Assembly (NCBI GenBank): GCA_024644865.1
Contig: JAHEGZ010000008.1
Location: 1-64,000, forward strand
Length of the DNA: 64,000 nucleotides
Reading direction: 5' to 3'
DNA from: Aurantimicrobium sp.
GTDB lineage: Bacteria; Actinomycetota; Actinomycetes; Actinomycetales; Microbacteriaceae
The notes under the pieces were generated by a model. It worked only from the letters and a program-made list of their open reading frames with translations, did no database searches and had not been told where the DNA came from. Below are positions 1 through 64,000 of this stretch, piece by piece. The translations under genes and the position numbers were made by a program. How positions within the stretch are numbered: position 1 is the first letter of the stretch; each line of letters opens with the position of its first letter.

Positions 1-183
1 GAAGTCGGGTCGACGAGCGAGATCTTCGATGGGATACCCGGTTATTGCCATCTCGGGGAAGGCAACGAGGTCTGCACCCGCGTCAAACGCTTCGCTGACT
101 CGGGCCGCAATAGCGGCGCTGTTCGCGGCAAAGTCACCCAATCGAGGGTTTGTCTGAGCGAGCGCAACGCGAAGAACCGGCAT
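1..183 (-). CDS. nadE: NAD+ synthase (glutamine-hydrolysing), N-terminal fragment
   Basis: The first 61 codons of a gene that runs off the left edge. The start MPVLRVALAQTNPRLGDF and the later stretch LVAFPEMAITGYPIEDL are typical of the N-terminal nitrilase-like amidase domain of glutamine-dependent NAD+ synthetase; the glutamate of FPEM is the expected catalytic Glu. The enzyme converts nicotinic acid adenine dinucleotide to NAD+ with ammonia released from glutamine. The ATG at 181-183 has no Shine-Dalgarno; on its strand a TAGGCT hexamer lies 7 nt upstream (191-196), as expected for a leaderless message. It is divergent from glnA2. The synthetase domain lies outside the window, so an NAD+ synthase call rather than another nitrilase rests on the N-terminus alone. 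Confidence 0.85.
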   Translation of the reverse strand, partial: MPVLRVALAQTNPRLGDFAANSAAIAARVSEAFDAGADLVAFPEMAITGYPIEDLARRPDF

Positions 184-189
184 ATTCAG

Positions 190-196
190 TAGCCTA
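190..196. promoter_or_regulatory. Shared divergent -10 element for nadE and glnA2
   Basis: TAGCCTA reads TAGCCT on the plus strand (about 30 nt before the glnA2 ATG) and TAGGCT on the minus strand (7 nt before the nadE ATG). Both fit the actinobacterial -10 pattern TANNNT. No convincing -35 was seen. Predicted from sequence only. Confidence 0.4.
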
Positions 197-225
197 GTAG
201 TGACCAACGAGAGGGTTAGAAAACC

Positions 226-1563
226 ATGGACAAGCAACAGGATTTCGTTCTGCGCACAATTGAAGAGCGCGGCGTCAAGTTCGTTCGACTGTGGTTCACC
301 GATGTCGTGGGCACGCTCAAGTCTGTCGCGGTCGCTCCGGCCGAAATCGAAGGCGCCTTCACCGAGGGTGTCGGCTTCGACGGCTCCGCAATTGAGGGCA
401 TGACGCGCTCCTACGAGGCCGATGTTCTGGCTCAACCAGACCCCTCCACCTTCCAGATTCTGCCGTGGCGCGGAGAGATCGATCCGACCGCCCGCATGTT
501 CTGCGACATTGTCACGCCCGATGGTCAGCCCGCTATCGCCGACCCTCGAAACGTGCTCAAACGAACGCTCGACAAAGCCGCCAAAAAGGGGTTCACGTTC
601 TACACCCACCCCGAGATCGAGTTTTACCTGCTCAACAACTCGGACTGGGAAAACGGCGGGGCGCGCCCGATTGACGCTGCGGGCTACTTCGATAACGTTC
701 CCGGTGGCACCGCGCACGATTTCCGTCGTCGGGCAGTTCGCATGCTCGAAGACATCGGCATTTCGGTTGAGTTCAGCCACCATGAAGCTGGCCCCGGCCA
801 GAACGAGATCGACCTTCGCTACGCGGACGCGCTGACCACCGCCGACAACGTCATGACTTTCCGCACGGTCATCAAAGAGGTAGCCATGGAGCAGGGCGTA
901 TACGCGACCTTCATGCCGAAGCCCTTTGCCGAGCATCCCGGATCGGGCATGCACACGCACATGTCGCTATTCGAAGGTGACACGAACGCCTTCTTCGAAG
1001 CAGGCGCTCAGTACCAGCTCTCGAAGACCGGTCGCCAGTTCATCGCCGGTCTGTTGCACCACGCTCCTGAGATCACCGCAATCACGAACCAATACGTCAA
1101 CTCGTACAAGCGACTCTGGGGTGGCGACGAGGCACCGAGCTTCGTCACCTGGGGGCACAACAACCGTTCGGCGCTCATTCGCGTGCCGCTTTACAAGCCG
1201 AACAAGAGCCAGAGCGCGCGTATTGAGTACCGCGCTATCGACTCGGCCGCGAACCCCTACCTGTCTTACAGCCTGCTGCTCGCCGCTGGACTAAAAGGCA
1301 TCGAAGAGGGCTACGAGCTACCGGCTGAGGCTCAAGACAATGTTTGGGAGCTCACCGACACCGAGCGAAAGGCCCTGGGCTACAAGCCCCTTCCGTCGAG
1401 CCTGCACCACGCTATTTCGATCATGGAAGAGAGCGAGCTCGTCGCCGAGACACTGGGCGAAAAGACGTTTAACTACGTGTTGCTCAATAAGCAGCGAGAG
1501 TGGGATGACTACCGCGCGCAGGTTACGCCGTTCGAGCTGCGCAACAACCTCGAGACGCTCTAA
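226..1563 (+). CDS. glnA2: Glutamine synthetase type I, GlnA2 subgroup
   Basis: Glutamine synthetase, forming glutamine from glutamate, ammonia and ATP in the cytoplasm. The 445-residue length and the N-terminus (FVRLWFTDVVGTLKSVAV) match the actinobacterial GlnA2 group rather than the 474-residue GlnA1. Active-site landmarks visible are GVGFDGSAIEG, the metal/ammonia region HHEAGPGQNEIDLRY, and the ATP-loop stretch FMPKPFAEHPGSGMHTH. At the site where regulated enzymes carry the adenylylated tyrosine (NLYELP-like), this protein reads NVWELT (Trp about residue 374), so it should not be controlled by GlnE although glnE follows by 6 nt. The purine-rich GAGAGGG upstream of the ATG serves as ribosome site. 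Some GlnA2-group proteins act on gamma-glutamyl-polyamines, so the substrate is not fixed by sequence. Confidence 0.92.
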   Translation: MDKQQDFVLRTIEERGVKFVRLWFTDVVGTLKSVAVAPAEIEGAFTEGVGFDGSAIEGMTRSYEADVLAQPDPSTFQILPWRGEIDPTARMFCDIVTPDGQPAIADPRNVLKRTLDKAAKKGFTFYTHPEIEFYLLNNSDWENGGARPIDAAGYFDNVPGGTAHDFRRRAVRMLEDIGISVEFSHHEAGPGQNEIDLRYADALTTADNVMTFRTVIKEVAMEQGVYATFMPKPFAEHPGSGMHTHMSLFEGDTNAFFEAGAQYQLSKTGRQFIAGLLHHAPEITAITNQYVNSYKRLWGGDEAPSFVTWGHNNRSALIRVPLYKPNKSQSARIEYRAIDSAANPYLSYSLLLAAGLKGIEEGYELPAEAQDNVWELTDTERKALGYKPLPSSLHHAISIMEESELVAETLGEKTFNYVLLNKQREWDDYRAQVTPFELRNNLETL

Positions 1564-1569
1564 CCGAAC

Positions 1570-4536
1570 GTGTCCGAACAGCTGTCGCTTGCCGCGATTG
1601 CTCGAGCTGGATTTTCGGATCTCTCTCAAGGGCGAACGAGCGTCGAGCTCCTAGCTGGCTTCGCGAAGATTACCGACGAAGATGCGGCGCAGTGGTATTC
1701 GCACGCGGCCGATCCGTCGCGGGCTGCTGTCGAGTTTGAGCGGCTTCGAGAGACACATCCCACCTCGGTCGCGCCTTTCCTCACTAAGCAGGAGTCTTTC
1801 GCTCGCCTGATTCGGGTACTCGGTGGATCACGTGGCCTGGCGGAGTTTATCCAGCGTCACCCCGGCTCTCTCCGGGCCATATCAAAACCCGTAACGCGGC
1901 TTCTGAGCCAGCAAGAAGCCCGCACCAAGCTCTGCGCGGCCGTGAAGTCGAAAGACTCAGTGGCGGCTCTGTCGGGCGACGAGGGTCGAGATGCTCTGCG
2001 CATCGCCTACCGAGAGCAGCTCCTCGCCGTGGCGAGCTTCGACTTTGACGCGCAGAATCCCATTACCGTCGTTGACGCGGTGGCTGCTGCGCTGGCTGAT
2101 CTTGCGGGTGCGGCCATCGAAGCCTCGCTCTGCGTTGCACGCGCTGATCTCGCGCGAGACTTTTCGCCCGCAGACATCGCTCTCGTTGATTTTGCCGTCA
2201 TTGGCATGGGCAAGTGCGGGGCTCGTGAACTGAACTATCTCAGTGATGTCGACGTAATCTTTGTGGGGCAGACGCTCGACGAGGAGTCGTTGACGACTGA
2301 ACGCGCGCTCACGATCGCAACTCGCATGGCACAGCTCACCACCCGCGGAATCTTCGAAGTCAGTCGTGAGCCGGGCCTGTGGGAGGTCGATGCCAATCTT
2401 CGCCCCGAGGGCAAAGATGGGGCGCTTGTTCGAACCCTCGATTCGCACTTGGCCTATTACGATCGCTGGGCTAAGAACTGGGAGTTTCAAGCACTTCTGA
2501 AGGCGCGACCCTTGGCTGGGTCAACCGCTTTGGGAGAGGCCTACATGGCTGGCGTTGCGCCCAAAGTCTGGTCTAGCGCGTCTCGCCCCGGTTTCGTCGA
2601 CCAAGTTCAGCGAATGCGCGAACGTGTAACCGAGAACATCCCCGCCGCTGAAGTTGACTGGCAAATCAAGCTCGGACCGGGTGGTCTCCGTGATATCGAA
2701 TTCACTGTGCAGCTGTTGCAGTTAGTTCACGGGCAGTCTGATGACTCCGTTCGTCTGCGTGGCACCATTGAGTCGCTCTCCGCACTCTCTCAGGCCGGGG
2801 TCGTCGGGCGCGCCGAAGCCTCGAGCTTCAGCAATGACTATCGGTTCTTGCGCGTGCTCGAGCACCGCATCCAGTTGCGTGATCTGAGTAGAACCCACCT
2901 CATGCCGCAAGATGAGGATGCGCAACGCGCTCTCGCTCGCTCCTCCGGGTTTGCTCCAACCGACGAAGCACTCGTTGAACGTTGGACCGAGGTAAAGCGC
3001 AACGTGCGTCAGCTGCACGAACGACTCTTCTACCGACCCCTGTTGGCCGCCGTTGCGAGCTTGCCCGAAGAGGGATACCAGCTCAGCACCGAGCAAGCGC
3101 AGGCGCGACTGGCGGCTATCGGATTCATGGATGCCAAAGGGGCTCTTGCACACATCGGAGCGCTCACCTCAGGTGTTTCTCGTCGAGCCACGATTCAAAA
3201 AGCGCTGCTGCCGGTGCTTCTGGAGTGGCTTGCCGCGGGGGCCGACCCCGATAACGGGCTGCTCACCTTCCGTCGCTTATCAGAGGCTCTCGGCGAGACG
3301 CACTGGTACCTGCGCATGCTTCGAGACAGCGTTGCCGCGGCAGAACGTCTCACACAAATTCTGAGCGGGTCGCGTTTCGTGACAGACCTGCTCGAGCGCA
3401 TCCCTGAGGCGGTTGCCTGGCTCGAAGACGATGAGGAATTACGCCCGCGAATTCTTGAAGAATTGGATGCCGAAGCTGCCTCCCTTCTCTCTCGTCACGA
3501 CGATGCCGAGTCTGCGGTCAAGGCCGTGCGCGCCATGCGGCGACGTGAGGTCTTGCGACTGGCTATGGCGGGAATTGTGCACGTTGGCACGATGGCACAA
3601 CTCAGTCAGGGACTCACTGACGTCACCACGGCAAGCCTGCGAGCCTTTCTCGACATTGCACAGCGTGAAGTCTCACCCGCGGTTGAGTTTGCCATCATCG
3701 CAATGGGTCGATACGGGGGAGCCGAACTCGGCTTCGGCAGTGACGCAGACGTGCTCTTCGTCTATCGCGCACAGACTGATGATGCTGAGGGCGCCCGCAA
3801 GAGCGCCGAAACGATTTCGTCACGCATGACTGAATTCGTGGCCGATGCTCGTCTCGCGCTCGAGCTCGACCTCGATCTTCGTCCGGAGGGCAAAAACGGT
3901 CCGAACGTGCGCTCGTTGGATTCCTACCGGGCGTATTACGAACGCTGGGCTTTGACCTGGGAAGCTCAGGCGCTGCTGCGTGCGGCTCCTGTTGCGGGCT
4001 CGCCGACTCTGCTTGCCGATTTTATGGAACTAGCTGACACGGTGCGATACCAAGAGAACCTGCCCGAGGTGGAGCTGCGCGAAGTTCGTCGTATAAAGGC
4101 TCGTGTGGAAAGCGAGCGTCTTCCCCAGGGGGCTGACCCCACACGGCATCTCAAGCTCGGGCGTGGGTCACTCAGTGACGTTGAGTGGACAGTTCAGTTG
4201 CTTCAACTGCAATATGGAGCCGCCTATCCCGAACTGAGAACTCCTGCCACGCTCAAAGCTCTTGAGGCGGCTGTTGAGCTCAAATTGATCACGGCTGAGG
4301 ATTGCTCCCGGCTGAGTAAGGCGTGGACACTTACCTCTCGCATCCGATCGGCGATGACGTTGTGGTCGCAAAGGTCGAATGATGTTCTGCCACGTGATGT
4401 CGCCGACCTGAATGGAATTGCCCGGCTTCTGGATTACCCCCGCGGGGGAGCGTCGCAGCTCGAGGAGGACTACCTCTCGACTACTCGGCGCGCACGCACT
4501 GTGGTCGAACGCGTCTTTTACGGCGTCGAGAAATAG
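1570..4536 (+). CDS. glnE: Bifunctional glutamine synthetase adenylyltransferase/deadenylase
   Basis: Controls glutamine synthetase by adding or removing AMP on its regulatory tyrosine. At 988 residues it has the full two-lobed GlnE layout: an N-terminal nucleotidyltransferase fold (metal motif LNYLSDVDVIFV, then LRPEGKDGALVRTLDSH), a linker, and a second copy (motif LGFGSDADVLFV, then LRPEGKNGPNVRSLDSY). In the family the N-terminal copy removes AMP and the C-terminal copy adds it. The GTG start lies 6 nt after glnA2, so the two are likely co-transcribed. Its probable target is the convergent glnA1, which carries the tyrosine. A strong hairpin follows the stop codon. Confidence 0.96.
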   Translation: MSEQLSLAAIARAGFSDLSQGRTSVELLAGFAKITDEDAAQWYSHAADPSRAAVEFERLRETHPTSVAPFLTKQESFARLIRVLGGSRGLAEFIQRHPGSLRAISKPVTRLLSQQEARTKLCAAVKSKDSVAALSGDEGRDALRIAYREQLLAVASFDFDAQNPITVVDAVAAALADLAGAAIEASLCVARADLARDFSPADIALVDFAVIGMGKCGARELNYLSDVDVIFVGQTLDEESLTTERALTIATRMAQLTTRGIFEVSREPGLWEVDANLRPEGKDGALVRTLDSHLAYYDRWAKNWEFQALLKARPLAGSTALGEAYMAGVAPKVWSSASRPGFVDQVQRMRERVTENIPAAEVDWQIKLGPGGLRDIEFTVQLLQLVHGQSDDSVRLRGTIESLSALSQAGVVGRAEASSFSNDYRFLRVLEHRIQLRDLSRTHLMPQDEDAQRALARSSGFAPTDEALVERWTEVKRNVRQLHERLFYRPLLAAVASLPEEGYQLSTEQAQARLAAIGFMDAKGALAHIGALTSGVSRRATIQKALLPVLLEWLAAGADPDNGLLTFRRLSEALGETHWYLRMLRDSVAAAERLTQILSGSRFVTDLLERIPEAVAWLEDDEELRPRILEELDAEAASLLSRHDDAESAVKAVRAMRRREVLRLAMAGIVHVGTMAQLSQGLTDVTTASLRAFLDIAQREVSPAVEFAIIAMGRYGGAELGFGSDADVLFVYRAQTDDAEGARKSAETISSRMTEFVADARLALELDLDLRPEGKNGPNVRSLDSYRAYYERWALTWEAQALLRAAPVAGSPTLLADFMELADTVRYQENLPEVELREVRRIKARVESERLPQGADPTRHLKLGRGSLSDVEWTVQLLQLQYGAAYPELRTPATLKALEAAVELKLITAEDCSRLSKAWTLTSRIRSAMTLWSQRSNDVLPRDVADLNGIARLLDYPRGGASQLEEDYLSTTRRARTVVERVFYGVEK

Positions 4537-4571
4537 CAAAGTGGCCGCCCCAAGAGGAGACGGCCACTTTG
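4537..4571. terminator. Bidirectional terminator between glnE and glnA1
   Basis: Perfect 11-bp inverted repeat (CAAAGTGGCCG at 4537-4547, CGGCCACTTTG at 4561-4571) with a 13-nt loop, in the 48-nt gap between two convergent genes. The A/T-rich stem ends can give a short U-tract in either direction. Confidence 0.85.
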
Positions 4572-4584
4572 TTAGCAGTGTCGA

Positions 4585-6009
4585 CTAGACGCCGAAGTAC
4601 AGCTCGTACTCGAAGGGGTGCGGACGCTGAGCGAGCGGCTTGATTTCAGCTGCGCGCTTGTAGTCGATCCAGTTCTCGATGAGGTCCTTCGTGAACACGT
4701 TTCCAGCGAGGAGGAATTCGTGGTCGTTTTCGAGGGCAACGAGTGCCTCCTCGAGCGAAGCGGGAACCTGAGGAATGTTCTTTGCCTCCTCGGGGGGAAG
4801 CTCGTACAGGTCCTTGTCTACGGGCTCGTGCGGCTCGATGCGGTTCTTGATTCCGTCGAGGCCAGCCATCATCTGAGCAGCAAATGCCAGGTAGGGGTTC
4901 GAAGCGGCGTCAGGAGCGCGGAACTCGATGCGCTTTGCCTTGGGGTTGGTGCCCGTGATGGGGATACGGATGGCGGCCGAACGGTTACCTGCCGAGTAGA
5001 CCAGGTTGACCGGAGCCTCGAAGCCCGGAACCAGACGGTGGAACGAGTTCACCGAGGGGTTCGTGAATGCGATGACAGCGGCGGCGTGCTTGAGCAGACC
5101 ACCGATGTACCAGCGTGCGATGTCCGAGAGACCGCCGTAGCCGTTCTCGTCGTAGAACAGCGGCTTGCCGTCGTTCCACAGCGACTGGTGGGTGTGCATA
5201 CCCGAGCCATTGTCACCGAAGAGCGGCTTGGGCATGAAGGTGGCAACCTTGCCCCATTCGTTGGCGGTGTTCTTGACGATGTACTTGAACTTAAGGATGT
5301 CGTCAGCGGCGTGAACCATAGTGTCGAAGCGGTAGTTGATCTCACACTGACCGGCGGTTCCCACCTCGTGGTGGCTGCGCTCGAGGATGAGGCCAGCAGC
5401 CTCAAGCTTCAGGCAGATGTCGTCACGAAGGTCGGCCAGCTTGTCGACGGGCGAAACGGGGAAGTAGCCACCCTTGTAGGGGGTCTTGTTGGCGAGGTTT
5501 CCGCCCTCTTCCTTGCGGCCGGTGTTCCAAGCGCCCTCTTCGGAATCAACCGAGTAGAAGCTCGTGTGCTGGTTCACTTCGTAGCGAACGTCGTCGAAGA
5601 TGAAGAACTCAGCCTCAGGAGCGAAGAAGGCGGTGTCGGCGATGCCGGTCGATGCGAGGTACTTCTCTGCCTTCTTGGCAACCTGACGCGGGTCGCGGTG
5701 GTAGATCTCACCGTTGCGCGGGTTGTAGATGTCGAAGATCATGATGAGTGTGCGCTCGGTGCGGAACTCGTCAATGTACGCGGTGGTGACATCAGGGATG
5801 AGCTGAAGGTCCGACTCGTGGATGTCAGCGAAGCCACGGATGGACGAGCCGTCAAACAGCTGACCAACGGTGAAGAACTCTTCGTCAACGGTCGACGCTG
5901 GGATGTTGAAGTGCTGCTGCACGCCGGGAAGGTCGGTGAAGCGAATGTCAAGGAACTTAACGTCAGTGTCCTTGATGAACTTCAGCACCTCAGATGAATC
6001 TTTAAACAT
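4585..6009 (-). CDS. glnA1: Glutamine synthetase type I (adenylylatable)
   Basis: Main assimilatory glutamine synthetase, 474 residues, the standard GlnA1 length. The N-terminus [19 protein letters not shown] and the sequence [10 protein letters not shown], with the regulatory tyrosine near residue 402, are diagnostic. Other landmarks are [24 protein letters not shown] and [15 protein letters not shown]. The ATG at 6009 was chosen because GGAGA lies about 9 nt upstream and the family begins here; an in-frame codon 42 nt further upstream would add 14 unrelated residues. It faces glnE across a shared terminator. A well-formed GlnR-type box lies 74-111 nt upstream, so nitrogen-responsive transcription is likely, with GlnE acting on the protein. 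Confidence 0.97.
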
Positions 6010-6082
6010 GCCTGAATATCTCCAAAAGCGATGGATGGAAGAGGTTCTCAAAGGAGAACCTTTTGTAATCTATGTCTCGGGC

Positions 6083-6120
6083 ATAACGCACCCGTGACAC
6101 AAACGTTTCTACTATGTTAC
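6083..6120 (-). promoter_or_regulatory. GlnR-type operator upstream of glnA1
   Basis: Read on the minus strand the site is GTAAC-n6-GAAAC-n6-GTCAC-n6-GTTAT. The actinobacterial GlnR consensus is two copies of GTnAC-n6-GAAAC separated by 6 nt; three of the four pentamers match fully and the last is degenerate. It lies just upstream of a possible -10 (TAGATT) on the glnA1 strand. A GlnR protein is not encoded in the window. Confidence 0.75.
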
Positions 6121-6176
6121 GGCTCTGTGGTTCTGGGTAAAAATCCCTTGTGACGCTTGCGATTTAGACTGTGTTC

Positions 6177-6632
6177 ATGGCCAGCAATTCGCGCGCAAAT
6201 TCGAGCCCTTCAGCACAGCCCAGCACGTTCCCCGGCGAGCGTTTAGGGCTACCTCCCCAGGGGCCGCGTTCGGTCGGGCGCGTGGGCAGGCGTATCTTCG
6301 CTCTGGTTCTCGATTGGGCATTGGCGACTGTCATCACAAACGCGCTCACGGGCTCGTGGGACCCGGCTGCCAACGCGATGCCGACCCACCAGCTTCAGAC
6401 ATATGGCATGTGGGTGTTGCTGATGATTGTTGTCGTGCCCATTTTGGGCGGCACGGTTGGTCATCGATTGACCGGTTTGGCGGTAACGCCCCTGCGCGGC
6501 GGCTGGCCGGGAGTGTGGCGACCGATAGTGCGCGCGGTGCTGCTCGCGCTTGTCATTCCTGCGCTCATCTGGGATTCAGACCAGCGAGGATTTCACGACA
6601 AGGTTGCTGGAACGGTACTCGTTCGTAGCTGA
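6177..6632 (+). CDS. RDD family membrane protein
   Basis: Small integral membrane protein of 151 residues. After a polar, Pro/Ser-rich N-terminus it has GRVGRRIFALVLDWAL, the Arg-Asp pattern that names the RDD family, then two further hydrophobic segments (MWVLLMIVVVPILGG and VRAVLLALVIPALIW), and ends with SDQRGFHDKVAGTVLV, the typical C-terminal Asp-rich signature. The function of this subgroup is not established; some RDD proteins have been proposed as Na+/H+ antiporters. Its place between glnA1 and DUF4191 is conserved in actinobacteria. The ATG at 6177 is preceded by TAGACT with a 6-nt gap, which suggests a leaderless message; a GTG two codons earlier would abut that hexamer. Confidence 0.85.
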   Translation: MASNSRANSSPSAQPSTFPGERLGLPPQGPRSVGRVGRRIFALVLDWALATVITNALTGSWDPAANAMPTHQLQTYGMWVLLMIVVVPILGGTVGHRLTGLAVTPLRGGWPGVWRPIVRAVLLALVIPALIWDSDQRGFHDKVAGTVLVRS

Positions 6633-6649
6633 CTGCCTTAGCCTCGAGG

Positions 6650-7339
6650 TTAGCGAGGGCGACCGGCGCGTACCTTGCGTGGGTCGATTCCCTTGGGAAT
6701 GGGCATGCCCGGCGTGAGGCTGCCCAAACGGCTTGAGATGACCTGAACTTCACGCTTGGTGAGAGTGCGCTTTATCTTGCGAATCTCGCGAGGAAGAGCC
6801 TTGAGGGGGATCGAACTAGCGTCAGGACCGACATGCAGGATGTGGGTCGGAACGTTCGGCACGACGCGAGAAACCTTGCGGACCTCGTCGTCTGCCATTC
6901 GTGCGGTTCGGCTTGATGGACCTTCAGCGATGACCACAATTCCGCCTCGACCGATTGCGCGGAAAACTGCGTCGCGGTTTTTGTTGACGGCAACGGGAAT
7001 GTCACTCGTGATCCAGCCGCGTCGAAGAGCTGAGACGAGCACAGCTCCGGTCGCGCCCGGCTGTCCGGTCATCTGGGAATAGGCGGCAGCTTCAGCGCGG
7101 CGACCGAGAATGACCAACCCGAGAAGCAGACCTGCCAGGATGCCCAGCACGATCAGCAGAATGAGCGAGATGACGTTGCCGGCAAATACGACGAGTGCGA
7201 TAACTAATGCAATAGCGATCGGCCCCAGGAATGAGATCAGAACCAGCGGCAAAACTGCCTTGTCGGTTCTACGGGTCATTTGGAAGACCTGCCACATCTG
7301 TGCAATGCGACCGGGTTCTTTTTTCTTTGCCTGAGCCAT
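6650..7339 (-). CDS. DUF4191 membrane protein
   Basis: A 229-residue protein of the actinobacterial DUF4191 family. It has a basic N-terminus (MAQAKKKEPGRIAQMWQVF), two adjacent membrane segments at roughly residues 28-76 (VLPLVLISFLGPIAIALVIA and VISLILLIVLGILAGLLLG), and a cytoplasmic C-terminal domain rich in basic residues. The function is unknown. It lies directly downstream of lipA on the same strand, as in other actinobacteria, and is convergent with the RDD gene (17 nt between stops). A TATTCT hexamer 7 nt before the ATG suggests its own leaderless transcript. Confidence 0.88.
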   Translation of the reverse strand: MAQAKKKEPGRIAQMWQVFQMTRRTDKAVLPLVLISFLGPIAIALVIALVVFAGNVISLILLIVLGILAGLLLGLVILGRRAEAAAYSQMTGQPGATGAVLVSALRRGWITSDIPVAVNKNRDAVFRAIGRGGIVVIAEGPSSRTARMADDEVRKVSRVVPNVPTHILHVGPDASSIPLKALPREIRKIKRTLTKREVQVISSRLGSLTPGMPIPKGIDPRKVRAGRPR

Positions 7340-7394
7340 GCCTAAAAGAATACCTATTCAGTGAGAGTGCTATCGACGCCGAGCGGGGGCGAAG

Positions 7395-8378
7395 CTAAAC
7401 GGCCTGCGAGAAGCCGAGTTTCTCATCTGCGAGGTGGGACAGGGCCTCTGGAATCTCCCTACCCTTGGCGCGCATCGACTGTGCATAAAGACGCCCAGCG
7501 CGGTACGAGCTGCGAACCAGCGGGCCTGACAGCACGCCCAGAAAACCAATTTCTTCGGCCTCTTGCTTGAGCTCGATGAACTCCTCAGGGTGAACCCAAC
7601 GCTCGACCGGGTGGTGGCGAGGGCTCGGGCGAAGGTACTGAGTGATGGTGATGATGTCGGTGCCTGCGTCGTGCAGGTCGCGAAGAGCCTGAGAGACCTC
7701 GGAACGTTCTTCACCCATGCCAAGAATGAGGTTCGACTTGGTGATCATTCCCGCATGGCGACCTTGAGTGAGCACGTCGAGCGAACGCTCGTAACGGAAG
7801 GCCGGACGGATGCGCTTGAAAATGCGGGGGACGGTCTCGACATTGTGTGCAAATACCTCGGGGGCTGCGTCAAACACCTGCTGCAAGAATTCGGGCTTGC
7901 CCGAGAAGTCGGGAACGAGAATCTCGACGCCGGTGTTGGCGCACTGGCGGTGGATCTCGCGAACTGTCTCGGCGTATAGCCAGGCGCCCTCGTCGTCGAG
8001 GTCGTCGCGAGCGACACCGGTGACCGTGGCGTAGCGCAAGTTCATGGATGCCACTGACTCACCAACGCGGCGCGGCTCATCGGCGTCGAAGGCATCGGGC
8101 TTACCCGTGTCAATCTGACAGAAGTCACAGCGACGTGTGCACTGAGAACCACCAATCAGAAATGTGGCTTCACGGTCTTCCCAGCACTCGTAGATGTTCG
8201 GGCATCCGGCCTCTTGGCACACCGTGTGCAGGCTCTCGGTTTTGACGAGGTTTTGGAGTTTCATGTACTCCGGACCCATTTTTGCCTTGGTGCGAATCCA
8301 TTCGGGCTTTTTCTCGATTGGAGTTTCGGCGTTACGAACTTCAAGGCGCAGAAGTTTGCGTCCTTCAGATGGCTGCAT
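7395..8378 (-). CDS. lipA: Lipoyl synthase
   Basis: Radical-SAM enzyme that inserts two sulfur atoms into protein-bound octanoyl groups to form lipoyl cofactors. Both iron-sulfur motifs are complete: the auxiliary-cluster cysteines in [13 protein letters not shown] (about residues 54, 59, 65) and the radical-SAM triad CTRRCDFC (80, 84, 87). The ATG at 8378 was chosen because GAGGAAA lies just upstream and family members begin near this point ([14 protein letters not shown]); a TTG four codons earlier overlaps that ribosome site. The start lies inside the 3' end of lipB, so translation is probably coupled. Its likely substrate protein SucB is encoded 1.5 kb away. Confidence 0.96.
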
Positions 8379-9009
8379 GGGTTTCCTCAAATTGACGGGT
8401 GAAAAGTTCTTCGACGACGGGCAAAACTTCGGCCACCGTTATGTCTCGGCCAGCGATGAGCGACATCGTGGTGGCTCCAGCGTCGCGAATGCCACAGGCA
8501 ACGATGGATTCGTAGGCGACGAGGGAGTTATTGCAGTTGAGCGAAAAGCCGTGCATGGTGACGCCTTCACTCACGCGGATTCCAATCGCTGCGACCTTGT
8601 CGCGAGTAAGACCTCGCTTGACCCAGACGCCAGATCGGCCCTCGACTCGTTCTCCAACAATGTCAAAGCGTTCAAGGAGTTCGATAATCAGGCCTTCGAG
8701 CATGCGCACGTAGTTCACGACGTCGATGGGCTCGGCAAGCTTGGTAATGGGATAGCCCACGAGCTGTCCCGGACCGTGCCAGGTAATCATTCCACCCCGG
8801 TCGACATCAATAACAGGGGTGCCGTCGGTGGGTCGATCGCCCTGCTCAGTACGTTTTCCAGCCGTATAAACGCTGGTGTGCTCAAGAAGCAGGAGTGTGT
8901 TTGGAGCTGCTCCGTCGCTAACGTTTCGGTGGACCTTACGCTGTGTTTCCCACGCGCTCAGGTAGTCAACGCTATTGGCGCCAAATCCGAGGTGGGTAAT
9001 CTCAAGCAC
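8365..9009 (-). CDS. lipB: Octanoyl-[ACP]:protein N-octanoyltransferase
   Basis: Transfers octanoate from acyl carrier protein to lysines of lipoyl domains, the step before LipA. Family motifs are present: [18 protein letters not shown] (substrate pocket), the catalytic lysine region [21 protein letters not shown], and the catalytic cysteine in VACGI. Length (214 residues) is usual. The GTG start is preceded by TAAACT with a 6-nt gap (9016-9021 on the minus strand) and lacks a clear Shine-Dalgarno, so the message may be leaderless. The 3' end overlaps lipA by 14 nt. Confidence 0.95.
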
Positions 9010-9134
9010 GGCCTCAGTTTACTCTTCCTGACTGCGCATATTTATGCCTCCTGCACGGCCGAGCGTTGTCAGACTGCATCCACAGAGCTCCTGGCTGGAA
9101 CATCGTTCAACGATTCGTTTGAAACTCTGTCCGG

Positions 9135-9839
9135 ATGAACGAATTACCTCCGGACGAACACTGTCGGTGTGCCTGCACTCGCGCTGCGCGAACTGAGGGG
9201 GCTCTCGCGTCGCCGCCATTACGTGAGCACGTGCCCCTTGCCGCGAGTTCCAGATCTCATGCTTCCCCCACCATTCAAGAAATTCTGAGTTTGCGCTCTC
9301 GTGAAACCGGGGTGATCCGTGAAGAGGTGTTTCCGCCCGGCGATTCCGAAACGCGGCAACAGGGGGTGACCCGGTGGCTGAAGACTCATGCCAGATCAGT
9401 GGCTTTCACGGGCGGGCTTGCCACTGTGCTTATTGGCGTCGCGCTGTTTTCACTCGCGACGTCGGGTACTCAGTCCAGCGCAGCACCAGTACATCCGTCC
9501 CCAAGTTCTGCAACGTCGTCGGCATTGCCCGCGTCCGATGAGCCGTCAGATGAAATGAATGATGGTGCCTCCGCACCGGATGGTTTCCTTCGCTCGGTTA
9601 TCACTGGGGACATCGCTGATCCATTGGCTGGCGCACTAAGAACGCAACTTGGGTGTGTGTCGGAGTGTGCTGTGGTCGTACGTGTGATTTCGGCGACTGG
9701 GGACGTCTCAATCTCAGTGATCTCGAGCATTGGCGCGGCCGGTCTCGTACGGGCACGCAGCGTGATTGTCGAGTCAACAACGGGCGGGATGCGCATCCGA
9801 CAAATAATTCAGCCGGCGACACAGAGTGCAACCGGCTGA
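9135..9839 (+). CDS. Hypothetical single-pass membrane protein
   Basis: I do not recognise this 234-residue protein. It has a polar N-terminal half, one strong membrane segment at about residues 88-109 (SVAFTGGLATVLIGVALFSL), then a Ser/Pro/Ala-rich linker and a small C-terminal domain of about 85 residues with two cysteines (LGCVSEC) that is probably outside the cell. The layout resembles membrane-anchored extracytoplasmic proteins, but no enzymatic motif is visible. The true start is uncertain: the ATG at 9135 has no clear ribosome site, and the Cys/Arg-rich first 25 residues look atypical. It is convergent with sucB (17 nt apart). Confidence 0.55.
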   Translation: MNELPPDEHCRCACTRAARTEGALASPPLREHVPLAASSRSHASPTIQEILSLRSRETGVIREEVFPPGDSETRQQGVTRWLKTHARSVAFTGGLATVLIGVALFSLATSGTQSSAAPVHPSPSSATSSALPASDEPSDEMNDGASAPDGFLRSVITGDIADPLAGALRTQLGCVSECAVVVRVISATGDVSISVISSIGAAGLVRARSVIVESTTGGMRIRQIIQPATQSATG

Positions 9840-9856
9840 ATACAACGAGGCGTCGA

Positions 9857-11251
9857 CTAGATGCCGAGGTCCTTTTCGAAAGCGCCCTCTTCGAGGCGCT
9901 CCTTGATAGCGACCAGGAATCGTGCTGCGTCAGCACCGTCGATGATGCGGTGGTCGTACGAGAGGGCGAAGTACACCATCGAACGAACGGCAATCACGTC
10001 TTGACCATCGAGCGACACGACGACCGGACGCTTCGTGACAATGCCCGTGCCCAGAATTGCGAGCTGGGGCAGGAACACGACGGGAGTGTCGAACAGCGCA
10101 CCGCGTGAACCGGTATTGGTCAACGTGAAGGTGCCGCCGGCGAGTTCGTCGGGCTTGAGCTGGTTGTCACGCGTACGGGTAGCAACGTCGTTGATCGCCT
10201 GAGCGAACTGCGAGATGTTCAGACCGCCAGCGTTCTTGACCACCGGGGTGAGCAAACCACGGTCTGTGTCTACGGCAATGCTGACATTCTCAGCAGCCGG
10301 GTAGACGATGTTGTCACCGTCGACCGTCGCGTTGATAATCGGGAACGCCTGCAGAGCCTCAGTTGCGGCCACAGCGAAGAAGGGCATGAAGCTCAACTTG
10401 TTGCCAGTAGCTGCCTGGAAGGCACCCTTGACGCGGTCACGCAGGTGAGCGATGCGAGTGACGTCGATCTCGACAACGCTGGTGAGCTGTGCAGTGTTCT
10501 GCATCGAGAACACAGCACGCTCGGCAACAACTTTGCGAAGTCTTGACATCGGAACGGTGGTGCCACGAAGCGGCGAAACCGTGAGGGGAGTGCGTGCGGG
10601 TGCTGCCGCATCCAAAACCGGACCGGCCTGCAAGACGTCTTCTTTGCGGATGCGTCCACCAACGCCGGTTCCCTGAACACGCGACAGGTCAACGCCCTGC
10701 TCGTTGGCCAGCTTGCGAACGATAGGAGTGACATACCCGGTGGGTGCGCCGGTGTTGACCGGGCTTGCAGGAGTGGCAATAGGAGCAACCGAAACTGCGG
10801 GTGCCTGAACGACCGGCGGTGCGATAACAGGAGCGGCCGGAGTTACGGGTGCTACGGGAGCTGTGGGAGCTGCAACGGCGACCGGGGGTACAGGCGCAGT
10901 GGCAACAGGAGCTTCGACAACAGGTGTCGGAGCGGGCTCGGCAGCGGCAGCGGGAGCGGGCTCGGCAGCGGGCTCGGCAGCGGCAGCGGGAGCCGGGGCT
11001 GCACCAGCACCCGAGCCATCGCCGATATGTGCCAGAACGGTGCCAACGGCAACGGTCTCGTCTTCTTGCACCAAAATTGCCTCGACGACACCTGAGATTG
11101 GCGACGGGATTTCGGTGTCAACCTTGTCGGTCGAAACCTCGAGTAAGGGCTCGTCAACCTCAACACGGTCACCGACCTGCTTGAGCCAGCGGGTGACGGT
11201 TCCTTCGGTAACGCTCTCGCCGAGCGCCGGAAGGCTTACGGATTCACTCAT
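9857..11251 (-). CDS. sucB: Dihydrolipoamide acyltransferase E2 (2-oxoglutarate dehydrogenase type)
   Basis: E2 core of a 2-oxoacid dehydrogenase complex, most likely 2-oxoglutarate dehydrogenase. Domains in order: one lipoyl domain with the lipoylated lysine at residue 43 (STDKVDTE), a long Ala/Pro/Val-rich linker, an E3-binding domain (VTPIVRKLANEQGVDLSRV ... GTGVGGRIRKEDV), and a catalytic domain ending in YDHRIIDGADAARF with the active-site histidine near 434. Only one lipoyl domain is present, whereas several actinobacterial homologues have two or three. AAGGAG lies 11 nt before the ATG. It follows lpd (59 nt apart) in a likely operon. The E1 subunit is not in the window. Confidence 0.92.
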   Translation of the reverse strand: MSESVSLPALGESVTEGTVTRWLKQVGDRVEVDEPLLEVSTDKVDTEIPSPISGVVEAILVQEDETVAVGTVLAHIGDGSGAGAAPAPAAAAEPAAEPAPAAAAEPAPTPVVEAPVATAPVPPVAVAAPTAPVAPVTPAAPVIAPPVVQAPAVSVAPIATPASPVNTGAPTGYVTPIVRKLANEQGVDLSRVQGTGVGGRIRKEDVLQAGPVLDAAAPARTPLTVSPLRGTTVPMSRLRKVVAERAVFSMQNTAQLTSVVEIDVTRIAHLRDRVKGAFQAATGNKLSFMPFFAVAATEALQAFPIINATVDGDNIVYPAAENVSIAVDTDRGLLTPVVKNAGGLNISQFAQAINDVATRTRDNQLKPDELAGGTFTLTNTGSRGALFDTPVVFLPQLAILGTGIVTKRPVVVSLDGQDVIAVRSMVYFALSYDHRIIDGADAARFLVAIKERLEEGAFEKDLGI

Positions 11252-11310
11252 GAACCTAATACTCCTTGAATGGGAAAACAGTTAGTAGTTTAGTGCGCTT
11301 GCTCTGTTGT

Positions 11311-12684
11311 CTAGAGCGTGTGCAGTGGCTTGCCGGCCAAGTACAGGAATGCTTCGCCCAGCGACTCGTTCTGAGTCGGGTGCGCGTGGATGAGGGGAGC
11401 GATGTCTTCGGGCTGTGCTTCCCAGTTCACGACGAGCTGGGCTTCGCCTACGAGCTCGCCGACACGCGCGCCAATCATGTGCACGCCAACGATGGGACCA
11501 TCGATGACGCGAATAGCCTTAACGATTCCAGCGGTTCCCAGAATCTCGCTCTTGCCGTTTCCGGCGAGGTTGTACTCGTATGCCTGGATCTTGTCTGCGC
11601 CGTACTTCTCGGCCGCCTTTGCCTCCGACAGACCTACCGATGCAATCTCGGGTTCGCAGTAAGTGACCTTGGGGATGTTCACGTCGTCAATGACGATGGG
11701 GTTCAGACCAGCAATCTCTTCGGCGACGAAGATTCCCTGCTGGTATCCGCGGTGTGCCAGCTGGAGGCCGGGAACGATGTCGCCGACGGCGTACACGCCC
11801 GGGATGTTCGTGGCAAGCCGCTCGTTAGTGATGACGTAGCCGCGATCCATGGTGATGCCCAGCTCTTCATAACCGCAGTTGGCGGTAGCTGGGCCACGAC
11901 CTACTGCGACAAGCAGGATGTCGGCCTCGACGCTCGAGCCGTCCTCGAGGGAAACAACGACTCCGGCGTCGCTCTGCGTCACGCCCGAGAAGCGAACGCC
12001 TACCTTGAAGTCGATGCCGCGCTTGCGGAAGGCGCGCTCCAGGTTCTTGCTGATGACCTCTTCTTCGTTGGGTACGAGGTGTGGAAGGCCCTCGATGACC
12101 GTGACCTCGGAGCCGAACGAGCGCCAGACACTTGCGAACTCAACACCGATGACACCGCCGCCGAGAATGGCAACGCGTTGAGGAACCCAGTTCATCTGCA
12201 ACGCGGTCTCGCTGGTGATAACGCGACCTTCGATTTCAAGCCCCGGAAGGGACTTGGAGTACGAGCCGGTAGCGAGAACGATGTTCTTGCCAATGATGGT
12301 GTCTTCGCCAACCTGAACGGTCGTCGGCGAAGTGATGCGTCCTGCACCCTCGATTGTGGTGACGCCTCGTGCCTTGATCAGGCCCTGAAGGCCCTTGAAC
12401 TTCTTGGTCACGATGTTGTCGCGGTAGGCGTTGACGCCATTCATGTCGATGCCGGTGAGCTGGCTGATGACGCCGTACTCGGCAGCTTCGCGCGAAACGT
12501 CAGCAACCTCGGCTGCGTGTAAGAGAGCCTTCGTCGGGATACATCCGCGGTGGAGGCAGGTGCCACCAACCTTGTCTTTCTCGATGAGAGCGACGTTCAT
12601 TCCGAGTTCGCTGGCGCGAATTGCAGCTGCGTAACCGCCGCTTCCGCCTCCGAGAACAACAAGGTCAAAGGTCAGTTCAGCCAC
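11311..12684 (-). CDS. lpd: Dihydrolipoyl dehydrogenase E3
   Basis: FAD-dependent E3 that reoxidises dihydrolipoyl groups of E2 and reduces NAD+. The FAD-binding GGGSGGYAAAIRA, the redox-active disulfide GGTCLHRGCIPTK, the NAD-binding ILGGGVIGVEFAS, the second FAD motif YAVGDI, and the C-terminal His-Glu pair HAHPTQNESLGEA are all visible. The GTG start at 12684 (MAELTFDLVVLGGG) was preferred because GAGGAG lies 10 nt before it; an upstream in-frame TTG sits on that ribosome site. 457 residues, the usual size. It precedes sucB. Confidence 0.95.
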   Translation of the reverse strand: MAELTFDLVVLGGGSGGYAAAIRASELGMNVALIEKDKVGGTCLHRGCIPTKALLHAAEVADVSREAAEYGVISQLTGIDMNGVNAYRDNIVTKKFKGLQGLIKARGVTTIEGAGRITSPTTVQVGEDTIIGKNIVLATGSYSKSLPGLEIEGRVITSETALQMNWVPQRVAILGGGVIGVEFASVWRSFGSEVTVIEGLPHLVPNEEEVISKNLERAFRKRGIDFKVGVRFSGVTQSDAGVVVSLEDGSSVEADILLVAVGRGPATANCGYEELGITMDRGYVITNERLATNIPGVYAVGDIVPGLQLAHRGYQQGIFVAEEIAGLNPIVIDDVNIPKVTYCEPEIASVGLSEAKAAEKYGADKIQAYEYNLAGNGKSEILGTAGIVKAIRVIDGPIVGVHMIGARVGELVGEAQLVVNWEAQPEDIAPLIHAHPTQNESLGEAFLYLAGKPLHTL

Positions 12685-12748
12685 AGCTTTGGTACTCCTC
12701 AAAAATGGGTCGGTGCGATTACCAGCGCGTCAAAAACCTTACTACGGT

Positions 12749-14224
12749 CTACGCACCCGAAATCAGGAAGTCGATGAGCGACCGAACCGTTACACCGGTT
12801 GGGCCCGCGCCGGTGAACCCGAACGGCGAACCCGGATTGTCGGCAGTTCCCGCAACGTCGAGGTGAATCCAGGCGATTTGCTCAACACTGTCGGGTGCGT
12901 TTCCGACGAATTCCCGCAGGAAAGTACCGGCTACGAGCATCCCGGCGACGGTGTTGCCCGGTTTGGCGTTGACCATGTCTGCTATTTCAGAGGAGAGCAA
13001 CGCCCCGAGCTCGTCTGGAAGCGGCATCCGCCAGAACTGCTCACCGCTGCTCGCTGCACTTTCCACGAGCCGGGAGACATCATCGGTATTTCCCATGGCT
13101 GGGACTGTTCTCGTTCCGAGCGCCCCGCGGGCTGCGCCCGTGAGAGTGGCAATGTCGATGATGAGGTCAGGATGCTCTTCGCTCGCCAGCGAAAGCCCGT
13201 CGGCCAGAACCAGGCGACCCTCGGCATCCGTGTTGAGAACCTCAACCGTCTTTCCATTTCGAATCGTCAGGATGTCGTTGGGCTTGATCGCTGTTCCGGA
13301 AGGCATGTTCTCGGCCAGGCAAAGCCACGCCGTCACGTGCACGTTGGCTCCGATGGCCGCGAGAGCACGGATGACCGCCAGGGAAGTCGCAGCGCCGGTC
13401 ATGTCGTATTTCATTCCGACCATGCCCGAGGGTGTTTTCAGCGAGAGTCCGCCCGTGTCAAATGTGATGCCCTTGCCCACGAGTGCAACGTGACGTGTTG
13501 CACCTTGTGGTCTGTATGAAACCTTGACCAAGCGGGGAGGATTTGCTGAACCCCGACCGACGCCGAGAATTCCACCCAAGCGTTCTCGCACGAGATCTTC
13601 CTCGCTCCACACGGTGACATGGAGATCCAGCCCAGCGCAGGACTCCACAGCGAGATCGCTCAGCGCCACGGGGGTCAATTCACTCGGCGGAATGTTTACG
13701 AGGTCTTTGACCAGCGCTATCGCCGCCACCTTCTCACGAATGACTGCTTGGTGCGCGTCGCTCAGGTTGCCGTTGGTTCGAATACAGATGTTGGCAAGCG
13801 CCTCCGGTTCATCCTGCGAATTCTTGGACTTGAAGCGCGTGAACGAGTAGGCACCCAGAAGTGCGCCCTCGAGCAGTGCACTCATGTGGCTCTCGTCTTC
13901 GAGTCCCAAGGCGAATTCGATGCAGGCGAATGATCGCAGTTTGCGAGTCGCAGCCCCAGCGGCGTTTCGGAGGGCATCGGGCGTCAGGGCACTTCCCAGT
14001 CCCATCACTGCAATCGATGACCCAGGAGTCGACGGGTGAGGAATTCGCGTGAGGGATTCCAGAGTGGAAGTTGCACCAACGCTGTCGAGCAGTGAACTGA
14101 GGGTGGGTAGGTCATCTGCAGCAAGGATTTGCCTCGTGTCGCCGCTTCCAACAAGACCAATAACACTGATGCAGTTGGTGTGCGTGTGCGTGGTGGCGGA
14201 GATGCTGAATGAAGGAATAGTCAC
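12749..14224 (-). CDS. pepA: Leucyl aminopeptidase (M17)
   Basis: Cytosolic M17 metallo-aminopeptidase that removes N-terminal residues from peptides. It is 491 residues long, with the family signature NTDAEGRLVLADGL, the metal-binding LVGKGITFDTGGLSLK, and the lysine/aspartate motif MKYDMTGAA. The GTG start has a TATGGT hexamer 6 nt upstream and no ribosome site, so the message is probably leaderless. It is divergent from the PAC2 gene (37 nt). Confidence 0.95.
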   Translation of the reverse strand: MTIPSFSISATTHTHTNCISVIGLVGSGDTRQILAADDLPTLSSLLDSVGATSTLESLTRIPHPSTPGSSIAVMGLGSALTPDALRNAAGAATRKLRSFACIEFALGLEDESHMSALLEGALLGAYSFTRFKSKNSQDEPEALANICIRTNGNLSDAHQAVIREKVAAIALVKDLVNIPPSELTPVALSDLAVESCAGLDLHVTVWSEEDLVRERLGGILGVGRGSANPPRLVKVSYRPQGATRHVALVGKGITFDTGGLSLKTPSGMVGMKYDMTGAATSLAVIRALAAIGANVHVTAWLCLAENMPSGTAIKPNDILTIRNGKTVEVLNTDAEGRLVLADGLSLASEEHPDLIIDIATLTGAARGALGTRTVPAMGNTDDVSRLVESAASSGEQFWRMPLPDELGALLSSEIADMVNAKPGNTVAGMLVAGTFLREFVGNAPDSVEQIAWIHLDVAGTADNPGSPFGFTGAGPTGVTVRSLIDFLISGA

Positions 14225-14261
14225 GGGATAACCATAAGCCGGGCGTGCTTAGACTGAGAGA

Positions 14262-15191
14262 GTGACAGACAAGCCATCGCTCGTGACCTTCCTCGTGGAT
14301 GAGGCTGAACTTCCGCGCGGAATTCCTCTGGTGGCCGGTCTCACCGGCTTCATCGATAGCGGATCAGTGGTGTCCCAGTTCACCGAGTATCTTTCGGACA
14401 CGTTGGACTCGACCCTGATAGCCACCTTTGACACCGACGAGTTACTCGATTATCGGGCGCGCCGTCCCACGATGTACTTCGACCAAGATCACTTCACCGG
14501 TTATGAGTCGCCGCGGCTTGCCGTTTTTCTGATGCGGGACGACCTCGACCAGCAGTTTTATTTCTTAACGGGATTCGAACCCGATTTTCGATGGGAACGA
14601 TTCTGTGACGAAATAATTAAATTTGCGGACCGCTTTGAGATCTCGGTAGCTACGTGGGTTCACGCTATTCCGATGCCCGCGCCGCACACGCGTCCGTTGG
14701 GAGTCACAGTCAGTGGCAGTCGACGCGATCTCGTTGAGGCAATGTCAGTCTGGCGACCGCACACGCAAGTCCCCGGCAATGCAATGCACCTCGTGGAATA
14801 TCACCTGCATCGAACCGGGCATGCAGTGGCAGGGTTTGTGGTTTTAGTTCCGCACTATTTGGCTGACTCGGAATATCCAGCAGCGGCTCTTGTTGCGCTG
14901 CAAAGCATCACGGCGGCAACCGGGCTCATCTTCCCCACTGATCGATTGCGCGGTGAGGCCAGAGAATTTGATTCCAACATCGATTCACAGGTACAGGACA
15001 ACGAAGAGCTCGCCTCACTCGTGGGCAAATTGGAAGTTACCTATGACGACTACATGAAAGTGCAGAACCTTCGATCGCCCTTTATGAACTCGGATGGCGA
15101 TTTGCCGAGCGCTGATCGTATTGCTGCCGAGCTCGAAGACTTCTTGGCAATGCAACGCCGTCGTGACGACGGAGCTGACGGCGTCCTCTAG
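14262..15191 (+). CDS. PAC2 family protein
   Basis: 309-residue protein of the PAC2 family, distant relatives of the eukaryotic proteasome assembly chaperone 2. The opening LVAGLTGFIDSGSVVSQFTEYL, the YDYRARRP-like stretch (LLDYRARRPTMYFD), and the C-terminal DDYMKVQNLRSPFMNSDGD with PSADRIAAELEDFLA match actinobacterial members. The molecular role in bacteria is unknown. TAGACT (14250-14255) with a 6-nt gap before the GTG points to a leaderless message. Actinobacterial genomes often carry this gene beside pepA, as here. Confidence 0.85.
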   Translation: MTDKPSLVTFLVDEAELPRGIPLVAGLTGFIDSGSVVSQFTEYLSDTLDSTLIATFDTDELLDYRARRPTMYFDQDHFTGYESPRLAVFLMRDDLDQQFYFLTGFEPDFRWERFCDEIIKFADRFEISVATWVHAIPMPAPHTRPLGVTVSGSRRDLVEAMSVWRPHTQVPGNAMHLVEYHLHRTGHAVAGFVVLVPHYLADSEYPAAALVALQSITAATGLIFPTDRLRGEAREFDSNIDSQVQDNEELASLVGKLEVTYDDYMKVQNLRSPFMNSDGDLPSADRIAAELEDFLAMQRRRDDGADGVL

Positions 15192-15338
15192 TCGCCGGGG
15201 GCGGCTGTCAGAACGCCCGTCAAATGCGTGCAAGAATGTATCTAGGCCCATCAAGACCTTCCTCAGGACTTGACATGGGTCCTCATTGTGGGCGCGGTAC
15301 CGTTTTGGTATCCGTTGAGCTTCAAAGTTTGGATGTCA

Positions 15339-17078
15339 ATGGCTCTGTTTGGTCGTCGTAAAAAGGGCGAGGAAGCCCCCGTTGTCGCAGCTGCCCCCGC
15401 GGCGCCAGCAAAGGCCTCTGCATCGAAGACTCCGGTAGCCAAGACTCCGGCTGCCAAGACTCCGGCTGCCAAGACTCCGGCTGCCAAGACTCCGGCTGCC
15501 AAGACTCCGGCTGCCAAGTCGGCAACAGCTAAGAGTCCCGTTGCGAAAGCCGCACCGGCCGCAAAGTCGGCAGCCCCCAAGGCTCCAGTCAAGTCAGCCG
15601 CGAAGGCCCCCGCGAAGTCTGCTGCTCCTAAGGCTCCCGCTGCTGCCAAGACTTCGGTGGCTGCCAAGACTGCCCCGGCCGCGAAGGCTCCCGCTGCCGC
15701 GAAGGCTCCGGCCGCGAAGGCTCCGGCCGCCAAGACTCCGGCCGCCAAGACTCCGGCCGCCAAGACTCCGGCCGCCAAGACTCCGGCCGCGAAAGCTACT
15801 CCAGCCAAGGCGAAGAAATCGGTTGCAGACGCGAACGTCGCGACTGAAGTAGTTCCCCCGAAGACGCCTGCAGCGAAGCGCGGTCGTCCGGCTAAGGCCA
15901 AAGCAGTGGCTGAAGACGATGTTGAGATCGACGAGGAGGACCTTGCTGTCGACCTCGTCGATGACGACGCCGAAGAAGTTGACGTTGTTGACGTCGTTGC
16001 TGAGGTTGTTGCCGATGTCGAGACTGAAGAGGTTGAGCTCGACGAAGACGAAGAGTCGAAGCCGAAGTCGACCATCGATGCGGATGAGCCACTTCCCACT
16101 GGGGCAATTGTCATCTCAAACGCGGACGACGACGACGACATTCCTGTCATCTCGACAGCAATTACGGGCGCAACCGCCGACCCGGTCAAGGACTACCTCA
16201 AGCAAATCGGTAAGGTTCCTCTGCTCAATGCGGTCGAAGAGGTCGACCTTGCTCTGCGCATCGAGGCGGGGCTTTTCGCTGAAGACAAACTTGCGAGTAA
16301 CCCGAAGATTGACAAGCAGCTCAAACGAGAGCTGATGTGGGTTGCTAAAGACGGTCAGCGCGCCAAGAGTCACCTGTTGGGGGCTAACCTCCGACTCGTC
16401 GTCTCGTTGGCAAAGCGCTACACCGGTCGCGGAATGCAGTTCCTCGACCTCATTCAAGAGGGAAACCTTGGTCTGATTCGTGCCGTCGAGAAGTTCGACT
16501 ACACCAAGGGGTTCAAGTTCTCGACTTACGCCACGTGGTGGATTCGTCAGGCCATCACGCGTGCGATGGCTGATCAGGCGCGTACGATTCGTATCCCCGT
16601 TCACATGGTCGAGGTCATTAACAAGCTCGCTCGAGTGCAGCGTCAGATGCTTCAAGACCTCGGGCGCGAACCAACGCCCGAAGAACTCTCGCGCGAACTC
16701 GACATGACGCCGGAGAAGGTCGTCGAGGTTCAGAAGTATGGTCGCGAGCCCATCTCGCTCCACACCCCGCTTGGTGAAGATGGCGACAGCGAGTTCGGCG
16801 ATCTGATTGAGGACACCGAGGCCGTCGTTCCTGCCGACGCCGTAGGATTCACCATGCTTCAAAAGCAGCTCGAGTCGTTGCTCGATTCGCTATCCGAGCG
16901 AGAGGCCGGGGTCATTCGCATGCGTTTTGGTCTCGGTGATGGCATTCCCAAGACACTCGACCAGATCGGTGACACTTTTGGGGTGACTCGCGAGCGCATC
17001 CGCCAGATTGAATCGAAGACGATGGCCAAGCTGCGCCACCCGTCACGTTCGCAGTCGCTGCGCGACTACCTCGAGTAA
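15339..17078 (+). CDS. sigA: Principal RNA polymerase sigma factor (SigA/RpoD/HrdB)
   Basis: Housekeeping sigma factor. After a long N-terminal extension (about residues 1-250) made of Ala/Lys/Pro/Thr repeats and then an acidic stretch, the conserved core starts at [17 protein letters not shown] (region 1.2), continues with region 2 ([37 protein letters not shown]), region 3 ([18 protein letters not shown]) and region 4 ([20 protein letters not shown]), and ends in SLRDYLE. All elements needed for -10 and -35 recognition are present. The ATG at 15339 ([14 protein letters not shown]) was chosen because GGA lies 5 nt upstream; an ATG two codons earlier is also possible. The N-terminal extension holds two 15-bp tandem arrays. 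murT follows after 4 nt. Confidence 0.95.
15426..15515 (+). repeat. Six-unit 15-bp tandem array in sigA (first)
   Basis: Six head-to-tail copies of AAGACTCCGGCTGCC, the first copy differing at two bases. Each unit encodes Lys-Thr-Pro-Ala-Ala (the first Lys-Thr-Pro-Val-Ala). In frame with sigA. Confidence 0.92.
15702..15791 (+). repeat. Six-unit 15-bp tandem array in sigA (second)
   Basis: Six copies of AAG(A/G)CTCCGGCCGC(C/G), encoding Lys-(Thr/Ala)-Pro-Ala-Ala. It uses the alanine codon GCC where the first array uses GCT, so the two arrays probably expanded separately rather than by one copying the other. Confidence 0.9.
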
Positions 17079-17082
17079 ACCG

Positions 17083-18342
17083 ATGCTTCGGTACGCGCCC
17101 GTTGTGGCCATCGGACGTCTCGTTCGTTGGGTCGCTCGCAAGCGCAAGCCCGGTGGGGGAGCCGCCATCCCCGGCGTTGTCGTCAATAAGCTCGCACCCG
17201 GCTTCCTCGGCAACACACTCAACTCGTTCCCCCAAGGACTCGTCGTTGTCACGGGTACCGCAGGTAAGTCGACAACGACGCGCATGTTGGCCGCTGTAGT
17301 TTCTGCACACGGTCGACGGGTCTTCACGAATCCTTCGACGGCAAACATTGCACAGGGGTTAACTTCGGCGATTCTGGCGCAGTCGAGTTTCACGGGCCAC
17401 ATCGATTCAGATATCGCCATTCTCGAGATGGATGAGGGTCACGCCGCGAAGTTGTCAGCCGAAGCTGCGCCCCGAGTGAGTATCCTTCTCAACGTTTGTG
17501 TCGACCAGGTTGACCGATTCTTCGATCCACAATTGGTAACAGCGATGCTCAGTCGTGTGGCCCAAAACACTTCGGAGACCATCGTCTACAACGGCGACGA
17601 CGCGAGCGTTGTGGATGCGGTCGCGGGCGTCGCAGCGCAAAAAAACTCATTTGTGATGGGTTCGCATCTTCGTGCCCAAGACATCGATAAAATGGGCTAC
17701 GCCCGAGTCTCGACAGCGGCAACCTCGATGCCTACCGTCACTCTGCAGTCTGCCGAAAAGAAGCTGGCATCTCTCGAGGTCGACGGCCATGAGGTAAGCG
17801 TTTCACTTCCGAGCGCAGGAATCCATTACGGCGTGGACGCGGCTGCGGCCTTGGCTGCCTCCCGATCGATTCTGGGTAGCGACTTTGACGTCGCGTTAGC
17901 GGTGAGTGTTATTTCGGCGCTCGACCCGGTGTTCGGGCGAGGTGAAACCATAACCGTGCGTGGTCAAGAGATCGATTTCGTTCTCATTCAAAACCCCACG
18001 AGTTATCGACTCAATCTCAACAGCATGGCTCCGAACGCCGAGTGCGTCATGATTGCCGTGGGCTCCGATGTACGTGACTATTCGTACCTATGGCCGGTAC
18101 ATATGGATCACCTTGAAAAGGTCGCTATTGCAGCCGGCCCCAAGGCCAAGGAGGTCGCAATTCATGCGCTTTACGGTGGATGTGTTGTGGGACTCGTGGA
18201 GCCTGATCTGAATCTCGCGTTGGAGAAATTTCTCGCACTTCCGACTCCGCTAGACGGCCGAAAGACGCTGGTGTTCAGTGCTGACTCGATGCGGCGAACT
18301 CGTCGCTACTTCGGCTTAGCCGAACAGGAGGCATGGAGTTGA
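17083..18342 (+). CDS. murT: MurT-like Mur ligase subunit (DUF1727), atypical
   Basis: A 419-residue Mur-ligase-fold protein of the MurT group. In the family, MurT binds lipid II and ATP, activates the D-Glu alpha-carboxyl of the stem peptide and joins it to ammonia supplied by GatD. Visible here are the ATP loop GTAGKSTTTR (residues 58-67), NPSTANIAQGLTSAI, the acidic LEMDEGHAAKL and VDQVDRFFD. Odd features: no Cys4 zinc-ribbon, the usual KNPAG-like motif reads QNPTSY, and the C-terminal stretch that normally supplies an Asp to the GatD triad reads DYSYLWP (about 332-338), apparently without that Asp. It lies 4 nt after sigA and overlaps gatD. The fold assignment is firm; canonical amidotransferase activity is doubtful. 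Confidence 0.85.
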   Translation: MLRYAPVVAIGRLVRWVARKRKPGGGAAIPGVVVNKLAPGFLGNTLNSFPQGLVVVTGTAGKSTTTRMLAAVVSAHGRRVFTNPSTANIAQGLTSAILAQSSFTGHIDSDIAILEMDEGHAAKLSAEAAPRVSILLNVCVDQVDRFFDPQLVTAMLSRVAQNTSETIVYNGDDASVVDAVAGVAAQKNSFVMGSHLRAQDIDKMGYARVSTAATSMPTVTLQSAEKKLASLEVDGHEVSVSLPSAGIHYGVDAAAALAASRSILGSDFDVALAVSVISALDPVFGRGETITVRGQEIDFVLIQNPTSYRLNLNSMAPNAECVMIAVGSDVRDYSYLWPVHMDHLEKVAIAAGPKAKEVAIHALYGGCVVGLVEPDLNLALEKFLALPTPLDGRKTLVFSADSMRRTRRYFGLAEQEAWS

Positions 18343-19028
18343 TGATGAGAATTGGAAAGCTCCTTCCTAGCCTCACGAACTCACAAGGCGATGCTGAAAA
18401 TGCGGACGCACTCGTCAAGGTCCTGACCTGGTATGGCGTCGACGCATCCCTTGTGGTGTTCGAGCCTGGTTCTCACCTAGAGTCTTGCAATGTTTACGTT
18501 CTCGGCCATGTGACCGAGAGCGATCATGCCACTGCTCAGGTACACCTCGGCTTGTGGGGCGCAGAACTCGTTGGCTATGTCAGTGCCGGGAGTGTTGTGT
18601 TGGCTGTGGGGTCATCGTTGTCACTGCTCACTGACGTCGGGCTACTCGGGGGAGTCACGGCTGTGCGTTCCGAGCGTTTTGTGGGCGACACTGTGGTTGA
18701 AGCAGAGACAGGGCTTTTGTGGGGCTTCGAGAACTCTGCCCAGACGTACTCGTGCGCATCCGATGAGAGCGCGTGGGGCGCGGTCCTCATCGGCTCTGGC
18801 AATGGTGACGGCACCGAGGGAGTTCGTCGTCGTATCGCTGATGGGCTGGTCTTGGGAACTCACCTGCACGGGCCCGTGCTGGTTCGCAACGAAGAAATCA
18901 TGGATGAGGTCATTCGACACATCACCAAATCCGATAAAACTCGAGTCATCGCACCCGAAGCCCTGCGTGCTCGTGAACTCGCGCGAGAAAATAGGGCCGA
19001 AAGGATCGCCCAGCTCAGGAAGTCTTAG
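18342..19028 (+). CDS. gatD: GatD-like amidotransferase subunit lacking the catalytic cysteine
   Basis: A 228-residue class-I glutamine-amidotransferase-like protein, partner of MurT. In characterised GatD the nucleophile elbow reads about ICGGYQ; here the aligned stretch LAVGSSLSLL (about 87-96) has Gly90 instead of Cys. The IGGGSDREQ motif is degraded to VLGHVTESDH. The C-terminal GTHLHGPVLVRN keeps the catalytic-type histidine (about 176), and WGFEN is kept, so membership of the family is clear. Glutamine hydrolysis is not expected. The ATG at 18342 overlaps the murT TGA by one base and has AGGAGG 10 nt upstream; an earlier ATG at 18333 lies too close to that site. The gene ends on a TTAG shared with the convergent DUF7455 gene. 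Confidence 0.85.
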   Translation: MMRIGKLLPSLTNSQGDAENADALVKVLTWYGVDASLVVFEPGSHLESCNVYVLGHVTESDHATAQVHLGLWGAELVGYVSAGSVVLAVGSSLSLLTDVGLLGGVTAVRSERFVGDTVVEAETGLLWGFENSAQTYSCASDESAWGAVLIGSGNGDGTEGVRRRIADGLVLGTHLHGPVLVRNEEIMDEVIRHITKSDKTRVIAPEALRARELARENRAERIAQLRKS

Positions 19029-19258
19029 TCACGTGACGCGACGAGACGTGCGCTTTCGTCGTGCCAGGTGGCTCCGAGAGCGATGAGCTTATCTTTGTTT
19101 TCACGACCATGGTGGCCGCAGAAAAGCAGTTGACCGCCAGAGGTGAGGGTGGCTCGAATGTAGGCCTGAGCGCCGCAGCTGTCGCATCGATCGAGGGCGG
19201 TAAGCTCGTGCTCGACGCCGGCCGATGTTGCCTCTTGTGCTTCTGCCTGAACTGACAC
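19025..19258 (-). CDS. DUF7455-type zinc-ribbon protein
   Basis: 77-residue protein with a compact cysteine/histidine motif, RCDSCGAQAY ... LLFCGHHG, likely to bind one zinc ion. This actinobacterial small protein is commonly found beside the topoisomerase IV or sigma factor genes; its role is unknown. The GTG at 19258 is preceded by GGGAG with 6-nt spacing. Its stop codon overlaps that of gatD. The 177-nt gap to parE (19259-19435) contains only candidate promoter and leader sequence. Confidence 0.85.
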   Translation of the reverse strand: MSVQAEAQEATSAGVEHELTALDRCDSCGAQAYIRATLTSGGQLLFCGHHGRENKDKLIALGATWHDESARLVASRD

Positions 19259-19435
19259 GTGATGCTCCCTAGTTGACGACGCGATCGCTTAACCAACTAA
19301 ACCACGCCGGCAGAGAGTGTTGAGGCACTTTTGGGGGTATTTCGCTCAAAGCATATTCACGCCCGCACGGCGTTGCCGGGGCCGTGAGGACGGGGTCGCC
19401 GGTACCTTGGGAACGCAATCACATCAGGGAGTTTT

Positions 19436-21514
19436 GTGTCTACGGAATATTCAGCTCGGCACCTATCTGTGCTCGAGGGGCTCGAGGCTGTTCGTAAACG
19501 TCCAGGTATGTACATCGGTACGACCGACTCCCGCGGACTCATGCACTGCCTCTGGGAAATCATTGACAACTCCGTCGATGAGGCCCTTGCTGGTCACGGA
19601 AACACCATCGACATCCGCCTTCACAAAGACGGCTCCGTGGAGGTTCGCGACAAGGCACGAGGTATTCCTGTCGACATTGAACCCAAGACTGGGCTCTCTG
19701 GTGTTGAAGTGGTCTTCACAAAACTCCACGCAGGTGGAAAGTTCGGTTCAGGTTCCTACGCCGCGTCCGGCGGTCTTCACGGCGTTGGCGCCTCGGTTGT
19801 CAACGCCCTTTCGGAACGACTCGATGTCGAAGTTGATCGTGACGGCAAGACCTACTCAATGTCGTTTCACCGCGGTGAGCCTGGCATCTTCGACGATAGT
19901 AAGGGGATTGCTCCCGGCAACCCCTTCACTCCTTTTGACGACCACTCGGAGCTGCGCGTAACAGGCAAAGTTGCGAAGGGTGTTTCGGGAACACGTGTTC
20001 GCTACTGGGCTGACCGTCAGGTTTTCACGCCCGGGGCCGAGTTCCAGTTTGAAGACTTGGTATCTAGAGCTCGTCAAACCGCATTCTTGGTGCCTGGACT
20101 TCACGTTCGCATTGAAGATGAGCGGGCCGCCGAGCCCATCTCGACCGAGTTCTCCTACTCTGGTGGCATCAGCGAATTCGTCGATTTTCTGGCGTCCGAC
20201 TCGCCGCTGACAGCAACGTGGCGTTTGACCGGAGATGGAACATTCACAGAAAACGTTCCCGTGCTTTCCGACGGCGGCGATATGGAGATGAAAGAGGTCG
20301 AGCGCAGTTGTGCGGTCGATGTCGCTCTTCGCTGGGGAACAGGCTACGACACCGTGGTTCACTCGTTCGTCAACATCATTTCCACTCCCAAGGGGGGAAC
20401 CCACCTCCTCGGCTTCGAACAATCGCTGCTCAAGGTGATGCGCACCCAGGTTGAGGCCAACTCGCGCAAGCTCAAGGCCGGCAACGACAAGCTCGAAAAA
20501 GATGACGTGCTCGCCGGTCTCACGGCCGTTGTGACGGTTCGATTTGCCGAGCCTCAATTCGAGGGACAAACCAAAGAGGTTCTCGGTACCCCAGCCGTTC
20601 GTCAAATCGTTGCCAATGTTGTTTCAAAGGCACTGACTAGTCGATTGACGTCAACAAAGCGAGATGACAAGGCACAATCGACTCTCCTTCTCGAGAAGGT
20701 CGTCAGCGAGATGAAGAGTCGAATATCGGCTCGAACCATGAAAGAGACGCAGCGGCGCAAGAACGCGCTTGAAACATCTTCGCTTCCCGCAAAGCTGGTC
20801 GACTGTCGGAGCAACGATGTAGCCGAGTCTGAGCTATTCATCGTTGAGGGCGACTCTGCACTGGGAACCGCCAAGCTGGCCCGACGCAGTGAGTTCCAAG
20901 CTCTCCTTCCTATTCGCGGCAAGATTCTGAACGTTCAGAAAGCGTCGGTCAGTGACATGTTGCACAACGCAGAGTGCGCGTCGATCATTCAAGTCATCGG
21001 AGCTGGATCGGGTCGCACTTTCGACCTCGAAGCCGCTCGCTACGGAAAAGTCATTCTTATGTCTGATGCCGATGTTGACGGTGCACACATTCGAACCCTG
21101 TTGCTCACGCTGTTCTTTAGGTACATGCGCCCGCTGGTCGAAGCTGGCCGCGTCTTCGCTGCGGTGCCTCCACTTCATCGTGTCGTCGTTATGAACCCAG
21201 GATCGAAGCCGAACGAGACCATCTACACCTACAGCGAGGCCGAACTGCAGACACTGTTAGCCACGCTGGCGAAGCAGGGCAAGCGCTATCAAGAACCGAT
21301 TCAGCGTTACAAGGGTCTGGGCGAAATGGATGCTGACCAACTCGCTCTGACGACGATGGATCGCGAGCACCGTTCGTTGCGTCGGGTTCGCATCGAAGAC
21401 GCAGCCATGGCTGACACCGTTTTCGAACTTCTGATGGGCAACGAGGTCGCACCCCGTCGCGACTTCATCATCTCCGGGTCAAGCCGAATGTCTCGCGACC
21501 GTATCGACGTTTAG
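19436..21514 (+). CDS. parE: DNA topoisomerase IV subunit B
   Basis: ATPase subunit of a type IIA topoisomerase. The N-terminal GHKL ATPase motifs are present (EIIDNSVDEALAG, RGIPVDIEP, GLHGVGASVVNAL), followed by the TOPRIM domain (IVEGDSALGTAKLAR, DADVDGAHIRTLLL) and the C-terminal QRYKGLGEMD. The early sequence TDSRGLMHCLWEI and the 692-residue length fit ParE rather than GyrB. GGGAG lies just before the GTG. It is convergent with parC; the two stop codons overlap within TTAG, an arrangement unlike the usual parEC operon. Confidence 0.92.
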   Translation: MSTEYSARHLSVLEGLEAVRKRPGMYIGTTDSRGLMHCLWEIIDNSVDEALAGHGNTIDIRLHKDGSVEVRDKARGIPVDIEPKTGLSGVEVVFTKLHAGGKFGSGSYAASGGLHGVGASVVNALSERLDVEVDRDGKTYSMSFHRGEPGIFDDSKGIAPGNPFTPFDDHSELRVTGKVAKGVSGTRVRYWADRQVFTPGAEFQFEDLVSRARQTAFLVPGLHVRIEDERAAEPISTEFSYSGGISEFVDFLASDSPLTATWRLTGDGTFTENVPVLSDGGDMEMKEVERSCAVDVALRWGTGYDTVVHSFVNIISTPKGGTHLLGFEQSLLKVMRTQVEANSRKLKAGNDKLEKDDVLAGLTAVVTVRFAEPQFEGQTKEVLGTPAVRQIVANVVSKALTSRLTSTKRDDKAQSTLLLEKVVSEMKSRISARTMKETQRRKNALETSSLPAKLVDCRSNDVAESELFIVEGDSALGTAKLARRSEFQALLPIRGKILNVQKASVSDMLHNAECASIIQVIGAGSGRTFDLEAARYGKVILMSDADVDGAHIRTLLLTLFFRYMRPLVEAGRVFAAVPPLHRVVVMNPGSKPNETIYTYSEAELQTLLATLAKQGKRYQEPIQRYKGLGEMDADQLALTTMDREHRSLRRVRIEDAAMADTVFELLMGNEVAPRRDFIISGSSRMSRDRIDV

Positions 21515-23961
21515 GCGAGATCCGCAGAACCGAGGAAGCTAACGTCTGAAGCGAGTTTTTCACCGGATCCGTCGCGCTTGCCCAGTGTTGTAGGCAGGTC
21601 ACGAGGGCTACCGTCGAGCCCATTTGCTCGTGGAACTGACGTTGACACGAGCGCCACCAAAAGTGCGTCTTCGCCCTTGAGGAGCGCGTGTGAGCGCACT
21701 CCGCCGGTGCCACGCCCCTTTGCCGGGAACTCAGACCACGCTGAGACCTTGACGCGTCCGGCATCCGTGCCAATGAGCGTGGAGAAGCTGGTTGAAACCG
21801 TGGTGACAAACGCTTGCACACCAGCCGGGACTGAACCGAAGTAAATAGCTGAGGCCTCGTCGCTGAGTCGGATGCCTGCCATTCCCGCCGCGCTCGCCCC
21901 CTGTGGCCGAACCTGGTCTGCCGAGAAGCGCAGAAGTTGCGTGTCTGAAGTAATAAAGACCAATTCGGAGCTGTCGTCGCTTATGCTCGCCCCGACAACG
22001 CTGTCTCCTTCTTTGAGGCTGATAATCGAGATTCCCGATTTCGGCGACAAGGCAGTCACGTCGATTCGTTTGACGACACCAGCCTTGGTGCCAAGTGCCA
22101 GCGGTGACTTGGACGTGAGAGACACAATCCCTACAACGTTCTCGCCGGAATCGAGTTCGATGTAGTCGCGGGAAGGAACACCTGCCGAGAGCGAAACTGC
22201 CGAAGCGGGCACCCCTGGCAGATTGATGGGGGAGAAGTGAACAAGTCTCCCGTGGCTTGTCACAGCACCCACGGATCCTCGTCGACTTGATGCGACAACT
22301 CCGCGGATGCCGTCATGCAAACTGCGGTGCTGCGACATTGCCACGTCGTCATCATCAGACGTCTTGTCGATTCGAGCTAAAACTCCGTCGGAGCTCAGCA
22401 CGACGACACACGCTGAATCTTCTACTTGCATGGGTGCGGCACTGGCAGCGCGCTTGGCGGAGACTGTCTCTACAGTGGACGTCGACAGCACCGTGCGGCG
22501 TGGCGTACCCAGCGCCTTGCTGACCGCGTCGAGCTCGGAGCCAACAACTCCTCGAAGTTTGCGATCATCAGCCAGAATTTGCTCGAGCTCGTCAATTTCG
22601 GCGCGAAGGGTTGCTGCTTCCGATTCAAGTTCGATTCGACTGAATTTGGTCAGTCGACGAAGCCTCAGTTCGAGAATGTAGTCCGCCTGGGGGACGGACA
22701 AGTCAAAGACATCTATCAGACGAGCACGTGCCTGTTCAGAGTCGTCGCTGGCTCGAATGACTTGAATCACTTCGTCGATGTCGGCAATGGCGATGAGCAG
22801 TCCGTCAACTAGGTGCAGGCGATCTTTTCGCTTGCCCAGGCGGAATGCACAGCGGCGCTGAACCACAGCGAGTCGGTGATTGACGTACACCTCGAGCATC
22901 TCGCGAAGGCCGAGTGTTTGAGGGCTGCCGTCCACTAGCGCAACGTTGTTGATGTTGAATGTGTCTTCGAGAGGAGTAAACCGGTAGAGCTGCTCGAGCA
23001 CAGCATCCGGGTTGAATCCAGTTTTGATTTCGATGACGAGCTTGAGTCCGTGATGACGGTCGGTGAGATCTACGACGTTGGAGACACCGGTGATTTTCTT
23101 GCTGTTGACGCCCTCTTTTATTTTGTCGATGACCTTCTCGGGCCCAACGAGGTAGGGCAGCTCGGTAACGACGATTCCGGTCTTGCGCGCCGAAACGTTC
23201 TCAACCGTGGAGCGGGCACGAACTCGGAATGCCCCTCGCCCGGTTTCGTAGGCTTCTCGGATTCCATCGAGCCCCATAATGGTGCCACCACCGGGGAGGT
23301 CAGGGCCTGGAACAAAAGCCATGAGCTCGTCGAGGGTGGCTTGCGGGTTGTTGAGCAATACCTTTGCGGCGGCGATGACCTCGACCAGGTTGTGTGGCGC
23401 CATGTTGGTGGCCATGCCCACCGCAATGCCGCTGGCGCCATTGACGAGCAGGTTGGGGAACGCAGCAGACAACACCTGTGGCTGTGTCAGCTGGTTGTCG
23501 TAGTTGGGCTCAAAGTCGACGACGTCCTCATCGAGGCTTTCCGTCAGCGCCAACGCAGACGCGGCGAGTCTGGCTTCTGTGTAGCGAGCTGCGGCGGGGC
23601 CGTCATCCAGCGACCCAAAGTTTCCGTGACCGTCAATCAGCGGCACCCGAAGACTGAAATCTTGAGCAAGTCGCACGAGTGCGTCGTAGATGGACGCGTC
23701 ACCGTGTGGGTGGAGCTTTCCCATGACTTCACCCACGACTCGAGCCGACTTGACGTGCCCACGGTCGGGCCTTAACCCCATCTCTGCCATCTGGAACAGG
23801 ATGCGCCGCTGAACGGGTTTGAGTCCGTCGCGGGCGTCAGGTAGCGCCCGAGAGTAGATAACCGAGTAGGCGTATTCCAAGAAGGAATCTTGCATCTCAG
23901 TTGCGACGTCAATGTCAGAGATGCGCTCGGAATTCAAGGTGTTGGGCGACGAAGGAGACAT
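21511..23961 (-). CDS. parC: DNA topoisomerase IV subunit A
   Basis: DNA cleavage subunit of topoisomerase IV, pairing with ParE. The N-terminal motif ALPDARDGLKPVQRRILF, the quinolone-region HPHGDASIYDALVRLAQ, and the catalytic tyrosine in AARYTEARLA (about Tyr127) are intact. The tower and coiled-coil region follow, then a beta-pinwheel C-terminal domain with a GyrA-box-like GRGTGGVRSH. The ATG at 23961 was chosen because GAGGG lies about 6 nt upstream and upstream in-frame residues look unrelated. 816 residues. The 10-nt gap to the divergent phosphodiesterase gene leaves little room for promoters, so the parC promoter must lie inside that gene. Confidence 0.92.
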   Translation of the reverse strand: MSPSSPNTLNSERISDIDVATEMQDSFLEYAYSVIYSRALPDARDGLKPVQRRILFQMAEMGLRPDRGHVKSARVVGEVMGKLHPHGDASIYDALVRLAQDFSLRVPLIDGHGNFGSLDDGPAAARYTEARLAASALALTESLDEDVVDFEPNYDNQLTQPQVLSAAFPNLLVNGASGIAVGMATNMAPHNLVEVIAAAKVLLNNPQATLDELMAFVPGPDLPGGGTIMGLDGIREAYETGRGAFRVRARSTVENVSARKTGIVVTELPYLVGPEKVIDKIKEGVNSKKITGVSNVVDLTDRHHGLKLVIEIKTGFNPDAVLEQLYRFTPLEDTFNINNVALVDGSPQTLGLREMLEVYVNHRLAVVQRRCAFRLGKRKDRLHLVDGLLIAIADIDEVIQVIRASDDSEQARARLIDVFDLSVPQADYILELRLRRLTKFSRIELESEAATLRAEIDELEQILADDRKLRGVVGSELDAVSKALGTPRRTVLSTSTVETVSAKRAASAAPMQVEDSACVVVLSSDGVLARIDKTSDDDDVAMSQHRSLHDGIRGVVASSRRGSVGAVTSHGRLVHFSPINLPGVPASAVSLSAGVPSRDYIELDSGENVVGIVSLTSKSPLALGTKAGVVKRIDVTALSPKSGISIISLKEGDSVVGASISDDSSELVFITSDTQLLRFSADQVRPQGASAAGMAGIRLSDEASAIYFGSVPAGVQAFVTTVSTSFSTLIGTDAGRVKVSAWSEFPAKGRGTGGVRSHALLKGEDALLVALVSTSVPRANGLDGSPRDLPTTLGKRDGSGEKLASDVSFLGSADLA

Positions 23962-23971
23962 AATTACCCTC

Positions 23972-25063
23972 ATGGTATCCAGCGCGTCGACAGAGTCTGT
24001 GAGCCTTGCCGACGTTGTGCCAAGTTGTCTCTCGGCGCTCGGGTGGAACACTCAAACGGCCGCCATCAATCTTGCTCCGTGTGAGACTCTGGTGCTGTTT
24101 CTCATCGACGGACTCGGCACGCGCAACATCGAGAGTGCGCGCGGTTACTTACGGTTTATCTCGGCGGGGACGCCAGTGCACAGCAACGGTAGAACCGTCT
24201 TTCCGTCAACTACGGCCAGTGCTCTATCGTCACTCGTCACGGGCGTTGCGCCTGAGGTTCACGGCATCACGGGCTATCGCGCTTGGGACGAAGCCACGGG
24301 GCAATTCGTCAACCAACTCAATGGCCTGACTTTTGCGGATATCGACTCTGGTTGGATGCGCGCCCCAAGCTTGCTCTCGCAAGCGGCCGTGGCAGGGCAC
24401 TCGGTGTGTGTTATTGGTCACCCGCGTTTTGAAGGCTCAGCCCTGACTCGCATGCTCTATCGGCACTGCACCTATGTGGGTGCTCGATCCGTTGAAGACA
24501 AGGTATCGGCGACCATCTCACAAATACAGAGTGGACGCAGCGGGCTTTTCTTGGTGTACATCTCGGACCTCGACGAGGCAGCGCATCAGGTCGGTATCGC
24601 CTCTGACGATTGGGTTCGAAGAGCCGAAGAGCTCGACGCTCAGGTCCGTCGGTGCGTCACCGCACTGGGTGCATCTGTACAAGTTGTCTTGACGGCCGAC
24701 CACGGCGTGGTCGACGTGCCCTCATCGCGTCACATTGAGTTCGGATCTGGTCCCGAAATGGATGGCGTGCTCGCGGTGGGTGGTGAGCCCAGGTGTCTTC
24801 AGATCAAGGTGACACCTGAGTCAGACATCGACGAGATCATGGCCACATGGCGCCAAAGTTTTGGCGAAAAGATTCGTGTCGTACAAGGAGCGCTCGACGT
24901 GCCGGCTGCTGTTCGCGTCCCTGACTTCTACGTTCACGCACCCGAGGGGCACGCCTTTTATGACTCTCGAGAGCCAGAGTCGCCTGCGCGCAAAATGGTC
25001 GGACAACACGGCGGTCAGAGCGAAGTCGAGATGGCGATTCCGCTACTGGTCTGGTCGAGCTAG
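23972..25063 (+). CDS. Alkaline phosphatase superfamily nucleotide pyrophosphatase/phosphodiesterase
   Basis: 363-residue metallo-phosphodiesterase of the alkaline phosphatase superfamily. The metal and nucleophile motifs are visible in order: LFLIDGLGTRNI (first Asp), RTVFPSTTASALSSLVTG (nucleophilic Thr), YISDLDEAAHQVG (Asp and His) and LTADHGVVDVP (Asp-His). Substrate is not evident; family members hydrolyse nucleotide phosphodiesters or phosphonates. It has no signal peptide, so it is probably cytoplasmic. The ATG at 23972 follows a TAATTA stretch and may be leaderless. Its stop codon overlaps that of sepH. Confidence 0.85.
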   Translation: MVSSASTESVSLADVVPSCLSALGWNTQTAAINLAPCETLVLFLIDGLGTRNIESARGYLRFISAGTPVHSNGRTVFPSTTASALSSLVTGVAPEVHGITGYRAWDEATGQFVNQLNGLTFADIDSGWMRAPSLLSQAAVAGHSVCVIGHPRFEGSALTRMLYRHCTYVGARSVEDKVSATISQIQSGRSGLFLVYISDLDEAAHQVGIASDDWVRRAEELDAQVRRCVTALGASVQVVLTADHGVVDVPSSRHIEFGSGPEMDGVLAVGGEPRCLQIKVTPESDIDEIMATWRQSFGEKIRVVQGALDVPAAVRVPDFYVHAPEGHAFYDSREPESPARKMVGQHGGQSEVEMAIPLLVWSS

Positions 25064-26058
25064 AGCAGGTCGTCGTCAGATTTAGTTTCTGAAACGATTT
25101 CTTCCCACGAAGGCATGGCGGGGCGGTTGCGTTTGTGGCTGCTCGTATTCAACGGAAAAACGGAACCTGAGTCACTTTGATCGAACTCAGCGCTGTCAAA
25201 AAGGCCGTCTGAGACGTCCAGCGAGTCTTGGAAGATTTCTTCAACCGGTGCCGTGCGAGCTGCGACATCTTCTCGAAGCCACGCGGGAGCCGACTCGGAC
25301 TCTCTGCGACGGCGGCGGAGCGCCTCGAGAAGATCTTCGGTTGACCCGGTGTGACCTTCTTCGCCAGCTGAAGAATCAGTGGCGACGGAGTCGGTCAAAA
25401 TCTCAGCCCCTTCGTCGATATCAAAGAGCACGGCAGTCGCGGGTGTCTCAGAAACGATGGGGATGCTTCCGGTCACAGCACGCAGCGAGGGAACGAGTGC
25501 AGAAGTGTCGAAGGTTCCCGCGTGAGAGAGTCGAGCAGCTTCATCATTGTGCGGGTTGACGCTCTGGCGTTTGCCGTCAAAAGTCCAACGTGCGTCGCGC
25601 TCGGCGCCCGAAGAAACAAACGTGAGCTTGAGGATCCACTCGCCGCCATCGTTTTTCCAGGCTGTCCAAGACACTTCTCGTGCGTCAACCAACGCGAGGC
25701 GTTCGTCGATCAACTCACCGAAGAGCGTTGCATCTTGAGTGTGCTCGATGTGACTAAATGCTGGAAATGTTTGGGCGGCCGTGACCACATATTCCCGCTC
25801 GGCCAGAATAGGGGCTGCATAGCGCTCAATCTGCTCGAGGCTTGCCCCGGTAAGCGCAGAAACCTCGGCGGCCGAGAGACCTGAACGCAACTGAGTCTGG
25901 ATCTCGCGAGGACTCACTCGAGGCCCAGACTCGCTGGATGTGTTGCGCTTGAGGCGGGCAAGGGTGGCTTCATCAACCGGGACTCGGAACTCTTCGCCCT
26001 CGCCGTCGACGGCAATGATGGTGTTCGCATCCACTGAGGAGACGTGCAACTCGTTCAT
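25060..26058 (-). CDS. sepH: Septation protein SepH
   Basis: Cell-division protein that, in actinobacteria, promotes FtsZ assembly. The N-terminal DUF3071 domain starts at MNELHVSSVDANTIIAVDG and includes a helix-turn-helix-like segment (SPREIQTQLRSGLSAAEVSA) and DARWTFDGKRQSVNPHNDEA. The C-terminal half is acidic and disordered, ending in a Ser/Asp-rich tail. The ATG at 26058 has AAAGGG 6 nt upstream; the in-frame extension further upstream has no family similarity. 332 residues. Between it and DUF4193 lie 205 nt of divergent promoter region with an unassigned TTGACA at 26138-26143. Confidence 0.88.
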   Translation of the reverse strand: MNELHVSSVDANTIIAVDGEGEEFRVPVDEATLARLKRNTSSESGPRVSPREIQTQLRSGLSAAEVSALTGASLEQIERYAAPILAEREYVVTAAQTFPAFSHIEHTQDATLFGELIDERLALVDAREVSWTAWKNDGGEWILKLTFVSSGAERDARWTFDGKRQSVNPHNDEAARLSHAGTFDTSALVPSLRAVTGSIPIVSETPATAVLFDIDEGAEILTDSVATDSSAGEEGHTGSTEDLLEALRRRRRESESAPAWLREDVAARTAPVEEIFQDSLDVSDGLFDSAEFDQSDSGSVFPLNTSSHKRNRPAMPSWEEIVSETKSDDDLL

Positions 26059-26263
26059 GTCAGCCCTTTCAACAGGCAATACCGCTGCTTGGAAGAATGC
26101 CACGGATGGGCGTGTTTGCCTCTGTTTTTACGTGGCGCGTTGACATATTTATCAAAACCTCATCGCGACACGGCAGTTTGTTTTGTGTTTAGAAGTTTTC
26201 TCAGGCAAACTATCGGCGCGCGGAGGCAACAGCGCAGCGAACACTTACGAATCTGGATGACAC

Positions 26264-26560
26264 ATGGCTACTGACTACGACGCCCCTCGAAAGAACGACA
26301 CGGATGATGCCGAATCGATCGAGGCACTCAAAGAGCGTGTGCCCGACAAGCTCTCCGGTGTCGTTGACGGAGATGACGCCGACAACCTAGGCGGCTTCGA
26401 GCTCGGTGGTGCTGACCTCTCGGATCTGGAACTTGATGTCGTTGTTCTTCCCCCGCAGGCAGACGAGTTCACTTGCGTCGAGTGCTTCATCGTGAAGCAC
26501 CGCTCGCTTCTGGAAAAAGAGACCAAGCTTGGTCCCGTGTGCAAGGAGTGCGCCGCGTAG
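26264..26560 (+). CDS. DUF4193 protein
   Basis: 98-residue acidic protein of the actinobacterial DUF4193 family. It is mostly negatively charged, with a C-terminal CVEC ... CKEC pair that could hold a zinc ion. Function unknown. Its neighbourhood with DUF3093 and dut is conserved in actinobacteria. GGA lies 8 nt before the ATG. Confidence 0.88.
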   Translation: MATDYDAPRKNDTDDAESIEALKERVPDKLSGVVDGDDADNLGGFELGGADLSDLELDVVVLPPQADEFTCVECFIVKHRSLLEKETKLGPVCKECAA

Positions 26561-26566
26561 CTCCCG

Positions 26567-27010
26567 CTACTTTGTGCGAGCTTGGCGCAGGGCCTGCGCT
26601 AATTCTTGGGGGCGCCGAGTCGACACGAGCCAGTACGGTGTTGGGTCGTCGGCGTCGGTGATTTCGACCCTGACGACTGAGTTGAGGTAGGCGCGGAATT
26701 TCACCCACGCTCGTGCGTCCAACTCGGGCCCTCGCTGTGCTCGTGCGCTTTCTCCTGAGTAGGCACTGACAGAGCCGATGAATTCGAGCTCAACTTGAGC
26801 ATTTCCGTAGGTGAAGTAACCGTTGCCAACGGTAGCTTGAGGAACCCTGGCGTAGATGACGCCCAAAATTGCTCCATACACAACGACTGCAGCAGCCACG
26901 CCAATCCACACGCTGAACGGCGCGCAGACGAGGATGAGCACTGGTACCAGCGGTGAGTACGCGAAGGCAACCAATGGTGACGGCCACAATTTCTCTACGT
27001 AAGAAGTCAT
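26567..27010 (-). CDS. DUF3093 membrane protein
   Basis: 147-residue protein with two closely spaced hydrophobic segments near the N-terminus (LVAFAYSPLVPVLILVCAPF and IGVAAAVVVYGAILGVIYA) and a soluble domain with RGPELDARAWVKFRAYLN and TPYWLVSTRRPQELAQAL, all typical of DUF3093. Function unknown. It is convergent with DUF4193 (6 nt) and divergent from dut (38 nt). Confidence 0.87.
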   Translation of the reverse strand: MTSYVEKLWPSPLVAFAYSPLVPVLILVCAPFSVWIGVAAAVVVYGAILGVIYARVPQATVGNGYFTYGNAQVELEFIGSVSAYSGESARAQRGPELDARAWVKFRAYLNSVVRVEITDADDPTPYWLVSTRRPQELAQALRQARTK

Positions 27011-27048
27011 AACTCCATTCGACCACGGTTCTGGACTAACCTCGTCAC

Positions 27049-27513
27049 GTGAGCGAAACAGTTGAGATTCTTGCGGTCGGAGATTTTATTCCCGCGGCGG
27101 CCCTTCCGGGGGATGCTGGTTCGGACTTGCGGGCGAGTGAGGCTCTCGTGCTTGGTCCTGGCGCCCGCGCCACGGTCGGCACCGGCCTTCGGGTCGCTTT
27201 ACCGAGAGGTTTTGCCGCGTTCGTTGTTCCACGCAGTGGTCTAGCGTCTAAGCACGGGATCACCATCGTCAACTCGCCCGGAACAGTCGACGCTGGCTAC
27301 CGCGGTGAAATACGGGTGACGCTGTTGAATACGGATAGCACTGAGCCCTTCGTGATTGAGGTGGGAGATCGAATCGCGCAGCTGATTGTTCTTCCCGTCT
27401 CGTCGCCCGTGTTTATCCCTGTCGATCGCCTGCCTGAATCACATCGCGGAACCGGCGGTTTTGGTTCGACCGGAAAAGGCGCGATCGGTCAGGGCGTAGG
27501 GAGTGCCTCATGA
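27049..27513 (+). CDS. dut: dUTP diphosphatase
   Basis: Trimeric dUTPase that converts dUTP to dUMP and keeps uracil out of DNA. All five family motifs can be read: DAGSDLRA, PRSGLASKHG, NSPGTVDAGYRGEI, DRIAQLIVLPV, and the P-loop-like C-terminal RGTGGFGSTGK. 154 residues. A TAACCT hexamer (27037-27042) 6 nt before the GTG suggests a leaderless message. It overlaps DUF3710 by 4 nt (ATGA). Confidence 0.96.
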   Translation: MSETVEILAVGDFIPAAALPGDAGSDLRASEALVLGPGARATVGTGLRVALPRGFAAFVVPRSGLASKHGITIVNSPGTVDAGYRGEIRVTLLNTDSTEPFVIEVGDRIAQLIVLPVSSPVFIPVDRLPESHRGTGGFGSTGKGAIGQGVGSAS

Positions 27514-28130
27514 GTGACGAACTATTGCCGACAGACCTTCCGGTGATTGACAGCGAAAACACAGTCAGTGAAGTAGTTGCTGATCGCGAGGCGGCGGGGC
27601 CGTTCGACGATTCTGAGGTCAGCTCAGTTCGTCCCTGGGTCGATTTGGGCTCGGTAAAACTCATTCCTCGCGAGGGACTCAATCTTCGGTTAGAGGTCGA
27701 GGAGGGCACTGGTCGGGTTGTGGCAGCTTCGCTCGATTTCAAGGGTTCGACGCTGCAGATTCAACCCTTCTCTGCATCTCGTTCGGCCGGACTGTGGAGT
27801 TCCATTCGTGACGAGCTCAAGACCCAATTGCAACAGCAGTCCGGCATTGTTGACGAGGTTTCGGGCCCGCTCGGTGTCGAGCTTCGTGCACGTGTGCCCG
27901 TGATGGTGCCCAACGAGGGGCTTTCCACGCAACCAGCTCGATTCATCGGCGTTGATGGTCCTCGGTGGTTCCTGCGTGGAGTTATCGCCGGCCCTGCGGC
28001 TACCGACGACGAGCTCGGGGCGGAGATGATTGAAATCTTCCGGGGTCTCGTCGTCGTTCGCGGTAACTCGCCGATGCCTCCACGAGAACTTTTGCCCCTG
28101 CGCGTGCCCGTTCAGGCCAGTGGAGTCTAA
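27510..28130 (+). CDS. DUF3710 protein
   Basis: 206-residue actinobacterial protein of unknown function. The stretches VDLGSVKLIPREGLNLRLEV, LQIQPFSASRSAGLWSSIR and RFIGVDGPRWFLRGVIAG identify DUF3710. It is soluble, with no membrane segment. Its ATG overlaps the dut stop, and DUF3159 follows after 4 nt, so these three genes are one transcription unit. In other actinobacteria an OB-fold protein gene usually stands between DUF3710 and DUF3159; it is absent here. Confidence 0.87.
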   Translation: MSDELLPTDLPVIDSENTVSEVVADREAAGPFDDSEVSSVRPWVDLGSVKLIPREGLNLRLEVEEGTGRVVAASLDFKGSTLQIQPFSASRSAGLWSSIRDELKTQLQQQSGIVDEVSGPLGVELRARVPVMVPNEGLSTQPARFIGVDGPRWFLRGVIAGPAATDDELGAEMIEIFRGLVVVRGNSPMPPRELLPLRVPVQASGV

Positions 28131-28134
28131 GCCG

Positions 28135-28779
28135 ATGGCGTCAGCTCAGAAGCACCCCCTCCTGCGAGCAATTGGTGGCCCGCTCGGAATTGCTGAAGCC
28201 ATCATTCCTCCCGCAGTTTTTGTAGCAATCTATGGACTGTCAGGTAGCCCGGTGGGTTTGCCGTGGTTTGCCATGTTGACGTCGGCGGGCCTCTCGATGC
28301 TTTTCATCGTTATCCGTCTTGTTCGTCGCGAGGGTGCAACTCAAGCAGTCGCTGGACTGGTCACAGTTCTCGCGTCAGTTCTCCTTGCATCACTCTCAAA
28401 TCGAGCCGAGAACAACTTTGTCATCGGCATTGTGACTAACGCCGTATATGGCGGAGTGTTCCTCGTGAGCGTTCTTGTCAAATGGCCCCTGATCGGCGTT
28501 GCTATTGGTCTCTTTACCAAAAAGGGGCACGGCTGGCGTCAGAACAAAGAGCAGCTTCGGGTGTTGACCTGGCTCACGTTGATGTGGGTTCTCATGTTCG
28601 CCGTACGCCTCGTTGTTGAATATCCGCTTTATCTCAGTGGAAACGTTGGCGGGCTGGGCGTCGCCAAATTACTCTTGGGGCTGCCGCTCTATGCGCCCAC
28701 GGTTTTGTTGACCTGGCTCTTTGTTCGAGGAATGTTTGCCGAAGAAGTGTCCGAAGAGGATGAAAAGAAGGTATCTTGA
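28135..28779 (+). CDS. DUF3159 membrane protein
   Basis: 214-residue polytopic membrane protein of the DUF3159 family, with about six hydrophobic segments (for example AIIPPAVFVAIYGL, FAMLTSAGLSMLFIVIRL, AVYGGVFLVSVLVKWPLIG, LTLMWVLMFAVRLVVEYPLYL). Function unknown. The ATG at 28135 lies 4 nt after DUF3710. The last codons and stop lie within a 20-bp palindrome that is the likely operator of acnA. Confidence 0.86.
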   Translation: MASAQKHPLLRAIGGPLGIAEAIIPPAVFVAIYGLSGSPVGLPWFAMLTSAGLSMLFIVIRLVRREGATQAVAGLVTVLASVLLASLSNRAENNFVIGIVTNAVYGGVFLVSVLVKWPLIGVAIGLFTKKGHGWRQNKEQLRVLTWLTLMWVLMFAVRLVVEYPLYLSGNVGGLGVAKLLLGLPLYAPTVLLTWLFVRGMFAEEVSEEDEKKVS

Positions 28780-28790
28780 TATCAAGATAC
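28771..28790. promoter_or_regulatory. Perfect 20-bp palindrome upstream of acnA (MarR/TamR-like operator)
   Basis: GTATCTTGATATCAAGATAC is a perfect palindrome 48-67 nt before the acnA start, overlapping the DUF3159 stop. The TCTTGA/TCAAGA half-sites resemble the operator described for the Streptomyces MarR-family regulator TamR, which controls aconitase genes. That similarity is recalled, not computed. No MarR-type gene is present in the window. Confidence 0.7.
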
Positions 28791-28837
28791 TTTTGCGCCT
28801 CAATGTGACGAGGTGCGACCTCTGAAGGAGATCGTTC

Positions 28838-31522
28838 GTGGCTGCTGTCAATAGCTTCGGTGCGAAAAGCACCCTGACCGTTTCGGGTAAAGATTATGAA
28901 ATCTTCCGCATTGACTCGGTCCCTGGTTTCGAGAAGTTGCCGTTCAGTCTGAAGGTGCTCCTCGAGAACCTGCTGCGTACCGAAGACGGCGCAAATGTCA
29001 CCGCTGAGCAAATCCGTGCTCTCGGTGGATGGGTGCCCAGTGCAGACCCCGACACAGAGATTCAGTTCACGCCGGCTCGCGTGGTGATGCAGGACTTCAC
29101 GGGTGTGCCCTGTGTGGTCGACCTAGCGACGATGCGTGAGGCGGTAGCCGAACTCGGTGGCGACCCCAAGAAGATTAACCCTCTCGCTCCCGCGGAGCTC
29201 GTCATTGACCACTCTGTCATTGCTGACCTGTTTGGCAGCGAGAACGCACTCGAGCGCAACGTTGAAATCGAGTACGAGCGTAACGGCGAGCGCTACCAGT
29301 TCCTGCGCTGGGGCCAGACGGCATTTGATGACTTTAAGGTGGTTCCCCCGGGAACCGGAATCGTGCACCAGGTCAACATCGAGTACCTTGCACGCGTCAC
29401 CATGTCTCGCGTCGTCAATGGCGTTCTTCAGGCATACCCTGACACGTGCGTCGGTACCGACTCGCACACGACCATGGTCAACGGTCTCGGCGTTCTCGGC
29501 TGGGGCGTTGGCGGAATCGAAGCCGAGGCGGCAATGCTCGGTCAGCCTGTCTCGATGCTCATCCCCAAGGTTGTCGGCTTCAAGCTTTCCGGCAACATTC
29601 CTGCAGGCGTGACCGCCACCGACGTCGTTCTCACCATCACCCAGATGCTTCGCAAACACGGTGTGGTCGGCAAGTTCGTCGAGTTCTACGGAGCTGGCGT
29701 TACGGCCGTGCCCCTTGCGAACCGCGCGACCATAGGAAACATGAGCCCCGAATTCGGCTCGACGGCTGCGATCTTCCCCATCGACGGTGTCACTCTCGAC
29801 TACCTGCGCCTCACCGGACGCTCCGAGGAGCAGGTTGCACTGGTCGAGGCATACGCTAAAGCCCAGCACCTCTGGCACAACGCTTCGGTTGAGCCTGTTT
29901 TCAGCGAGTACCTGGAGCTCGACCTCGGAACGGTCGTGCCGTCCATTTCGGGCCCCAAGCGCCCACAGGACCGCATCGAACTGTCGGTTGCAAAAGAGCA
30001 GTTCAGCAAAGACCTCGAGGCGTATTCGCACGGCGAATCGGCGCAGGTCTCCATTGGTGGGGGAGAGTCGTTCGAACTCAAGAACGGTGCTGTCACCATC
30101 GCGGCGATTACTTCGTGTACCAACACATCCAACCCTTCGGTCATGCTGGGAGCCGGTCTCTTGGCTCGCAATGCGGCCGCCAAGGGACTCAAGGCCAAGC
30201 CGTGGGTCAAGACCATGCTTTCGCCCGGATCGAAGGTTGTCACCGATTACTACGCCAAGGCCGGCTTGACCGACAGTCTCGAGGCGCTCGGTTTCTACAA
30301 CGTCGGATACGGATGCACTACGTGCATCGGAAACTCAGGCCCGCTTCCCGAGGAAGTGTCGGCTGCAGTCAACCAGAACGACCTCGCCGTCACGGCAGTT
30401 CTTTCGGGCAACCGAAACTTTGAAGGTCGAATCAACCCCGACGTGAAGATGAATTACCTGGCAAGTCCTCCTCTGGTCATTGCTTACGCTCTTGCGGGAA
30501 CGATGGACTTCGACTTCGAAACGGATGCTCTGGGCACTGGTAACGATGGTCAGCCGGTCTACCTCAAGGACATCTGGCCCGACGCTGCTGAGGTGCAGCG
30601 CACCATCGACTCATCGATTGACACCGAGATGTTCAACCACGAGTACAACGGCGTGTTTGACGGTGACGAACGCTGGCGTTCATTGCCTACTCCAGTTGGG
30701 GCAACCTTCGAGTGGGACGCAAAGTCGACCTACGTTCGCAAGCCTCCGTACTTCGAAGGAATGTCTATCGATCCGTCGCCTGTTTCTGACATCTCGGGTG
30801 CTCGCGTCCTGGCTCTGCTGGGTGACTCGGTGACAACCGACCACATCTCTCCCGCCGGTTCGATCAAGGCCGGAACTCCCGCGGCTCAGTACCTCGAGGC
30901 CAACGGAGTTTCTCGAGGTGACTACAACTCGTACGGTTCACGTCGCGGCAACCACGAGGTCATGATTCGTGGAACGTTCGCGAACATCCGCCTCAAGAAC
31001 CAGCTACTTGACGGCGTTGAGGGCGGTTACACCCGCGACTTCACGCAACCGGACGCTCCTCAGTCGTTCATCTATGACGCGTCTGAGAACTACCAGAAGT
31101 CGAACACCTCGCTCGTTATATTTGCAGGCAAAGAGTACGGTTCAGGTTCCTCGCGAGACTGGGCGGCTAAGGGCACGAGCCTGCTCGGTGTTAACGCTGT
31201 CATCGCCGAAAGTTTTGAACGCATTCACCGTTCGAACCTCATCGGCATGGGTGTCATTCCACTGCAGTTCCCGGCCGGTGAATCCTGGTCGTCACTCGGT
31301 CTCGATGGCACTGAAATCGTCAGCATTGAGGGTATCGAGCAGTTGAACGCTGGCATCACTCCGAAGACGCTCAAGGTGACCGCAGTACCGAGTGAACACT
31401 CGCCTGCTGGAAAGCAGACGATTTCGTTTGATGCGGTTGTGCGAATCGACACCCCTGGTGAGGCGGACTACTACCGCAACGGTGGAATCCTTCAGTTCGT
31501 TCTTCGTTCGCTCGTCGCGTAG
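28838..31522 (+). CDS. acnA: Aconitate hydratase A
   Basis: Iron-sulfur enzyme that interconverts citrate and isocitrate in the TCA cycle. At 894 residues it has the AcnA/IRP1 layout. The cluster-ligand cysteines are in [13 protein letters not shown] and [13 protein letters not shown], the substrate region in [19 protein letters not shown], and the C-terminal swivel domain in [16 protein letters not shown] and [13 protein letters not shown]. The GTG start has GGAG 7 nt upstream. A perfect palindrome lies in the promoter region, so regulated expression is likely. Confidence 0.97.
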
Positions 31523-31566
31523 CTCCGAGAGCTCCTGTCACGCGTTTGAGTCGTAGACTCACACTC

Positions 31567-33507
31567 GTGAGCATTCTCGATTCCATCCACGGTCCGCGCG
31601 ATCTGGATGGCTTGTCGACCGCGCAACTCGAGCAGCTTGCCCATGAGGTGCGCGAGTTCCTCGTTGCTCAGGTGAGCCGTTCTGGCGGTCACCTGGGCCC
31701 CAACTTGGGTGTCGTCGAGCTCACAATCGCACTGCATCGCGTGTTTGAGAGTCCGACTGACGCGATCGTCTTCGATACCGGGCACCAGTCCTACGTGCAC
31801 AAGATGTTGACCGGTCGCAAGGACTTCTCCCGACTCCGTGAACGTGGAGGGCTCGCCGGCTACCCTCAACGCTCGGAGTCCGAACACGACATTGTTGAGA
31901 GCTCCCATGCGTCTAGCTCTCTTTCATGGGCTGACGGCATCAGTCGGGCTTTTCAGATGACCGGAAACTCGGACAGGCACGTTGTCGCTGTCGTCGGCGA
32001 TGGTGCCTTAACCGGCGGAATGACGTGGGAGGCGCTCAATAACATCAGCGCCGACAACACGAGAAACCTCGTGATCGTCGTCAACGACAATGGGAGGTCC
32101 TATTCACCGACAATCGGTGGAATTGCTCGATTCCTTGATCGAGCTCGAACTCGTCGGGTTTACCGTCGCATGCACTTCACGAGCAGCAAGATGTTCGCGA
32201 AAATGGGACCGTACGCCCGTGCGTTTTACCGGGGTGTGCGCGGTGGAATCCACGGGTTCCTCTCTCGCTTCACGAACAACCAGGCGTTGTACTCAAATCT
32301 CGACATCAAATACGTTGGGCCGGTTGACGGACACGATTTGAAAGCAATGGAAGCCGCTCTTCGTCAGGCCAAAGAGTACGGTTCGCCGGTTATCGTTCAC
32401 GCGATTACTCAAAAGGGTCGCGGTTACGAGCCTGCGCGACAAGACACTGCCGACCAGTTCCACGCCGTTGGCCAGATCGATCCCGAGTCGGGTCTGCCTG
32501 TTTCGACAACGACCAAGCAGGGGTGGACAGACGTTTTCGGTGACAAACTTGCCGAGTTGGCTTCGACAAATAAGAAACTCGTGGGCATCACCGCAGCCAT
32601 GCTTCGACCGACGGGTCTTGACGTCATGGCTAATCGTTTTCCCGACCGCGTTCTTGACGTGGGAATTGCTGAGCAGCACGCTGTGGCCTCGGCGGCAGGC
32701 TTGGCATTCGGTGGCATGCACCCCGTCGTGGCTCTTTACGCGACATTTATCAACCGCGCGTTTGATCAGGTTCTGATGGATGTGGGTCTTCACAAGGCGG
32801 GCGTCACGTTCGTGCTTGACCGAGCCGGTGTAACTGGCCCCGATGGTGCAAGCCACCACGGTGTGTGGGACCTCGCCATCTTGCAGGTCGTCCCTGGCAT
32901 TCAGATTGCTGCCCCTCGTGACGCAGCTCGCCTGCGCGAGGAACTTGAAGAGGCTGTTGTCATCGAAGACGCGCCCACGGTGATTCGTTACCCTAAGGGG
33001 TCCGTGGGAGACGACATTGCAGCTGTTCGTCGCACCGAGCACGGTGTTGACGTGTTGCGCGAAGCGGCGCACAAAGACGTTCTCATCGTCGCAGTGGGTG
33101 CGTTTGCGAAGCTTGGTCTGGACGTCGCTGATCGTCTTGCTCAGCAGGGAATCGGTGCAACTGTGGTCGACCCGCGCTGGGTGGTTCCGGTGTCGCAGAG
33201 CATCATCGATCTGGCTCGCGACCACCGTCTCGTCATCACGCTCGAGGACGGCATCCGTGTCGGTGGCATCGGAACACGCATCCGTCAGGATTTGCGCTCA
33301 GCTGGCGTCGACACGGCCGTCGACGAGCTCGGCCTGCCCGATCATTTTCTCGAGCATGCAACCCGTGATGAGATTCTCGAGTCTGCCGGACTCACCGCAC
33401 AGGCCATTGCGCGGGATGTTGTCGCGCAAGTGCTCGGCAGCCGAATTCCGGTCGCTCGCCCTCTGCCCGAGGACGAGCCGGCGAACTCCGAGCACAAACA
33501 GTTCTAG
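31567..33507 (+). CDS. dxs: 1-deoxy-D-xylulose-5-phosphate synthase
   Basis: Thiamine-diphosphate enzyme that joins pyruvate and glyceraldehyde 3-phosphate, the first step of the MEP isoprenoid pathway. The thiamine motif GDGALTGGMTWEALNN, the early SRSGGHLGPNLGVVELT, FDTGHQSYVHKMLTGR, and the transketolase region DVGIAEQHAVASAAGLA are present. 646 residues. The GTG at 31567 (MSILDSIHGP) fits family starts, and TAGACT lies 7 nt upstream, indicating a leaderless message. The stop codon overlaps that of convergent fadB. Confidence 0.96.
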   Translation: MSILDSIHGPRDLDGLSTAQLEQLAHEVREFLVAQVSRSGGHLGPNLGVVELTIALHRVFESPTDAIVFDTGHQSYVHKMLTGRKDFSRLRERGGLAGYPQRSESEHDIVESSHASSSLSWADGISRAFQMTGNSDRHVVAVVGDGALTGGMTWEALNNISADNTRNLVIVVNDNGRSYSPTIGGIARFLDRARTRRVYRRMHFTSSKMFAKMGPYARAFYRGVRGGIHGFLSRFTNNQALYSNLDIKYVGPVDGHDLKAMEAALRQAKEYGSPVIVHAITQKGRGYEPARQDTADQFHAVGQIDPESGLPVSTTTKQGWTDVFGDKLAELASTNKKLVGITAAMLRPTGLDVMANRFPDRVLDVGIAEQHAVASAAGLAFGGMHPVVALYATFINRAFDQVLMDVGLHKAGVTFVLDRAGVTGPDGASHHGVWDLAILQVVPGIQIAAPRDAARLREELEEAVVIEDAPTVIRYPKGSVGDDIAAVRRTEHGVDVLREAAHKDVLIVAVGAFAKLGLDVADRLAQQGIGATVVDPRWVVPVSQSIIDLARDHRLVITLEDGIRVGGIGTRIRQDLRSAGVDTAVDELGLPDHFLEHATRDEILESAGLTAQAIARDVVAQVLGSRIPVARPLPEDEPANSEHKQF

Positions 33508-35639
33508 CGCGCCCCGAGAATCTTCGGGGAGTGAAATGCTGCGCCGTTGACGCGTTCGCTAGCTCCCACCCGGTCGAGGAACGGCGTGATGCCACCCATT
33601 TGGAACGGCCAACCGGCACCCATAATCATTGCCAGGTCAATGTCTTCGGGAAGGCTCACAACCTTTTGGGCGAGCATGATGTGAATCTCTCGAGCCAGGC
33701 CGTCTTCGACGCGAGCGCACAGCTCTTGAGCTGTTTGCACGTTGGTGCCGCCAGCCACAATCTCCTTTGCACGTGGCGAGAAGCCGGTTACCCGGCCCTT
33801 GCCATCGCGTGTGAGTAGGACATTCTCCTCGGCGAGTTTGTGCAAGTTGTCGCTGCGGAAGAACCGCTCGGGGAAGGCAGTGGCGTGCGTGTCGAGCACG
33901 TGGGCGCCAACCTTGAGACCCACAAGGTCGAGAAGTTCAAACGGTGACATCGGCATGCCGAAGGTGTCGAGCGCTGAGTCCACGACTTCAAATGGCGTGC
34001 CTTCGTCAACGGCATGCATCGCCTCGCCCAAAACGAGGGCGAGTAGACGGTTCACAACGAATCCGGGGGAGTCGGAGGTGATGATCGCAGTCTTCTTTAG
34101 CTTTGCTGCAGTCGCTATGGCGGTAGCCAAAGCGACATCAGATGTCATGGGAGCGTTGACCACTTCAATGAGGGGCATCACCGCAACGGGATTGAAGAAG
34201 TGAAAACCAACGAGGCGTTCGGGCCGCTTCAGTTTTGCCCCAATCTGATCTACCGAAAGGGACGATGTGTTGGTAGCGAAAATCGCATCGTGGCTTGCCA
34301 CTGACTCAACGCGAGCGAACACATCCTGTTTGACACTGAGCTCCTCGAAAACTGCCTCGATAATCCAGTCTGCGTCTGCGAACGCGGCGATGTCGGTCGT
34401 ACCAGAAACCAAAGCTTGAAGACGGTTCAGGTTGTCATCGGTGAGTTTGCCCTTGGCAAAATCCTTGGCCAGCTCGGCATGGATGTATTCGATTGCCTGA
34501 TCGAGACGGGTCTGATCCACGTCTGTCAGTAGTACGGGCACTCGAAGTCGGCGAACGAAGAGAAGTGCAAATTGACGTGCCATAAGGCCGGCTCCGATGA
34601 CTCCCACTTTCGTGACCTTTTGTGCCAATGACTTGTCGGGAGCTCCGCTGGGGTTCTTGGCGTGTTTTTGAACCAGGTTAAACGCGTACATGGATGCCTG
34701 AAACTGATCTCCGGCGATGAGCCGAGAAAGACCCAGGTCTTCGCGAACGAATCCATCGTGGACCGAGCCGCGAGCGGAGGCCGCCATTGTGTCGAGGGCA
34801 AGGTACGGAGAAAGAGCCACCGTGCCGATTTTTGACTCAAGCTCTTTACGAGCAACTCGTGCGATTGTCGGCCAAGCTATGGCTCGTGTCAGGGGTGACG
34901 GGGTGTTCGGCCGAGAAACCCGTTCTTTCTGCGTGAGGACTCGATCTGCCCAGGCCAGTGATTCCTCGAGGAATCTCGCCGGGCCAAACGCGCGGTCGAC
35001 GATACCGAGCTTGAGGGCATCCAGAGGTTTCATTAGACGATTGTTCTTGAGCGGATTCTCAATAGCTACCGTGATTGCTCGACGAAGCCCGATGAGACGG
35101 GGGAGCAATGTGGCCCCACCCCAGCCGGGAATAAGCCCAAGGAAGACTTCGGGCAGAGCCAGGGCGGCAGCGGATGTATCTACGGTTCGATATGTCGCAT
35201 TGAGTGCGATTTCGAGACCTCCACCAAGCGCAAGGCCATTGACGAAAGCAAACGAGGGAACCCCAAGAGTTCCAAGTTTGCCGAGTCCGCGGTGACCGAG
35301 TTGACCCATCTTCTGGGCGAGTTCGACGGAGGAGATTTCGCGCACCTTCGAGAGGTCGGCACCAGCGGCAAGAATGAATGGCTTACCGATGATGCCGACG
35401 GCGTGGACTTCACCGTTGGCAACACGAACCTTGAGGGCGTCGAGCACATCGCTCAGCTCAAGGAGCGATTTAGGCCCGAGGGTGTTTGGTCGCGTGTGAT
35501 CCTTACCGTTATCGAGCGTTATCAGAGCAAGGTTCTTGCCACTGGCCAGGGTGACGTCACGAACATAGGAGTGTGTCACAACCTCGTCATCGGCCAGAGC
35601 TAGCAAAGGCGAGTAGTCGACGGCGTCGTAGTTCGTCAT
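33504..35639 (-). CDS. fadB: Fatty acid oxidation multifunctional protein (enoyl-CoA hydratase / 3-hydroxyacyl-CoA dehydrogenase)
   Basis: 711-residue fusion catalysing two central steps of beta-oxidation. The N-terminal hydratase domain has the oxyanion region GKPFILAAGADLS, NGLALGGGLEIAL and the catalytic PEVFLGLIPGWGG. The middle dehydrogenase domain starts at VGVIGAGLMARQFALLF (NAD site), with FATNTSSLSVDQIG and VGFHFFNPVAVMPLIE, and the C-terminal domain contains SPGFVVNRLLA. fadA, encoded 3 nt upstream, supplies the thiolase step. Its end shares a CTAG with dxs. Confidence 0.93.
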   Translation of the reverse strand: MTNYDAVDYSPLLALADDEVVTHSYVRDVTLASGKNLALITLDNGKDHTRPNTLGPKSLLELSDVLDALKVRVANGEVHAVGIIGKPFILAAGADLSKVREISSVELAQKMGQLGHRGLGKLGTLGVPSFAFVNGLALGGGLEIALNATYRTVDTSAAALALPEVFLGLIPGWGGATLLPRLIGLRRAITVAIENPLKNNRLMKPLDALKLGIVDRAFGPARFLEESLAWADRVLTQKERVSRPNTPSPLTRAIAWPTIARVARKELESKIGTVALSPYLALDTMAASARGSVHDGFVREDLGLSRLIAGDQFQASMYAFNLVQKHAKNPSGAPDKSLAQKVTKVGVIGAGLMARQFALLFVRRLRVPVLLTDVDQTRLDQAIEYIHAELAKDFAKGKLTDDNLNRLQALVSGTTDIAAFADADWIIEAVFEELSVKQDVFARVESVASHDAIFATNTSSLSVDQIGAKLKRPERLVGFHFFNPVAVMPLIEVVNAPMTSDVALATAIATAAKLKKTAIITSDSPGFVVNRLLALVLGEAMHAVDEGTPFEVVDSALDTFGMPMSPFELLDLVGLKVGAHVLDTHATAFPERFFRSDNLHKLAEENVLLTRDGKGRVTGFSPRAKEIVAGGTNVQTAQELCARVEDGLAREIHIMLAQKVVSLPEDIDLAMIMGAGWPFQMGGITPFLDRVGASERVNGAAFHSPKILGAR

Positions 35640-35642
35640 GGG

Positions 35643-36836
35643 CTACTTGCCCGACCAGTTGGGGTTCTCCCAGATCACCGTTCCACCTTGGCCCAGACCG
35701 ACGCACATCGTGGTCACGCCATAGCGAACATCTGGTCGTTCTTCGAACTGCTTGGCCAGTTGAATCATCAGGCGCACGCCGCTGGAGGCCAGCGGGTGGC
35801 CATATGAAATTGCACCACCATAGGGGTTCACTCGGGGGTCATCATCTGCGATGTTGAAGTGCTCGAGGAACGAGAGGACCTGCACCGCGAACGCCTCGTT
35901 TATCTCGAAGATGCCAATGTCCTCGATGCCAAGGCCTGCCCGAGCCAAGGCTTTCTCTGTCGAGGGAATCGGACCGATTCCCATCACCTCAGGCTCGACC
36001 CCGGCGAAGGCGTACGTCACCATCCGCATCTTGACCGGGAGTCCAAGTTCACGGGCCTTGCTCTCGCTCGCCAGAATACTGATCGTGGCGCCGTCCGTCA
36101 GCGGGGATGCATTTCCTGCGGTTACCCGTCCGTGTGGGCGGAACGGCGTCTTGAGGTCAGCTAGGCCCTCCATTGATGTGCCCGGTCGAGGGTGTTCATC
36201 GACGGTGAGCTGTCCCCAGCCTTCAGCTCCCTTGTAGGCAACAGGTATCAGGTCGTCCTGAATCTTGTTCGCTGCGTAAGCGGCAGCAGTCTTGGCCTGG
36301 CTGTTGACGGCGTAACGGTCTGCACGCTCTTTGGTCAGCGCAGGAAATCGATCGTGCAGTCGCTCAGCGGTTTCGCCCATGTTGAGCGCACCGGGATCAA
36401 CTAACTTTTCACTGACGAAACGGGGGTTAGGGTCGAATTCGCTGCCAATCGGGTGATGTCCCATGTGTTCAACACCCCCGGCGAGGGCAATATCGTAGGC
36501 TCCGGCTGCAATGCCCCCCGCAACAGTCGTCACGGCGGTCATTGCTCCAGCGCACCATCGGTCGATGGCATAGCCGGGAACGCTGAGGGGAAGACCAGCC
36601 AGAATTGATGCCGTGCGACCGAGCACGATGCCCTGGTCGCCCGATTGCGTGGCCGCCGCAATGGCAACCTCATCGATGAGCGCCGGATCCAGCTCCGGGT
36701 GTCGTTCGAGCAAGCCCTGCATGGCTTTGACCACGAGGTCATCGGCGCGGGTGAGCCAGAAGGCCCCCTTTTCACCTGCCTTGCCAAAAGGAGTACGAAC
36801 TCCGTCGACAAAAACGACACTGTTACCTAGAAGCAT
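35643..36836 (-). CDS. fadA: Acetyl-CoA C-acyltransferase (thiolase)
   Basis: Thiolase that cleaves 3-ketoacyl-CoA in beta-oxidation. 397 residues. The catalytic elements are visible: the nucleophilic cysteine in AIDRWCAGAMTAV, GGVEHMGHHP, the histidine in NPYGGAISYGHPLASSG, and the acid/base cysteine in VTTMCVGLGQGG. AAAGG lies 7 nt before the ATG. A 17-bp inverted repeat sits over a predicted -10 (TAGACT) about 30 nt upstream. It is the first gene of a fadA-fadB pair. Confidence 0.95.
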   Translation of the reverse strand: MLLGNSVVFVDGVRTPFGKAGEKGAFWLTRADDLVVKAMQGLLERHPELDPALIDEVAIAAATQSGDQGIVLGRTASILAGLPLSVPGYAIDRWCAGAMTAVTTVAGGIAAGAYDIALAGGVEHMGHHPIGSEFDPNPRFVSEKLVDPGALNMGETAERLHDRFPALTKERADRYAVNSQAKTAAAYAANKIQDDLIPVAYKGAEGWGQLTVDEHPRPGTSMEGLADLKTPFRPHGRVTAGNASPLTDGATISILASESKARELGLPVKMRMVTYAFAGVEPEVMGIGPIPSTEKALARAGLGIEDIGIFEINEAFAVQVLSFLEHFNIADDDPRVNPYGGAISYGHPLASSGVRLMIQLAKQFEERPDVRYGVTTMCVGLGQGGTVIWENPNWSGK

Positions 36837-36861
36837 GGGGAACCTTTCGCTACGTTGCCTT

Positions 36862-36878
36862 GTCAGTCTACGACTGAC
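36862..36878. promoter_or_regulatory. Inverted repeat over the predicted fadA promoter
   Basis: GTCAGTC-TAC-GACTGAC, 7-bp arms with a 3-bp spacer. On the minus strand it contains TAGACT (36865-36870), which fits a -10 about 29 nt before the fadA ATG. A repressor bound here would block transcription. The regulator is unknown; TetR-family fatty-acid regulators are plausible candidates. Confidence 0.55.
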
Positions 36879-36896
36879 CCGAAGCGAAAAACCTGC

Positions 36897-38099
36897 CTAG
36901 TTTTCGTCTGAAGCTGGCGTGAGCGCGGCCAACTTTGTCTCTGGATCGACGAAGGCCGCGATGATTAGGTCAGCGGTTTCTCTGATTTGCCAGGGGCGAG
37001 CACCCTCTTTGAGTAATGATGCGCTCACTGTCTCAACAGACAGTGGTTCAGGGGGATTCCACGCAACGGCTCTCAGCGCTGCGGGTGACATCAGATTTTC
37101 GAGAGGCATCGTTAGCGCCGAGGCGTGCTCCGACAGCGCGTGGCGAGCCACGGTAAGGCGCGCGTAGGCTTGCGGGTTCTTATCTCGCCACATTCTGGGG
37201 GGTGGAAGAGTGTCTGCCTTCACTCGCAGCGGAGGCAAGTATTCGTCGACAGATCCGGCCGAGAGGGCGGTCCACCAGCGGTCGAGTGAGCCACGGGCAT
37301 CCCGTCCGTTGAAGCCTTTAACTGCCATAAGAGCAGATTTCGAAGTCGGATGCGCTGCTGCCGCGGCAATGATAGCCGAGTCGGGAATCAAGCGGCCCGG
37401 CGATACGTCGCGACTTCGGGCGAGTTCGTCGCGTGAGAGCCACAGGGCGCGAGCTATGGCCAGCTGGCGAGGAGCTCGAAGCGTGTGGAGGCCGGATAGC
37501 TTGCGCCAAGGTGTTTCCGACGCCTGCTTTTCAGGCCTCGTTCGGGTGGCCTCAAACTCTGCCTGGGCAAACGCGAGCTTCCCAGCGTCGATCAACAGAT
37601 GTTCGAGCTTGTCGCGCAGGTCAACCAAGTGTGCAACATCCGCTGCCGCGTAAACCAACCACGGCTCCGGTAGAGGGCGCGTCGACCAATTGACCGCGCT
37701 GTGCTCTTTTGCGAGGTGAATGTCGAGAAGGGCTTCGACAACTGAACCGAGTCCGACGCGCTCGAGACCAAGAAGCCGAGCCGAAAGTTCGGTATCGAAA
37801 ATGCGCGGGGGATGAATACCCACCTCACGCAGGCAGGCAAGGTCCTGACTTGCGGCGTGCAGAATCCACTCTTGGTCGTCGCACATCTCAGTGAGTGCAG
37901 ACATGTCACCAATTGCTGGCGGGTCGAATAGAAAAGTGCCCGCCTCGCGACGATAAACCTGAATCAGGTATGCCCGCTGTGAGTACGTAAAACCGGATGC
38001 GCGCTCAGCATCGATGGCAAGTGGGCCCGATCCCGAAGCCAGAGTGCGGCACGCGTCGAGAAATTCTTCGGGGGAGTCAACGACGTGAACGCTAACCAC
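36897..38099 (-). CDS. rnd: Ribonuclease D (HRDC domain)
   Basis: 400-residue 3'-5' exoribonuclease of the DEDD family. The catalytic acids appear in PLAIDAERASGF (Asp30, Glu32), HAASQDLACL and the Tyr/Asp motif YAAADVAHLVDL. A C-terminal HRDC domain follows (RDELARSRDVSPGRLIPD). The GTG at 38099 was chosen because residues upstream lie inside DUF3000 coding sequence and family similarity starts at VSVHVVDSPEEF. The two genes overlap by 8 nt. Likely role: tRNA 3' processing and RNA turnover. Confidence 0.88.
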   Translation of the reverse strand: MVSVHVVDSPEEFLDACRTLASGSGPLAIDAERASGFTYSQRAYLIQVYRREAGTFLFDPPAIGDMSALTEMCDDQEWILHAASQDLACLREVGIHPPRIFDTELSARLLGLERVGLGSVVEALLDIHLAKEHSAVNWSTRPLPEPWLVYAAADVAHLVDLRDKLEHLLIDAGKLAFAQAEFEATRTRPEKQASETPWRKLSGLHTLRAPRQLAIARALWLSRDELARSRDVSPGRLIPDSAIIAAAAAHPTSKSALMAVKGFNGRDARGSLDRWWTALSAGSVDEYLPPLRVKADTLPPPRMWRDKNPQAYARLTVARHALSEHASALTMPLENLMSPAALRAVAWNPPEPLSVETVSASLLKEGARPWQIRETADLIIAAFVDPETKLAALTPASDEN

Positions 38100-38676
38100 G
38101 CTCCCGCGACTTGGACAGAATGCTTGCGACCTCGGGGCTCGGCGGGAGTCCGGCGAGCATGCACAGCAGATCACCCCAGGCTTCAAGTTGCCCAGAAAGG
38201 TCTGCTGACGTGGGGGTCCACGAGGCACGCAGTTCAATCTGAGCGCCGTCAGGACCACCCGCGAGCTCACCGAATCCGGTCGAAAGAATTCGCGTGGTGG
38301 TTCCCGAAGGGCGCTCGTACGCAGCCTTGCGGCCATCCAGCGCGTCGATGAGCCACGACCAGGTCACTTTCGCCAGGAAAGGATCGAGGCCGATTTCGAT
38401 CTCAAGAGGAGCTTGGGCAAAGCAGACCACACGAAAAACTCCGCCCCAGGCATCTACCTGAGAGGGGTCGTAGAGCAATATGAAACGACCCGTGCCATGA
38501 GGTGATGCGTCGTCGTCGGAGACGCTGAGAACGTCCGCTGCAAACGCGTGACTGTATTGCGCAACAGATCCTGGGCTAGGGATCTCCCGAATGCTGATTT
38601 CGGGGCGCACCTGCGCGCGTGCGAGAGTTTTTACGGCGAGTGTGAACTCTTCGGGCACCATGGGTGATTCAGTCAC
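38092..38676 (-). CDS. DUF3000 protein
   Basis: 194-residue actinobacterial protein of unknown function. RPEISIREIPSPGSVAQYSH, GRFILLYDPSQVDAWGGVFR and TWSWLIDALDGR are typical of the DUF3000 family, which in most actinobacteria lies beside rnd as here. The GTG at 38676 is preceded by TACATT with a 7-nt gap, fitting a leaderless message. Confidence 0.88.
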   Translation of the reverse strand: MTESPMVPEEFTLAVKTLARAQVRPEISIREIPSPGSVAQYSHAFAADVLSVSDDDASPHGTGRFILLYDPSQVDAWGGVFRVVCFAQAPLEIEIGLDPFLAKVTWSWLIDALDGRKAAYERPSGTTTRILSTGFGELAGGPDGAQIELRASWTPTSADLSGQLEAWGDLLCMLAGLPPSPEVASILSKSRERG

Positions 38677-38706
38677 GAGTGCAAATGTAGCCGCAGGTTC
38701 TTGGGC

Positions 38707-39270
38707 CTACTCGGTGGCTCGCCGCCATGTTGTGAAAGCTTGGTTGTCCGTGACGAATTGGGTGTGCAATCTCCAGGAAGCATTCGAGCCGGCCGTCATC
38801 CATTCGGGCAACAATGCGATATGCGAGCTTGGTGAATAGTCGACTGTCAGACAGATCTCGTCGACCACATCGAGCGCGAGCAGTTGCTGGGCGACTGATT
38901 TTCCGCCCTCGCAAACAACTCGTTCGAATCTTTCGGCCAACTGCAGGATTTCGTCGAGAGTTCCGAGGCGCACTCGACTTGGATCAGGGCAGCCGGGTGG
39001 CAGCGCCTGCGAATGACTGACAACAGCAAGAAGACCATGAGGCGGAAGGTGCCAGCCCTCGGTCGTCACCGAACGCGACCCGACGATGACGAGTTCGCAT
39101 TCTGAACGAATGAGTTTGAGAATCATGCGGTCGACGCCACTGCTCAAAGAGTTGGAGGTTCCATCGGTGCCAGCAACATTGCCGTGTTCATCCACGACCA
39201 TGTTCAAACGAACCCAGTGCTCGTCTGGCCACGCGTACGCTAGCTCGAACACCTCCTGAGATGCAGACAC
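38707..39270 (-). CDS. Pyrimidine reductase / RibD C-terminal domain-like reductase
   Basis: 187-residue NADPH-dependent reductase-like protein of the RibD C-terminal/dihydrofolate reductase fold. WVRLNMVVDEHGNVAGTDGT, ECELVIVGSRSVTTEGW and the C-terminal CEGGKSVAQQLLALDVVDEI fit the family. There is no deaminase domain, so it is not a complete RibD. Whether it acts in riboflavin synthesis or on another substrate is unknown. It follows sufE by 5 nt. Confidence 0.75.
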   Translation of the reverse strand: MSASQEVFELAYAWPDEHWVRLNMVVDEHGNVAGTDGTSNSLSSGVDRMILKLIRSECELVIVGSRSVTTEGWHLPPHGLLAVVSHSQALPPGCPDPSRVRLGTLDEILQLAERFERVVCEGGKSVAQQLLALDVVDEICLTVDYSPSSHIALLPEWMTAGSNASWRLHTQFVTDNQAFTTWRRATE

Positions 39271-39275
39271 GTGAT

Positions 39276-39713
39276 CTACTGATCCGACTTTTCGATTACT
39301 TGACGTTTGATGCGTCGCAGCATGCCTGACATTCCTCGCAACCTCAGTGGCGAAATGATTGCCGATAGGCCGAGACTGCCTGGGAAGTCGTCACTGACCT
39401 CAAGCACTTCCGCGGCGGTGAGGCCGGTCAGTCCCTGAGCTAAAATCGAGGCAAACCCACGGGTTGTCGGCGCTTGCTCGGGTGCCGTAGCGAAGACGTG
39501 AACTTTCGCGTCGGCGCCCACCTCGACAAAAATGTAAACCGGAGACTGGCACTCCTCGACACGTTCAAAGAGTTCCGGGTGATCGCGGTAGCGTTCCGGT
39601 AAGTCGGGCAATTCGAGCGCGAACTCGAGCAGAAGCTGGATACGGTCATTTCCCGAGAGCGCGTCGAAATCTTCGCGAATCTCAGCGAGTTTAGGCGGCA
39701 AGTTCAGGCTCAT
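39276..39713 (-). CDS. sufE: SufE-family sulfur acceptor
   Basis: 145-residue SufE family protein, which accepts persulfide sulfur from a cysteine desulfurase and passes it on for iron-sulfur cluster assembly. The active cysteine lies in VEECQSPVYIFVEV (about residue 55); SGNDRIQLLLEFA and RGFASILAQGLTGLTAAEV are other family marks. No SufS or SufBCD is encoded here; instead a rhodanese (sseA) is immediately upstream, suggesting the two work on sulfane sulfur together. Confidence 0.9.
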   Translation of the reverse strand: MSLNLPPKLAEIREDFDALSGNDRIQLLLEFALELPDLPERYRDHPELFERVEECQSPVYIFVEVGADAKVHVFATAPEQAPTTRGFASILAQGLTGLTAAEVLEVSDDFPGSLGLSAIISPLRLRGMSGMLRRIKRQVIEKSDQ

Positions 39714-39738
39714 CGCCTAACAGTCTGCCACGCTGACG

Positions 39739-40629
39739 TTAGATGCTGCCCGGTGCCTGTCCGGTAACAATCGGAACTCGTACAGCCGAACCCCATTCGG
39801 TCCACGAACCGTCGTAGTTTCGAACGGACTCAAAACCGAGCAGGTACTTGAGGGCAAACCACGAGTGGCTTGAACGCTCGCCGATACGGCAATAAGCAAT
39901 GACGTCTTCGCCGGGTACAAGACCGGCTCCGTCGAGGTAAAGCTCCTCGAGCCCGGTGCGCGATTTGTAGGTGCCGTCTTCGTTTACAGCACGCGCCCAG
40001 GGAACACTTGCCGCCCCGGGAATGTGACCGCCGCGAAGGGCTCCCTCTTCTGGGTATGCCGGCATGTGAGTGCGCTCTCCCGAGTATTCCTCAGGACTGC
40101 GAACGTCAATCAGTGCTTTACCGAGGTGAGCCAGAACATCGTCCTTGAATGCGCGAATTCCCTCGTCATTGCGAGTTAGAACGGGATAGGTGCTGTGAGC
40201 AACGACCGGTTTTTCGGTTGTGAGGGCACGACCTTCGGCGATCCACTTATCGCGACCCCCGTCAAGAATGCGCACGTCTGCGTGACCAAAGAGTTTGATA
40301 ACCCAGAGGGCGTAGGTGGCCCACCAGTTGCTCTTATCACCGTAAAGAACGATCGTGGAGTCAGGAGTGATACCGCGCTCAGAGAACAAGCGACTCAGCC
40401 CTTCGCCGTCGATGTAATCACGAATGACGGGGTCGTTTAGGTCGGTGTGCCAGTCAATCTTGTGCGCACCCGGGATGTGCCCAATTTCGTAGAGCAGAAC
40501 ATCTTCATCGGATTCGAGGATGACCAGACCCTCAGTGGTGAGATTTGCTTCCAGCCACGCGGTTGAGACAAGCACCTCAGGATGCGCATAATCGTCGAAC
40601 TTTTCGTTGTTGTCGAGAGCGACAGGCAT
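39739..40629 (-). CDS. sseA: Thiosulfate/3-mercaptopyruvate sulfurtransferase
   Basis: 296-residue protein with tandem rhodanese domains. The C-terminal active-site loop is [12 protein letters not shown] with the persulfide-forming cysteine in [10 protein letters not shown]; the N-terminal domain ([17 protein letters not shown]) lacks the cysteine, as usual. The motif [15 protein letters not shown] precedes it. CRxGxR loops are typical of thiosulfate sulfurtransferases. The ATG at 40629 has AAGGAG about 8 nt upstream. The promoter probably lies in the shared 139-nt region with zapE (TTGTCA-n17-TAGCGT on the minus strand). Confidence 0.92.
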
Positions 40630-40706
40630 GGAAATACTCCTTGAGCGAGATAACTGTGTGGCTCGCACACACGATTGGGCGAGAACGCTAATACGAGACT
40701 ATGTTT

Positions 40707-40735
40707 TTGACAACGGGGTCATCTACTCGTGTTAC
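40707..40735 (+). promoter_or_regulatory. Candidate zapE promoter
   Basis: TTGACA at 40707-40712 is a perfect -35; 17 nt later the -10 reads TGTTAC, a weak match. It would give a leader of about 25-30 nt before the zapE ATG. The minus-strand sseA promoter candidate overlaps it. Confidence 0.4.
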
Positions 40736-40768
40736 GAAATAAGCCATCAACAAGGGTCGGTATTTAGC

Positions 40769-41791
40769 ATGACGCACCAGCTGAAGGCATTGGTCGAGCG
40801 TCATCCCGAACTTGATGCCGCAGGCATCCTGGCGAGTCTCGTCCCGCCGGCGCAGTTCGCTCACGCAAGTTTCGACAACTACATTCCCGACGAGGAATAC
40901 CCGTCACAGGCTCAGGCCCGTGACACGCTTCAGACGTTCTCACGGGGGTCGGTGACGTCAAAGCCGTCCAAGCTTTTCGGTCGCAAGCAGGCCAATACCG
41001 ATTCGCTTCCCGGTGTCTACCTCGACGGTGGATTCGGCGTCGGTAAGACTCACCTGCTGGCAGCTGCCTGGCACGAGAGCGCCGGGCGCAAAAAGTTCTT
41101 CGGTACCTTCTTGCAGTACACCTCTCTGGTTGGCGCCCTCGGGTACCAGAACGCGGTAGAGGCAATGAGCGGCGCGAGTCTGATTTGCATTGACGAATTC
41201 GAGCTCGACGATCCGGGCGACACCATGGTCATGACGCGACTTCTTGGCGAACTCATTTCACGGGGAACTCGCGTGGCCGCGACCAGTAACACCCCACCCC
41301 ATGCCCTGGGCGAAGGTCGATTCGCGGCAGCAGACTTCCTTCGCGAGATCCACGCGATGGCGGCCAACTTTGAAACCCTGCGCATTGACGGTACCGACTA
41401 TCGCAAGCGCACAGCCTCGGGCGAGGCACTCGTTCTTTCAGCCAAAGACCTCGACGCTGCTGTCGAGTCCGAGCGGGCTGAGGGCAGGTGTGTGACCCTC
41501 GACTCTTTTGATGCGGTTCTCAAGCACCTCTCAACAGTGCACCCCTCGACGTACGTGCGTCTCATTGCAGGTGTTGACGTCATTGCACTGACGGATGTTC
41601 ACGTTCTTATGAACCAGACGGACGCCCTGCGGTTTGTCGCTTTCATCGACCGCGTGTACGACGCGCAGATTCCACTTCGTTCTTCCGGCGTAGCGCTCAG
41701 TACGATTTTTGGTGGCGACATGATCAACGGTGGCTATCGCAAGAAGTATCTGCGCTGTATGTCTCGTCTCATCGCACTCACAAACAGCTAG
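40769..41791 (+). CDS. zapE: Cell division protein ZapE (AFG1-like ATPase)
   Basis: 340-residue AAA-type ATPase of the ZapE/AFG1 family. The Walker A loop GGFGVGKTHLLAAAWH, the Walker B region LICIDEFELDDPGD, and the sensor motif VAATSNTPPHALGEGRF are clear, and FDNYIPDEEYPSQAQA is a typical early stretch. In E. coli ZapE acts on FtsZ; its role in actinobacteria is less defined. The ATG at 40769 (MTHQLKALVERHPELDA) was chosen because in-frame residues further upstream belong to the divergent promoter region. It is divergent from sseA. Confidence 0.9.
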   Translation: MTHQLKALVERHPELDAAGILASLVPPAQFAHASFDNYIPDEEYPSQAQARDTLQTFSRGSVTSKPSKLFGRKQANTDSLPGVYLDGGFGVGKTHLLAAAWHESAGRKKFFGTFLQYTSLVGALGYQNAVEAMSGASLICIDEFELDDPGDTMVMTRLLGELISRGTRVAATSNTPPHALGEGRFAAADFLREIHAMAANFETLRIDGTDYRKRTASGEALVLSAKDLDAAVESERAEGRCVTLDSFDAVLKHLSTVHPSTYVRLIAGVDVIALTDVHVLMNQTDALRFVAFIDRVYDAQIPLRSSGVALSTIFGGDMINGGYRKKYLRCMSRLIALTNS

Positions 41792-41941
41792 TTCGAAACA
41801 AAAACGAAACTTTTGGCCCCATTTTGTAACCGGGGCGACACGACTGTGTGTCCCTTCGCGTAATCCAGTTGCCCGAAACTCGTCTCATCGACCGTGGTTT
41901 GCAATCAGGCATCACGGCCCCCTGATACGAAAGAGGTTCAC

Positions 41942-43210
41942 ATGGATACGGGTAATACAACCTGGGTCCTCGTCAGTGCGGCACTCGTGCTGCTGATGAC
42001 TCCCGCTCTGGCGTTCTTCTACGGCGGTCTCGTCAAGACGAAGAGCGTTGTCTCGATGATGATGCTGAGCTTCGGCGCCATGGCACTCATCGGCGTCACC
42101 TGGGTTCTCTACGGATACGCCATTGCGTTCCCCGGAAGCCAGAACAGCCCCGAATCGACGTACTTTGGTATTCCGCACTTTCTCGGTATCAACACCGCGT
42201 CTATTGGACTGAACAACTTGCTCACTGTTCCTGAGGGCGCAGTCTTCCCGCCGCTGGCGTTCGCTGCCTTCCAGGCAGGTTTCGCCATCATCACCGTCGC
42301 CCTGATCTCCGGAGCGATCGCAGACCGTGCCAAGTTCGGTGCATGGTTGCTCTACGCGTTCCTATGGTCGACAATCGTCTACTTCCCGGTCGCACAGTGG
42401 GTCTTCAACTTCACCCTCGGCGGTGAAAACGGAACCACCGTTGTTGACGGCGGTTGGCTCGTCTATCAGGTTGGTGTCATTGACTTCGCCGGTGGAACCG
42501 CTGTTCACATCGCTGCCGGTGCGGCCGGATTCGCTTTGGCCATTGTTCTCGGCAAGCGCATCGGTTTTGCCAAGGGCGTGGACAAGCCGCACAACGTGCC
42601 GCTGGTCATGCTTGGCGCCGGTTTGCTCTGGTTCGGTTGGTTTGGCTTCAACGCCGGTTCAGAGCTTGCTGCTGATGGCATCGCCGCACAGGCATTCATC
42701 AACACAATCGCCGCTCCGGCTGCTGCAGTGCTCGGTTGGCTGCTCGTCGAGCGAATCAAGGATGGCAAGGCCACTTCGGTCGGAGCTGCTTCAGGTGCAG
42801 TCGCTGGGCTCGTTGCGATTACTCCAGCCTGTGCAGCCCTCACGCCGGGTTGGGCAATCGTTCTCGGCGCCTTGGCAGGAGTGCTGTGCGCATTGGCTAT
42901 CGAACTCAAATTCAAGTTCGGCTTCGATGACTCGCTCGACGTCGTCGGTATCCACCTCATCGGTGGAATCGTGGGAACGCTGTTCATCGGCTTCTTCGCT
43001 ACCGGCGTTGGCCTGCTCGAGTCTGGTTCATGGGATCAGCTGGGCAAGCAAGCAATCGGTGCTGGCGTAGTTCTGGCGTTCTCCTTCGTGGCCAGCCTCA
43101 TCATCGGTTTCATTATCGAGAAGACGATGGGCTTCCGAGTCAAGAACGAGGATGAGCTCGCCGGAATCGACACCGTGGTCCACGGTGAAGAGGGCTACCA
43201 GCTCGCCTAA
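41942..43210 (+). CDS. amtB: Ammonium transporter (first copy)
   Basis: 422-residue Amt/Mep channel with about eleven membrane segments. The signature FYGGLVKTKSVVSMMMLSFG and DFAGGTAVHIAAGAAG carry the first histidine of the conserved pore pair (His189); the second (His338) is in VVGIHLIGGIVG. AAAGAGG lies 6 nt before the ATG at 41942. The family usually sits beside glnK and glnD; neither is present here. A second, closely similar copy follows. A hairpin separates the two. Confidence 0.95.
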   Translation: MDTGNTTWVLVSAALVLLMTPALAFFYGGLVKTKSVVSMMMLSFGAMALIGVTWVLYGYAIAFPGSQNSPESTYFGIPHFLGINTASIGLNNLLTVPEGAVFPPLAFAAFQAGFAIITVALISGAIADRAKFGAWLLYAFLWSTIVYFPVAQWVFNFTLGGENGTTVVDGGWLVYQVGVIDFAGGTAVHIAAGAAGFALAIVLGKRIGFAKGVDKPHNVPLVMLGAGLLWFGWFGFNAGSELAADGIAAQAFINTIAAPAAAVLGWLLVERIKDGKATSVGAASGAVAGLVAITPACAALTPGWAIVLGALAGVLCALAIELKFKFGFDDSLDVVGIHLIGGIVGTLFIGFFATGVGLLESGSWDQLGKQAIGAGVVLAFSFVASLIIGFIIEKTMGFRVKNEDELAGIDTVVHGEEGYQLA

Positions 43211-43231
43211 CTAACAAGCTGCAAGACGCGG

Positions 43232-43265
43232 ATAGCCGAACACCTGCTCATGGGTGTTCGGCTAT
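43232..43265 (+). terminator. Hairpin between the two ammonium transporter genes
   Basis: Perfect 13-bp inverted repeat (ATAGCCGAACACC at 43232-43244, GGTGTTCGGCTAT at 43253-43265) with an 8-nt loop, 21 nt after the first amtB stop. There is no U-tract, so it may only partly terminate or may stabilise the 3' end. Confidence 0.7.
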
Positions 43266-43275
43266 GCGTCGTTCT

Positions 43276-43291
43276 GTAACACGCCGGAAAC
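43276..43291 (+). promoter_or_regulatory. GlnR-type half-box upstream of second amtB
   Basis: GTAAC-ACGCCG-GAAAC is an exact GTnAC-n6-GAAAC GlnR unit, 34 nt before the ATG of the second transporter. The second unit expected 6 nt further is not recognisable. With the glnA1 site it suggests co-regulation of ammonium uptake and assimilation. Confidence 0.6.
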
Positions 43292-43325
43292 ACGACCACC
43301 AATAAGTTTCTTGGTGGAGGTTCCC

Positions 43326-44588
43326 ATGATTGACACCGGAAACAACACTTTCGTGCTCATTAGCGCCGCTCTGGTTTTGATGATGACGCCAGCCCTCGCG
43401 TTCTTCTACGGCGGCCTCGTCAGAGCTAAGAGTGTGGTGTCGATGATGATGCTGAGCTTCGGAGCTCTGGCCATTGTGGGAGCCATCTGGATCATTTATG
43501 GCTATGCCATCAGCTTCGCCGGTACATCGGGTGACGGGTTCATTGGGTGGAACGGCGTTTTTGGAATCAATGTCGGTGACATTGGGCTCGAGGGCCTCAT
43601 CAATGGGAAACCGGATGCCAACGGTATTCCGCCGCTCACTTTTGCTGCGTTTCAGGCGACCTTTGCCATCATCACGACGGCCCTGATTTCCGGCGCGATC
43701 GCTGACCGCGCAAAGTTTGGTGCCTGGTTGGTCTTCGCCGGAGTGTGGTCCACGCTCGTCTATTTCCCCATTGCGAACTGGGTATTCAACATTGTCAAGG
43801 ATGACAAGGGAAACATCATCAACGGTGGTTGGCTCGTACATAACATCGGGCTGATTGACCTTGCCGGCGGTACGGCCGTCGAAATCAACTCGGGGGCCGC
43901 CGCTCTGGCTCTTGCCCTCGTTTTGGGCAAGCGCGTTGGCTTTGCCAAGGGAATTCACAAGCCGCACAATGTGCCATTTGTGCTCCTAGGTGCTGGATTG
44001 CTCTGGTTTGGTTGGTTCGGTTTTAATGCCGGTTCTCAGCTCGCTGCAGACGGGATTGCCTCCATCGCGTTTATCAACACGATGGCCGCGCCCGCGGCCG
44101 GTATCCTCGGCTGGCTCGTGGTGGAGCGAATCAAGGACGGCAAGGCGACCTCGGTCGGTGCCGCTTCGGGTGCTGTCGCTGGCCTCGTTGCAGCGACCCC
44201 GTCGTGCGCATCCATCTCACCCCTGTGGGCGCTCGTTATGGGTGCGATTGCTGGCGTGCTGTGCGCTCTCGCAGTTGAGCTCAAGTTCAAGCTTGGCTTT
44301 GATGACTCCCTCGACGTCGTTGGCATCCACCTCGTGGGTGGCGTGATCGGCACGCTCATGATCGGTGTGGTCGGTTACAAGGTTGGACTGTTGGAGACGG
44401 GCTCGTTTGAGCAGCTTGGTCGCCAGGCGTTCTCTGCTCTCGTCGTGCTGGTCTTCAGCTTTGTCGTGACCTACCTGATCGGGTTGGCCATTGAGAAAAC
44501 GATGGGCTTCCGGGTCAAGAACGAAGACGAGCTTGCCGGTATCGATACGATTCTTCACGGCGAAGAGGGCTACGCAATCGAAGGCTAG
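43326..44588 (+). CDS. amtB: Ammonium transporter (second copy, Glu in twin-His position)
   Basis: 420-residue Amt/Mep protein, a tandem duplicate of the preceding gene, with a highly similar C-terminal cytoplasmic tail (KTMGFRVKNEDELAGIDT in both). The pore pair is altered: where the first copy has TAVHIAAG, this one reads TAVEINSG (Glu186). The second pore histidine (His335) in VVGIHLVGGVIG is kept. Natural Glu substitutions at this position are known in fungal Mep1/Mep3 proteins and are linked to altered flux and selectivity. GGTGGAGG lies 6 nt before the ATG. A GlnR half-box lies in the leader. Confidence 0.94.
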   Translation: MIDTGNNTFVLISAALVLMMTPALAFFYGGLVRAKSVVSMMMLSFGALAIVGAIWIIYGYAISFAGTSGDGFIGWNGVFGINVGDIGLEGLINGKPDANGIPPLTFAAFQATFAIITTALISGAIADRAKFGAWLVFAGVWSTLVYFPIANWVFNIVKDDKGNIINGGWLVHNIGLIDLAGGTAVEINSGAAALALALVLGKRVGFAKGIHKPHNVPFVLLGAGLLWFGWFGFNAGSQLAADGIASIAFINTMAAPAAGILGWLVVERIKDGKATSVGAASGAVAGLVAATPSCASISPLWALVMGAIAGVLCALAVELKFKLGFDDSLDVVGIHLVGGVIGTLMIGVVGYKVGLLETGSFEQLGRQAFSALVVLVFSFVVTYLIGLAIEKTMGFRVKNEDELAGIDTILHGEEGYAIEG

Positions 44589-44610
44589 GCGCTGCCAATT
44601 TCAATGTATG

Positions 44611-44683
44611 TGGGCGATACCAGACTCGAACTGATGACCTCTTCCGTGTGAAGGAAGCGCGCTACCAACTGCGCCAATCGCCC
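44611..44683 (-). tRNA. tRNA-Val (CAC)
   Basis: 73 nt with a complete cloverleaf: 7-bp acceptor stem GGGCGAT/ATCGCCC, D arm, anticodon stem CTTCC/GGAAG with loop TTCACAC giving anticodon CAC, and a TTCGAGT T loop. Discriminator A. The CCA is not encoded. Confidence 0.95.
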
Positions 44684-44761
44684 TCGCCGATCGGCGTAGA
44701 ACCAGACCGGACTAGTCCAGAATAGCCAAAACTAGAGTCCCCGGAATGCATGCGAGTCGTT

Positions 44762-44790
44762 TTGCCAAACGAGCGCAGGGCTACTAGAGT
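44762..44790 (+). promoter_or_regulatory. Candidate promoter of the tRNA cluster
   Basis: TTGCCA (44762-44767), 17-nt spacer, TAGAGT (44785-44790), ending 25 nt before tRNA-Gly. The -10 fits TANNNT. Drives Gly, Cys and the second Val tRNA if real. Confidence 0.5.
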
Positions 44791-44815
44791 CATCAATGCG
44801 TTCGAAAGAATGCAC

Positions 44816-44887
44816 GCGGATGTGGCGCAGTGGTAGCGCATAACCTTGCCAAGGTTAGGGTCGCGAGTTCGAATCTCGTCATCCGCT
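44816..44887 (+). tRNA. tRNA-Gly (GCC)
   Basis: 72 nt; acceptor stem GCGGATG/CATCCGC, anticodon stem TAACC/GGTTA with loop TTGCCAA, anticodon GCC, T loop TTCGAAT, discriminator T. CCA not encoded. Confidence 0.96.
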
Positions 44888-44937
44888 CGAGTGTGGTCCT
44901 GCCGGACTGCGCTAAGCAGGTGTGGGAAACCACGCAC

Positions 44938-45008
44938 GGTGGATTGGCCGAGAGGCGAGGCAGCGGCCTGCAAAGCCGTCCACACCGGTTCGAATCCGGT
45001 ATCCACCT
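44938..45008 (+). tRNA. tRNA-Cys (GCA)
   Basis: 71 nt; acceptor stem GGTGGAT/ATCCACC, anticodon loop CTGCAAA giving GCA, T stem ACCGG/CCGGT, and discriminator T, the identity base expected for tRNA-Cys. Confidence 0.95.
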
Positions 45009-45041
45009 CAACAGGTTCTCGCAAGAGAATCTGGCCCGTAA

Positions 45042-45113
45042 GGGCGATTGGCGCAGCGGTAGCGCGCTTCCCTGACACGGAAGAGGTCACTGGTTCGAAC
45101 CCAGTATCGCCCA
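45042..45113 (+). tRNA. tRNA-Val (GAC)
   Basis: 72 nt; acceptor stem GGGCGAT/ATCGCCC, anticodon stem CTTCC/GGAAG with loop CTGACAC giving GAC. Its body is nearly identical to the oppositely oriented tRNA-Val (CAC) 360 nt away. Confidence 0.96.
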
Positions 45114-45117
45114 CAAG

Positions 45118-45145
45118 AATCCCTCGCTTCGGCGGGGGATTTTTT
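45118..45145 (+). terminator. Rho-independent terminator of the tRNA cluster
   Basis: AATCCCTCGC-TTCG-GCGGGGGATT hairpin (one wobble pair) with a stable UUCG loop, followed directly by a run of T, 4 nt after tRNA-Val. Confidence 0.92.
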
Positions 45146-45155
45146 GTACACCGGG

Positions 45156-46064
45156 CTAGTGACGCTTGTGTAACGCTCGCGTCAGTGTCAGGAACCCGGC
45201 TCCTAAGCCGATAATTCCTGCGGCGGTAAACACGTGCAGGCCGGAAACTGTTCCGGTATTTGGCAACTGTGAGCTTCCTCTAACAAAGTTCACCTGACTC
45301 CAAACGATTCTCGCCTGGGCACTAGATGATCCGCCGATGACGATTGCGGTTATAACCGCGCTCCCTGGCCGCGCCGAGAAATTGCTGAGATAGACGACGA
45401 TGAGTCCGCGACTGTTTGAAACTGCTGTCGCTGATGAGAGATTTTCGCCTACACCGGTAACACTCAGAGCTACGTTGATTCCCGAAGCCGGAACTCCCGC
45501 GCTCAATACTCTGAACTGAACGACACCGGCACCGCCACTCATGCCACGAGTGCTGAGTGTGACGGGGGCGATTGTCTCGATTGGCCGGACGAAATTTACC
45601 TGAGCGGCACTCGATTGAGAGATGTTTGGACCGGCAAGCACTAGGAATTTGAAGTGAGAGTCAATCGATGTGTTCGCAAGCGTCATATTGAAAGTTGCCT
45701 TGCCCTGATCATCCATGCGGAAGAAGCAGGTGTGCGCATTACCGCCCAGCGTTTGGTGGTCGCACGCAGTGGATGAAACGCCGTTCGTTCCTGACTCGAG
45801 TTCGAGACTTACGGTTCCCGAGAAGTCGAAAAAGCTGACCTGGGCAAACTTTCCCCCCTGAGCAACACCCCCGTCGTAAACCATGACCGGGTGCAGTGTC
45901 TGGGTGGAAAGTGAATAGCTCGATCCGCTGCCGGAAAGCCCTGTCCCGGTCAAGTGAATGTATGCCAGAGAAGGATTTGATATCCACGTGTTGTCCAGGG
46001 CCGAGGCAGGCGAACTCGTGGCGAGAGCCACAAAGACGAGCAGGACAATAAAGGTTTTTTTCAT
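45156..46064 (-). CDS. LPXTG cell-wall-anchored surface protein
   Basis: I do not recognise a specific family for this 302-residue protein, but its export and anchoring signals are clear. It starts with a signal peptide MKKTFIVLLVFVALATSSPA (cleavage probably after ASA). The C-terminus has the sortase motif LPNTG at residues 267-271, then a hydrophobic span (VFTAAGIIGLGAGFLTL) and a basic tail (RALHKRH). Between lie two probable immunoglobulin-like domains, each ending in the same QVNFVR hexapeptide. The first holds two cysteines likely to form a disulfide. The second (VPASGINVALSVTGVGENL ... NSRGLIVVYLSN) resembles invasin-like Big domains. The ATG at 46064 was chosen for the signal peptide. 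No sortase gene is in the window. It may serve in adhesion or wall structure. Confidence 0.8.
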   Translation of the reverse strand: MKKTFIVLLVFVALATSSPASALDNTWISNPSLAYIHLTGTGLSGSGSSYSLSTQTLHPVMVYDGGVAQGGKFAQVSFFDFSGTVSLELESGTNGVSSTACDHQTLGGNAHTCFFRMDDQGKATFNMTLANTSIDSHFKFLVLAGPNISQSSAAQVNFVRPIETIAPVTLSTRGMSGGAGVVQFRVLSAGVPASGINVALSVTGVGENLSSATAVSNSRGLIVVYLSNFSARPGSAVITAIVIGGSSSAQARIVWSQVNFVRGSSQLPNTGTVSGLHVFTAAGIIGLGAGFLTLTRALHKRH

Positions 46065-46212
46065 GCGCGCACTTTCGGTCGAGAGACCGTGCGCACACAC
46101 GACGTGAGAACCGTAGCACGACTGCGTCGAGAACAGAGTTTCTCGCAAAATGTGACTCACTAGGAGCGTGCCCTAGGCTTGAAGTAATTTCATCGAGCTG
46201 GAGTCGTAATCC

Positions 46213-48210
46213 GTGTCTGAAAAAACCACTATTACCGTGTCTGCGCCGAGCGATGGATTTGCTCTCTTCTCCGACCGCTCGATTGTGGCGATGAGGGTCA
46301 ATGGTGAGCTCCGAGATCTTGCGCACGGTCTCATCATTGGCGACGAAGTCGAGGGCGTTTCTATCAACTCGCCCGATGGCCTGAACATCCTTCGCCACTC
46401 GACCGCTCACGTTCTCGCGCAGGCAGTCCAGAACATCAACCCGAAGGCCAAGCTCGGCATCGGCCCTCCCGTGACCGACGGCTTCTACTACGACTTTGAC
46501 GTCGAAGACCCATTCACTCCCGAAGACCTCAAGGCGCTCGAGAAGCAGATGGAACGCATTGTGCGCGCTGGTCAACGTTTTACGCGCCGCGTCACAACGG
46601 ATGCTGACGCACGCATCGAGCTCGCAGACGAGCCTTACAAACTCGAGCTCATCGGGCTCAAAGGTGGGAACACCGGAGACGACAACGAGAACGTCGAAGT
46701 TGGCGGTGCTGAACTGACCATCTACGACAATGTCGATCCAGCGACGGGGGAGACCATCTGGAAAGACCTGTGCCGCGGACCGCATGTGCCGAGTACACGC
46801 ATGATTGGTAACGCATTTGCACTGACTCGAACGGCAGCCGCTTACTGGCGGGGGAGCGAGAAGAACCCTCAGCTCCAACGCGTGTACGGCACTGCGTGGC
46901 CGTCCAAAGAAGAACTTCGTGCTTACCAGGAGCGAATCGAAGAGGCGCTCAAGCGCGACCACCGCCGGCTGGGCGTTGAACTAGACCTGTTTTCATTCCC
47001 CGAAGAAATCGGATCGGGTCTTCCCGTGTTCCACCCCAAAGGTGGCATCATGCGCCGAACCATGGAGGATTATTCGCGCCGACGCCATGAGGAATCCGGT
47101 TACGAGTTCGTTTACACGCCGCACATCACGAAGTCGAACCTGTTCGAGCAGTCGGGTCACCTCGGTTGGTACGCCGACGGTATGTTCCCGCCAATGAAAC
47201 TCGATGAGCTTCGCGATGAGACCGGGCACGTCACTCGCCAGGGTGTCGACTACTACCTGAAACCGATGAACTGCCCGTTCCACATCCTGATTTATCGCTC
47301 CCGGGGTAAGAGCTACCGAGACCTTCCGCTTCGACTCTTTGAGTTTGGATCGGTCTATCGCTATGAGAAATCTGGCGTGGTGCACGGCCTCACCCGTGTG
47401 CGTGGTATGACTCAGGACGACGCACACATTTTTGCTACTCGTGATTCCATGAAAGTTGAACTGAGTAACGTTCTTACCTTCGTGCTCGATCTTCTGCGCG
47501 ATTACGGCCTAGATGACTTCTACCTTGAGCTGTCGACGAAAGACCCGAATAAGTACGTCGGTGACGACGATATTTGGGAAGAAGCTACCGAAACACTGCG
47601 AAGCGTTGCCGAAGAGTCGGGGCTGACCCTCGTTCCCGACCCGGGCGGCGCTGCTTTCTATGGTCCGAAGATTTCTGTCCAAGCTCGCGACGCCATCGGT
47701 CGCACCTGGCAAATGTCCACCATTCAACTCGATTTCAATCTTCCCGAACGGTTCGAACTCGAGTACACCGGCCCGGATGGCAACAAACACCGTCCGGTTA
47801 TGATCCACCGCGCGCTGTTCGGCTCGATTGAACGATTTTTTGGTGTCTTGACCGAACACTATGCCGGCGCTTTCCCGTTGTGGCTGGCACCGGTCCAAGC
47901 GACAGGAATCGCCGTTGCCGCCGAGTACGAGGAATACCTCAGTGAGGTGCTCGGCCAACTGCGTGCAAAGGGTGTTCGCGTGGAGCTTGATGCCTCAGAC
48001 GATCGCATGCAGAAAAAGATTCGCAATGCAACGTTGGCGAAGGTTCCCCTCGTTCTCATCGCCGGAGAAGAAGACCGCGCGAAGGGTGCGGTATCAATAC
48101 GTTTCAGAGACGGTTCTCAGCGCAACGGAATTCCGGTAGCTGAGGCGGTGGCAATCATTTCTTCAGCAATTGCTGACCACCGTCAGGTGTCCAGAGGCGA
48201 AGATCTCTGA
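46213..48210 (+). CDS. thrS: Threonine--tRNA ligase
   Basis: 665-residue class-II aminoacyl-tRNA synthetase. The N-terminal TGS domain is followed by the editing domain ([16 protein letters not shown]) and the catalytic core with zinc ligands in [10 protein letters not shown] (Cys), [16 protein letters not shown] (His) and [16 protein letters not shown] (His). The C-terminal anticodon-binding domain starts near [13 protein letters not shown]. The GTG start has TGGAG about 9 nt upstream, and TAGGCT (46174-46179) is a probable -10. No T-box is visible in the short leader. The HIT gene overlaps its stop. Confidence 0.96.
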
Positions 48211-48776
48211 TGTCTTCCGACGCAGAGTTCAATGGAGCAGATGGGCTTGAAGACGCCGCCCGGCTTGTCGGCGTTCCGGATGAGTACCAACGCCTGTGGA
48301 CTCCACATCGCATGGCCTACATCAGCGGGGGCCCAGACGCGCACGATGACAATTGCCCGTTTTGCAACGCCCCCTCTATGGACGACGAAAAGGCTCTGAT
48401 TGTTCACCGCGGTGAACACGCCTACGTGGTCTTGAATCTTTTTCCCTACAACACAGGCCATGTCTTGGTCTGTCCGTATCGCCATATTGCGATGTATGAC
48501 GACGTGACACTCGATGAGGCAGTCGAAATCGCTACGCTAACTCAGCAGGCAATGCGCGTTCTGCGTCACGTCAGTGGCACAGAAGGCTTTAACATTGGAA
48601 TGAACCAGGGCAAAGTCGCCGGGGCTGGAGTCGCCGGTCATCTGCATCAGCATGTCGTACCTCGCTGGTCAACTGACTCGAACTTCCTGCCCATCATTGC
48701 GAGAACTAAGGCGATGCCTCGGCTGCTCGGTGAAGTTCGCGACAGCCTCGCCGAAGCGTGGCAACAGTTCAGCTAA
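48210..48776 (+). CDS. HIT domain nucleotide hydrolase/transferase
   Basis: 188-residue histidine-triad protein. The active-site motif is HLHQHVVPRW, with the early CPFCNAP (possible zinc site) and VLNLFPYNTGHVLVCPYRH. Actinobacterial members next to thrS are related to Ap4A phosphorylase-type enzymes; the substrate here is not established. The ATG overlaps the thrS stop by one base, so translation is coupled. In many actinobacteria pgsA and phosphatidylinositol-mannoside genes follow; here pdxS comes next, 48 nt away. Confidence 0.88.
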   Translation: MSSDAEFNGADGLEDAARLVGVPDEYQRLWTPHRMAYISGGPDAHDDNCPFCNAPSMDDEKALIVHRGEHAYVVLNLFPYNTGHVLVCPYRHIAMYDDVTLDEAVEIATLTQQAMRVLRHVSGTEGFNIGMNQGKVAGAGVAGHLHQHVVPRWSTDSNFLPIIARTKAMPRLLGEVRDSLAEAWQQFS

Positions 48777-48824
48777 TTCAGTACCTAAACATCTTCAACC
48801 CCATCGATAGTGAGCGAGAAAATC

Positions 48825-49721
48825 ATGTCAGCACAGCAGAGTGAATTCGGCGGAGACCGTGTCAAGCGTGGCCTTGCAGAAATGCTCAAGGGCGGCGTCA
48901 TCATGGACGTCGTTACCGCCGAACAGGCAAAAATCGCCGAGGATGCCGGAGCTGTAGCTGTGATGGCACTCGAGCGCGTTCCCGCTGACATCCGAGCTCA
49001 GGGTGGCGTTGCTCGCATGAGTGACCCGGATCTCATTCAGCAGATCATTGACACCGTATCGATCCCTGTCATGGCAAAGGCTCGCATTGGGCACTTCGTC
49101 GAGGCTCAGGTGCTCGAGTACCTCAAGGTTGACTACATCGACGAGTCCGAGGTTCTCAGCCCGGCAGACTACGTCAACCACATCGACAAGTGGAAGTTCA
49201 CTATTCCCTTTGTTTGCGGTGCCACAAACCTCGGTGAGGCGCTTCGCCGCATCAACGAGGGTGCAGCCATGATTCGATCCAAGGGCGAGGCCGGCACGGG
49301 TGACGTTTCTGAAGCGACCAAGCACATCCGCAAGATCAACTCAGAAATTCGTGCACTTTCGGCCATGTCGGAAGACGAGCTTTACGTAGCAGCAAAAGAG
49401 CACCAGGCTCCGTTCGCTCTCATCAAAGAGGTCGCTGCTACTGGCAAACTGCCGGTTGTTCTCTTTACCGCTGGTGGCGTCGCTACTCCCGCCGATGCAG
49501 CAATGATGATGCAGCTGGGTGCTGACGGTGTGTTCGTTGGCTCGGGAATCTTCAAGTCGGGTAACCCCGAGGCGCGCGCCAAGGCAATCGTGAAGGCTGT
49601 TGCTCAGTACACCGACCCCGCGGTCATCACTGAGGCTTCCCGAGGACTGGGTGAGGCCATGGTAGGAATCAACGTCTCCGACCTTCCTGCTCCCCATCGC
49701 CTTGCCGAGCGTGGCTGGTAA
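48825..49721 (+). CDS. pdxS: Pyridoxal 5'-phosphate synthase lyase subunit
   Basis: Makes pyridoxal phosphate from ribose 5-phosphate, glyceraldehyde 3-phosphate and ammonia supplied by Pdx[21 protein letters not shown], the lysine-bearing [28 protein letters not shown] and [17 protein letters not shown] are typical. The ATG at 48825 ([10 protein letters not shown]) was preferred with a GAG-rich ribosome site upstream; a GTG at 48810 is an alternative. It ends inside the pdxT start region. Confidence 0.94.
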
Positions 49722-50325
49722 CAGTCCGCGTATCGGGGTTCTTGCGCTTCAAGGGGATGTGCGCGAGCACGTCGAGACGCTAAACGCACTCGGTGTGGTT
49801 CCGAGTGAAGTGCGCACCATTGATCAGCTCGGTCAAGTAGACGCGCTCGTCATTCCTGGAGGCGAGTCAACCGTCATCGACAAACTGACGCGCATGTTTG
49901 GACTGGCTCCCGTCATTTCAGAACGCATCGCTGAAGGAATGCCGGTGCTTGGCACCTGTGCAGGCCTCATCATGCTCGCGAATCACCTTGCCGACGGCAC
50001 CGCGGATCAGCAAACTTTTGGGGGGCTCAACGTCACTGTGCGTCGGAACGCCTTTGGTGCGCAGGTTGACTCCTTCGAAACCGAGCTCTCGATGCCCACT
50101 GTGTCGCAACAGTTAGTAGCCGCAACATTCATCCGTGCACCGGTCATCGAATCACTTGGTGAGGGCGTTCACGTTCTCGCATCGCTGGCAGACGGAACCG
50201 TCGTCGGCGCTCAGCAGGGAAATGTCATTGGCATTTCGTTCCACCCCGAAGTCTCTGGTGAAACAAAGATTCACGAGTACTTCCTCGGTGTCGTTGAGGC
50301 GTTTCTCAGTTCAACTCAAAGATAA
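49711..50325 (+). CDS. pdxT: Pyridoxal 5'-phosphate synthase glutaminase subunit
   Basis: Class-I glutamine amidotransferase that feeds ammonia to PdxS. The nucleophile elbow [12 protein letters not shown], the oxyanion motif [13 protein letters not shown] and the catalytic His/Glu in SFHPEVSGE are complete, in contrast to GatD at 18.3 kb. 204 residues. GTG at 49711 ([17 protein letters not shown]) is preferred over TTG at 49702. It overlaps pdxS by 11 nt. Confidence 0.93.
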
Positions 50326-50335
50326 AGTAGAAACC

Positions 50336-51091
50336 ATGTCTGGACATTCCAAGTGGGCGACAACCAAGCACAAAAAAGCGGTCATTGACGCGCGCCGCGC
50401 CAAGTCTTTCGCCAAGCTCATCAAAAACATTGAAGTTGCCGCACGTGTTGGCGGTGCCGACATCAACGGCAACCCGACGCTGTACGACGCCATCCAAAAG
50501 GCAAAAAAGACGAGTGTTCCGAACGACAACATCGACCGTGCCGTCAAGCGTGGTGCTGGTCTCACTGGTGATGCAGTTGAGTACACCAACATCATGTACG
50601 AGGCCTATGGTCCCAACGGTGTCGCACTCCTGATCGAGTGTCTGACCGACAACAAGAATCGCGCTGCAGCAGAGGTTCGCGAAGCTCTCAAGAAGAACAA
50701 TGGAACACTCGCTGACCCTGGTTCGGTCGCCTACAACTTCGCGCGCAAGGGCGTTATTCGCGTTCCTGCCGCAGGCACGACCGAAGACGACGTCCTCGCT
50801 GCTGTTCTGGAAGTCGGGGCTGAAGACGTCGAGAACCAAGGCGAGACATATGAGATTTTGACAGATCCCAGTGACATGGTTGTCGTTCGCGAGGCACTGC
50901 AAGCTGCTGGCATTGAGTACGACTCAGCTGACAGCGAATTCGTTGCCAACCTCGACGTTCCGATTGACGCCGACACCGCGCGAAAAGTTTTCAAACTGAT
51001 CGATGCACTTGAAGACAGCGATGACGTGCAGAACGTATTCTCGAACTTCGATTTGAGCCCAGAGGTTCTCGCCGAGCTCGAGCAAGACTAA
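50336..51091 (+). CDS. YebC/PmpR family transcriptional regulator
   Basis: 251-residue YebC-family protein. [34 protein letters not shown] and [19 protein letters not shown] are hallmark stretches. The family has been linked both to transcriptional control and, more recently, to translation of proline-rich stretches. TAAAGT (50323-50328) with a 7-nt gap before the ATG suggests a leaderless message; this hexamer includes the pdxT stop. ruvC follows after 4 nt, a widely conserved order. Confidence 0.94.
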
Positions 51092-51095
51092 TCCC

Positions 51096-51665
51096 GTGCG
51101 CATCCTGGGCGTCGATCCTGGTCTGACTCGGTGCGGTATCGGCGTTATCGATGTCTCGAGCGGAAACCGGCTCGTACTCGTAGACGTGCGGGTCATCCAG
51201 ACGTCACCAGCCATGGGTCTTGGCGACAGAGTGCTTGCCATAAAGCGGGGACTGGTTGAGGCCCTTGAGGAGTTTTCGCCCGATCGCGTTGCACTCGAGC
51301 GGGTTTTTGCTCAGCACAACTTGCGCACCGTGATGGGTACGGCACAGGCCAGTGGAATTGTTCTTGCTGAAGCGGCCGAACGCGGCTTGAGCATCGACCT
51401 GCACACACCAAGCGAGGTCAAAGCGTCCGTCACAGGGAGTGGCCGGGCAAATAAGGAACAAGTTGCCACCATGGTTCGCAAACTCTTGAGCATGTCTGAC
51501 GCCGCACTTTTACCCGATGCCACAGACGCGCTTGCACTCGCCATTTGTAATGCCTGGCGCGGGGGAGCGGGCTCACTTGTTTCGAACGCCAACGATCAGT
51601 CGACGCTCACACCTGCCCAACAGAAGTGGCGTGACGCGGAGCGTCAGAGTCGGCGACGCGGCTGA
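51096..51665 (+). CDS. ruvC: Holliday junction resolvase RuvC
   Basis: Endonuclease that cuts Holliday junctions processed by RuvAB. The catalytic acids appear in [16 protein letters not shown] (Asp), [11 protein letters not shown] (Glu) and the C-terminal [13 protein letters not shown] (Asp pair). 189 residues. GTG start, 4 nt after yebC. Confidence 0.95.
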
Positions 51666-51683
51666 GCAACCTAGGCTAACAGC

Positions 51684-52283
51684 GTGATAGCTTCCCTGAC
51701 TGGTGTCGTTCGAGCTGCATCAAAAGACTTGCTTGTTGTCGACGTCAACGGAGTCGGTTATGCGGTCAGCGTCACTACGGCGGTAGCCAATGCCCAGGAA
51801 ATTGGTGATCCTATTGACCTGCTCACCACGCTGATTGTGCGCGAAGATTCGATGACCCTCTATGGGTTTCTCTCTCAGCAGGATCTCCAGATTTTCGAAT
51901 CGCTCATTACCGTCACCGGTGTGGGGCCCAAGTCGGCTCTTGGCGTTTTGAGTGCCCTGTCTCCAGCTGAGGTTTTTGCTGCAGTCACAGACGAAGATGA
52001 GAGCGTCTTTAAGGCGGTCTCGGGCATTGGACCCAAAACCGCAAAATTGATTATCGTTTCCCTGGGTGGGCGCTTGTCGGCGGTGGTTCCCGCATCAGGA
52101 CAGACTCGTCAACCCGTATCCAGCACTGTGGCCGATCAGGTTGTAACAGCTCTCGTTGGCCTCGGCTGGCCGGAACGCATCGCTCGGGATGCCGTGTCCG
52201 CCATTTCTGACGACCAGCCCATGACTGTTGCTCAACTTCTCAAGGCCACGCTTGCTTCACTTGCACAAGGGTCACGCGCATGA
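51684..52283 (+). CDS. ruvA: Holliday junction branch migration protein RuvA
   Basis: Junction-binding partner of Ruv[21 protein letters not shown] begins the OB-fold domain; the helix-hairpin-helix repeats are in [15 protein letters not shown] and [16 protein letters not shown]; the C-terminal RuvB-binding domain starts at [20 protein letters not shown] (51672-51677) with a 6-nt gap before the GTG gives this gene its own leaderless start although ruvC ends just upstream. Overlaps ruvB by 4 nt. Confidence 0.95.
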
Positions 52284-53326
52284 GCGAGCCCGTGGAGTAC
52301 CCCGAGGGTGTTGTTGCCGCGAGAGTTATCAATGACGAAGAGCGCGCAGCAGAGGGAGCGCTTCGACCTCACGATCTCACGGAGTTCGTCGGACAAACTA
52401 AGGTTGTCGCGCAACTCGATCTCTTGCTGAAGGCAGCACGTGTATCCGATCGAACGCCCGACCACATTTTGCTTGCGGGCCCTCCGGGACTAGGCAAAAC
52501 GACGTTGGCGATGATTGTGGCAGCCGAGAGTGGCCGCACCTTGCGCATGTCGAGCGGACCAGCCATCTCGCATGCGGGTGATCTCGCCGCACTGCTATCG
52601 GGAATTCAAGAGGGCGAAGTTCTTTTTATTGACGAGATTCACCGGATCGCTCGCTCCGCTGAAGAGATGCTGTATCTGGCCATGGAAGATTTTCGCATCG
52701 ACATCATGGTTGGCAAGGGTGTCGGTGCAACGTCGATTCCCCTCGAGCTTCCGCCATTTACTTTGGTGGGTGCAACAACTCGTTCTGGTTCTCTGGCTGC
52801 GCCACTTCGAGACCGTTTTGGATTCACCGGTCACCTCGAGTTTTACGGCGAAGACGAGCTGGTCGAGGTAGTGAGGCGATCGGCTGCATTACTTGAGCTC
52901 ACATTGAACGAGGATGCTCTCGTTGAATTGGCCTCACGAAGCCGCGGTACACCTCGAATCGCGAACCGTTTGCTGCGGCGTGTGCGTGACTACATTCAGG
53001 TGCATCCAGAGGTCGATCCGCTCGAAGCAACGCAGTCAGCACTGGGTATTTATGATGTTGACTCGAGAGGTCTTGACCGTCTCGACCGGGCCTACCTGGA
53101 GACGCTGGGTAAGCGTTTCAACGGTGGCCCTGCGGGATTATCCTCTCTGGCCGTCAGCATTGGTGAAGACGCCGAGACAATTGAAACAGTTGTCGAACCA
53201 TTCCTCATCCGTGAAGGTCTGATTACTCGTTCATCTCGCGGTCGAGTGATCACCTCTGAGGGGTGGAATCATCTGGGAATTTCCCCGACGCAAGCTGGCT
53301 ATGAGCCGGGTGCAACACTCTTGTGA
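52280..53326 (+). CDS. ruvB: Holliday junction branch migration ATPase RuvB
   Basis: AAA+ motor that drives branch migration. [19 protein letters not shown], Walker [14 protein letters not shown], Walker [11 protein letters not shown], sensor [20 protein letters not shown] and the C-terminal winged helix ([12 protein letters not shown]) are all present. 348 residues. The ATG overlaps the ruvA stop. Confidence 0.97.
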
Positions 53327-53328
53327 CC

Positions 53329-53381
53329 TATACTCAAAGGGCGCGAAAACGCGCGTTTTCTTTGCGTTAGTTAGGACTAAC
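53329..53381 (+). promoter_or_regulatory. Promoter and leader of yajC-secDF
   Basis: TATACT at 53329-53334, just after the ruvB stop, is a near-consensus -10. The leader holds a perfect 14-bp palindrome AAAACGCGCGTTTT (53346-53359) and an inverted repeat GTTAGT-TAGG-ACTAAC (53366-53381) that ends one base before the yajC ATG and contains the AGGA ribosome site, so it could hide the site when folded. Confidence 0.5.
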
Positions 53382-53382
53382 A

Positions 53383-53841
53383 ATGCAGTTTGACCCCACA
53401 ATGATTCTGATGCTTGCCGTTCTGGCAGTGCTGGTCTTCTTCATGATTCGAAACAACCGCAAGCGCAAGCGTGACGCTGAAGAACTTGCGACTAAGTTTC
53501 TTCCTGGTGCAGAGGTCATGACCTCGTTCGGTCTCTACGGCACCATCGTGAGCATCGACACAGCTGAGAACGTTGTTGTTCTTGAGACGTCGCCTAAGGT
53601 GACTGTCAAGTTGCACCGTCAGGCCGTTTCGCGCGTTGTGAAGGACGCACCGGTATCAGTACCCGCCGCGGCCAAGAAGGCTGCTATTACTGGCGAGCCC
53701 CAGTTCGGCGAACGAACTGTCGCCAAGAAGCCTGCAGCCAAGAAGCCCGTGGCTTCGCAGAGCGCGAAGACCGCATCCGCCAGCAAGGCAGCAGCAAAGC
53801 CCGTTGCAAAGAAGCCGGCTTCCAAGCCCGCTGCCAAGTAA
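53383..53841 (+). CDS. yajC: Preprotein translocase subunit YajC with Lys/Ala-rich tail
   Basis: Accessory subunit of the SecDF-YajC complex. One N-terminal membrane helix (MILMLAVLAVLVFFMIRNNR), the conserved basic stretch after it, and FLPGAEVMTSFGLYGTIVSI match the family. The core ends near residue 90; the last 50-60 residues are an unusual tail of Ala, Lys, Pro and Ser (repeats like KKPAAKKPVA), cytoplasmic and strongly basic. Operon head of yajC-secD-secF. Confidence 0.92.
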   Translation: MQFDPTMILMLAVLAVLVFFMIRNNRKRKRDAEELATKFLPGAEVMTSFGLYGTIVSIDTAENVVVLETSPKVTVKLHRQAVSRVVKDAPVSVPAAAKKAAITGEPQFGERTVAKKPAAKKPVASQSAKTASASKAAAKPVAKKPASKPAAK

Positions 53842-53868
53842 CACACTCCACACTTCGACAGGATTTTT

Positions 53869-55581
53869 GTGTCTAAAACACCCATGCGTCGCGCCTGGCG
53901 TAGCTTGATTTGGCTGCTCGTTCTCATCGTTGCGCTCATCGGCATCAACGCCGGTGGTGTTCTCTTCGGTGGCGGATCATGGACGCCCAAGCTCGCTCTT
54001 GACTTGCAGGGTGGAACTCAGATCATTCTGACACCGCAAATTACTGACGGTTCGTCGGTCACGCCCGAGCAACTCAATCAGGCAGTGTCGATCATTCGTC
54101 AGCGTGTGGACTCGGCTGGTGTCAGCGAAGCTGAAATCAACACTCAGGGAACCAATAACATCGTTGTCTCGATTCCCGGAACCCCCGACCAAGACACGAT
54201 CAACCGCATTGAAGCATCGGCCAAGCTCGACTTCCGCGCTGTGATTGAAACGTCACAGGCGGCCGTAAGCGCCGTGGGCAAAGACGGCAAGGCGACTCCG
54301 GCTCCCAGCGTTAATCCCAATCTGCCCTCAACTCCCTCGGTTAAGCCGACCGATGCCAGCGACCCTGCTTGGGTGACGCCGCTTCTCCAGGCACAGTACG
54401 ACGTCTTCGACTGCAAGTCAGCGGCTGCACAAGACGCCTCGTACGCACCGGCCGACAAGCCTCTCATCACCTGTGATGAGACCGGTGCGTACAAGTTCTT
54501 GCTCGGTCCAGTCGAGGTGACCGGCTCGCAGATTGCCGACGCCACCAGTGGCGTGATTCAGACCTCACAGGGCAGTTCGACGGGGCAGTGGGCTGTCTAT
54601 ATGACCTTTGATGCCGCAGGCACCAAAGCGTTTGCCCAAGTCACCACTCGTCTCGCAGGTCTCACCGGAGCCCGGAACCAGTTCGCGATTCTTCTTGACG
54701 GTAAGGTCATTTCTGCTCCCGCGACCAAATCGGCAATCACTGATGGCAAGCCCCAAATTTCGGGTGGCTTCACGCAGCAGTCGGCCAAGACTCTCGCCGA
54801 TCAGCTCAAGTACGGCGCCTTGCCCATCGGATTCAAGGTGCAAAGTTCAGACACGATTTCGGCGACCCTCGGAAGTACGCAGCTGCTCAATGGTTTGCTT
54901 GCCGGTTTGATCGGTCTGATTCTTGTCATCGTTTACTCGTTGATTCAGTACCGCACTCTGGGTCTGGTCACCGTGTTCTCTCTGGCCGTCGCCGCGGTAA
55001 TCACGTACTTATTGGTCACGATTCTTTCTTGGTACCAGGGATATCGCCTCTCGTTGGCTGGTGTAGCCGGTCTGATCGTGGCGATTGGTATCACCGCCGA
55101 CTCATTCATCGTGTTCTTTGAGCGAACGCGAGATGAGTTGCGTGAAGGCCGCGGCCTTGAGTCCGCTGTCGAGACTGGTTGGCGTCGTGCCATCCGCACA
55201 ATCATCGCCAGTGACGCGGTCAACTTCTTGGCTGCTCTCGTTCTTTTCATTCTTGCCGTGGGTAACGTTCGTGGTTTCGCCTTGACACTCGGTCTCACCA
55301 CGGTTGTTGACCTTGTTGTGGTGGCCTTGTTCACGCATCCTGTGCTTGCACTTTTGGCCCAGACGAACTTCTTTGCGGCAGGTCACCGCTTGAGTGGGCT
55401 AGACCCTCAAGCTTTGGGAGCTGTTTACCGAGGTCGTGCCCAGTTCGCTCCCTCTAGGGAAGTGCGCGCAGCCAAGATTGCTTCGGCCAGTAAAGAAGCC
55501 GCCAAACGCCAGACCATCGCAGAACGCAAGGCGGCGATGTCTAACGAAGCCGGTGCAGACTTTGGAAAGGCGGAGAACTAA
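53869..55581 (+). CDS. secD: Protein translocase subunit SecD
   Basis: 570-residue proton-driven subunit of the Sec secretion machinery. An N-terminal membrane segment is followed by LALDLQGGTQIILTP (the D1 motif), a long periplasm-type domain with TPEQLNQAVSIIRQRVDSAGVSE, then five membrane segments including AGLIVAIGITADSFIVFFER, the conserved SecD/F motif. AGGA lies 6 nt before the GTG. The stop overlaps the secF start (TAATG). Confidence 0.96.
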   Translation: MSKTPMRRAWRSLIWLLVLIVALIGINAGGVLFGGGSWTPKLALDLQGGTQIILTPQITDGSSVTPEQLNQAVSIIRQRVDSAGVSEAEINTQGTNNIVVSIPGTPDQDTINRIEASAKLDFRAVIETSQAAVSAVGKDGKATPAPSVNPNLPSTPSVKPTDASDPAWVTPLLQAQYDVFDCKSAAAQDASYAPADKPLITCDETGAYKFLLGPVEVTGSQIADATSGVIQTSQGSSTGQWAVYMTFDAAGTKAFAQVTTRLAGLTGARNQFAILLDGKVISAPATKSAITDGKPQISGGFTQQSAKTLADQLKYGALPIGFKVQSSDTISATLGSTQLLNGLLAGLIGLILVIVYSLIQYRTLGLVTVFSLAVAAVITYLLVTILSWYQGYRLSLAGVAGLIVAIGITADSFIVFFERTRDELREGRGLESAVETGWRRAIRTIIASDAVNFLAALVLFILAVGNVRGFALTLGLTTVVDLVVVALFTHPVLALLAQTNFFAAGHRLSGLDPQALGAVYRGRAQFAPSREVRAAKIASASKEAAKRQTIAERKAAMSNEAGADFGKAEN

Positions 55582-56585
55582 TGTCTCGCTTTACTCAGCT
55601 CGGTAACGATCTTTACTCGGGTAAGCGTTCGTTCGATTTCGTGGCTCGTCGCAAAACCTGGTATCTGATCTCGGTCATTTTGGTGGTCATCAGTATCGCC
55701 GGACCCTTTGTTCGGGGTGGGCTCACTAACTCTCCCGCGTACAACTTTGGTATCGAGTTCACCGGCGGCAGCGAGTTCATTGTTTCCTCGCCCACGTCAA
55801 CGGATCAAAACATTGCAACCGCCGCCGTTGAGAGCATTGACGCGACCGTCATGCCCAAGGTGTCAACGATCGGCGCGTCTTCGATTCGCGTGCAGACCAC
55901 GCAGATGACCAACGAACAGACTGTCAAGGTAAAAGTTGCACTAGCTAAGGGATACGGCGTACCCGAGACGAACGTCACCTCGTCGTTCATCGGCGCAACG
56001 TGGGGTCAGGACATCACACAGCAGGCAATCCGTGGCCTTGTTGTGTTCATCATCTTGGCCGCCCTCGTCATGGCCCTGTACTTCCGCACATGGAAGATGT
56101 CGATTGTCGCCATCATTGCGCTGTTGCACGACGTCATCATCACCACGGGAATTTATGGATTGACCGGATTTGAGGTCACGCCCGGTGCCGTCATTGGTCT
56201 GCTCACGATTTTGGGTTATTCGCTCTACGACACCGTGGTTGTGTTCGACAAGATTCGTGAGAACACCATCGGAGTTATGCGAGACCCGGGTAAGACGTTT
56301 GGACAGCAGGTCAATCTTGCTGTCAACCAGACTCTGGTTCGCTCCATCAATACGAGTGTTGTGGCAGCACTTCCGGTCGCGTCAATTCTCTTCATTGGTG
56401 CTTTTGTCCTCGGTGCTGGAACTCTTCGTGACATTAGTCTTGCGTTGCTCATCGGTATTGTCGTGGGGACATACTCAACGCTGTTCTTGGCCGCACCCAT
56501 GTACGCCGGCTGGCGTAGCAAGGAGCCGACTGTCGCTAAGAATGACGAGAAGCTGCTGGCTGTTCAAGCTCGCGCTGAGGTCTAG
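55581..56585 (+). CDS. secF: Protein translocase subunit SecF
   Basis: 334-residue partner of SecD. The family motifs FGIEFTGGSEFIV and LLTILGYSLYDTVVVFDKIR are present, with six predicted membrane segments. Coupled to secD by a one-base overlap. In several actinobacteria apt lies between secF and relA; here relA follows after 50 nt. Confidence 0.96.
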   Translation: MSRFTQLGNDLYSGKRSFDFVARRKTWYLISVILVVISIAGPFVRGGLTNSPAYNFGIEFTGGSEFIVSSPTSTDQNIATAAVESIDATVMPKVSTIGASSIRVQTTQMTNEQTVKVKVALAKGYGVPETNVTSSFIGATWGQDITQQAIRGLVVFIILAALVMALYFRTWKMSIVAIIALLHDVIITTGIYGLTGFEVTPGAVIGLLTILGYSLYDTVVVFDKIRENTIGVMRDPGKTFGQQVNLAVNQTLVRSINTSVVAALPVASILFIGAFVLGAGTLRDISLALLIGIVVGTYSTLFLAAPMYAGWRSKEPTVAKNDEKLLAVQARAEV

Positions 56586-56635
56586 TCAGTTTCACCTAGC
56601 TGTGTCCTAGATAATGGATACAGGTAGGAGACGCC

Positions 56636-58894
56636 ATGGTTGATACACCCGCACCGACAACTACGTCGCTGCGCCGTCTGATGCCGAAAATCTTCAGTCG
56701 AACCAAGAGTGACGGCGGATTTTCCGATCTCATCCGAACCCTACGCGTTCATCACCCTAAGGCCGAATTGGCTAGCGTCGCGCGGGCGTACAACATGGCC
56801 AAGGATGCACACGAGGGGCAGTTCCGCGCCAGCGGTGAACCGTACATCACGCACCCCGTTGCCGTCGCGCAGATCCTCGCCGACCTAGGCATTGGGCCCA
56901 AGACGATCATTGCGGCACTGTTGCACGACACTGTCGAGGACACCGACCTCACTCTTGACGTCGTTCACGCCGAGTTCGGACCAGAAGTCGCCATGCTCGT
57001 CGACGGAGTCACCAAACTCGACAAGGTTAAATACGGCGAGAACGCACAGGCCGAGACTGTTCGCAAGATGATTGTTGCGATGTCGAAGGACATCCGCGTT
57101 CTTGTGGTCAAGTTGGCCGACCGGCTTCATAATGCGCGCACCTGGGGCTTTGTGTCGCGAGAAAGTGCCGAACGGAAAGCTCGTGAGACCCTCGAGATTT
57201 ACACGCCCTTGGCGCACCGCCTGGGTATCCAGACGCTTAAGTGGGAGCTCGAGGACCTCAGTTTCGGTGTACTCCATCCGAAAATCTACGAAGAGATTAG
57301 CAACCTGGTCACCCAACGCACTCCCGAGCGCGAGAAGTTCGTCGCAGAGGTTATCGAGGCCGTCTCGGGCGACCTTCGAGTAAACAAGATTCGCGGGGAT
57401 GTCAGCGGTCGTCCCAAGCAGTACTACTCCATCTACCAAAAGATGGTTCTGCGCGGTCGTGAGTTCGATGAGATTTACGACCTCGTGGGCATCCGTGTGA
57501 TTGTCCCTACCGTTCGAGATTGCTACGGCATTCTGGGGTCCATTCACGCCCGCTGGAACCCGCTGCCCGGGCGTTTCAAGGACTACATCGCGATGCCGAA
57601 GTTCAACCTTTATCAGTCACTGCACACAACTGTCATGGGACCGAAAGGTCGCCCTGTCGAGATTCAGATTCGTACTCCAGAGATGCACGCTCGGGCTGAG
57701 TTCGGTGTTGCAGCTCACTGGAAGTACAAAGACAAGATGGCCGGAGGCAAGGGAGGCGACTCGCTCGCTTCTGTCGACAGCGACATGGCCTGGTTGGCGC
57801 ACATCTCGGACTGGGAGTCGGACACCGACGACCCGGGGGAGTTCTTGGACTCCCTCCGCTTCGAGATTGGCGCGAAAGAGGTCTACGTGTTTACGCCCAA
57901 GGGTCGGGTTATTGGCCTTCCCGCGGGTGCGACACCGATCGATTTTGCGTATGCGGTCCACACTGAAATCGGTCACCGCACTATGGGGGCAAAGGTCAAC
58001 GGACGACTTGTTCCTCTTGACACTGCTTTGGCAAGTGGTGATGTCGTAGAAATTCTCACCAGCAAAAACCCCGATTCAGGTCCGAGCCAGGACTGGCTGA
58101 ACTTTGTTCAGAGCACCCGAACCCGGAACAAAATCAAACAGTGGTTCACAAAAGAGCGTCGCGAAGAGGCTGTCGATAACGGTAAGGACGCTCTTGCCCG
58201 CGCCATGCGCAAGCAGAACCTACCGCTGCAAAAGCTTATGCTTCCCGAATCCCTTGCCCAGGTTCTCGCTGTCCTTCACTATGACGATGTTTCCGCGCTT
58301 TATGCGGCTATCGGTGAGGGTCACGTCTCGACGCAGTCGGTTATTGAGAAACTCGTGGCGACCATCCACTCGGCCGATGAGGTCGATGACGCTCCCGAGT
58401 TCGTCTTGCCGGCACAACAGTCGATGCGAAACGCTCGTCGTTCCGAGTCGGGCGTTCTTGTTCGAGGAGCCCCCGACATTTTGGTGAAGTTGGCCAAGTG
58501 TTGTACTCCGGTACCTGGCGATGAGATCACCGGATTCGTCACGCGCGGTCAGGGTGTTTCGGTTCACCGCAGTACCTGCAACAACGTGAAGTCGCTCGAG
58601 CGAGAGCCGGCTCGACTCATCGATGTCGAGTGGGCACCCAACTCGAAGAGCGTGTTCTTGGTGCACATACAAGTCGAAGCGCTTGATCGCTCTGGCCTGC
58701 TGTCTGATGTCACACGGGTTCTCTCAGAACACCACGTGAACATTCTCTCGGCCTCGGTCAACACGACTAATGAGCGCTTAGCGCTCAGTCGTTTTGTGTT
58801 CGAGATGAGTGACACTGTTCACCTCGAGCGTGTTCTCAACGCTGTGCGTCGCATCGACGCCGTCTACGACGTCTACCGAGTGAGCGAGAGCTAG
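56636..58894 (+). CDS. relA: Bifunctional (p)ppGpp synthetase/hydrolase RelA/SpoT
   Basis: 752-residue stringent-response enzyme. Domains in order: HD hydrolase (ITHPVAVAQILADLG, LLHDTVEDTDLT), synthetase (GRPKQYYSIYQKM, FKDYIAMPKFNLYQSLHT), TGS (EVYVFTPKGRVIGLPAGATP), a cysteine-containing RIS/zinc-finger region (KCCTPVPGDEITGFVTRG) and a C-terminal ACT domain. Both catalytic sites look intact, so it can make and degrade ppGpp. GGAG lies 6 nt before the ATG; TAGATA near 56608 is a probable -10. The last 117 nt are covered in antisense by the next gene. Confidence 0.96.
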   Translation: MVDTPAPTTTSLRRLMPKIFSRTKSDGGFSDLIRTLRVHHPKAELASVARAYNMAKDAHEGQFRASGEPYITHPVAVAQILADLGIGPKTIIAALLHDTVEDTDLTLDVVHAEFGPEVAMLVDGVTKLDKVKYGENAQAETVRKMIVAMSKDIRVLVVKLADRLHNARTWGFVSRESAERKARETLEIYTPLAHRLGIQTLKWELEDLSFGVLHPKIYEEISNLVTQRTPEREKFVAEVIEAVSGDLRVNKIRGDVSGRPKQYYSIYQKMVLRGREFDEIYDLVGIRVIVPTVRDCYGILGSIHARWNPLPGRFKDYIAMPKFNLYQSLHTTVMGPKGRPVEIQIRTPEMHARAEFGVAAHWKYKDKMAGGKGGDSLASVDSDMAWLAHISDWESDTDDPGEFLDSLRFEIGAKEVYVFTPKGRVIGLPAGATPIDFAYAVHTEIGHRTMGAKVNGRLVPLDTALASGDVVEILTSKNPDSGPSQDWLNFVQSTRTRNKIKQWFTKERREEAVDNGKDALARAMRKQNLPLQKLMLPESLAQVLAVLHYDDVSALYAAIGEGHVSTQSVIEKLVATIHSADEVDDAPEFVLPAQQSMRNARRSESGVLVRGAPDILVKLAKCCTPVPGDEITGFVTRGQGVSVHRSTCNNVKSLEREPARLIDVEWAPNSKSVFLVHIQVEALDRSGLLSDVTRVLSEHHVNILSASVNTTNERLALSRFVFEMSDTVHLERVLNAVRRIDAVYDVYRVSES

Positions 58895-59428
58895 ACGACG
58901 AAGAGCTCGCACTGCGTTGGGACGATGTTCCATGCCTCTGAGAAGCTGCTGAACCTCGAGACACAGTCTGTGATCGTGCCTACAGACGCGAATTATCGTG
59001 TCGGTCACGTCGGTCTGAATGACATGTGGATCGCGAAGAAGATCGACGAAGGCTCTCTTCGAGTCGTGCATTCGCGCCGTTCCTACCCACTGCAGTCCGT
59101 TTTCAACAGCGGCTAGTTCACGCACCCGTCGTTTGCTGAGGGTTTCGTGGTTGGCTCTGATGCCACCGCACAGTGACACAGTATGTATTCGAGGTTCGGG
59201 GGAGAGTCCGACGCACCAGAGCGCGCTTTGACCCGATGCCGCAAGTCTGGCGGGGTTCTTGAGAGTGACGACGAGGGCTTTTGTCTCAGGGCACGTCGGT
59301 ACGTCAGCGTAGACAAATCCGTCGGCAATGTTGAAAACGTCGCCATCGAGACGCATGGATTGAAGCTCAACCGACAGTAAAGGCTGGTGTTCACTAGGAC
59401 TAAGAAATACGTCACGCTCGAAATACAT
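58778..59428 (-). CDS. AbiEi-like protein, 3' end antisense to relA
   Basis: 216-residue reading frame that resembles the actinobacterial proteins annotated as AbiEi-family antitoxin-like: LQSMRLDGDVFNIADGFVY, then ASGQSALWCVGLSPEPRIHT and GTARMHDSKRAFVDLLRDP. A toxin partner (AbiEii-like nucleotidyltransferase) is absent, so a toxin-antitoxin role is not supported. No stop codon occurs until 117 nt inside relA on the opposite strand, so the last 39 residues are encoded antisense to the relA ACT domain. The start ATG follows a TAGACA-like hexamer. If it is not a gene, 58895-59487 would be an otherwise empty gap. Confidence 0.55.
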   Translation of the reverse strand: MYFERDVFLSPSEHQPLLSVELQSMRLDGDVFNIADGFVYADVPTCPETKALVVTLKNPARLAASGQSALWCVGLSPEPRIHTVSLCGGIRANHETLSKRRVRELAAVENGLQWVGTARMHDSKRAFVDLLRDPHVIQTDVTDTIIRVCRHDHRLCLEVQQLLRGMEHRPNAVRALRRLALAHSVDVVDGVDATHSVENTLEVNSVTHLEHKTTER

Positions 59429-59487
59429 GGACGATGTCTACCAGAGCGAAGGGCGAGGTGGGAGGATTCCTTCGTGACTGTTGAAAG

Positions 59488-60714
59488 TTAGTTGGCGAGA
59501 ACGCCGAGCCAGGACTTCTGTGTTGTGATTGCCTCGGTCAGGTCAGCAATCTTCTTTGCATCCTTGGCCTTTGTCGCCTCACTGAGTTCCGCTTCGAGCT
59601 TTGAGATCTTTGCCTCGATGGCACCAGCAAGACCCTCTTGGCGAGCCTGCTTCTCGGGGTTCGACGATGACCATGCTTCATCCTCAAGCTTCTTGACCGC
59701 CTGCTCGAGCTTGCGCATGGCAGCTTCTGTGTCCTTGACCTTAGCGCGGGGAACCTTCCCGGCTGCATCCCAACGCTTTTGTAGCGAAGTCAACAGGGCA
59801 CGAGCCTCGTCACGATTGGACATCGCGAGAAGCGGTTGACCATCGGCAATAATCTGCTCTTTGACCACGAGGTTGCCTGCATACGAAGCGTCTTCAGCTG
59901 CGTCAGCTTCAGTCTTTGCGTTGTACAGGGCATCACCAGCAGCTTTGAACTTGGCCCAGAGAGCGTCATCGACCTTCTTCGAGGCGCGACCAGCCTTTTT
60001 CCACTGTTCCAGCAGTTCCCGGTACGCGTTGATCGTCTTCTCGCCTGTGGCCGAGCTCAGGGCTTCTGCCGCAACGACGAGTGCCTCCTTGCGAGCCTTT
60101 ACTTCCTTGCCGACGCTGTCGACGGTAGCGAAGTGAGCTCGTCGTGCACGATCAATGGCAGCGCGAGCGGTGCGGAACCTCTTCCACAGCTCGTCCGCCG
60201 CTTCTTTAGAAACCTTGACACTCGACTTCTGAGCTTGCTGCCATTGTGCAAAGAGCTCGTCAACCTTTGCAGTCGTGGCTTTCCAGTTCACACTTCCGAG
60301 GTTGGACTGAGCAATCTTTTCGATGCTGTCCACGATTGCAACGCGGGCCGCGAGAGCCGCTTCCTTCGCTTCCTCGCGAACTTCTGCCGCTGCTTCTTTT
60401 GCTCCCTCAAGCTTGATTTCGAGCGCTGCAACGCGCTTGCGAAGGGCTTCAAAGTCACCGACGCCAATACCGGCATCGATACTCTTCTTGACTGACGCAA
60501 GACCTTTGAGAACCTCTGCGACGGGTGCACTTGTCGCTACTCGACGCTCGAGGAGATTGAGGGCGACGGCAATGTCGTCAAACTTACGCGCGAAGTAGCT
60601 CAGTGCTTCTTCTGCGGGGGCATCCGGATACGCGCCAACGGCACGTTCTCCGTCGACGTCGCGAACGTAGACGGTGCCGATCTCGTCGACGCGACCCCAG
60701 CTGGTTTCAGACAT
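59488..60714 (-). CDS. DUF349 protein
   Basis: 408-residue protein rich in Lys, Ala and Glu, predicted largely helical/coiled coil. It has three DUF349 repeats, each with an LW-type core (DELWKRFRTARAAID, DDALWAKFKAAGDALYNA, LQKRWDAAGKVPR), after an N-terminal SYFARKFDDIAVALNLLERRV. Function is poorly defined; distant relatives have been linked to ribosome or nucleic-acid binding. It is adjacent to the cyclophilin gene on the same strand. Confidence 0.88.
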   Translation of the reverse strand: MSETSWGRVDEIGTVYVRDVDGERAVGAYPDAPAEEALSYFARKFDDIAVALNLLERRVATSAPVAEVLKGLASVKKSIDAGIGVGDFEALRKRVAALEIKLEGAKEAAAEVREEAKEAALAARVAIVDSIEKIAQSNLGSVNWKATTAKVDELFAQWQQAQKSSVKVSKEAADELWKRFRTARAAIDRARRAHFATVDSVGKEVKARKEALVVAAEALSSATGEKTINAYRELLEQWKKAGRASKKVDDALWAKFKAAGDALYNAKTEADAAEDASYAGNLVVKEQIIADGQPLLAMSNRDEARALLTSLQKRWDAAGKVPRAKVKDTEAAMRKLEQAVKKLEDEAWSSSNPEKQARQEGLAGAIEAKISKLEAELSEATKAKDAKKIADLTEAITTQKSWLGVLAN

Positions 60715-60785
60715 GTGTTCATCCTTTGCTTTAGCCTGCCAAGCCTAACGCACGCAAGGAGCGCCGAAAATGCCCGAGCCGGTGG

Positions 60786-61553
60786 TTAACCCAGGATGTC
60801 GAAGTAGTTGATGGATGCGCTGACGGCGGGCTTCCCGTCGGTAGCGCCGCCCTCAACACCCTTGTCAATGACCGCCTTCATGAGCTGGGGCAGACCACTC
60901 TTAATCGTTCCGATGACGGTGTATCCGCCAGCACTATCTGCGGGTATGGGGCTGTCTTTGTAGACAATGAAGAATTGACTTCCCTGACTTGACGGATTGT
61001 TGGCCTGTCGAGCCATTGCGATCGTGCCAGCCGGGTAAATCCCGTTCGCAGGTGCGCTCTCGATAGGCCCGAATGAATAACCCGGACCGCCAGTGCCGTC
61101 GCCCTTCGGGTCTCCACACTGGAGTACAAATATTCCGGCCGTAGTGAGACGGTGGCAAGAAACATTCCGGTAAAAGCCGGACTGTGCCAATGTGATCGTG
61201 CTGCTGACCGCTTGTGGGGCACTCTTTCCATCGAGAAGCACGTAGAGCGGTATGTTGTTGATTCCGAGTGAGGCATTCCATACGCGATTCTGAGCGATCG
61301 CCGCGGAGGGTATCTTGCGATCTGCGGCCGTGGGGTTGGGGCTCGCGCTCGGTGTTGCGGGAGTTCCCCAGAGACTGAAACCCACCTGAGCAAGAATCGC
61401 GATGGCGATTACGGCTCCAGCTAGGGAGCCCCAGACGCGGTTATCGCGTTTGCGCCGCCGCCGCGCATTCTCAAATGCTTCTTGTTTGGCCTGATATGCG
61501 CCGAGCTGTTTGAGTGCTGCCGCGCGTGTTGCTTCAGAGTCTTTGCGTGCCAC
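60786..61553 (-). CDS. Membrane-anchored cyclophilin-type peptidyl-prolyl isomerase
   Basis: 255-residue protein with a basic cytoplasmic N-terminus, one membrane span (SLAGAVIAIAILAQVGFSLW, about residues 43-62) and an external cyclophilin domain. The active-site region reads FYRNVSCHRLTTAGIFVLQCGDP, followed by GPGYSFGPIE and MARQANNPSSQGSQFFIVYK, typical of secreted actinobacterial cyclophilins. Likely assists folding of exported proteins. GAAGGG lies 6 nt before the GTG. Confidence 0.92.
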   Translation of the reverse strand: MARKDSEATRAAALKQLGAYQAKQEAFENARRRRKRDNRVWGSLAGAVIAIAILAQVGFSLWGTPATPSASPNPTAADRKIPSAAIAQNRVWNASLGINNIPLYVLLDGKSAPQAVSSTITLAQSGFYRNVSCHRLTTAGIFVLQCGDPKGDGTGGPGYSFGPIESAPANGIYPAGTIAMARQANNPSSQGSQFFIVYKDSPIPADSAGGYTVIGTIKSGLPQLMKAVIDKGVEGGATDGKPAVSASINYFDILG

Positions 61554-61630
61554 GATGGCCCTTCTTGTTGGTCACTTGATTTTAGAAGATGTGCGAGGGT
61601 GCTCGTGTCCGCTTTCAGTAGTCTCTAAGG

Positions 61631-62950
61631 GTGGCAAACAGCAATGGACTTCGGGGAGCGACCGCTCCACTCGCGGTGCGCATGCGTCCGCGAACCCTCG
61701 ACGAGATTGCTGGACAGAAACAGATACTGAAGAGCGGATCCCCTCTGCGAGCACTTGCGGATGCGACGAGTGGTTCGAATGTCAGTGTCATTCTTTGGGG
61801 ACCTCCTGGCACTGGAAAAACAAGCATCGCGCACGCCCTCGCCGCATCGTCCGGACGAAAGTTTGTTGAACTATCTGCGGTGACCGCTGGAGTCAAAGAC
61901 GTACGGGCTGTTATGGAGCAGGCGCAAGCTCATCGTGATTTGTATGCCTCGGGCACGCTGCTGTTTCTCGATGAAATTCACCGATTTACCAAAGCCCAGC
62001 AGGATGCGCTCCTACCCGGTGTCGAAAACGGTTGGGTCACGCTAGTCGCGGCGACCACAGAGAACCCCTCTTTTAGCGTTATCAGTCCGCTTCTCTCACG
62101 CTCTCTTCTCTTGCGACTCAACCTGCTCACCGACGAAGAACTGGGTCTGCTCCTAGATAACGCACTGGAAGCCCCACACGGTTTGAACTCGCAATTCACG
62201 CTGACTGGTGACGCCAGAGCGGCCATTATTGGTTTTGCTAGCGGTGATGCTCGGCGCGCGCTCACTTCCCTCGAAGCAGCAGCCCACACTGCTGATTTCG
62301 AAGGTGGTTCGACCATCTCCGGTGAGCATGTTGAAACTGCTGTCGATCGGGCACTCTTGCGCTACGACCGTCAAGGTGACGAGCACTACGACGTGATCAG
62401 TGCGTTTATCAAGTCGATTCGTGGTTCTGACGCCGACGCGGCTATTCACTATCTCGCGCGAATGATTGAATCGGGGGAGGATCCACGATTCATTGCTCGG
62501 CGGCTCATCATCTCTGCCTCCGAGGACATTGGTTTAGCTTCGCCACAGGCCCTTGAAATTGCCGTAGCTGCGGCGGACGCGGTGGCGCTCATCGGTATGC
62601 CGGAGGGGCGCATACCGCTCGCAGAGGCGACCATCTTCCTTGCCATGGCGCCGAAGTCGAACGCTGCATATAGCGCCATTAACTCAGCGATTGAGGACAT
62701 TCGTTCGGGGAAAATTGGCCAGATACCGATTCACTTGCGCGACGGGAGCTACCCAGGGGCATCCCGGCTCGGGCACGGCAAGGGCTACAAATACGCACAC
62801 AACGAACCGCACGCTGTTGCGAAGCAGCAGTATCTTCCCGACGAACTCGTGGGCACCGAGTATTACACGCCCACAGCTAACGGTCACGAAGCTGATTTTG
62901 CGGAACGACTCGCAAAGCTTCGAGCCATCATTCGCGGTCAATCGCTGTGA
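61631..62950 (+). CDS. rarA: Replication-associated recombination protein RarA/MgsA
   Basis: 439-residue AAA+ ATPase. LAVRMRPRTLDEIAGQKQIL, Walker A GPPGTGKTSIAHALA, Walker B LFLDEIHRF and the C-terminal MgsA domain (VAKQQYLPDELVGTEYYTP) are present. It acts at stalled replication forks. TAGTCT (61619-61624) with a 6-nt gap before the GTG suggests a leaderless message. It is divergent from the cyclophilin gene. Confidence 0.95.
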   Translation: MANSNGLRGATAPLAVRMRPRTLDEIAGQKQILKSGSPLRALADATSGSNVSVILWGPPGTGKTSIAHALAASSGRKFVELSAVTAGVKDVRAVMEQAQAHRDLYASGTLLFLDEIHRFTKAQQDALLPGVENGWVTLVAATTENPSFSVISPLLSRSLLLRLNLLTDEELGLLLDNALEAPHGLNSQFTLTGDARAAIIGFASGDARRALTSLEAAAHTADFEGGSTISGEHVETAVDRALLRYDRQGDEHYDVISAFIKSIRGSDADAAIHYLARMIESGEDPRFIARRLIISASEDIGLASPQALEIAVAAADAVALIGMPEGRIPLAEATIFLAMAPKSNAAYSAINSAIEDIRSGKIGQIPIHLRDGSYPGASRLGHGKGYKYAHNEPHAVAKQQYLPDELVGTEYYTPTANGHEADFAERLAKLRAIIRGQSL

Positions 62951-63101
62951 TAGTCTGAGGACGCCTGTTTGGTGACATCGGTGCGGCTGCCAGTGTCACT
63001 GTCAAACTTTTGGTAGCCCTGTAGCCGGGCCCGAGGCAAACCTCTCATCTTTGCGTGCACGTATTCGCGTGTTCGTTTCGCATGAATTTGAAAAGGAAAT
63101 T
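62951..63101 (+). promoter_or_regulatory. Promoter and long leader of rpsD
   Basis: TAGTCT immediately after the rarA stop fits a -10, which would give a leader of about 140 nt before rpsD. It contains an inverted repeat (GTGACA ... TGTCAC) and a GC-rich stem-loop region (GTAGCCGGGCCCGAGGC). In several bacteria S4 represses its own operon through such a leader, so an autoregulatory structure is possible but unproven. Confidence 0.35.
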
Positions 63102-63731
63102 GTGTCTACCAAGTCACGTACCCGTAGCAAGACCCGCCTTTCGCGTGCTCTGGGCATTGCCCTGACCCCGAAGGCAGCAAAGTACCTTGAGAAGCGTCCC
63201 TATGCTCCCGGTGAGCACGGTCGCACCAAGCGCAAAGCCGACTCTGACTACGCAGTTCGTCTGCGTGAGAAGCAGCGTCTGCGCGCTCAGTACGGCATTC
63301 GCGAGGCTCAGCTTCGCAACGTCTTCCAGGAGGCTCGCAAGCAGTCTGGTCTGACCGGTGAGAACCTCGTTGAGCTTCTCGAGATGCGTCTCGACGCACT
63401 CGTGCTTCGCGCAGGCTTCGCCCGCACAACCGCACAGGCCCGTCAGATGGTTGTGCACCGTCACATCCTCGTTGACGGCCAGCTGGTTGACCGCCCGTCG
63501 TTCCGCGTTAAGCCCGGTCAGCTGATCCACGTCAAGGAGCGCTCGGAAGGCATGGAGCCTTTCCAGGTTGCTGCTGCCGGTGGTCACGTTGATGTTCTTC
63601 CTCCGGTGCCGGAGTACTTGTCGGTCGAAATTGACAAGCTGCACGCGACGTTGGTTCGTCGTCCTAAGCGCGCCGAGGTCCCGGTGACCTGTGAAGTTCA
63701 GCTCGTGGTTGAGTACTACGCAGCTCGCTAG
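63102..63731 (+). CDS. rpsD: 30S ribosomal protein S4
   Basis: 209-residue primary rRNA-binding protein of the small subunit. STKSRTRSKTRLSRALGIAL, RPYAPGEHGRTKRK, the S4 RNA-binding domain (RLDALVLRAGFARTTAQARQ, VVHRHILVDGQLVDRPSFRV) are visible. It lacks the N-terminal four-cysteine zinc motif, so it is the zinc-independent form. The GTG at 63102 has AAGGAAA 5 nt upstream; in-frame residues upstream are leader sequence. Confidence 0.96.
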   Translation: MSTKSRTRSKTRLSRALGIALTPKAAKYLEKRPYAPGEHGRTKRKADSDYAVRLREKQRLRAQYGIREAQLRNVFQEARKQSGLTGENLVELLEMRLDALVLRAGFARTTAQARQMVVHRHILVDGQLVDRPSFRVKPGQLIHVKERSEGMEPFQVAAAGGHVDVLPPVPEYLSVEIDKLHATLVRRPKRAEVPVTCEVQLVVEYYAAR

Positions 63732-63742
63732 TTCACACAAAG

Positions 63743-63774
63743 CTGAGGGCCATCCCACATGGGGTGGCCCTCAG
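63743..63774 (+). terminator. Terminator after rpsD
   Basis: CTGAGGGCCATCCC (63743-63756), 4-nt loop ACAT, GGGGTGGCCCTCAG (63761-63774): a 14-bp stem with one wobble pair, followed by a T-rich stretch. Confidence 0.92.
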
Positions 63775-63842
63775 TCGTTTTATCGTCCGGCAGAAACGCG
63801 TCGGGCGTTTAGACTTTTGCAGTTGAGACTTTTGGAGTTGAC

Positions 63843-64000
63843 ATGAAATACATTGCACTTTTGCTCGCCGGCATTGGGCTCGGCTTTGTCGTTGCGCACC
63901 AGGTCAGCCGTACCCCTGGGGGTAAAGCCTTTCTCGATGACGTCGACTCCAAAGCACGTCAAATCACCGGCGCAGTAAGCGCTGGATTCACCGAGCGCAC
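63843..64000 (+). CDS. Small membrane protein, N-terminal fragment
   Basis: The gene runs off the right edge after 52 codons. It begins with an N-terminal membrane helix (MKYIALLLAGIGLGFVVAHQ) followed by a polar helix (GKAFLDDVDSKARQITGAV). In actinobacteria a short protein of this kind often lies between rpsD and alaS; no function is known. GGAG lies 6 nt before the ATG, and TAGACT near 63810 is a possible -10. Confidence 0.75.
   Translation, partial: MKYIALLLAGIGLGFVVAHQVSRTPGGKAFLDDVDSKARQITGAVSAGFTER

Follow-up and report, generated by a model that had tools for sequence, protein, structure and literature searches.

The closest described relatives of the gene pair considered here are the MurT/GatD lipid II isoglutaminyl synthases of S. 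aureus, S. pneumoniae and S. pyogenes. In type-B peptidoglycan, a wall type also found outside Actinomycetota in Erysipelothrix and Acetobacterium, cross-links begin at D-Glu and not at the third residue, and glycine is the first bridge residue in both Microbacterium subtypes; to our knowledge, no enzyme for this first branch has been described. The best hits of an open-access literature search included no paper that assigns this step to MurT/GatD or CofE. Passages from the S. aureus work name the D-Glu of lipid II as the target of canonical MurT, state that MurT is able to replace MurE in vitro and attribute 36% of the MurT interface to the C-terminal helix of GatD (PMC6113224); the GatD substitutions C94G and C94S are described there and in a passage of a second source as abolishing activity (PMC6113224, PMC6085368). 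For type-B walls, excerpts describe a bridge from D-Glu to D-Ala in Clavibacter (PMC9603630), a closed genome of 1,430,433 bp and a Dab-containing wall measured as type B2beta in Rhodoluna lacicola (PMC4156110), and type-B walls with Orn or Lys in Microbacterium (PMC11319209), where an excerpt assigns L-Lys to M. enclense and D-Orn to the other members of the M. testaceum clade (PMC10757982). CofE, the F420-0:gamma-glutamyl ligase, adds L-glutamate by an acyl-phosphate mechanism which its authors, in the excerpted text, liken to that of MurD (PMC10861534).

The window, i.e., the whole stretch of 64,000 nucleotides analysed, carries a murT and a gatD homologue behind rpoD (Table 1). The two frames are intact, overlap and lie on the + strand, and four bases separate the rpoD stop from the murT start. 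With the canonical synthases the pair shares the two-gene arrangement, the GatD fold with its C-terminal helix, the Mur ligase ATP site, the GatD histidine and the interface aspartate; it differs from them in lacking the nucleophilic cysteine, in its remodelled RDQLDRxGE and KNP motifs and in scoring far below the NCBIfam cut-offs.

Table 1. Features of the rpoD-murT-gatD region, in positions of the window
Feature	Position	Strand	Remark
rpoD (principal sigma factor, by sequence)	15270..17078	+	slot anchor; start coordinate tentative
murT (class A)	17083..18342	+	419 aa; Mur ligase middle domain and degenerate MurT C-terminal domain
P-loop GTAGKSTTT of MurT, intact	17254..17280	+	residues 58-66
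Gln303 of QNP in MurT (canonical: Lys of KNP)	17989..17991	+	
Asp332 of MurT, retained, equivalent to S. aureus D349	18076..18078	+	
gatD	18333..19028	+	231 aa; GatD fold, nucleophile Cys missing
Gly codon at the GatD nucleophile elbow (Cys in canonical GatD)	18609..18611	+	
His179 of GTHLHGP in GatD, retained	18867..18869	+	
parE-like gene (read from its sequence as topoisomerase IV subunit B)	19436..21514	+	species marker for tree

The sequence-only reading had reported a Gly in place of the GatD nucleophile and a conserved LHGP histidine, and both observations are borne out. The elbow LAVGSSLSLL places Gly at residue 93 of the frame (Gly90 if translation begins at Met, residue 4), where a lipid II isoglutaminyl synthase has its nucleophilic Cys, and the catalytic His is found at residue 179. 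The protein reaches 38.2 bits against the NCBIfam GatD model (curated cut-off 400) and 23.6 against Pfam GATase_3 (cut-off 27). Its predicted structure (pLDDT 94.9) nevertheless has the GatD fold: the best structural matches of the model are GatD proteins, with Z 25.6-26.7, compared with at most 17.4 for other glutaminases, and the C-terminal helix is present at residues 208-230. Among close pairs of relatives, dN/dS lies at 0.055-0.434 for gatD (13 computable of 14 pairs) and at 0.05-0.38 for murT (13 computable pairs); the window gatD's own pair (L005/L006) comprises only 89 codons, with saturated dS. The Cys-less GatD of Microbacteriaceae is under purifying selection in these 13 close pairs and is very probably not a decaying relic. 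Collectively, these data support the view that the glutaminase chemistry is gone and that GatD persists as a selected, folded subunit; the earlier suggestion of a GatD subunit without glutaminase function thus agrees with the missing Cys, the selection in 13 pairs and the fold of the model.

For MurT, the P-loop conforms to GTxGK(S/T)T, and its conservation, like the replacement of KNP by QNP, had been read correctly. The proposed replacement of the triad Asp by Pro was a misreading. In the excerpted S. aureus text, D349 of MurT sits in RDTSWIYD (PMC6113224), a motif that aligns with RDYSYLWP of the window, so that D332 corresponds to D349 and completes the triad; the Pro follows six residues later, aligned with a later residue. 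D332 is invariant across 32 aligned MurTs of Microbacteriaceae. The absence of zinc-ribbon cysteines is real, as no CxxC occurs, but it is not diagnostic, because Cys-bearing canonical pairs of the same order also lack CxxC (members read from families f3, f4, f6, f12 and f17). The only curated cut-off exceeded is that of Pfam Mur_ligase_M (46.3, cut-off 24); MurT_C gives 17.1 (cut-off 25) and the NCBIfam MurT model 80.7 bits (cut-off 800). Among solved structures, those nearest by sequence are MurT/GatD complexes from streptococci and S. aureus. The canonical RDQLDRxGE becomes, e.g., DQIDRFHDSE in class A and DQLNRFHEPDR in class B; class A has QNP in place of KNP, and in both classes the loop preceding the triad Asp is shortened. 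As judged from these alignments, MurT is remodelled at its substrate-handling regions.

The search for a second, canonical pair proposed earlier returned none in the 1.78-Mb genome, whose assembly is 94.8% complete, with the NCBIfam MurT and GatD models; beyond the murT/gatD locus, these models gave a single hit, a weak one to a Mur ligase on a different contig (E 0.001). Relatives of the pair were also sought in viral contigs, and none was confirmed. The frame at 49666-50323, identified as PdxT from its GTCAG motif only, keeps its Cys, as had been noted. The Cys loss in the window is real, but it is not special to this genome, as it is widespread in Microbacteriaceae.

This spread was followed in an even draw of 249 Microbacteriaceae genomes. 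A strong MurT match (E 1.4e-46 or better) was obtained in 177 of them, and a family profile added 24 of the other 72 (6.6e-27 or better), giving 201 genomes with MurT and 48 without; presence is defined by E-values, with GatD read for part of the genomes. The MurTs of the family fall into deep classes A (that of the window), B, C and D, in addition to the canonical type. No elbow Cys occurs in any of 108 readable divergent GatD sequences of the family, whereas all 53 canonical sequences carry it (9/9 within the family and 44/44 from the order's other families). The elbow residue is Gly (41), Ala (5) or Asn (1) in 47 class A sequences; Gly (29), Ala (10), Ser (3), Thr (1) or Asn (1) in 44 of class B; His in 11/11 of class C and Gly in 2/2 of class D, and the remaining four odd GatDs also lack Cys. 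The catalytic His is kept in 47/47 class A and 19/44 class B sequences and in none of C or D. The count comprises 161 sequences, 155 of them distinct, at least eight named loci duplicating a genome of the G series, and it omits cut-off or unpicked frames (8/73 class A, B or odd loci, 15/43 named A, B or C loci and 2/46 loci outside the family). A search at class level matched 139 of 246 genomes, from which 62 loci were read (30 + 32). All eight family loci lack Cys, and 50 of 52 alignable loci outside Microbacteriaceae carry it; of the 54 outside loci, two were dropped (a wrong frame and a fragment), and five belong to genomes already in the order sample. Within the samples read, these sequences support a GatD Cys loss nearly confined to Microbacteriaceae. 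In one genus of a separate actinobacterial family (L460 and L461, family f111), the GatD elbow carries Asp and no Cys.

Canonical, Cys-bearing pairs persist in five genera of the family (g4, g43, g6, g55 and g76; L125-L127, L129-L134), away from rpoD. In the ParE tree, two of these (g55 and g76) fall together with the genus of the window, and their MurT is of the zinc-ribbon type, near those of other families; by sequence, their pairs look as if re-acquired. On the MurT tree, classes A and B form one clade, which neighbours ordinary pairs of the order; classes C and D form another, beside zinc-ribbon MurTs (all trees are quick ones, with SH-aLRT support only). Since A + B and C + D stand in separate clades, parsimony implies at least two losses of the glutaminase. 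Two further observations concern single genomes. G013 (L409), whose 927,303 bp match the genome length of Tropheryma whipplei Twist, has a class-B-like pair that is also Cys-less. G111 (L050), which belongs to the genus of Glaciihabitans dw_435, holds another Cys-less pair in addition to its first; this second pair is more divergent and does not follow rpoD.

The position directly behind rpoD is constant. It is occupied by the pair at 38/38 class A, 27/27 class B and 11/11 class C loci (76/76), at 1/2 class D and at 4/7 odd loci, whereas canonical pairs have no rpoD upstream. Inspected by eye, the gene after rpoD is parE in five of seven canonical-pair genomes, a transposase-like frame in G163 and murE in G138; in nine genomes with neither the pair nor the alternative described below, it is parE in five and a transporter-like gene in three, one being unreadable. 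On these sequences, the lost-glutaminase pairs, of at least two origins, appear mostly to have ended in the same rpoD slot. When named genomes were scanned for an rpoD-end pattern, at least 117 loci were returned, at least 111 of them titled Microbacteriaceae. Among the matches listed (117 rpoD loci), 14 are of class A, 28 of class B, one of class C, 67 CofE-like and seven unclassed; as they were found through the rpoD-end pattern, the 67 CofE-like loci stand behind rpoD by construction. Among these listed matches, class A includes Rathayibacter, Cryobacterium, Amnibacterium and Naasia, and class B includes Curtobacterium, Leifsonia, Herbiconiux, Okibacterium, Subtercola, Frondihabitans and eight Microbacterium; Microbacterium has a CofE-like gene in the slot at 61 of its 71 listed loci. 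Three records titled Stenotrophomonas, Planococcus and Acidobacteria (L156, L208 and L222) show rpoD loci of the Microbacteriaceae type and are probably mislabelled or contaminated.

The alternative occupant is found in the MurT-less genomes, 39 of 48 of which carry a CofE-like gene. Across the 249 genomes, an unselected draw, 198 have MurT only, 39 the CofE-like gene only, three both and nine neither (Fisher p 2.8e-33, uncorrected for kinship). The CofE-like gene lies directly behind rpoD in 13 of the 15 CofE-only genomes checked among these 39, namely ten loci (L272-L281), G068 and, by coordinates, G033 and G054; in G018 it lies about 1.4 kb behind rpoD, and in G040 a contig end intervenes. 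Kinship was addressed with a ParE tree of 75 rows (70 from the family), built from 78 genomes hand-chosen to cover all states, with G124, G251 and G266 left out for incomplete ParE matches. In this chosen set, supported branches yield 14 independent pairs of which one member has the CofE-like gene and the other lacks it; MurT presence is opposite in 13-14 of the 14 and the same in none (p 1.2e-4 to 2.4e-4). The exchange of the pair for a gene of CofE fold is thus repeated and nearly exclusive. Class D (L146, L147 and L329) is the sole place seen where both solutions are neighbours: a divergent CofE-like gene adjoins murT and gatD, behind rpoD in G112 and elsewhere in G049. In G134 both enzymes occur, on different contigs.

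The CofE-like slot protein (230 aa) scores 48.7 bits against Pfam F420_ligase (PF01996; cut-off 25), and its model (pLDDT 84.8) gives five significant Foldseek matches, all CofE or a homologue (best E 4.5e-10, 2phn); the absence of other folds from the Foldseek/VIA lists is not counted as evidence. CofE itself is unrelated to MurT and forms an amide bond via an acyl phosphate. The slot alternative shares its fold but falls well below the equivalog cut-off for the F420 enzyme (26.9 bits, cut-off 180.65). F420 synthesis was rejected as the general role of the slot gene, since CofD is present in 21 of the 42 bearer genomes and missing from the other 21. The slot ligase of CofE type is probably GTP-dependent. 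Outside the family, CofE-like relatives occur in other classes (phylum sample, 396 genomes). Of ten such contexts inspected by eye, L319 belongs to a division-gene cluster containing ftsZ, sepF and divIVA and adjoins an asnB-like gene, L326 adjoins a murJ-like gene, L325 lies three genes from another murJ-like gene, and in L328 (G752) a CofE-like domain and an AsnB-like amidotransferase share one frame of 894 aa; the remaining six have no evident connection to the wall. L316 and L317 (G648 and G427) have frames similarly long to that of L328. In a strain of M. enclense (L205), the gene after the CofE-like one is murJ-like.

Taking these observations together, it is fairly probable that the pair is a peptidoglycan-precursor ligase derived from MurT/GatD that does without glutamine and joins an amine directly to a carboxylate of the stem peptide, a CofE-type ligase doing the same job elsewhere. 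CofE has no glutaminase, and the repeated exchange speaks for direct use of an amine by the dead-GatD pair as well. In such a mechanism, MurT would use ATP to activate a carboxylate of the lipid-linked stem peptide, most likely the D-Glu alpha-carboxyl, which is the canonical MurT site, and would join to it a free amine, for which the first residue of the type-B cross-bridge is the most likely candidate. GatD may serve the C-terminal domain of MurT as a structural or closing subunit, and in many relatives a CofE-type ligase would perform the same step from the same rpoD slot. The chemistry proposed, with ATP, an acyl phosphate and an amino acid acting as nucleophile, is that of the MurD/MurE amino-acid ligases. 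By analogy with CofE, an amino-acid ligase, the exchange makes the pair most likely an amino-acid, and less likely an ammonia, ligase for the type-B D-Glu alpha-carboxyl. About evenly poised, in our estimation, is the broader statement that the rpoD slot encodes the enzyme placing the first bridge residue on the D-Glu alpha-carboxyl, so making type-B peptidoglycan, and that it was filled in at least three ways, by two inactivations of the glutaminase and one recruitment of CofE.

The connection to wall type had been anticipated in two forms, each of which holds in part. Cys loss does follow the type-B wall in being nearly confined to Microbacteriaceae and in R. lacicola (G009, L040), which has a Cys-less class A pair and, in the excerpt cited above, a B2beta wall (PMC4156110). 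In Microbacterium, excerpted descriptions give type B (PMC11319209) and 61 of 71 listed loci are CofE-like. The proposal of a type-B amino-acid ligase is favoured over an amidase by the CofE exchange, but the pair is not the family's one type-B ligase, because Microbacterium walls are of type B with a CofE-like gene at most listed loci. Nine of the 249 genomes have neither enzyme. These nine genomes, the co-occurrence in class D and G134, the distance of the CofE-like gene from rpoD in G018, and the canonical pairs kept by five genera all speak against the preferred reading. Whether the class of slot enzyme goes with the diamino acid, Lys or Orn, was looked at in one case, and no link was seen: the CofE-like proteins of an M. 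enclense and an M. testaceum strain are 95% identical, whereas the excerpt gives L-Lys for M. enclense and D-Orn for the other members of the clade (PMC10757982). This is what an enzyme for one common first residue would give, but it equally weakens a simple wall-type code.

The evidence on retained function bears on three other explanations. If the pair still made D-isoglutamine, now from free ammonia and with GatD as a structural relic, the intact MurT ATP site and Asp and the GatD His of all 47 class A sequences would be accounted for, and the CofE-like genes beside or fused with AsnB-like amidotransferases in other classes could likewise point to ammonia. Such a synthase nonetheless appears unlikely in view of the Clavibacter bridge, described in the available passage as attached to D-Glu (PMC9603630), the two separate losses combined with exchange for an amino-acid-ligase family, and the remodelling of RDQLDRxGE in A and B and of KNP in A. 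Simple decay, in which bridges occupy the D-Glu carboxyl and the useless amidase erodes, is highly improbable: it would agree with the absence of the pair from 48 genomes and with the variable elbow and His of class B, but dN/dS is well under 1 in 13 pairs, 201 of 249 genomes keep the pair, its slot is fixed, and another ligase replaces it where it is absent.

It is also conceivable, although quite unlikely, that the slot enzymes act on a different carboxylate or on another wall or lipid substrate, the link to type B being coincidental. Their substrate is deduced indirectly, the case compared in the excerpted wall descriptions shows no match between enzyme class and diamino acid, and nine genomes have neither enzyme, all of which would suit such a role. 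It is countered by the action of canonical MurT on the D-Glu of lipid II, as stated in the S. aureus passage (PMC6113224), by the CofE-like genes seen by eye beside murJ-like or ftsZ-cluster genes, and by the near-restriction of Cys loss to a type-B family.

The direct ligation of an amine to the stem peptide thus remains the preferred reading, and the pair is a good candidate for the enzyme behind the unusual cell-wall cross-links of Microbacteriaceae. If this is true, it would show clearly how an amidotransferase can become an amino-acid ligase through loss of its ammonia source, and a wall chemistry characteristic of an entire bacterial family would gain its genes.
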